Shown here in pieces: positions 1 through 22,237 of a stretch of 22,237 nucleotides of DNA. The stretch comes from a virus. The DNA lies in IMG/VR virus record IMGVR_UViG_3300035179_000068, positions 1-22,237 of that record; one strand, given 5' to 3'. The notes below the pieces were generated by a model that searched no databases, was not told the DNA's origin, and saw only the letters and a list, made by a program, of their open reading frames with translations. The position numbers and the translations under genes were made by a program. The number at the start of each line of letters is the position of its first letter. The stretch's first letter is position 1.

Positions 1-248
1 CGGGTTTGAGCGATGCTGCTGTTGGCACCGCCTACGGCCTTCTAATGGAGAACCTCGCGGGGACTACCGTGCGGCTGCTGGAGCTGGGGCCGGCCACGCC
101 GTACCTGCGGCTGGTGGGCGGGGCCGCGCCTGCCGCGAATTGCACGAACCTTTACCTGGCCGAGGGGGTGGTGCCGACATTGCGGCAGGTGGCTTGGAAG
201 TTGAAGTCGGCGCTGGTGGATGCGGACAAGGTAATGGTGCTGGTCTAA
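1..248 (+). CDS. Hypothetical protein, 5'-partial at window edge
   Basis: This is a plus-strand reading frame that is still open at the left edge, so the true start may lie outside the window. The first in-window start candidate is TTG at position 6, with no visible ribosome binding site. The visible 80 residues are rich in Ala, Leu, Val and Gly, without an obvious membrane segment or recognisable domain, and end in KVMVLV. The frame stops with TAA at 246-248, which overlaps the ATG of the next small ORF (TAATG), suggesting translational coupling. It faces the long minus-strand gene block, so it may be the 3' end of a separate plus-strand operon. I do not recognise the family. Confidence 0.5.
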   Translation, partial: GLSDAAVGTAYGLLMENLAGTTVRLLELGPATPYLRLVGGAAPAANCTNLYLAEGVVPTLRQVAWKLKSALVDADKVMVLV

Positions 249-349
249 TGACCAAGAGCAAAAAGAAGCAGAAGGAGGCCCGCTCCGCGAGGAAGCAGGC
301 CCCTAAGACGCCTAGCAAGAAGAAGCAGAAGCGAAGGCCCGGGCGCTAG
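248..349 (+). CDS. Very basic small protein (33 aa) with a duplicated SKKKQK motif
   Basis: A short ORF starts at the ATG that overlaps the preceding stop and ends with TAG at 347-349. By hand count 16 of its 33 residues are Lys or Arg. The motif SKKKQK occurs twice, at about residues 4-9 and 23-28, separated by a spacer that is also basic. The underlying DNA is nearly repeated too, so an internal duplication is likely. Such a peptide could bind nucleic acid, but that is inference from composition only. Its stop shares the tetranucleotide CTAG (346-349) with the stop of the facing minus-strand gene. Because it is so short, coding status is uncertain; the coupled start and compositional bias argue for it. 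Confidence 0.4.
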   Translation: MTKSKKKQKEARSARKQAPKTPSKKKQKRRPGR

Positions 350-690
350 TCCTTGACGGGCTCTAGCTTCGGCTTCGGCAACCCCGCCTTCTGGATCTCA
401 TCGAGTTGACCGTTGACGAGTTCCACCTCTGCGCCCAAGTGCTCAACCAGGAGCCGCTGGAGCCGCAGGTTCTCTGTGGCCTGTTCAAGGATGGCCTGCT
501 GCATGGCGGTGGGCTTCCCGCCGACGGAGGCGCGGTGCCGTTCCACCAGTCGATCCTGGCTTTCCAGGGTAGCGTAGGCATCCACGAACCGCTGTTCGAG
601 GTCGGCCTTCTGCGCTGTCAGGCGCTCCCGGCGTACTGAGGGATCGATCCTCTCCAAGATTTCCAGTAGTTTCTTGTCGATGTTGGCCAT
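346..690 (-). CDS. Coiled-coil hypothetical protein (114 aa)
   Basis: Start chosen at the ATG ending at 690 (MANIDKKLLEIL), because an AAAGGAGAA ribosome binding site lies just upstream; a longer frame to 735 lacks this support and would run into the upstream gene. The protein is almost entirely charged and heptad-like, with long helical stretches (residues about 20-100) rich in Glu, Gln, Arg and Leu, consistent with a coiled coil. It has no Cys and no signal peptide or membrane segment. It is the last gene of the minus-strand block and follows a small membrane protein and a ClpP-like protease. A structural or scaffolding role would fit the family of helical phage proteins, but nothing specific is recognised. 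Confidence 0.7.
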   Translation of the reverse strand: MANIDKKLLEILERIDPSVRRERLTAQKADLEQRFVDAYATLESQDRLVERHRASVGGKPTAMQQAILEQATENLRLQRLLVEHLGAEVELVNGQLDEIQKAGLPKPKLEPVKD

Positions 691-713
691 GTCCTTCTCC
701 TTTGTGGCCGAAC

Positions 714-914
714 CTACGGCCATTCTCCGCGGCAACTCTCGCTCGCCATGTACCCGAGGCCAATGCCCATAATGAGCGGGCCCACCAAGTTCTTATACTC
801 CCCCCTGTTCCACTGCTCTCGGAGGTGTAAAAACTCGATAATGGACGCGAATCCGAGGATGACCGTCCAGGTGACGCTCCACCACTGCGGCCAGCGGTCT
901 CCGTTCTTAGGCAT
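714..914 (-). CDS. Small membrane protein (66 aa), possibly holin-like
   Basis: The protein has a short Trp-rich N-terminus (RWPQWWS), a hydrophobic stretch at about residues 14-29, a charged central part (HLREQWNRGEYKN) and a second hydrophobic, glycine-rich stretch at about 43-58. Two membrane passes with a charged loop is a layout shared with many small phage membrane proteins, including some holins. A GAGGTG ribosome binding site precedes the ATG, and the gene lies immediately after the stop of the ClpP-like gene. No holin family is recognised by sequence. The only lysin candidate in the window is some 5 kb upstream (6289-7179), so the holin idea is weak. Confidence 0.65.
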   Translation of the reverse strand: MPKNGDRWPQWWSVTWTVILGFASIIEFLHLREQWNRGEYKNLVGPLIMGIGLGYMASESCRGEWP

Positions 915-916
915 GT

Positions 917-1678
917 CTACTGCACCTCGTCAACGAAGCCTATCTTTAGGCACTCTGCACTATCGAGCCACCAGTCCTGCCGCTTCCAATGCTTGGCGTA
1001 GTAGGACTTGGGCACTTTGGAGCGGGCGGCGAAGATCTCCAGTATGCGTCCCTGGATCTTCTTGACGAACTTTACCTCATCCTCGATCTCCCCGATCTTG
1101 CCGATGGCGCCCGTACTGATCTCGTGGATCAGGACATACGACTCCTTGGACATCACCCGCTTGTCGCCTGCCTGAAGGAGGATCCCCGCCATGCTGGCCG
1201 CCATTCCCAGGGCTTTCGTCGTGATGTGATGTCCTGCACGCCGTAGGTCTTGGATGAAGTCAAACAGCGCCAGCCCCTCGATCACGGAGCCGCCGGGGGA
1301 CGTGAAAACGATTTCGATGGCGCACCCAGGCTCAGTCCGTGCCCAGTAGGTCAGGCGATCCATACAGAATTGGACGGTCGAACCGTTCACTTGCGAGGTG
1401 AAGTGGTAGACGTGGTGGTACTCGTTGGTTGCGAGTTCTTTCTCTTCCTTGCGCTTCTCCCGCGCCAGAGTGATCTGTGAAACCGCGGCCTCTGCCTCCA
1501 GCTTGGCGGCCTCAGACTTGATCTTGTCCATCTCCACCTCTAGCCGCTGGCGTTCGCGTTCCACGTTGAGCTGGGCCATCTCGGCCTCGGCGGCCAGGCG
1601 AACCGCCTCCGCCTCCGCCTTTGCGGCCTCAGCATTCAGCTTGCGGATAACCGCTTTGTCTCTCTTCTCTGGGTCCAT
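917..1678 (-). CDS. ClpP-like serine protease with N-terminal coiled coil
   Basis: The C-terminal two thirds (about residues 88-253) match the ClpP/crotonase fold. TSPGG at 127-131 is the oxyanion segment, GMAASMAG at 158-165 carries the nucleophile Ser162, LIHE places the catalytic His at 185, and Asp235 in the segment before WWLDSAE is the probable third triad residue. Phage ClpP-like enzymes commonly act as prohead maturation proteases, which is the likeliest role, but no capsid gene is visible nearby to confirm it. Residues 1-85 are an unusual, highly charged Ala/Glu/Lys/Arg helix with heptad character, so the protein has an extra coiled-coil arm compared with a standard ClpP of about 200 residues. 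A GGGAGGTGAGAG ribosome binding site precedes ATG 1678. Confidence 0.85.
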   Translation of the reverse strand: MDPEKRDKAVIRKLNAEAAKAEAEAVRLAAEAEMAQLNVERERQRLEVEMDKIKSEAAKLEAEAAVSQITLAREKRKEEKELATNEYHHVYHFTSQVNGSTVQFCMDRLTYWARTEPGCAIEIVFTSPGGSVIEGLALFDFIQDLRRAGHHITTKALGMAASMAGILLQAGDKRVMSKESYVLIHEISTGAIGKIGEIEDEVKFVKKIQGRILEIFAARSKVPKSYYAKHWKRQDWWLDSAECLKIGFVDEVQ

Positions 1679-1681
1679 CTC

Positions 1682-2125
1682 TCACCTCCCTGGCAAAATG
1701 AGTCCGCCCGGCGTCCGCTTCTCGCCGCTGGCACCGGCTAGAGTGTCGTGCAACTGGGTCATGTCAACCGTAATCGAATCCCCGTCCCGCCGGACGACCA
1801 TGCCGAGGCCATCGATGATTCCAGCAGCAAGGAGGGTCCGTAGTTCGGTTGGGTAGCGGTTGAGAAAATCCACCAGCAGGCCGGCGACTATTCGCCCATC
1901 CGACCAGCCGAGGGCCTCGATCAAGGTAGAGAGAACGGCTGAGAACAGTCCGGTGCGGCTGTCGGCCTCCGCCTGGAAAGCCTTGAAGAGGTTGGTGGTG
2001 GACCAGATGTCAGCGGGTAGTTGGAGGTGGCCGGTGAGTCGGAACTTCCTCGTGGCCCTGTCGATGGCCGCAAGTTGTTGTCCGCGGCTGGCCTGATCGA
2101 TGGGGCGTCTAGTCTTGCGGGACAT
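1682..2125 (-). CDS. Hypothetical protein (147 aa)
   Basis: The ATG at 2125 is preceded by ACGGAGG at good spacing and lies 17 bases inside the end of the ribbon-helix-helix gene. The N-terminus is basic (SRKTRRPIDQ), followed by a mainly helical, Leu/Ala-rich body and a Gly/Pro-rich tail. No Cys pairs, nucleotide-binding loop or membrane segment is visible. Its stop is 3 bases from the ClpP-like start, so the two are probably co-translated. I do not recognise the family. A role in virion assembly or regulation cannot be distinguished from sequence. Confidence 0.7.
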   Translation of the reverse strand: MSRKTRRPIDQASRGQQLAAIDRATRKFRLTGHLQLPADIWSTTNLFKAFQAEADSRTGLFSAVLSTLIEALGWSDGRIVAGLLVDFLNRYPTELRTLLAAGIIDGLGMVVRRDGDSITVDMTQLHDTLAGASGEKRTPGGLILPGR

Positions 2126-2351
2126 GGATGGCCTCCGTCTTGATGTGGAACGGCCGAACAGCGAACAACCGGATGATCCGGCGCAGGGCCTCTGCGACTG
2201 AGATCCCCTCCTGCGCCGCCCAAGCGGACAGGTCGGCCGCCTCTTCTGGCGTCAGTTTGGTGGCTACGGTGGCCACGAGGTTGTGGCGGTTCGGGCGCCC
2301 CCGCCTAGAAGGGGCCGTCTTTTCGGTTACATACGGCTCACGGGTCTCCAT
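2109..2351 (-). CDS. Ribbon-helix-helix-like DNA-binding protein (80 aa)
   Basis: The ATG at 2351 overlaps the upstream stop as ATGA, so I prefer it over the longer frame starting near 2423. After a basic linker (SRRGRPNRHN), residues about 25-63 read as a short beta strand (LVATVATKLT), a helix (PEEAADLSAWAAQEG) and a second helix (SVAEALRRIIRLF). This strand-helix-helix order with an S/T-x-x-E/A start to the second helix is typical of the ribbon-helix-helix (MetJ/Arc) superfamily. Such small proteins usually dimerise and act as transcriptional repressors or plasmid/phage regulators. Target sites are not evident; the repeats at 9515-9561 and 10426-10547 are candidates only. Family call is moderate. 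Confidence 0.6.
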   Translation of the reverse strand: METREPYVTEKTAPSRRGRPNRHNLVATVATKLTPEEAADLSAWAAQEGISVAEALRRIIRLFAVRPFHIKTEAIHVPQD

Positions 2352-2788
2352 CACACTCTCCCGAGTTTCCGGTAGCGCAATTCCTTCAGCCGCTCGCCGG
2401 GAATCTGGATGCGTTGCCCACATTTCGGGCAGGCGACCAGGAAAATGTCATCTCTGTTGACCGCCGCACGGTCATATTCCTCCTTCAGCCGGATCACGTC
2501 CGAGCCTTCGATGATCTCCGACGGCTGCTTGCGGGCGACGATTCGCATGATCTCTCCACAGCCGGGGCGGTCGCAGGGGAAGGCCTCGGGTCCGCCACCG
2601 AGCCCCTTGGCTTGGTCCGGCGGTGCGTCCGGGCGCTCCGAGTAGTCCCACTTGATGTATTGCCAACCTGCGGAGGGTTCTCCGTAGTCGGGCTCGTGGC
2701 CAGGTCTCCACCTGAAAGTTCGGCGGATGGCGCGGGGATCGATCTGATCCCTCTTCTTATCTGGACGACGTTCTTCTATCTTTCCCAC
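2351..2788 (-). CDS. Zinc-ribbon hypothetical protein (145 aa)
   Basis: Translation begins with GTG at 2788, with AGGAA about seven bases upstream. The protein contains two Cys pairs: PCDRPGCG at about residues 71-78 and ACPKCG near 119-124, separated by a charged helix. Together they can form one four-cysteine zinc ribbon. The C-terminus is basic (RLKELRYRKLGRV), which would suit nucleic-acid binding. Its start overlaps the end of the LAGLIDADG endonuclease gene by 13 bases, and its stop overlaps the next ATG as ATGA. The pattern is common in small phage regulators and structural accessory proteins; no specific function can be given. Confidence 0.7.
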   Translation of the reverse strand: MGKIEERRPDKKRDQIDPRAIRRTFRWRPGHEPDYGEPSAGWQYIKWDYSERPDAPPDQAKGLGGGPEAFPCDRPGCGEIMRIVARKQPSEIIEGSDVIRLKEEYDRAAVNRDDIFLVACPKCGQRIQIPGERLKELRYRKLGRV

Positions 2789-3363
2789 GGCGATGTTCCT
2801 AGAATCTGCAAGGCGGCCTCTGCACGCTCCCGTTTTCCTGTTAGAAACGGCATTATTTGAGGCAGGAATGCTCTAAGAGATGCTTGGCGCTGGACTTGCC
2901 AACACCATGCAGCCTGATGCCGCGGTGTTGCTCGGCGTGCCAAACAGACAGAGCCGGTTCCGGTTAGACGAAGGAGTGTTGCAATGGTTTCAATTTCCGT
3001 ATTCGTAACGGCAACGCCTATTCGGATGAGGCGCCCGCCCAGATGCGCCCTCCGATAATGGCGGCGATAAGGATCTCGTTCCCATATACCAATGGTTCCC
3101 TCGCCTTCTATCATTGCCCCAACCCAAGCCGCCTCGACCGGCGTGAGCTGTTTCCCTTGCGCCGCTTGGATATTGGCGCAATGTTGGCACCGGTGTAGTT
3201 CTGCTCGACGATAGTGCCGGGGATGTCCGCATTGTAGACAGTAGTAGGACTCTCTGCGGCCGGTGCCCCTTGGGAGGGCCTTCCGTCCACGACGGTCGCC
3301 TCCAGCCGGATCGCCGCCAGGGGCTCCGCCAGTGTCGCCAGTGGTCTCAGGTCGTTTAGCCAT
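2776..3363 (-). CDS. LAGLIDADG-family homing endonuclease with zinc-finger N-terminus
   Basis: The motif AAWVGAMIEGEGTIGIW (about residues 83-99) is a clear LAGLIDADG helix with its acidic metal-binding residue. It is followed by basic strands (YRRHYRRAHLGG) and an IGVAVTNTE segment typical of the DNA-binding saddle. Upstream, CLQC...CQHC (about residues 42-62) forms a probable zinc finger. Free-standing proteins of this type cut a specific DNA site and spread their own gene. With one LAGLIDADG motif it would act as a homodimer. The 5' end overlaps the 3' end of the PolA-like gene by 253 bases in a different frame, which is unusual. The start at ATG 3363 is uncertain; any start upstream of the zinc finger would keep the recognisable domains. 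Confidence 0.8.
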   Translation of the reverse strand: MAKRPETTGDTGGAPGGDPAGGDRRGRKALPRGTGRRESYYCLQCGHPRHYRRAELHRCQHCANIQAAQGKQLTPVEAAWVGAMIEGEGTIGIWERDPYRRHYRRAHLGGRLIRIGVAVTNTEIETIATLLRLTGTGSVCLARRATPRHQAAWCWQVQRQASLRAFLPQIMPFLTGKRERAEAALQILGTSPWER

Positions 3364-5240
3364 TGTTCGTGTTCCTCAGTGTTTCTTGACCCTGTGCCCA
3401 ACACCCGTGCTACCGAAGATAAAGGGTTACTGTCTACTCCCTTTATCATTATGGCAGGGGAGGGCCGGTTATTGTGGAATGTGACGGCGGCCACCTCCAA
3501 AAGGTCCTGAACAGTGCCCAGGATGGTGAAGGCGCTGGCGGCGCCAGGGTGTCGGCCGCCGCGAAACTTACGTCCGTACAGGGTCCGGGCCAGCCTGTCC
3601 CTCTGGTAGGAGCCCATCAACTGTGTGATCCCCAGCCATAAGCTAGGCATCCGCTTGTTCCACAGGTCGCCAACCTCGGGCAGGTTGTCCGGCAGACGAT
3701 CCACCAGCGTCGGCGCCGTGTCCGCCATCACGTCTATAGAGCGGCCGCAGATGTGCCACACTAGGACAGCCCTTGTCGTCTCTGTGCCCAACTCGAACAT
3801 CCGAGAGAGGCCCATCACCGGATCCTCGCCGGAGTTGAAGAGCCAGGAGAGCGTCGGGTCGCCGGTGTAGTGGAGCAAGGATCTTAGCCAGAGATCGGAA
3901 TATGAAACCCACCAATCGGCCGGGGCCTCCAGCCCGAACAGACGCCATTCGGCCCGGATACGAGCCAACGGCACCGAGACCGCGAAGTAAAACTTTGGGC
4001 AGTTGTGGACTACGAACCCCTCGGCTATGAAAGTTCCCGTACTGGTTGTGACATCCACCACAGTACGAACCCCTATCGGACGGCTTTGTACCAGCCGGGT
4101 CGGTGTAGTGCGACATTGCTGCGACCGCTCGTGAAATAGAGAAGCCGCTTTATGCAAGAGGCGGGGCGGGCGGATGCTTCCTAGCAGACGCAGAAGTTCT
4201 CCCCAACCCCCCTGAATCTGCAAGCGAGCACAGCGGTCTCGGGGTGTGATGTCGCGGAAATGGAACTGTCGGAGGGCGAGGGCGGCCCCTATCCGACGTA
4301 AAGTAGCACCGCGATTCTGCGCTATGCCTATTCTCCAGCCATTGCTAGTATTTCTTCCCCGCTTCTTTCCTGTGGAGGGTAGCGGGGTTGCCGCACAGAT
4401 ATGGCCTTCTCCATCGAAAAGTCCGGCCAACCACCCCGCCTCCCAAGAATCGTCATCCTCCCAAACAGATAAGGCTTTAGCAAGGCGCCCTCCGTGACGA
4501 TCAACAATATCGAGCGATCGCCAAGTCCGATTGAAACTATGGGGGCTATAGGCTAAAACCGGATGGTCGGGGGTTGCTTGAAAAGAAGTACCGTCCTCGC
4601 AGGTATACTCTCTGACCTCAGCTTGGGAGGTTTGTACATGCAGCACCGTAGCTGTCTGCCATTGCCGTTGCTGATTAAACCGCGGAGATTCCTCTTCGCA
4701 AGTCAATAACTCATCGCCCACCTTAATTTCTCCAAGGGGCACCCAGCGAAGATCGACCGTGAGTATGCGCGTCTCAGGAACAAAGCACTCCCACTGATAT
4801 TGCGGTTCAAGCAGGCGGGCGGTGTAGGCCTGATCCGGCAGGGGGAGGCCCCTCGGTGGTGCAGGATGATCGGCAGTGTGAATGCAGGCGCGGAGGTCGC
4901 CCAACATACAGGCCGCCAGCCTGGAGAAGAACTCGCCGAGCGGGTAATGCGGGGCTAGGGTGTTGGCCAGCCGGACTAGGGTTTCCTCGGCGTCTATCGC
5001 CACCAGCCGGGGCGGCGCTGCGCCCATGATGGCCGCCGCGAGTGCGGCCCGCGAGAAGAAGCCGTCATCGTCCAGCCCGATGAGGTAGACCTGCTCCCCC
5101 TGGGCTAGGGCGATTTGTTCGTCGTCTATAGCTACGCCGACAGGATCCGCATCGTCGCCACCGACCTCCTGGAGCCAAGCCATCAGGACGCGGGTGCCTT
5201 TCGTACTGTCGGCCAGGTGTGTCGTGTATGGTCGGGTCAT
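3111..5240 (-). CDS. Degenerate family A DNA polymerase-like protein interrupted by an intein
   Basis: The 709-residue precursor contains an intein at residues 152-413; the joined extein would be 447 residues. Read across the splice junction, TARLLEPQYQW-E-CPK aligns with TSRLSSAEPNMQN-IPK of the intact polymerase in this window. RIR...APADWWVSYSDLWLR (427-453) aligns with the motif A region, followed by LLHYTGDPTL, LARTLYGRKF (551-560), TILGTVQDLLEVAA and a possible motif C remnant IKGVDS (599-604). However, the motif A aspartate position is Ser446, and the O-helix Arg/Lys/Tyr pattern is lost in TTRAVLVWHICGR. Residues 35-125 weakly resemble a 3'-5' exonuclease fold without its acidic residues, and almost no thumb separates it from the palm. 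A dead polymerase paralogue or accessory subunit is my inference. The start overlap (ATGA at 5237-5240) supports the N-terminus. Confidence 0.62.
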   Translation of the reverse strand: MTRPYTTHLADSTKGTRVLMAWLQEVGGDDADPVGVAIDDEQIALAQGEQVYLIGLDDDGFFSRAALAAAIMGAAPPRLVAIDAEETLVRLANTLAPHYPLGEFFSRLAACMLGDLRACIHTADHPAPPRGLPLPDQAYTARLLEPQYQWECFVPETRILTVDLRWVPLGEIKVGDELLTCEEESPRFNQQRQWQTATVLHVQTSQAEVREYTCEDGTSFQATPDHPVLAYSPHSFNRTWRSLDIVDRHGGRLAKALSVWEDDDSWEAGWLAGLFDGEGHICAATPLPSTGKKRGRNTSNGWRIGIAQNRGATLRRIGAALALRQFHFRDITPRDRCARLQIQGGWGELLRLLGSIRPPRLLHKAASLFHERSQQCRTTPTRLVQSRPIGVRTVVDVTTSTGTFIAEGFVVHNCPKFYFAVSVPLARIRAEWRLFGLEAPADWWVSYSDLWLRSLLHYTGDPTLSWLFNSGEDPVMGLSRMFELGTETTRAVLVWHICGRSIDVMADTAPTLVDRLPDNLPEVGDLWNKRMPSLWLGITQLMGSYQRDRLARTLYGRKFRGGRHPGAASAFTILGTVQDLLEVAAVTFHNNRPSPAIMIKGVDSNPLSSVARVLGTGSRNTEEHEQWLNDLRPLATLAEPLAAIRLEATVVDGRPSQGAPAAESPTTVYNADIPGTIVEQNYTGANIAPISKRRKGNSSRRSRRLGLGQ
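4002..4787 (-). other. Intein with LAGLIDADG endonuclease domain, within the PolA-like gene
   Basis: The encoded segment of 262 residues starts with Cys152 (CFVPETRILT, block A; then VPLGEIKVGDEL) and ends with VVHN followed by Cys414 (block G, HN|C). Block B is present as GTSFQATPDHPVL with the conserved TxxH. Block F is RTVVDVTTSTGTFIAEGF. Between them is a LAGLIDADG motif, SWEAGWLAGLFDGEGHI (about residues 265-281). These features indicate a canonical class 1 intein that should excise itself and join Glu151 to Cys414. Only one LAGLIDADG motif is clear; a second, degenerate one may lie near GGWGELLRLLGSI. All splice-site residues (Cys1, block B His, penultimate His, terminal Asn, +1 Cys) are intact, so splicing competence is expected. 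Confidence 0.93.
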
Positions 5241-5512
5241 GGCACCCCCTTGCTTTTGAGAGCCGCCTTGATTCGTTGATTGATGTTATGGCCTTCTCTC
5301 AAGTGGAGTACCTGCCCGATGGCATAGAAGTAGCCCCTCGTCATGCCTCGGCGAGCCGCAAGGTAACAAGGATGATCTGAGACATTGGGTGGCCTGTTCG
5401 CAAATAACCTACGCAGCAGAACAAGGACAGCATCAAGGGCCTCAGCCTGTCCCCTATGGTAGGCGGCCATTTCCTCTGGCGTCTGATGTACCGGACCCCA
5501 AGAACGAGTCAT
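5237..5512 (-). CDS. Hypothetical protein (91 aa)
   Basis: The gene is bounded by ATGA overlaps at both ends (5509-5512 with the upstream gene and 5237-5240 with the PolA-like gene), which fixes both boundaries and argues for co-translation with the PolA-like protein. The protein is mainly helical: a segment EEMAAYHRGQAEALDAVLVLLRRLF is followed by a His/Arg-rich middle and a basic C-terminus (NQRIKAALKSKGVP). There is a single Cys and no membrane segment. No family is recognised. Tight coupling to the intein-containing PolA-like gene makes a partner function conceivable, but that is inference from position only. Confidence 0.7.
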   Translation of the reverse strand: MTRSWGPVHQTPEEMAAYHRGQAEALDAVLVLLRRLFANRPPNVSDHPCYLAARRGMTRGYFYAIGQVLHLREGHNINQRIKAALKSKGVP

Positions 5513-5712
5513 GGTTCCACCACCAGCAGAGTGACAGCCTGCCGTAGGCCGGGACTGAGCAGACGGCGACCGAAGCGCCGCAGCCGAGCCTCGTCAATGG
5601 CCAGCAGGCGGTTGGCCAGGTGGCCGGCGTCATGGATCATCTTCTCCTCCGACCTGGTGCAGTAACGAACCACATGCAGGCGGCGGAGGGAGGCGTGGCT
5701 GTGCTTAGACAA
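5509..5712 (-). CDS. Small basic hypothetical protein (67 aa), TTG start
   Basis: The start codon is TTG at 5712, preceded by a purine-rich GGGAGAGGGGG stretch, and it overlaps the end of the upstream HTH gene by 8 bases. Its TGA overlaps the ATG of the next gene. The protein is rich in Arg, Leu and His (for example LRRLHVVRYCTRSEEK and EARLRRFGRRLL) and ends in a hydrophobic VTLLVVEP. It may be a small nucleic-acid-associated protein, though composition alone is not enough to say so. Position in an unbroken chain of overlapping genes is the main evidence that it is real. Confidence 0.6.
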   Translation of the reverse strand: MSKHSHASLRRLHVVRYCTRSEEKMIHDAGHLANRLLAIDEARLRRFGRRLLSPGLRQAVTLLVVEP

Positions 5713-6292
5713 TGATCCCCCTCTCCCGTAGGCGGGCCAGTACAGCCTCCGGCACGTACATCCCGGCCTTGTAGGCGGTCAGGGCGAGGATCTCATCCCC
5801 GGTCAACTGGACATTGAGCATCGTGCCCTTGATCTCCTTGGTCTCCTGGAGTAGCTTGGCTACCTTCAGGATGGTCTCGGCCGCCCGCATTCGGATTCTC
5901 CAGTCCGGGCGGGAGGTGTCGAGGTCAAACTTCTCTTTGCAGTGGGGGCACTGCACATTTACCTTCAAGAGGCGGATGGCCTCCAGCGCATCTTCGTACA
6001 GGCCCGCCGCCTTGGCCGCCAGGAGGTGCATCTCCTTCTTGCTCACCTCCAGGTCTTCGGGACCGAAGAGATCGTCGTAGGCGTCCTTGAAGGCGGAATC
6101 CTCCCGAAGCCACCGGCGGATCCGGTGCTCCTTGAAGTCCAGGGCCTTGCAGGCTTTCCTGAAGCTGCCCTGGATGACCAACTCCTGGAGGAACCGGCGC
6201 TGTTCGAGCATGAGCCCCTGCCCATCGCGGTGGATAGGCGAGCCCCCAGAGGGTTCCTCTGCCGGCACCAGGGCCTTGTCGTCGTCGGTCAT
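5705..6292 (-). CDS. HTH protein with zinc ribbon; candidate small terminase subunit
   Basis: The ATG at 6292 overlaps the upstream stop as ATGA, giving 195 residues; the much longer frame to 6904 is a read through the upstream gene on the same strand and is rejected. Residues about 30-75 (LEQRRFLQELVIQGSFRKA, then DFKEHRIRRWLRED and FKDAYDDLF) match the helix-turn-helix seen in phage small terminase subunits of the phBC6A51 type and in related phage HTH proteins. A CPHCKEKF pair near residues 120-130 is only half of a standard zinc ribbon. The C-terminus is helical (ALTAYKAGMYVPEAVLARLRERG). Small terminases recognise the packaging site on phage DNA. No large terminase is in the window, so a different DNA-binding role remains possible. 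Confidence 0.55.
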   Translation of the reverse strand: MTDDDKALVPAEEPSGGSPIHRDGQGLMLEQRRFLQELVIQGSFRKACKALDFKEHRIRRWLREDSAFKDAYDDLFGPEDLEVSKKEMHLLAAKAAGLYEDALEAIRLLKVNVQCPHCKEKFDLDTSRPDWRIRMRAAETILKVAKLLQETKEIKGTMLNVQLTGDEILALTAYKAGMYVPEAVLARLRERGIIV

Positions 6293-7179
6293 AAAGTTGG
6301 CCTCGTTCCTAGGAAGGCGGCCGCGACGTTCACGACCTGCTGCAAGGAGTCGGGCTGGAAGGCCATTAGCTTGCCTGCCAGATCCATGTAGGCCTTTCGT
6401 AGCTCCAACTCGGTTGCTGTTGTCAGGGGCGGCGCGGAGCAGGCAGCCACTACCTTGCAGACCTCCTCCCACTCGGCGTCGGTGGCATGGTGGATGGTAT
6501 AGAATTGGAAACCCTGTATGAGGCCACCGTAGACTTTCAACAACTCGGCCTGTCGGCTGATACCGAATGGCCCCATCGCATGGATCTGGCCCGAACCCTT
6601 GGGGTACTCCCAGGAGTAGGATTGAAGCGTTGGGAAGACCGGCAGGTGCCGGAAGTCCTTGTTCCAGAGACAGTCGGCGATGCCCTCCTCGATGTAGCCG
6701 CCGGGCTGAGAGGGGCGGAAGGCTCCGGGGTATATCATCGGCATGATGCCGTTGCACCTCTCCAACATGACCTGCTGGTAGGGGTGGCTGAGGCGGTCGC
6801 CGCGGGTGTCGATGGAGGCATAGAGCGGTGCTCCAGAGTGGCGGATGCGGAATGTGTCGATGAGGCGCTCCATCGCCGGGCCGGTTGCCGTGGCTGGACC
6901 CCAACCACCGCCCTCTTCGGCGTTGATGACGGCAAAACAGGCGCCCGCATCTACGGCGTCGGCCAACTTGTTGCCCTCACTAATAGGGCTGTCGGCGTAG
7001 GCGAACCGCTCCGTGGCCCACCGGATGCCGGCAGCGGCGTAGGCTTTCTCCGCTTCTGGCAACCCATATTTGACGATGACGCCCTCCAACTTGGCACGTT
7101 GTGCGCGCTCGACGCACTTGGCCAGAGGTAGGGTGTTGTACTGGTTGTGCCAGGCCCAGATGCCTGCTGCGGTGGTCAT
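6289..7179 (-). CDS. TIM-barrel glycosidase-like protein, possible endolysin
   Basis: The 296-residue protein begins AAGIWAWHNQYN and alternates short hydrophobic strands with helices: GVIVKYG (strand 2), AGIRWATERFAYAD, ACFAVINAEEG (strand 4, with adjacent acidic residues), PLYASIDTRGD, GIMPMIYPGAF, PVFPTLQSYS and GFQFYTIHHAT. This is the rhythm of a beta/alpha barrel and resembles GH25-like lysozymes and related phage lysins, where a Glu/Asp pair at the strand 4 end is catalytic (here the INAEE segment near residue 90). A cell-wall lytic role is inferred and not proved; other barrel hydrolases are possible. There is no signal peptide. An AAAGGAG ribosome binding site precedes ATG 7179. Confidence 0.5.
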   Translation of the reverse strand: MTTAAGIWAWHNQYNTLPLAKCVERAQRAKLEGVIVKYGLPEAEKAYAAAGIRWATERFAYADSPISEGNKLADAVDAGACFAVINAEEGGGWGPATATGPAMERLIDTFRIRHSGAPLYASIDTRGDRLSHPYQQVMLERCNGIMPMIYPGAFRPSQPGGYIEEGIADCLWNKDFRHLPVFPTLQSYSWEYPKGSGQIHAMGPFGISRQAELLKVYGGLIQGFQFYTIHHATDAEWEEVCKVVAACSAPPLTTATELELRKAYMDLAGKLMAFQPDSLQQVVNVAAAFLGTRPTL

Positions 7180-7191
7180 CGGTGGTCTCCT

Positions 7192-7644
7192 TTAGATGTA
7201 GGGTCCCCCGAGGACGGCCAGGACATGGATCGCTGCCTCCAGGTCATGGACGATCAGGGATGCCGCCCTACGGACGAATGGGTGGTCATGGATGTTGCCC
7301 TTCTCCAGTATGACCAGGACGTACTTGCCCAAGTCGCGGCCCAACTGGATCTCCATCACCGTACCCAGGCTCACCCTGTTGTCCGTGTGGAGCAGGTTGG
7401 CCAGGAGCACGTCGCACTGGGTAATATCGAAGGTGTCGCGTCCATAGATGCCTTCGGTTGAGGACAGCGGGTTATCTTCATAGGCGTCGCGGATGACCCG
7501 TTCTTCGGACAAGAACTCCTTGCCGCGCATGGGGTCGGCTACCCGATGCCCCAAATCTTCGAGGGCGAGGCGTATCTCCTCACGCCAGGCCGTAGCCCTG
7601 TGGTAGCTCAGGCCCCGGATCGGGCCGGCCAGGTAGATTTTCAC
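7192..7644 (-). CDS. Nucleoside 2-deoxyribosyltransferase-like protein
   Basis: The N-terminus MKIYLAGPIRG, the segment RVADPMRG near residue 35-41, YGRDTFDITQCDVLLANL (67-84) and VSLGTVMEIQLGRDLGK (91-107) follow the nucleoside 2-deoxyribosyltransferase/DUF4406 pattern. Glu98 is in the position of the nucleophile that attacks the deoxyribose C1', and Asp70 and Asp78 are in the region of substrate contacts. Family members exchange bases on deoxynucleosides or hydrolyse deoxynucleotide glycosidic bonds. In a phage this would change the nucleotide pool. It is coupled to the upstream small gene by an ATGA overlap and lies in a block with a DUF1599-like protein and a DNA methyltransferase. Family call is good; exact reaction is not predictable. 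Confidence 0.65.
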   Translation of the reverse strand: MKIYLAGPIRGLSYHRATAWREEIRLALEDLGHRVADPMRGKEFLSEERVIRDAYEDNPLSSTEGIYGRDTFDITQCDVLLANLLHTDNRVSLGTVMEIQLGRDLGKYVLVILEKGNIHDHPFVRRAASLIVHDLEAAIHVLAVLGGPYI

Positions 7645-7856
7645 GGCTGGTTTTCCTCCCCAGGCTCCTCTTCATGCAATATCTCCCGTAACCCACGGAG
7701 GAGGCGCATACCACATAGGCGGAAGCCGGAGTCAACAATCAGCCGTAGGATGACCTCTCGGATCCAGGGGTGAGTTGGGATGCCATCCACCAGCACGACG
7801 ACCTCTTCGGGGGCCTGTATCTCCGGGTGGGGATGTGCTATTAGTTCCTGGTTCAT
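7641..7856 (-). CDS. Hypothetical protein (71 aa)
   Basis: The gene is delimited by ATGA overlaps with both neighbours (7853-7856 and 7641-7644). The protein starts with an acidic, Pro-rich segment, has a hydrophobic strand (EVVVLVDG), then a helical Leu/Arg-rich part (REVILRLIVDSGFRLCGMRLLRGLREIL), and ends in an acidic tail (EEEPGEE). There is one Cys and no recognisable motif. It may be an accessory of the adjacent deoxyribosyltransferase-like or DUF1599-like protein, but only position suggests it. Confidence 0.65.
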   Translation of the reverse strand: MNQELIAHPHPEIQAPEEVVVLVDGIPTHPWIREVILRLIVDSGFRLCGMRLLRGLREILHEEEPGEENQP

Positions 7857-8185
7857 GGCTGGTGTTCCTCCAGGCCCAGTGTCTTTTCCTCAAATAGGAT
7901 CAAGGCGATGAGGGCATAAATGGCCATGTCGAGCAGGGAGTCCTGCACCGACTCGTTCTTCAGAACCCCGTTGGCGATGAACGACTTGATCCGCGTCACC
8001 TTGTCATTGAGGCGGATCACTGCCCCCACCCAGGGCTCCACGCCGAACTCCTGGCTGGCCCGCAGGTTGGCGAAGGGATCGTGTCCTTGGCCATAGTCGG
8101 CCTGTTTTGCCGCGTGTAATTCGGCGATCTGTCGCAACTTCTCTAGGAAGCGGCGGTCGCCGCCGTATTCCTCGAAGGTACACAT
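7853..8185 (-). CDS. DUF1599 / Nmad1-like nucleotide-modification-associated protein
   Basis: The start at ATG 8185 (MCTFEEYGGDRR) is preceded by ACGGAGGGAGAGA, one of four copies of this leader in the window, so I reject the longer frame to 8320 that reads into the methyltransferase gene. The 110-residue protein is all helical. AAKQADYGQGHDPFANL, then VIRLNDKVTRIKSF and ESVQDSLLDMAIYALIALILFEE match the DUF1599 (nucleotide modification associated domain 1) pattern: a K-x-x-DYG segment, an RL-x-DK-x-x-R helix, and an ED-x-LLD-x-A-Y helix. The fold is related to MazG-like nucleotide pyrophosphatases. It overlaps the methyltransferase 3' end by 43 bases. A role in nucleotide or DNA base modification is inferred from the family name and the neighbours. 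Confidence 0.65.
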   Translation of the reverse strand: MCTFEEYGGDRRFLEKLRQIAELHAAKQADYGQGHDPFANLRASQEFGVEPWVGAVIRLNDKVTRIKSFIANGVLKNESVQDSLLDMAIYALIALILFEEKTLGLEEHQP

Positions 8186-9294
8186 TCTCTCCCTCCGTAA
8201 AGCTCTTGGTGGGCAGATAGGAGTCGCCGCCCGATCCACTCCACCACGTTCACCGTCATGGCATCCCCAAGGGCGGCGTATCGCCTGCCATCGGGGCACC
8301 GTGGACATGGGTCCAGCCATCGGGGAACGCCTGTAGCCTCTCGCACTCCGTCGGGGTCAGTCGGCGCACAGACATAGGGCACACGCTGGCCACCCTTGCC
8401 GTCCCCATAGGAGGCTCGCAGGTTAGGTTTGTCAAAGGTTCTCGATTCGCCTCCCCGGCTTCGGCTTTCAAGGACGACATTCCCCTCGTCTCCGTGGCTG
8501 TCGCTCCCTCCCCAGCGGTTGGAGCACAGGGGTTGGGCGATGGCGTGCAGTCCTTCCTGGTCGAGCGTCGGCGCTGTATCTGACTTGAAGGCTCCGAGTG
8601 TATTGGCTCCCGATTCTGCACTTCGGAATCCAGTAAGGACGTAGGTTTCGTTGTCGAGGTCATTTCTACGTCCGCCAAAGCTAGTAGTGCTTGCTCCAAG
8701 CGGGGCGGCAACTTCTTCCCCCGCCTTTCCGCCCGTCTCAGAATCCCCGCCGCCGCCTTCGGGCTCAAAGAGTATTTCGGGTGGGCATGGGGCTCCAAGA
8801 TGTCCGACAATGTAGATACGGCGGCGTCTCTGGGGGACTCCGAAATACTGGCTGTCCAGCACTCGCCACGCCAAGCCATACCCGAGGTCGGAAAACGCTT
8901 CGAGGACGATGCCCATGTCTTGACCTTTGTGCGAAGACAGGAGACCAGGAACGTTCTCGACAAGCAGCCATCGGGGCCGGAGTAGTGAGACCACACGGGC
9001 GAACTCGAAGAATAGTCCGCTTCTCTCGCCAGCGAGTCCCTGCCGTTTACCTGCAACAGAGAGATCTTGGCAGGGGAAGCCGCCGATGATGAGGTCAACG
9101 TGGGCCTCCTCTAGGCAATCCGTAGGGGGCCATGTCCGTACATCGTCCCACCGAGGCATGTCCGGCCAGTGCCGCTCCAGAATCTTTCGTCGCCAAGGGT
9201 CTATCTCCACCTGCCACAGACATGACCAGCCCGCCCGTTCCAGTCCGAGATCTCCGCCGCCGATCCCCGCAAACAGGGAGCCGAAGCGCGGCAT
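8143..9294 (-). CDS. C5-cytosine DNA methyltransferase (Dcm-type), motif IX out of frame
   Basis: Motif I (SLFAGIGGGDLGLERAGW), motif IV with catalytic Cys75 (GGFPCQDLS), motif VI (LVENV, 111-115), motif VIII (QRRRRIYIV, 155-163) and motif X (RRYAALGDAMTVNVVEW) are all in the 383-residue frame. The enzyme would transfer methyl from S-adenosylmethionine to C5 of cytosine. Between VIII and X lies a Gly/Ser-rich target-recognition region. Motif IX (RRLTPTECERLQAFPDGWT) is absent from this frame but perfectly preserved in the overlapping minus-strand frame at about 8306-8366. A shift of +1 near 8364-8375 and -1 at the G4 run 8293-8296 (C4 on the coding strand) would restore it. The gene may be damaged, frameshifted in translation, or affected by assembly indels. 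Phage copies usually protect DNA against host restriction. Confidence 0.85.
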   Translation of the reverse strand: MPRFGSLFAGIGGGDLGLERAGWSCLWQVEIDPWRRKILERHWPDMPRWDDVRTWPPTDCLEEAHVDLIIGGFPCQDLSVAGKRQGLAGERSGLFFEFARVVSLLRPRWLLVENVPGLLSSHKGQDMGIVLEAFSDLGYGLAWRVLDSQYFGVPQRRRRIYIVGHLGAPCPPEILFEPEGGGGDSETGGKAGEEVAAPLGASTTSFGGRRNDLDNETYVLTGFRSAESGANTLGAFKSDTAPTLDQEGLHAIAQPLCSNRWGGSDSHGDEGNVVLESRSRGGESRTFDKPNLRASYGDGKGGQRVPYVCAPTDPDGVREATGVPRWLDPCPRCPDGRRYAALGDAMTVNVVEWIGRRLLSAHQELYGGRECVPSRNTAATAAS

Positions 9295-9480
9295 CTACGG
9301 TGTGTGCGTCTCCAAGACCTTCCGGCCTAGGAAACTGACCGTCCAGCCCCAGCCCTTGGCGGTCCAGACATTCAGGGGCCCGAGCTGAAACTCGAAGCCA
9401 GCCTCGTCCTCCGTCCAGTCGAGATTGAGCCCCAGGCCGAAGGTGTTGTAGCCCACCGTAGTAAATAAAGAGATCCTCAC
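9295..9480 (-). CDS. Small hypothetical protein (61 aa), GTG start
   Basis: GTG at 9480 is preceded by GGAGGGGAGAGAC, a strong ribosome binding site. The short protein is rich in aromatic residues and glycine (LGPLNVWTAKGWGWTVSFLGRKV) and its alternating pattern suggests a beta-rich fold; no membrane segment is likely. Its TAG abuts the methyltransferase start. The upstream gap (9481-9564) contains three 12-base direct repeats that could control this gene and the methyltransferase. No family is recognised. Confidence 0.6.
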   Translation of the reverse strand: MRISLFTTVGYNTFGLGLNLDWTEDEAGFEFQLGPLNVWTAKGWGWTVSFLGRKVLETHTP

Positions 9481-9514
9481 GTCTCTCCCCTCCTGTTGGT
9501 TTGATTTTTCCTCA

Positions 9515-9561
9515 CCCTACCAGACCCCACCAGACCAGATCTTGCCTAACCCCACCAGACC
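9515..9561. repeat. Three 12-bp direct repeats, GGTCTGGTGGGG on minus strand
   Basis: Copies at 9515-9526 (one mismatch, GGTCTGGTAGGG), 9525-9536 and 9550-9561. The first two are 10 bases apart and share two bases; the third is 25 bases further on. The spacings are close to one and two-and-a-half helical turns. They fill the gap between the metallophosphoesterase stop and the small GTG-start gene, upstream of the methyltransferase in the direction of transcription. A protein-binding operator is a reasonable guess; no clear -10/-35 pair was found. Confidence 0.6.
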
Positions 9562-9564
9562 ACA

Positions 9565-10398
9565 TTAAGCACTTACGAAAATGTCCCGGCGCCAGCCCCA
9601 GTCCTCCCGCACGACTTCTGCCGTTATGAGGAGCCCGCCGGTGGGGATGGGCCGGAGCATGTGTTTCTCGATGTAGCCCCCTTGTGGCCGGCCCTCAAAG
9701 TTGGAGCCCTGTTCCCAGCCTTTAAGCCATCCGCCGGTGAAGCCGATGACGATTGTCTGGTGCCGCAGTTTCAGCGTGTCGTCCTCGGCATCATGGATCC
9801 AACACAGGCGATCCTCTGGGATTCCAAACTTGCGGTGGTTGTGGCCCACGATGTAGATGTCCGCGTCATGGCCCAGGACCATGCGCTCCAGCCGCGGGAT
9901 GGACCCGCCGGTAGTTTGGGCGGAACCTGCGCCGTGATGGACGAAGACCCGTATCGGCAGGGGTGCATCGGCCAAATAGATGAAGAGCATGGCCGCGTCG
10001 CCCAGGAAATCGCACCCCAGCCTCCCCGCGAGGTACTGGTCGCACGTCCGGGCATAGTCCACATGTTCATAGTGGTGGCCCTGCACGAGTCCCAGCCACC
10101 GGCCATTCGAGGGGCGGAGCGCCTCATCGTACAGGCGATCCGTGATGTCCTGTACGGCGTTCTCGATTAGCTCCTGGGAGGAGTCATAGAGTGCCGCCTG
10201 CCGCAGGCGTGTCCTATTCGAGGGAGAGGCGAAGTCGATGTAGTCCCCTGCGCCGACGAAGCGCCAGTGGTGCCGAACACCATATTGGACGTGGGCCGCG
10301 AGCTTGTTTACGTCACACCCCGGTTGCCCAAATTGGATGTCCGAGATGGGGGCCAGATACAACTTTTTCTCTGGCAGACGGATGATTCGCCCTTCCAT
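9565..10398 (-). CDS. Calcineurin-like metallophosphoesterase
   Basis: The 277-residue protein has the ordered metal-binding motifs of the calcineurin-like phosphoesterase fold: ISDIQFG (Asp20, with Gln22 where the usual D-x-H has His), GAGDYIDF (Asp52), QGHHYEH (107-112 region, replacing GNHE), VHHGAG (His154) and IVGHNHRK (185-190). Such enzymes hydrolyse phosphodiesters in nucleotides or nucleic acids with two metal ions. The D-x-Q substitution and GHHYE variant mean that metal site geometry may differ from standard enzymes. The ATG is preceded by AGGGAGG. The upstream gap holds the CCNNG pentamer arrays. In phages such proteins are found near replication genes as nucleases or phosphatases; substrate is unknown. 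Confidence 0.8.
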   Translation of the reverse strand: MEGRIIRLPEKKLYLAPISDIQFGQPGCDVNKLAAHVQYGVRHHWRFVGAGDYIDFASPSNRTRLRQAALYDSSQELIENAVQDITDRLYDEALRPSNGRWLGLVQGHHYEHVDYARTCDQYLAGRLGCDFLGDAAMLFIYLADAPLPIRVFVHHGAGSAQTTGGSIPRLERMVLGHDADIYIVGHNHRKFGIPEDRLCWIHDAEDDTLKLRHQTIVIGFTGGWLKGWEQGSNFEGRPQGGYIEKHMLRPIPTGGLLITAEVVREDWGWRRDIFVSA

Positions 10399-10425
10399 GG
10401 ATGCCTCCCTTGGTGTGGGTTATTA

Positions 10426-10547
10426 CCCTGCCCTGCCTCGCCCTGCCCTGCCCCGCCCTGCCATGCCGTGCCTCGGTAGGCTTATGGGGTTATAGTTTGT
10501 TACCCTGCCCTGCCTCGCCTTGCCATGCCGAGCCATGCCACGCCACG
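10426..10547. repeat. Two tandem arrays of a CCNNG pentamer flanking an AT-rich spacer
   Basis: Array 1 (10426-10475) has ten consecutive 5-bp units and array 2 (10503-10547) has nine; every unit fits CCNNG with CCCTG the commonest. The first three units (CCCTG, CCCTG, CCTCG) are identical in both arrays, suggesting duplication. The spacer 10476-10502 is relatively AT-rich and contains GTTATA (TATAAC on the minus strand). The whole lies between the 201-aa gene and the metallophosphoesterase, in the longest intergenic gap of the window (10399-10552). The strict 5-base phase, half a helical turn, is unlike ordinary GC-rich background. Function is unknown: operator, origin or structured leader are options. 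Confidence 0.75.
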
Positions 10548-10552
10548 CTAGA

Positions 10553-11158
10553 CTATTCGCGGACGATCTCCGCGACGAAGCGACCGAACCAGCCGCCACG
10601 GGCTGGCCGGTAGTCACCGATACCAACAATCTCTCCAGCAAGCTGGAGGAAGTTCAGGATTTGCTCAGAGGAGATCAACTTTGGGGTGTAATGTATGGTC
10701 CAGGTGAGCGTCCACGGGCAGTTGATCCGCGGCCGTGCCCGCAGCACGCTTTGGCGCTGAACCACGACCCGCTGGATGTCGATCACATAGTCGCGGATGG
10801 GCTTCCCATCCCCGTTTCGGAGAGGGAGCCGCTCTTCCTCAAACCGGAGTCCACCGGCAAGAACCCGTCGGGCGGCGAGTTTGCCGAACCTATGTCCGCT
10901 CGCTACCTCGATGAGAGCGGCACGGGGCCACTTGGATGGGACATAGAGGCTCCCGTCATCATTACGGTAAGCCCCATCCTCGGCTTCGTCTTCGGGTGTG
11001 GGGATTTCGTTTACGTGCCGGGTCCTGCGTACTTTATAGGCGGCCGGCGAATGCTGTAGTAGAGGGGATGTTCCGGTGATCCGGAATGTTACTTCTTCGA
11101 GGCCATTGGTCTGTTCGTGGGTAGCTGTCGCGCTACCGCGCGGGCGAGGTGTGCCCAC
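10553..11158 (-). CDS. Phage protein of unknown function with GIGDYRP signature (201 aa)
   Basis: GTG at 11158 is preceded by GGGAGAGAG. The protein starts its recognisable part with VTFRITGTSPLLQHSP (about residues 23-38). A charged linker follows (IPTPEDEAE), then DGSLYVPSKWPRAALIEVA, a VVVQRQSVLRARPRI segment, and the C-terminal EQILNFLQLAGEIVG followed by GIGDYRPARGGWFGRF. I recognise this overall pattern from hypothetical proteins of other tailed phages, usually near replication genes, but no established function is known to me. The alternating strand pattern and the Gly-rich tail resemble RAMP/RRM-type folds, which is a weak inference. It lies just downstream of the UDG-PolA gene, with a 61-base gap containing a stem-loop. 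Confidence 0.75.
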   Translation of the reverse strand: MGTPRPRGSATATHEQTNGLEEVTFRITGTSPLLQHSPAAYKVRRTRHVNEIPTPEDEAEDGAYRNDDGSLYVPSKWPRAALIEVASGHRFGKLAARRVLAGGLRFEEERLPLRNGDGKPIRDYVIDIQRVVVQRQSVLRARPRINCPWTLTWTIHYTPKLISSEQILNFLQLAGEIVGIGDYRPARGGWFGRFVAEIVRE

Positions 11159-11187
11159 CTTCTCTCTCCCTTCGCTTGATGCCGGAT

Positions 11188-11211
11188 CCTGACGCCTCGC
11201 CGCTCGTCAGG
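11188..11211 (-). other. Stem-loop between polymerase and downstream gene
   Basis: CCTGACG at 11188-11194 pairs with CGTCAGG at 11205-11211, a perfect 7-bp stem with a 10-base loop, in the 61-base gap after the polymerase stop. There is no T-run on either side, so it is not a standard intrinsic terminator. It may be a weak attenuator or a transcript-stabilising element. Confidence 0.4.
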
Positions 11212-11219
11212 TGGCCTTC

Positions 11220-13886
11220 TCACACTTCGAGTATATCTCCCTTAGCCATCAACTTGACAAGGGGATCGCCCCATGTCTTCCCGAACTCGATGTCCACCGG
11301 AATCTGCCAGCCGAGCCGGCTCCCGTCCGGTAGGATGAGGTTCTTAGCCGTCTCTTCCCACAACTCCTTGATGATCCGCGCCGTCTGTTCTGCATAGGCG
11401 TTGTCCGGCCAGTAGAACTCGAAGGTGATGGAGTCGTGGACTGAGATCACCGGATAGCATTGCCGCTTCCGCAGGGCGGGATGAAACTCGGAAAGCCGGT
11501 GCGCGGCGCTATGGAGCGTCGAGCACCCTGACTGGATTGGGTAGTTGATGCCTTCTCGGATTAGTCCCTCCAAATCGTTGTACCGGCGCACGGCCTTGAG
11601 TAGGGCAGCCGGCGGGAAGTGGCGGCGCTGGCCAAAGATGTTCTCCCGATACCCCCGCTCTATCACGTCTCGCCGGGCCTGGCTGAAGAACGTGGGCAGG
11701 GAGGCCACGACACGCATGTACCGAGCCCTGACCTCGCCCGCCTCTTCCACAGAGCAGTTAAGGCGCTCGGCGATGCCTTCGTCAGTGAGACCGTAGCCAA
11801 TGCCAAACACCAGGGTCTTGCCGGCCCGCCGAAGGTCGGCATGGATGTCCCGCCACTCCATGTCACTCAACTCGGGATCGATGGGCCAGACGCCACGGGC
11901 GATGTAGGTATGGACATCCCGCCCAGCCATTAGCACCTGGAGTAAGGCCTCGTCGCCAGCCATATAGGCCAACCCCCACACTTCCGCCTGGCCCCAGTCC
12001 GCCGTCATCAGGCCGAAACCTGCTGGGGCTGTGAACATCCGGCGGAATGCGTCCTGGGTCTTCAGTTCTGGGATCACCACATCCTTGGGGATGTTCTGCA
12101 TATTCGGCTCGGCGGAGCTGAGGCGGGATGTTTCGGCACCCCCCACCCGGTACTGGGATCGGATGCGCCCATCGGCCTCGATGTGCCGGAGGAATCCTCC
12201 ACGGCCCCCGTCGAGATAGGTGCCCTGGGCCTTCCGCAACTCCTTCAACTCCAACAGGATGGGGATGATGGGGTGGTCGCTCTGGCTCTGGATGGCCTGG
12301 AGGGCGTCGTGTCCGGTCTGCTCATGTTCAAAACACAGGCCAGCGTCGCAGGCCTCACAGCCACGTCCGCTGTCGGTCTTGTAGCCGCTGCTGGGCAGTT
12401 TCAACTCAGAGAAGAGAACCCGCTGGAGACTCTTGTAGTCCAGGTACTTCCAACCGGGTTTGGTCTCGGGGAGAGGTACGGCCCAGAGCCGCTCCTCTGC
12501 ATCCGCCACACGCTGGGCGTAGTGGGCACAGAGTTTGTTGAAGTAGTCCATGTCCACCAGGACGCCGCGCTTCTCCATCTCCCAACAGCACCGCACGAGG
12601 GGCTGAATGATCTGTTCGGATGCCCAGAGTGTGCCTTCTTTCCTTGCCTTCTCCCGCAGCGGTGGGGCGATACGCAGTACGGCATCGGCGTCGGCGGCGC
12701 TGTACTTCCAGAGGAGTTCATCGGGTGCCTCTGTCATCTTGCGCTTGTTGGACGTGACCTGGGTGATCTCCTCCTCGTAGTAGGGCAGGTCGCTGTAGAT
12801 GGCAGTGAGGATCGCAAGACTGCTGCGTTTGGTGCGCCGGGCCTCGGGCGGCATGGCCGCCTCAGCGACTGCATGGTGCAAGAGCATCGTGTCCTCTAGG
12901 ACGCCGTTGACCTCAAAGCCGAATGCCGTGGCTGCGGACACAAACGGCCAGTCCGGCCTTCTCTCTAGGAATCTCAAATCAAAGCTGACGTTCTGCCCCA
13001 CCTTCTTCGTCTCGCTGGCGAAGATCTCCCGCAGGAGCCGGAGTACCTCCGGCCATTCCTCTTCGGTCCAGTGGGAATCCACCGCCCAGGGCGGTGCCGT
13101 CTTGCGCCCCTTCGGGATCTCGGGCTGGGGCACGTTCTTGTGCGAGAGCAGCGGCACCACGAACCCCTCGCCAGCCTCCGTGGAGAAGCTGATGCAGAGA
13201 AGCTCGTCCTTCCGCCAGTCTAGGCCCATGGTCTCGGTGTCGAAGGCCAGCTCTTTCGTATCCGAATGGAGCAGGTAATCGTGGAGAACGTGGAGCTGGG
13301 CCAGGTCGGTGACGGCGAGGTACTCACCAAGGCGGGGCTGACCCAGCTCTCCGTTCGCAATACGAAGGGCCTTCTCGAAATGCTCCTTGACCACATCGGC
13401 GACCTGCCACTGGCCGCGGAGTAGGAAGGCCGGATGATAGCTAGGTATGAGTGGGATGCCGGTTTCTGGTTGAGTGAGGGTCTGGCCGAGGACGGAACCC
13501 AATGTGGTTGCCCGTCCGTAGGCAGCCTGGAGGGCCACATCTCCCAGTGTGACGATGACCAGCGGGGCCACCGTCTGGATCTCCTCAATGAGATAGGGGC
13601 GGCAGTGTCGCATCTCCTCGATCTTCGGGCGCCGGTTGCCGGGCGGGTGGCAACGGATGGCGTTGGCTAGGTAGATGTCCGCAGGCCGAACCCCTGCCAT
13701 CTCGCAGAGAAGGCGTAGGAGCTGGCCGCTCGGGCCGCAGAACGCCTTGCCCTGGCGGTTCTCCTCTTCTCCCGGGGCCAACCCAATGAGCATGATGAAC
13801 CCCGGGGACCCGCGGCCGTTGACTACCCGCGAGCGGCTACGGACGAGGAGGGGACAGAGGTTGCAGTCTGGAGGGGCACCAGGCAT
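11220..13886 (-). CDS. Uracil-DNA glycosylase (family 4) fused to family A DNA polymerase with 3'-5' exonuclease
   Basis: The N-terminal 160 residues are a family-4 UDG. Cys8, Cys11, Cys79 and Cys95 are spaced as iron-sulfur ligands, GLAPGEEENRQGKAFCGPSG holds the catalytic region, and SYHPAFLLR is the HPAxLLR-type motif. Residues about 190-420 are the 3'-5' exonuclease with FDTET, GQNVSFD and the YSAADAD segment. The polymerase domain follows: SRLSSAEPNMQNIP, motif A TADWGQAEVW (Asp630), motif B RRAGKTLVFGIGYG (Arg686, Lys690, Phe694, Tyr698) and motif C SVHDS (Asp818). All catalytic residues are present. Phe sits at the E. coli Phe762 position. The start ATG 13886 overlaps the upstream TGA as ATGA; a GTG one codon earlier is less likely. 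It is the probable replicative polymerase, able to couple uracil removal with synthesis. Confidence 0.95.
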   Translation of the reverse strand: MPGAPPDCNLCPLLVRSRSRVVNGRGSPGFIMLIGLAPGEEENRQGKAFCGPSGQLLRLLCEMAGVRPADIYLANAIRCHPPGNRRPKIEEMRHCRPYLIEEIQTVAPLVIVTLGDVALQAAYGRATTLGSVLGQTLTQPETGIPLIPSYHPAFLLRGQWQVADVVKEHFEKALRIANGELGQPRLGEYLAVTDLAQLHVLHDYLLHSDTKELAFDTETMGLDWRKDELLCISFSTEAGEGFVVPLLSHKNVPQPEIPKGRKTAPPWAVDSHWTEEEWPEVLRLLREIFASETKKVGQNVSFDLRFLERRPDWPFVSAATAFGFEVNGVLEDTMLLHHAVAEAAMPPEARRTKRSSLAILTAIYSDLPYYEEEITQVTSNKRKMTEAPDELLWKYSAADADAVLRIAPPLREKARKEGTLWASEQIIQPLVRCCWEMEKRGVLVDMDYFNKLCAHYAQRVADAEERLWAVPLPETKPGWKYLDYKSLQRVLFSELKLPSSGYKTDSGRGCEACDAGLCFEHEQTGHDALQAIQSQSDHPIIPILLELKELRKAQGTYLDGGRGGFLRHIEADGRIRSQYRVGGAETSRLSSAEPNMQNIPKDVVIPELKTQDAFRRMFTAPAGFGLMTADWGQAEVWGLAYMAGDEALLQVLMAGRDVHTYIARGVWPIDPELSDMEWRDIHADLRRAGKTLVFGIGYGLTDEGIAERLNCSVEEAGEVRARYMRVVASLPTFFSQARRDVIERGYRENIFGQRRHFPPAALLKAVRRYNDLEGLIREGINYPIQSGCSTLHSAAHRLSEFHPALRKRQCYPVISVHDSITFEFYWPDNAYAEQTARIIKELWEETAKNLILPDGSRLGWQIPVDIEFGKTWGDPLVKLMAKGDILEV

Positions 13887-14137
13887 CACTCACCTGTCTC
13901 CTCAATGTGCATCCCGAACCGCGCAAACGGGTTCGGTTGCGGGGTGGGATCGATGGCCCCGCTCACCCAAGTCTCGCGGGCGAGGGGACACAGGTTGTCC
14001 CGTTCGACCTTGCAGTTGCGGCAGACCTGATGGGTCAACTCGTAGATCCCCGTCTCGTCCGGTATCGACACGTGGCGGGGCTTGCCGATAAGCCAGCGAT
14101 GCGGCCTACCGTTAGGGCAGCGGTGGCCGTTTACCAT
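13886..14137 (-). CDS. Cys-rich small protein (83 aa), probable zinc-binding
   Basis: The ATG at 14137 follows the upstream TAA by one base (TAACATG); a longer start at 14167 would overlap the upstream gene. The protein carries GHRCPNGRPHRW, HQVCRNCKVERDNLCPLA, giving four Cys and several His in a compact zinc-ribbon-like layout. The C-terminus is Pro-rich and acidic. Its TGA overlaps the start of the polymerase gene as ATGA, so it should be co-translated with the polymerase. It may be a small DNA- or polymerase-associated zinc protein; this rests on position and Cys pattern only. Confidence 0.65.
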   Translation of the reverse strand: MVNGHRCPNGRPHRWLIGKPRHVSIPDETGIYELTHQVCRNCKVERDNLCPLARETWVSGAIDPTPQPNPFARFGMHIEETGE

Positions 14138-14138
14138 G

Positions 14139-14354
14139 TTAGACGAAGACCTCTCGCGGTACGGCATTCATTTCTTCCCGGTTCCTGTAACCCGTAACCA
14201 GGTACTCTGGCCCAGAATCAGGGGTAGGTATGTCTCGGATGGAAAACAGACGGAAGCCCCGATCATATAGACACACAATCGCGCTTCCGATTTCTTGTTG
14301 CGACCTGGCAGCGTACCTATGGTCCCGTACCGCGTTGTTTCCTTCTGCGGGCAT
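14139..14354 (-). CDS. Hypothetical protein (71 aa)
   Basis: I choose ATG 14354 because GAGAGGAG lies about seven bases upstream; an ATG at 14372, one base after the preceding stop (TAACATG), is an alternative that adds six residues. The body contains SAIVCLYDRGFRLFSIRDIPTP and EYLVTGYRNREEM, an alternating hydrophobic pattern that suggests a small alpha/beta domain. Its TAA is one base from the next ATG. No family is recognised. Confidence 0.6.
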   Translation of the reverse strand: MPAEGNNAVRDHRYAARSQQEIGSAIVCLYDRGFRLFSIRDIPTPDSGPEYLVTGYRNREEMNAVPREVFV

Positions 14355-14373
14355 TTCTTTGCTCCTCTCCATG

Positions 14374-14874
14374 TTATCTTGGCCGTTTCCCGTTTCCACC
14401 TGTAAACCTCGTTAGGCCATAGGCTGCAATGCAGGCCGCGTCGAAATAGTCCTGGGCCAGATTGTCCTCTAGCCCGAACCGAACAATGGCCCATGCCTTG
14501 ATCTCTTCCTTGCTGACGCGGCTGGTTCCCAGGACATTTGTCTTCCAGACTGCGGGATCTACCAGAGAGTGTGGGACACCGAGACGTTCTAACTCGGCCC
14601 GCAGTGCGCCTACGACCATGCCTACATCAATGGCAGCACGGCGGTTTGGTCCTACAAACGGCCGTTCCACGTAGATGTAGTCGCAGGTGGCCAGGAACGT
14701 GCTTGGAAGGTTCTTTTGCAGATCGGCGACCAGGGCTAGGAAGCGATCTTCCGCTCGCCGACCCTTGGCCTCGAACCGATAACGGAGCCGGAGATACTGA
14801 TCCGACTGGCCATCTTCCTCTACGACGAAGGCCGTGATCGAATGGGTATCAGGGTCAATTCCCGCAATCCGCAA
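14374..14874 (-). CDS. RuvC-like Holliday junction resolvase, TTG start
   Basis: The chosen TTG start at 14874 has AAGGAG seven bases upstream, and its first residues (RIAGIDPDTHSIT) are the first strand of an RNase H-like resolvase; the longer frame to 15081 reads through the upstream gene and is rejected. In the 166-residue product the acidic residues are Asp7, Glu70 (CDYIYVERP), and Asp142/Asp145 (AQDYFDAACIA), the RuvC catalytic pattern. VDPAVWKTNVLG and SKEEIKAWA are also typical. The enzyme cuts four-way junctions and branched replication intermediates before packaging. The start overlaps the upstream gene by 20 bases. Neighbours are recombination genes, consistent with the role. Confidence 0.85.
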   Translation of the reverse strand: MRIAGIDPDTHSITAFVVEEDGQSDQYLRLRYRFEAKGRRAEDRFLALVADLQKNLPSTFLATCDYIYVERPFVGPNRRAAIDVGMVVGALRAELERLGVPHSLVDPAVWKTNVLGTSRVSKEEIKAWAIVRFGLEDNLAQDYFDAACIAAYGLTRFTGGNGKRPR

Positions 14875-15106
14875 TTGCCTGCTCCTTGGGCAATTCGCCC
14901 GTGCGTTCGACTTCGGTGATGGCGCCACGGATAGAGGCCCCATCCACTGCGAAGACGCGCACCCCGTCCATAATGGCCGGTCTCTCGAAGTCGAGGAGAT
15001 AGTTGAGCGCATCCCATAGGCCCGCCTTGTAGCCAGCGGCGAAGCAGTGATGCCGATGCCTGGTGCTGGGATTGGGCCCAATGTGATCCAACCAGCTCTT
15101 CTTCAT
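14855..15106 (-). CDS. Hypothetical protein (83 aa)
   Basis: ATG 15106 lies two bases after the upstream TAG, with GAGG/AGAG purines just before it. The protein begins with a His-rich section (STRHRHHCFAAGYKAGLWDALNYL), has a strand-like segment VRVFAVDGASIRGAI, and ends in acidic helix and ADCGN. Its 3' end carries the ribosome binding site of the resolvase gene. I do not recognise it. The tight packing and consistent start support it as real. Confidence 0.65.
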   Translation of the reverse strand: MKKSWLDHIGPNPSTRHRHHCFAAGYKAGLWDALNYLLDFERPAIMDGVRVFAVDGASIRGAITEVERTGELPKEQAIADCGN

Positions 15107-15108
15107 CT

Positions 15109-15831
15109 CTAGGTCCTCGGTGTAGGTGGAATGGGGTCTCTGTCCCTGCCGGCCGCCACGGTCTGATCAGCGACCGCCTTGACGCCCGGGTAGTCTAGGG
15201 CTTCCTTTAGGGCGCGGGCCTGGGCATTGAGGATTACCATGTTGGGCTCCAGCACCACGTCCGGCACCTTGCCCTCAGCCACGGCATGGATCAATGCCGC
15301 CTTGTCCGTGACCTCGGCATGCCAGTTCTGGCGCGTCACTAGGCCGGAGATCTTTGGTGTGCCCGAGACCACGACAGGGACGTAGACGGACTGTGCCTGC
15401 TCCTCCAGGGTCTCTGCCAGCTCGTCCTTGCCGACGGCAGCGGCCTTCTGGGCCCGGGCCATCAGGCGCTCCTGCTCCTTGCGGGCCAGCTCACGTAGCC
15501 GGGCCTCTTCCTCGGCGCGGCGCCGCTCCTGTTCGGTCTGGTAGTCGAGAACAGCCCGCTTGATGTAGTGTTCGGCCTGGGCCAGAACCTCTTGCGCTGG
15601 GCGAAAGAGCTCCATTATCCGTCTGCGGGCCTCATCCAATGGCCGCAGGACGCGCTTTCGTTCTTCCTCTATCTCGCCGGCGCGTCTCTTGACGCCCTTC
15701 AATAGCGCGGCCGCGTTCTCATAGTGTTCAGGCGTCAGGATCTCAAGGGCCTGCGCCTCGCGTAGGATCAGTTGGGCCGAGTTGGTGGCGGCGGTGGCCA
15801 CTTCTTCTGCCGCGTTAGTCCCTGTTGTCAT
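15109..15831 (-). CDS. Coiled-coil phage protein of the recombination cassette (240 aa)
   Basis: ATG 15831 overlaps the upstream TGA as ATGA and has GAGGGAG six bases upstream; an ATG two codons earlier is too close to that site. Residues about 25-150 form a long charged coiled coil (for example VKRRAGEIEEERKRVLRPL and RRRAEEEARLRELARKEQE). The C-terminal part contains a strand pattern ending in NAQARALKEALDYPGV, a pattern I recognise from hypothetical proteins near single-strand annealing or RecA-like genes in many phages. No catalytic motif is seen. A structural or regulatory role in recombination is inferred from the neighbours. Confidence 0.75.
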   Translation of the reverse strand: MTTGTNAAEEVATAATNSAQLILREAQALEILTPEHYENAAALLKGVKRRAGEIEEERKRVLRPLDEARRRIMELFRPAQEVLAQAEHYIKRAVLDYQTEQERRRAEEEARLRELARKEQERLMARAQKAAAVGKDELAETLEEQAQSVYVPVVVSGTPKISGLVTRQNWHAEVTDKAALIHAVAEGKVPDVVLEPNMVILNAQARALKEALDYPGVKAVADQTVAAGRDRDPIPPTPRT

Positions 15832-16436
15832 GTCCATCTCCCTCGCCAGTTGTGAATCTGTAAACACGCCAGGAATGTCGAAAGGTCTCCGGCATCCTTG
15901 TATTGATAAAGAGAATAGGCGCCCTTGCCAGAAAGTTGCACGGCCCACCGCTCCTTGGCCTTCTCCGCCGCCGACCGGCCCTCGTTGTAGGCATTCTGGT
16001 AGGCGGCCAGTTGAAGGGCCGTTATCGGGTTGACCGCGGCCGAAGTTTTGATCTCAATGATTGAAAGGACGCCGCGGATCGGCCCCACGCGGTCGATGGT
16101 TCCGGCGTAGCGGTGCCTACGGGAGTAGACGGGGGCCTCTATGGCCAACGGCTCGAAGCTGGTCTGCTGCCGGAAGTCGGCCCAGGCTTTAACGTACAGC
16201 CACAGTTCCGGGTCTGCCTTCAGTTCGTCTAGGGTCAACTCCCCCTGGTCGTACATGACGGTGGCCCGATGGACTAACGCGCCGCGCTCCTGGGCTGTCC
16301 GCAGTGTCTCCTCATCGACCCCCAGGAAATCGTTGACCCGGCTTATAACCTGGGTCACGCTGGGTACAGGTAGACCGCGGAGATAGTAGGTATGATTGGC
16401 GGGATCGAACTCTAGAACCACCGGCGACTTGCTCAT
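15828..16436 (-). CDS. PD-(D/E)XK nuclease, RecB/Cas4-like
   Basis: The second of two adjacent ATGs (16436) is preferred because GGAGG lies at a workable distance; a longer frame to 16553 reads inside the recombinase gene. In the 202-residue protein, GALVH (His56) is the leading motif, AGTIDRVG gives Asp115, IIEIKTS gives Glu128 and Lys130, and LQLAAYQNAY gives Gln142 and Tyr146. This H-D-ExK-QxxxY series is the RecB nuclease family pattern. The enzyme probably resects DNA ends for recombination with the neighbouring RecA-like protein and SSB. Coupled by overlap to both neighbours. Confidence 0.85.
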   Translation of the reverse strand: MSKSPVVLEFDPANHTYYLRGLPVPSVTQVISRVNDFLGVDEETLRTAQERGALVHRATVMYDQGELTLDELKADPELWLYVKAWADFRQQTSFEPLAIEAPVYSRRHRYAGTIDRVGPIRGVLSIIEIKTSAAVNPITALQLAAYQNAYNEGRSAAEKAKERWAVQLSGKGAYSLYQYKDAGDLSTFLACLQIHNWRGRWT

Positions 16437-17482
16437 CATCCCTCCAGCCACAGCAGCGGCGCCTGACTGATGGCACCTTCCAACTCGGGGTGTTCTTCTA
16501 GGAAGGCGGAAAAACCACGCCGCTGAAACTTGGCACCCCCGTAGGCATACCAAGCGCCGTTCCGTTCGATAACCCCCAGGCGCTCCAGGAGGTCGAGCTT
16601 GGACCCATCCTGATCCACTCCGCGCAGGAAGTCGATGTCGAACGTGACACGCTTCCCCTCGGGGGCGATACTGTTCTTGCGAATGTCGGCCCGCACGGTG
16701 ATGCCGGTGGGGGTTTCCTTCTCCCCCAGCGACCCGATGCTGACGAAGTAGATGAAGAGCGAGCCATAGTAGACCAGCGGGCCCTCTGCGATCATGGCGT
16801 GGTTACGCATGACCTTGCGGCGCTCCCTGTTCCGCGGATCGCCGGATATGTCGATGTGCTGACGGAGCTGGTTCACTACCACCAGGGCGATGTCGTACTT
16901 GGAGATGAGGCCCGTAATCTTCTGCAACTCCCGGCTCACCAGGCGGGCGGCTCCGCCCGGTTGGATGGCATCGTCGATCTCCGCCTCCATCTGCTTCTTG
17001 GTAGGAAGTGCCGCCAGCGAGTCGATGGCGATGCAGACCAGGCGCGAGGCGTCCTCCTCACGGACATAGGCGACGATCTTCTCGATGTCCTGGAAACACT
17101 CTTCCATTGTCGTCGGCGTAAGCGTGACGAGGCGGCTGTGGTCGAGGCCGATCCGCTCTCCACGGTCGCGGCTGTAGCGGTGTTCGGCGTCGATCAGGAT
17201 CGCAATACCGTTGCGCCTTTGTGTCTCGGCCAGGATGTGGTAGGCGACCGTGCTCTTGCCACTGCCTTCACGGCCATAGAGCACGGTCAGCCTCCGCACG
17301 GGGATGCCGGGCCGGCCAATGGCGAAGTCTAACGTCGCGCACTGGGTACTGATGTAGTCCGGTACGTCGGACGATAGGGGTGAGGAGGCCAGGCGGGCTT
17401 GTTCAGAGCCCAGCTTGGCGACCAGACGTTCCTCCAAGGAAAGGCCGTCCTCGGGCGGGGACGCCTTCGCTTTCCTCGCCAT
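16436..17482 (-). CDS. RecA/UvsX-like recombinase
   Basis: Walker A is GREGSGKST at residues 70-78, the catalytic glutamate is in LIDAEH (Glu100), and Walker B is VCIAIDSLAAL (149-159). A VVNQLRQ segment (about 206-212) matches the RecA motif that links the ATP site to DNA binding. The 348-residue length fits the RecA family. It should form filaments on single-stranded DNA and promote strand exchange in replication restart and recombination. It lacks the usual acidic RecA tail; its end is LLWLEG. The start is preceded by one copy of the shared ACGGAGGGAGAGA leader. Downstream nuclease and upstream gp32-like SSB complete a phage recombination module. Confidence 0.92.
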   Translation of the reverse strand: MARKAKASPPEDGLSLEERLVAKLGSEQARLASSPLSSDVPDYISTQCATLDFAIGRPGIPVRRLTVLYGREGSGKSTVAYHILAETQRRNGIAILIDAEHRYSRDRGERIGLDHSRLVTLTPTTMEECFQDIEKIVAYVREEDASRLVCIAIDSLAALPTKKQMEAEIDDAIQPGGAARLVSRELQKITGLISKYDIALVVVNQLRQHIDISGDPRNRERRKVMRNHAMIAEGPLVYYGSLFIYFVSIGSLGEKETPTGITVRADIRKNSIAPEGKRVTFDIDFLRGVDQDGSKLDLLERLGVIERNGAWYAYGGAKFQRRGFSAFLEEHPELEGAISQAPLLWLEG

Positions 17483-17483
17483 G

Positions 17484-17507
17484 TCTCTCCCTCCGTAGGC
17501 CGGGGCC
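17484..17507 (-). repeat. 24-bp leader repeat, copy 1
   Basis: A perfect 24-base match to 17773-17796. On the minus strand it consists of a GGCCCCGGCC part followed by TACGGAGGGAGAGA, which ends one or two bases before the recombinase ATG and contains its ribosome binding site. It lies between the 84-aa gene and the recombinase. Confidence 0.75.
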
Positions 17508-17514
17508 GGACGTG

Positions 17515-17769
17515 CTAGAGCGAGCCACCCAGCCTATCGCGCAATATTGCCAGCCTGTCAGCCAGCATTATGGCCCTGTCCTGACACTCCTTTGCTAGGC
17601 TGGAGACTGTGGCCGGTGTTGGGCGCTTCTCCGCGTCTTCGGCTTCGGGGTCCCCAAGAATCTCGGACAGAAGCCCATGAGCGCGGCCAAGTTCGCACAC
17701 CGCTGACACAAGGATCTCGTGGATCGGTGTGACCCCTGGTTCCTTGCTGCAACCTGTTGGTTCTGGCAT
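17515..17769 (-). CDS. Hypothetical protein (84 aa)
   Basis: ATG 17769 is preceded by the second copy of the shared leader with a strong GGAGGGAG site. The protein is helical and contains two Cys. Segments IHEILVSAVCELGRAHGLL and SLAKECQDRAIMLADRLAIL look amphipathic. It is placed between the SSB and the recombinase genes, suggesting a small mediator, as small phage proteins between these genes sometimes are, but no family (for example UvsY) is recognised and this is position-based inference only. Confidence 0.65.
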   Translation of the reverse strand: MPEPTGCSKEPGVTPIHEILVSAVCELGRAHGLLSEILGDPEAEDAEKRPTPATVSSLAKECQDRAIMLADRLAILRDRLGGSL

Positions 17770-17772
17770 GTC

Positions 17773-17796
17773 TCTCTCCCTCCGTAGGCCGGGGCC
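17773..17796 (-). repeat. 24-bp leader repeat, copy 2
   Basis: The second perfect copy of the leader at 17484-17507; it directly follows the SSB stop and provides the ribosome binding site for the 84-aa gene. With flanking bases, 17785-17798 forms the inverted repeat TAGGCC-GG-GGCCTA. Confidence 0.75.
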
Positions 17797-18674
17797 TACT
17801 CCTTCGGCGCTGAGGCCCGGAGCAACTTCGCCTTCAGGCTTTCCTTAGCCCGCTTCTCTTCCTCCGTCGGGGTCTGGCGAGCCGCCGCCGCCTTCCGTGG
17901 TGTCGGTGCCGGCTCTTCTTCTTTGGGGTCTATGACCTCTCCCGTCAGAGCGGGCAGGTCATCGTCGTCGTCGTCCGCCGGAGGGGGCAACGCGGCCCGA
18001 AGGCGCGGCGTTTCACCAGCGGCCTGGAACGGGTCGTCAGGGCCGGTGAGCAACTTGACCATCTGCTCTGGCGATACGACCTCATATGTGGTAGTCAGGT
18101 CGTTGAGCCCTTCCAGAAGCACGGTCTCCTCAAGGGGGAAGGCCCCATCGGGTAAGGCGATCTGATAGCGTGTGTCCTTCTGTCCCGTGCCCTTCCTGCG
18201 GACGCACACCGGCCTACCGGTCTCGGGGTCGGTGATGTCCTGCTCGTCTGCGGGCAACCGCGAGATCGCATCCCGCAGATCGTCCATCGTCGTCCGTGGG
18301 CAGGGCCACACGCGCACCACCCCATCCTTGGCCGTACCGTCCTCGTTCAGGGAGATGACGTTCATAATCGCTACCCACCGAGGGCCCTTGCGCTCGTTGC
18401 CGTCGCCTCGTCCCTGGGCGCACGCAGGGCAGGATTCGTCGAACATCTTGCGGGGGCAGACTACCGGCCGCTTCTCGGCACCGATGAAGTGGACGGCCAC
18501 CCAACGGTAGAAGCGCCCATCTGGGGCGTCCGCCCGCGGCGGCAGGATCCGCACCCAGTTGTCGGCCCACCGTCCGCCAGCCCCACTCTCAGGCCGGTAG
18601 ATCGGTACGCCGTCTGTGATCTCATCGACTCCGGCCAGAGAGTCGGCAATGTCAGCGCGTTTCCAGTTTGCCAT
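17796..18674 (-). CDS. gp32-like single-stranded DNA-binding protein
   Basis: The core begins at NWVRILPPR with FYRWVAVHFIG. The zinc ligands are His62, Cys73, Cys82 and Cys85 (H-x10-C-x8-C-x2-C), close to the H-x12-C-x9-C-x2-C of T4 gp32. After the OB-like core, the C-terminal third is Pro/Asp/Glu-rich (ADDDDDDLPAL, KEEEPAPTP) and ends in a Lys-rich helix. Acidic tails of SSBs recruit replication proteins. The protein coats single-stranded DNA at the fork and during recombination. It is followed by the recombinase and nuclease genes. AGGAGGAGAAC precedes ATG 18674. The final basic stretch after the acidic part is not usual for gp32. Confidence 0.85.
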   Translation of the reverse strand: MANWKRADIADSLAGVDEITDGVPIYRPESGAGGRWADNWVRILPPRADAPDGRFYRWVAVHFIGAEKRPVVCPRKMFDESCPACAQGRGDGNERKGPRWVAIMNVISLNEDGTAKDGVVRVWPCPRTTMDDLRDAISRLPADEQDITDPETGRPVCVRRKGTGQKDTRYQIALPDGAFPLEETVLLEGLNDLTTTYEVVSPEQMVKLLTGPDDPFQAAGETPRLRAALPPPADDDDDDLPALTGEVIDPKEEEPAPTPRKAAAARQTPTEEEKRAKESLKAKLLRASAPKE

Positions 18675-18684
18675 TGTTCTCCTC

Positions 18685-18858
18685 CTACCCCTCCAACTTC
18701 TTGCTCAGGTCGGCGACCAGGGTGCCGGCCCCCACCAGAACCAGCACTAGGAAGGCCGTTGTGCTGGCGTCAAGTCCGAGCAGGCCAGCAAAGGTTGCCG
18801 CCTTCGCCAGGCCACCGGCCAGGGCCGCCAGCCCTACGATGAGCACATACTTCTTCAT
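18685..18858 (-). CDS. Small two-pass membrane protein (57 aa)
   Basis: A short ORF starts at ATG 18858 with AGGGAG six bases upstream and ends at TAG 18685-18687, ten bases before the SSB start. The translation begins MKKYVLIVGLAALAGGLAKA, then a short turn around GLLGLDAS, then TAFLVLVLVGAGTLVADL and a charged KKLEG end. Two hydrophobic helices separated by a short loop suggest a hairpin membrane protein, with a weak signal-like N-terminus. It fills what would otherwise be a gap and follows another membrane protein. Function is unknown. Confidence 0.65.
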   Translation of the reverse strand: MKKYVLIVGLAALAGGLAKAATFAGLLGLDASTTAFLVLVLVGAGTLVADLSKKLEG

Positions 18859-18877
18859 TTGGCTCTCCCTTCTTGCA

Positions 18878-19153
18878 TCATCTCCACAAGATGATCCCCA
18901 CGATGGTGGCTGCCGTGTAGACAGCCGCCACCAGATTGACTGCGACTAGAACCTTGGAGCGGATGCGGAGGCTGGCACCTACCAAGCCGCAGCACCCGAT
19001 GAGGAGGGCGACAAATGCTGGGAGCGAGAGCCCCGTGGCATTCCGGTGGAGAAAGAGGTCGATGGCCTGGAACTGGTAGAAGACCAGTAGGCCGCCCATA
19101 CCGAGGATGTTGACCAGGGCCTCGCCGTAGTGAGGAGTTCGCCGCCTTCTCAT
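18878..19153 (-). CDS. Three-pass membrane protein resembling SemiSWEET / PQ-loop
   Basis: The 91-residue protein has three hydrophobic helices (about residues 10-31, 43-62 and 68-90). The first ends at VFYQFQAI where PQ-loop proteins carry Pro-Gln; next comes HRNATGLSLPAFVALLIG (matching the S/T-x-G-x-S-x-x segment before helix 2), and helix 3 starts VLVAVNLVAAVYTA with the conserved Asn. Length and order fit SemiSWEET sugar transporters, which form dimers. The PQ pair itself is not conserved (YQ). Such a gene in a phage replication block would be unusual. The call is by eye only. Other small three-pass phage proteins are possible. The ribosome binding site is weak (AGGAA touching the ATG). 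Confidence 0.5.
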   Translation of the reverse strand: MRRRRTPHYGEALVNILGMGGLLVFYQFQAIDLFLHRNATGLSLPAFVALLIGCCGLVGASLRIRSKVLVAVNLVAAVYTAATIVGIILWR

Positions 19154-19184
19154 TTCCTACTTTGAGTCTAACGCACCAAGCAAC

Positions 19185-20114
19185 CTATAAGTCAAGGGTT
19201 TCTTGAATTACTTTTCGGAGAACCTTGGCGGGGGCTGCACTGGGGTCGAGGCCGTCCGGCAGACGGGCCTCGACGTGGGGTAGGTTGTGGCTCCAGAGGA
19301 GCCGGTGGATCTGATAACTAGCTTTTCGTCCGGCGCTGTCCCCATCCATCAGAATAATGAACGGGCGCCAAGTGATGGGCATACGCCCAAGCAACGTCAC
19401 CTGCATGGGCGACATCTGGCTCCCCAGGAGAGCGACCGCGCAGTTGGGCATCCGCAGCGCATCGAAAGCGCCCTCCGTGATCACGAGCGGATGCAGGGGC
19501 ACTATTCTTTCCAGCCTGTCCAGGTTGAACAGCATATCGCTACGCCGACTGCCCTCGGGGTACAGCACCTTCGGTTCCGCATTGTCTAAGGCACGGGCCA
19601 CGAACGTATAGAGGTGATCCCTGTAGCGGACAGGTATGATGAGCCGGTTGGCGTAGTAACCCGACGCGCAGACGCCCATCCCGTAGGCCACGGCCCTTTC
19701 CGGCGGCACATGCCGCCCAGCCAGGTACTCGAAGTAGAGACCCTGATCGCTCTCGTTGCGGCGGTCCACCGACAGTGGCTCAAACTCGGCTGGCAGGTTG
19801 ATGCCGGGCATGGGGGCCGGGACCTGCCTACCGAAGCGAAACTCAGGCTCCGGCCGGTGGCGAACCTTGCGCCGTGCCTCGAAGGATTCCTGCACGTCGA
19901 GCCCCAGAACGCGGTGGAACAGGTCGAACAGATCGCCGCGTTCGTCACAGCGGAAGCAGAGCCAGATTCCACTTTCGGCCTCGATGTAGAGTCGCTTGCT
20001 GTCGTCGGCACAGAGTGGGCAGGCCATCCGAATCTCGGTGTCGTCCTCCACCATGTCGGTGTCGAAGCCGTACTCCAGGAGCAGATCGATCATGGCGTCG
20101 GGATCTATGGGCAT
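19185..20114 (-). CDS. DnaG-type primase (zinc-finger and TOPRIM)
   Basis: Residues 32-56 hold the CHC2-like zinc site (Cys32, Cys35, Cys53, Cys56: CPLC and CFRC). GMGVCASGYYANRLIIPVRY is the N-terminal part of the catalytic core. The TOPRIM domain has ITEGAFDALR (Glu214) and ILMDGDSAGRKA (Asp257, Asp259). The enzyme makes RNA primers for the lagging strand with the helicase encoded just upstream. It is shorter than cellular DnaG (309 against about 600 residues) and lacks the helicase-binding domain, which is common in phage primases. The ATG 20114 lies 28 bases after the helicase stop. Confidence 0.9.
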   Translation of the reverse strand: MPIDPDAMIDLLLEYGFDTDMVEDDTEIRMACPLCADDSKRLYIEAESGIWLCFRCDERGDLFDLFHRVLGLDVQESFEARRKVRHRPEPEFRFGRQVPAPMPGINLPAEFEPLSVDRRNESDQGLYFEYLAGRHVPPERAVAYGMGVCASGYYANRLIIPVRYRDHLYTFVARALDNAEPKVLYPEGSRRSDMLFNLDRLERIVPLHPLVITEGAFDALRMPNCAVALLGSQMSPMQVTLLGRMPITWRPFIILMDGDSAGRKASYQIHRLLWSHNLPHVEARLPDGLDPSAAPAKVLRKVIQETLDL

Positions 20115-20142
20115 CTATCTACCTGCCCGCCTTCTCTGGTGG

Positions 20143-21498
20143 TCATGTCGGATCGTCCTCCATCGCCACCGGTAGGCCGTGGGTTTCTCGTACCTCAAGT
20201 CCCGGGTATCCGTCACCGCCGCGGCCAAAGGTGGACTGGCAGCGCAGGAAGCCGCCCCGTGTGCCGTGGAGTGTGTCCTTCAGCACGAAAATGTTGACGA
20301 AAGGCCCCTCTAGGTCCTCCAATTCCGGCCCTGTCTGCGCCAGACCCAGGACAAAGTGCGCCTTCTGGGCCTTGGCGAAGGCGCCGGCCACATGCCGCAG
20401 GCTAATGCGTGCCCTATCCACCGCCTCCTGTTTGGCCTGCCCGGTGCTCCACACCGGCACCTGCCGACCCTGGGCTAGCTCGCCTCGGAGGGCGGTGAAG
20501 ATGTCCCGCAACTCCTCCCATGTCGCCTGCTGGCGGCGGGCGGGTGCCAGCTCGTCGGCCGAGTCCAGTATGATGAGGCCGGGCGGCTGGCCATACTCTA
20601 GGATGTACTCATCAACGTCATGGATGAGGCCTTGGATCGACATGAGCCCCGTCCGCACGTCGATGTCGGCGGTTGGGAGCTTGCTCCTCTTTCTGACAGC
20701 GGTGGCCCGTGCCAATTCTTTATCCCAGGTCGCTCGGGGAAGGGGCCCGTCGCTGGGCCACCGCAGGGTCTTCTGTCCCCGCTCCAAGATGCCGGTCACG
20801 GCACGACGGAGTATCTGATCCGGCGTCAGTTCGAAGGTGTAGTAGAGTGTACTGTGATTCTTCCAGAAGGCCTGGACGGCGAAGCTAACCGCTACCATCG
20901 ACTTCCCAACGTTCGTCGGACCGAGTAGCAGGCCCAGCTCGCCGGGCCGCACTCCGCCATCCCACAGCTTGTCCAAGTCGTAGAGGCCGGTGGGGATAGG
21001 GGCACCCCTCTCGCCGGCGGCGGGGCGGTCCAGGAAGTCCGACAGGCGGACGTTCTCCTCATCGGTGGCCGTCGGCGCCAAGGCCGTGCTCATGGCCTCC
21101 CGTGCCTTATCTACATCGCCCCGCTCCAGGGCCGCCCCCGCCTTCTCGACGTAGGCGCCGAGCGTGTACTGGTTCAGCCACGCCGCACAGACCTCCCGGG
21201 CATAGGGCAGTGATTCCTCATCCGGGGCGGTGGCGTCCAGGTCCAGGTACACACGGATGACCGACTCCTGGTTGGTCCGCATCCGCCGCATCTGCGGGTA
21301 CTCCACCTCCATAGCCTGGTTGAGGACGGAGGCGGTTACGGTGCTGCGGTAGCGTTCCCACTGACGCACAGCTAAGTCGGCTAGATACCGCATTGGTCCC
21401 GCCGGGAAAACACTCGGGTTGAGTGTCCGGTGGGCTTTGATGAACTCCCGGTCGTGAAGGAGCAACCAGACGGCCCGGTAGGCGGTGTCGTCAGTCAT
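20143..21498 (-). CDS. DnaB-like replicative helicase
   Basis: An N-terminal helical domain (residues 1-160) precedes a RecA-type ATPase: TGLYDLDKLWDGGVRPGELGL, Walker A GPTNVGKS at 193-200, the YYTFEL segment with catalytic-type Glu at about 224, Walker B LIILDSADEL (309-318), and WSTGQAKQ, a likely sensor segment. This is the order of DnaB/gp41-type helicases, which are hexamers moving 5' to 3' on the lagging strand. The N-domain resembles the DnaB primase-interaction domain in length. Its ATG overlaps the stop of the putative loader gene as ATGA, so both are co-translated. Confidence 0.92.
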   Translation of the reverse strand: MTDDTAYRAVWLLLHDREFIKAHRTLNPSVFPAGPMRYLADLAVRQWERYRSTVTASVLNQAMEVEYPQMRRMRTNQESVIRVYLDLDATAPDEESLPYAREVCAAWLNQYTLGAYVEKAGAALERGDVDKAREAMSTALAPTATDEENVRLSDFLDRPAAGERGAPIPTGLYDLDKLWDGGVRPGELGLLLGPTNVGKSMVAVSFAVQAFWKNHSTLYYTFELTPDQILRRAVTGILERGQKTLRWPSDGPLPRATWDKELARATAVRKRSKLPTADIDVRTGLMSIQGLIHDVDEYILEYGQPPGLIILDSADELAPARRQQATWEELRDIFTALRGELAQGRQVPVWSTGQAKQEAVDRARISLRHVAGAFAKAQKAHFVLGLAQTGPELEDLEGPFVNIFVLKDTLHGTRGGFLRCQSTFGRGGDGYPGLEVRETHGLPVAMEDDPT

Positions 21499-21851
21499 TG
21501 GATCGCCGCCTCAATCTCAGAGATGGCCGACGCAAATAGCTTCAGGGGATGGGTGTAGCCCTCCCGCAAAGGCTCGCTGTGCCAGTGCCAGAAATACTCG
21601 GCGAGCTTTTCCAGCCGCTCCCGTCCGTGGCGCTTGAGCAGCCGGGCGGCGATGCCGTAGTCCTCAGCCGTGAAGTGGGGGCAGGGCATCCGGCACTGGG
21701 CACCCCGTTCCCGGAACCACTGAAGGAAACCCTTGACGCCTAGCTGAGGGCGCTCCGGCTCAATATCCGTCGTCCTCGTCGTCGTCGTCAGGTGGGGGTT
21801 CCGCACGTAGATGTGGCACGTCCGGCGGCCGTCCTGTATCGTCGTCCGCAA
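21495..21851 (-). CDS. Putative helicase loader / replication accessory protein (118 aa)
   Basis: Translation probably begins at TTG 21851, which follows the shared ACGGAGGGAGAGA leader (21856-21868). The product has a flexible Thr/Arg-rich N-terminus and a helical C-terminus (FTAEDYGIAARLLKRHG, LEKLAEYFWHWHSEP, HPLKLFASAISEIEAAI). CRMPCPHF holds two Cys and a His. Small helical proteins with this pattern directly upstream of DnaB-type genes are often loaders (compare DnaD/gp59-like roles), which is inferred from position and shape. It overlaps the helicase start as ATGA. Its 5' part overlaps the HNH gene by 92 bases. Confidence 0.55.
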   Translation of the reverse strand: MRTTIQDGRRTCHIYVRNPHLTTTTRTTDIEPERPQLGVKGFLQWFRERGAQCRMPCPHFTAEDYGIAARLLKRHGRERLEKLAEYFWHWHSEPLREGYTHPLKLFASAISEIEAAIQ

Positions 21852-22237
21852 GCCTTCTCTCCCTCCGTTTACGGGCCCAGGTCTTCTTCATGTGCTGGGA
21901 GCGTGTCACCCACTCCAGGTTGGTGTCACAGTCGTGACCCGGGTTGCCATCTTTGTGGTGAGCGTTATACTTTTGGAATGGCCAGTCCTTCGGCCACTCC
22001 AGCCAGGCTGCTGCCACCAGCCGCGCTAGGGGGACAAACACCGTCTTCGGTCGTGGGTGCCCACGGTTCTCGCGCAAGATGTTGCCGTTGCCAGGAGGCA
22101 TGTAGACATAGTAGCGGCCCTCCTGGTGGAGTAGCGGTTTTATGATCTTGCCGACCCGTGTGCCTTTTCCCGGTCGCGCCCGCCGTATCCTCCCCAGGTT
22201 GGAGGAGACATAATCTGGTACATCAGGAATCCGCGCC
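21760..22237 (-). CDS. HNH (NUMOD4-type) homing endonuclease, 5'-partial at window edge
   Basis: The frame is open to the right edge, so the start lies outside the window. The visible part runs IPDVPDYVSSNLGRIRR (a NUMOD4-like segment), then GRYYVYMPPGNGN, then VFVPLARLVAAAWLEWP, then YNAHHKDGNPGHDCDTNLEW, the HNH core with His-His, Asp, Asn and the terminal NLEWVT. After the core comes a basic linker and an acidic tail (PPPDDDDEDDGY). Such enzymes nick or cut specific phage DNA sites and move as free-standing or intron-borne genes. The last 92 bases overlap the start of the putative helicase loader in another frame. With the intein and the LAGLIDADG gene it is the third homing-type element in this window. 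Confidence 0.88.
   Translation of the reverse strand, partial: ARIPDVPDYVSSNLGRIRRARPGKGTRVGKIIKPLLHQEGRYYVYMPPGNGNILRENRGHPRPKTVFVPLARLVAAAWLEWPKDWPFQKYNAHHKDGNPGHDCDTNLEWVTRSQHMKKTWARKRRERRLADDDTGRPPDVPHLRAEPPPDDDDEDDGY

Follow-up and report, generated by a model that had tools for sequence, protein, structure and literature searches.

Inactivated polymerase modules are important in DNA polymerase epsilon and in Y-family mutasomes. A family A counterpart of such proteins, above all in phages, appears to be undescribed. Among B-family enzymes, the C-terminal module of eukaryotic Pol epsilon and an inactivated archaeal PolB have lost activity, and a role in assembly or structure has been proposed for these modules (PMC2669801). 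ImuB and other inactivated Y-family proteins are proposed, in the available part of a bacterial survey, to be accessory components of polymerase complexes, often together with RecA (PMC12926913). For family A, the same part of that survey lists exonuclease domains that are inactive (PolA2/APEX) and mentions no inactive A-family polymerase (PMC12926913). A literature search that covered few subscription journals found no inactivated polymerase described in phages or elsewhere in family A.

Gene context, relatives and inserted elements

The DNA analysed here (the window) is the entire 22,237-base virus record IMGVR_UViG_3300035179_000068, a fragment of a tailed phage with nearly all of its genes on the minus strand. 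Among the encoded proteins are a primase and a DnaB-like helicase, a UDG–exonuclease–polymerase A protein (PolA), a gp32-like SSB, a UvsX-like recombinase, a RuvC-like resolvase and an exonuclease, together with a ClpP-like head protease, a small terminase and a DNA methyltransferase. A preliminary description had assigned to this DNA a probable catalytically dead PolA paralogue, interrupted by an intein, alongside an intact polymerase. The coordinates of the interrupted gene stand, with the minus strand now specified, as do the 447 residues of the spliced extein and the presence of a PolA with all motifs (Table 1). This PolA has an N-terminal domain of the uracil-DNA glycosylase superfamily (PF03167) fused on, and its motif C is HDS, not HDE, which is also the case in many phage polymerases.

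Table 1. Coordinates of the pseudo-polymerase gene, its parts, its orthologues and the intact polymerase
Feature	Position	Strand	Remarks
Pseudo-polymerase precursor ORF	3111..5240	-	709 aa = extein 447 aa + intein 262 aa
N-extein, residues 1-151	4788..5240	-	residues 140-151 = palm motif 1, TARLLEPQ.QWE
Intein, residues 152-413 (262 aa)	4002..4787	-	Cys1 ... His-Asn, Cys+1; LAGLIDADG motif WLAGLFDGEG
Motif A equivalent VSYSDLWLR	3882..3908	-	PolA ADYSQIELR; D705 to S446, E710 to W451, R712 retained
Post-motif A helix YTGDPTLSWLFNSGEDP	3819..3869	-	PolA-type SGDP.L..F.SGED
O-helix equivalent TRAVLVWHICG	3744..3776	-	F762 to V, Y766 to C498, G767 retained
ARTLYGRKF	3564..3590	-	PolA ETLxGRRR; HH alignment
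Q-helix equivalent FTILGTVQDLLEVA	3489..3530	-	PolA N.P.QGTAADI...A; Q849 to L
Expected motif C region IMIKGVDSN	3426..3452	-	alignment of low confidence
LAGLIDADG homing-endonuclease ORF	2776-3363		phrog_5046
Inserted element	2718..3288	-	~570 bp, approximate; no counterpart in L003/L004
Displaced native C-terminal tail SGGDLATSPTT...CESSPASSRRRSSKART	2494..2775	-	homologous to the P0003 tail up to the stop
Intact UDG–exonuclease–polymerase A (PolA)	11220..13889	-	motif A D, O-helix R/K/F/Y and motif C HDS all present
Orthologue P0003	L003:17151-18605		intein-free
Orthologue P0004	L004:18679-20091		intein-free

A scan of IMG/VR with the polymerase yielded four related contigs (G001–G004), two of which (G001, 56 kb; G002, 25 kb) carry intein-free orthologues of the extein that are 57% (P0003) and 56% (P0004) identical to it. 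Two more viral scans, a genome scan and a search of a phage collection returned the same two contigs or none, and the pseudo-polymerase group has three known members (the window protein, P0003 and P0004). No copy was seen on the other two related contigs, both of which may end too early; on G003, the 1.7 kb that follow the methyltransferase gene lack the pseudo-polymerase gene. Other genes, including a DnaJ-like ORF, occupy this site (L005:17462-19263), at which G002 has the pseudo-polymerase gene, so the presence of the gene may vary.

The order of genes around the pseudo-polymerase gene is similar in G001, G002 and the window. In all three phages it comes after the small terminase gene, either closely or with the methyltransferase gene in between, and in the window it is followed by small genes and then by the gene for the ClpP-like head maturation protease; its position, away from the PolA gene, has the small terminase gene on one side and late genes on the other. 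Identity with a large terminase was considered and rejected, since G004 has a large terminase gene elsewhere. The window also encodes a conserved 296-residue protein (6289-7179) that is 72-73% identical in G001 and G002 and matches no PHROG family. A further viral contig (L043) has two matches to the family A polymerase core (3652-4509 and 6123-6986) about 1.6 kb apart, representing either two polymerases or a single one split by an insertion.

The intein of the window gene interrupts the site that corresponds to 'PNLQNIP' in PolA. Its N-terminal splicing region is matched by TIGR01445 (27.2 bits; cut-off 24.5), and TIGR01443, the C-terminal model, is at its cut-off when the whole ORF is searched. 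Cys1, His-Asn and Cys+1 are all present, leaving the splice motifs intact, and exactly the intein residues are absent from both orthologues, in which the site reads E/A rather than E/C as in the window.

A second element lies at the 3′ end of the window gene. In DNA alignments, similarity to the orthologues breaks at ~3289 and restarts at ~2717, and the last ~50 residues of the pseudo-polymerase ORF are consequently encoded by the insert. The native C-terminal tail, which is basic and disordered, is displaced downstream, where it overlaps a zinc-ribbon ORF (2351-2788) in a different frame. A group I or group II intron around the homing endonuclease was rejected, as there is no Rfam match and ~570 bp leave scant space besides the ORF. 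Several LAGLIDADG endonucleases of one type (phrog_5046) occur at dispersed sites among these phages (window 4002-4787 and 2776-3363; L015:3095-3493; L004 from ~21241), and one in G004 is located directly 3′ of the large terminase gene. The intein and the free endonuclease ORF belong to the same PHROG, yet are barely alike in pairwise comparison.

Residue replacement, profile similarity and selection

Residue equivalents are given in Klenow numbering. D705, E710, K758, Q849, H881 and D882 are invariant in the 74 family A polymerases over which conservation was counted. In palm motif 1 of the pseudo-polymerase, R142 (R668) and Q149 (Q677) are retained. In motif A, the aspartate was said to be replaced by Ser446, and this is confirmed: the D705 position, invariant in the 74 polymerases, is occupied by S, S and T in the window protein and its orthologues, and E710 is replaced by W in all three, so that neither residue is kept in any member, and the triplet YSD is common to 3/3. 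Q849 is replaced by L, again in all three. The O-helix had been described as having lost its Arg, Lys and Tyr, which is correct for R754, which has no counterpart, and for Y766, which is Cys, but not for K758, which corresponds to R490 in the window and to K in both orthologues and is the sole residue of the set R754, K758, F762 and Y766 to be retained (as K/R). The IKGVDS segment offered as a possible motif C is not credible, as it reads RDIETD in the orthologues. The expected region contains no His-Asp pair and has S or T at the D882 position, with the exact alignment there being of low confidence. Given that D705, E710 and Q849 are replaced (D882 less certainly), the usual two-metal mechanism of DNA synthesis would not be expected to operate.

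Residues 1-135 of the N-extein have no assignable fold. The N-terminal 150 residues gave no PolA 3′-5′ exonuclease match when compared with 76 exonuclease domains, and an exonuclease remnant is not supported, the score being 11.4 and shuffled sequences reaching up to 20.3. The thumb also appears to have been lost, judging by length, as ~135 residues lie ahead of palm motif 1.

In direct HMM searches, the extein and its orthologues alone have no convincing match to Pfam, PHROG or NCBIfam models; the extein does not reach the PF00476 cut-off, and at a per-genome E ≤ 10 only the true PolA is found (5 genomes). The profile of the three orthologues gives P = 0.35 against the phages' own polymerases (n = 3), P = 0.01 against 14 polymerases, and P = 6e-5 with a score of 40.2 against a profile of 74 diverse phage and E. 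coli family A polymerases (HH-suite profile–profile comparison), significance thus rising as the polymerase profile deepens. Against the polymerase profile, the C-terminal part alone gives P = 2.8e-5 and single orthologues give P = 1e-5 to 2e-4 each. The aligned stretch is colinear; it begins at motif A, ends at the Q-helix and, under a looser setting, reaches back to palm motif 1. Compared with the real score of 40.2, the best of 300 shuffles scored 28.0, the reversed profile 15.0, and 14 further genes from these phages no more than 23.0. MAFFT, which is independent of the HH alignment, arrives at the same residue pairing. The alignment with the polymerase palm that had been made by eye is thereby reproduced by two programs and is above chance in the controls, and the profile–profile search suggested with it gives a significant match, though solely with the deep polymerase profile. 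With colinear palm and fingers motifs and significant profile similarity, the family A relationship of the pseudo-polymerase and the loss of its catalytic residues are supported.

In a tree of the pseudo-polymerases and PolA proteins, a joint clade with the PolAs of the same phages is not rejected (AU p = 0.57), and the pseudo-polymerase branch is very long (4.5 changes per site), too long for the tree to place the group; 'family A homologue' is a safer label than the earlier 'paralogue'. A tblastn match in MT835496 (E 0.09) falls in an undecaprenyl-diphosphatase-like ORF and is attributed to chance.

AlphaFold2 run on the three-sequence alignment gives a model with a pLDDT of 39.6, for which Foldseek returns no match. 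When 58 polymerase cores are added to the MSA, with the P0003 core as the target, the pLDDT is ~90 over residues 60-200 (mean 67.7), and all 50 PDB matches listed are family A polymerases, including Klenow, KlenTaq and Pol theta (best E 1.2e-5, TM ~0.5). Because this MSA consists mostly of polymerases, the guided model indicates that the fold can be fitted and is not independent proof of it.

Rates of substitution were estimated by the Nei-Gojobori method for the pairs G001/G002 and window/G001. The dN/dS of the polymerase-like part is 0.11 and 0.17, respectively, and that of the active PolA is 0.10 and 0.16 for the same pairs. Purifying selection acts on the polymerase-like part as strongly as on the active PolA, and the C-terminal tail is nearly unconstrained (dN/dS 0.82). 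The combination expected of a pseudo-enzyme, namely catalytic residues lost in the orthologues and a domain under purifying selection, is thus found.

Possible roles of the protein

The reading that we favour, with a probability of roughly 0.55, is that of a conserved, catalytically dead family A polymerase-like protein that acts as a non-catalytic partner. The protein would consist of an N-terminal part (~135 residues), a palm/fingers domain without a recognisable thumb, and a disordered basic tail, and in the window phage it would be made as an intein-bearing precursor with intact splice motifs. It would no longer copy DNA; instead, its basic tail and what it retains of the polymerase surface (equivalents of R668 and K/R758) may bind DNA or the replication machinery. 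Candidate partners encoded in the same gene block are PolA, UvsX, the gp32-like SSB, the helicase and the primase, and the protein could, for instance, provide a scaffold, or join the active polymerase as a subunit that loads substrate or regulates it. A non-catalytic accessory role in binding DNA or the replisome is probable, being the role most consistent with the retention of the polymerase core and some DNA-contact residues, the location at the end of the replication and recombination block, and the PolA-like constraint. Counting against this reading are the distance of the gene from PolA, the two related contigs on which no copy was seen (both may end too early), a group of three known members, the absence of a match to any library model by the protein alone and the poor unguided structure model. 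The fuller proposal is that a phage here has the first family A polymerase to be found catalytically inactivated, with little or no thumb, matured by splicing and working as a non-catalytic subunit of a family A replisome; this is tentative, and we consider it somewhat against the odds.

The main rival, because the small terminase gene adjoins, is that a polymerase-derived protein has been recruited to late functions, either in DNA packaging or as a minor head protein near the terminase and the protease. The small terminase gene precedes it in all three phages (closely or via the methyltransferase gene), the ClpP-like head maturation protease gene of the window lies downstream after the small genes, and a basic, disordered tail would suit such a role. 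However, the large terminase gene of G004 is located elsewhere, in a block together with the major head protein gene, and the head and tail genes of G001, including the protease gene, are on the opposite strand, which places the pseudo-polymerase gene at the end of the DNA-metabolism strand. A late function is considered unlikely.

Residual nucleotidyl transfer, or another activity, through a rearranged active site that uses, for example, the YSD aspartate of motif A would agree with the conservation of YSD in 3/3 members and with a domain constrained like an active enzyme. This aspartate is three residues off the catalytic position, however, and with the motif A aspartate, E710 and Q849 replaced and the motif C residues not conserved, such activity is quite improbable. 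A polymerase mimic acting as a decoy, titrating either a defence sensor or a polymerase partner of the host, would be a plausible use of a dead enzyme, and the surrounding region is variable and contains a methyltransferase and homing endonucleases; but no defence or counter-defence context was found, and strong purifying selection rather than rapid change is observed, making this role very doubtful. That an unrelated helical protein resembles polymerases by chance would account for the lack of a library match to the extein alone and for an unguided model without a polymerase fold; the lower scores of the shuffle, reversal and same-genome decoy controls and the colinearity of motifs in two aligners leave this with little likelihood. 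A decaying polymerase pseudogene struck by mobile elements (intein and homing endonuclease), as two endonuclease elements within a gene devoid of catalytic residues might suggest, is scarcely credible: the selection test, with a dN/dS of 0.11-0.17 for the polymerase-like part, contradicts it, and the frame that is open in three phages and the intact splice motifs of the intein speak against it.

Comparison with known polymerases and inteins

In family A polymerases (E. coli Pol I, T7 gp5 and phage PHROG 17), palm motif 1, motif A, the O-helix, GRR and the Q-helix follow one another in the same order and with the same spacing as here. The pseudo-polymerase differs from these enzymes in that D705, E710, Q849, R754 and Y766 are replaced and motif C is unconvincing, in that neither an exonuclease domain nor (by length) a thumb is detectable, and in scoring below every library threshold. 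Its intein resembles those of DNA polymerases (DnaE and archaeal Pol) in its location within a conserved polymerase motif, and DnaE inteins are the nearest to its N-terminal block among solved structures; whereas the host polymerases of those inteins are active, the host here is a dead polymerase. An intein in such a host is relevant to the proposal that location in active sites is what allows inteins to persist.

The inactivated B-family modules likewise have lost catalytic residues while being kept beside an active polymerase (PMC2669801), but they belong to another family and other organisms, and the pseudo-polymerase is encoded by a phage gene of its own that contains an intein. ImuB, as presented in the available part of the survey, is likewise a stand-alone dead polymerase homologue, but it is a cellular protein of the Y family and carries RecA and clamp motifs (PMC12926913). 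Phage replisomes are small enough to be rebuilt in the tube, and the pseudo-polymerase, if confirmed, would provide a tractable system for what a polymerase fold gives to replication without catalysis.
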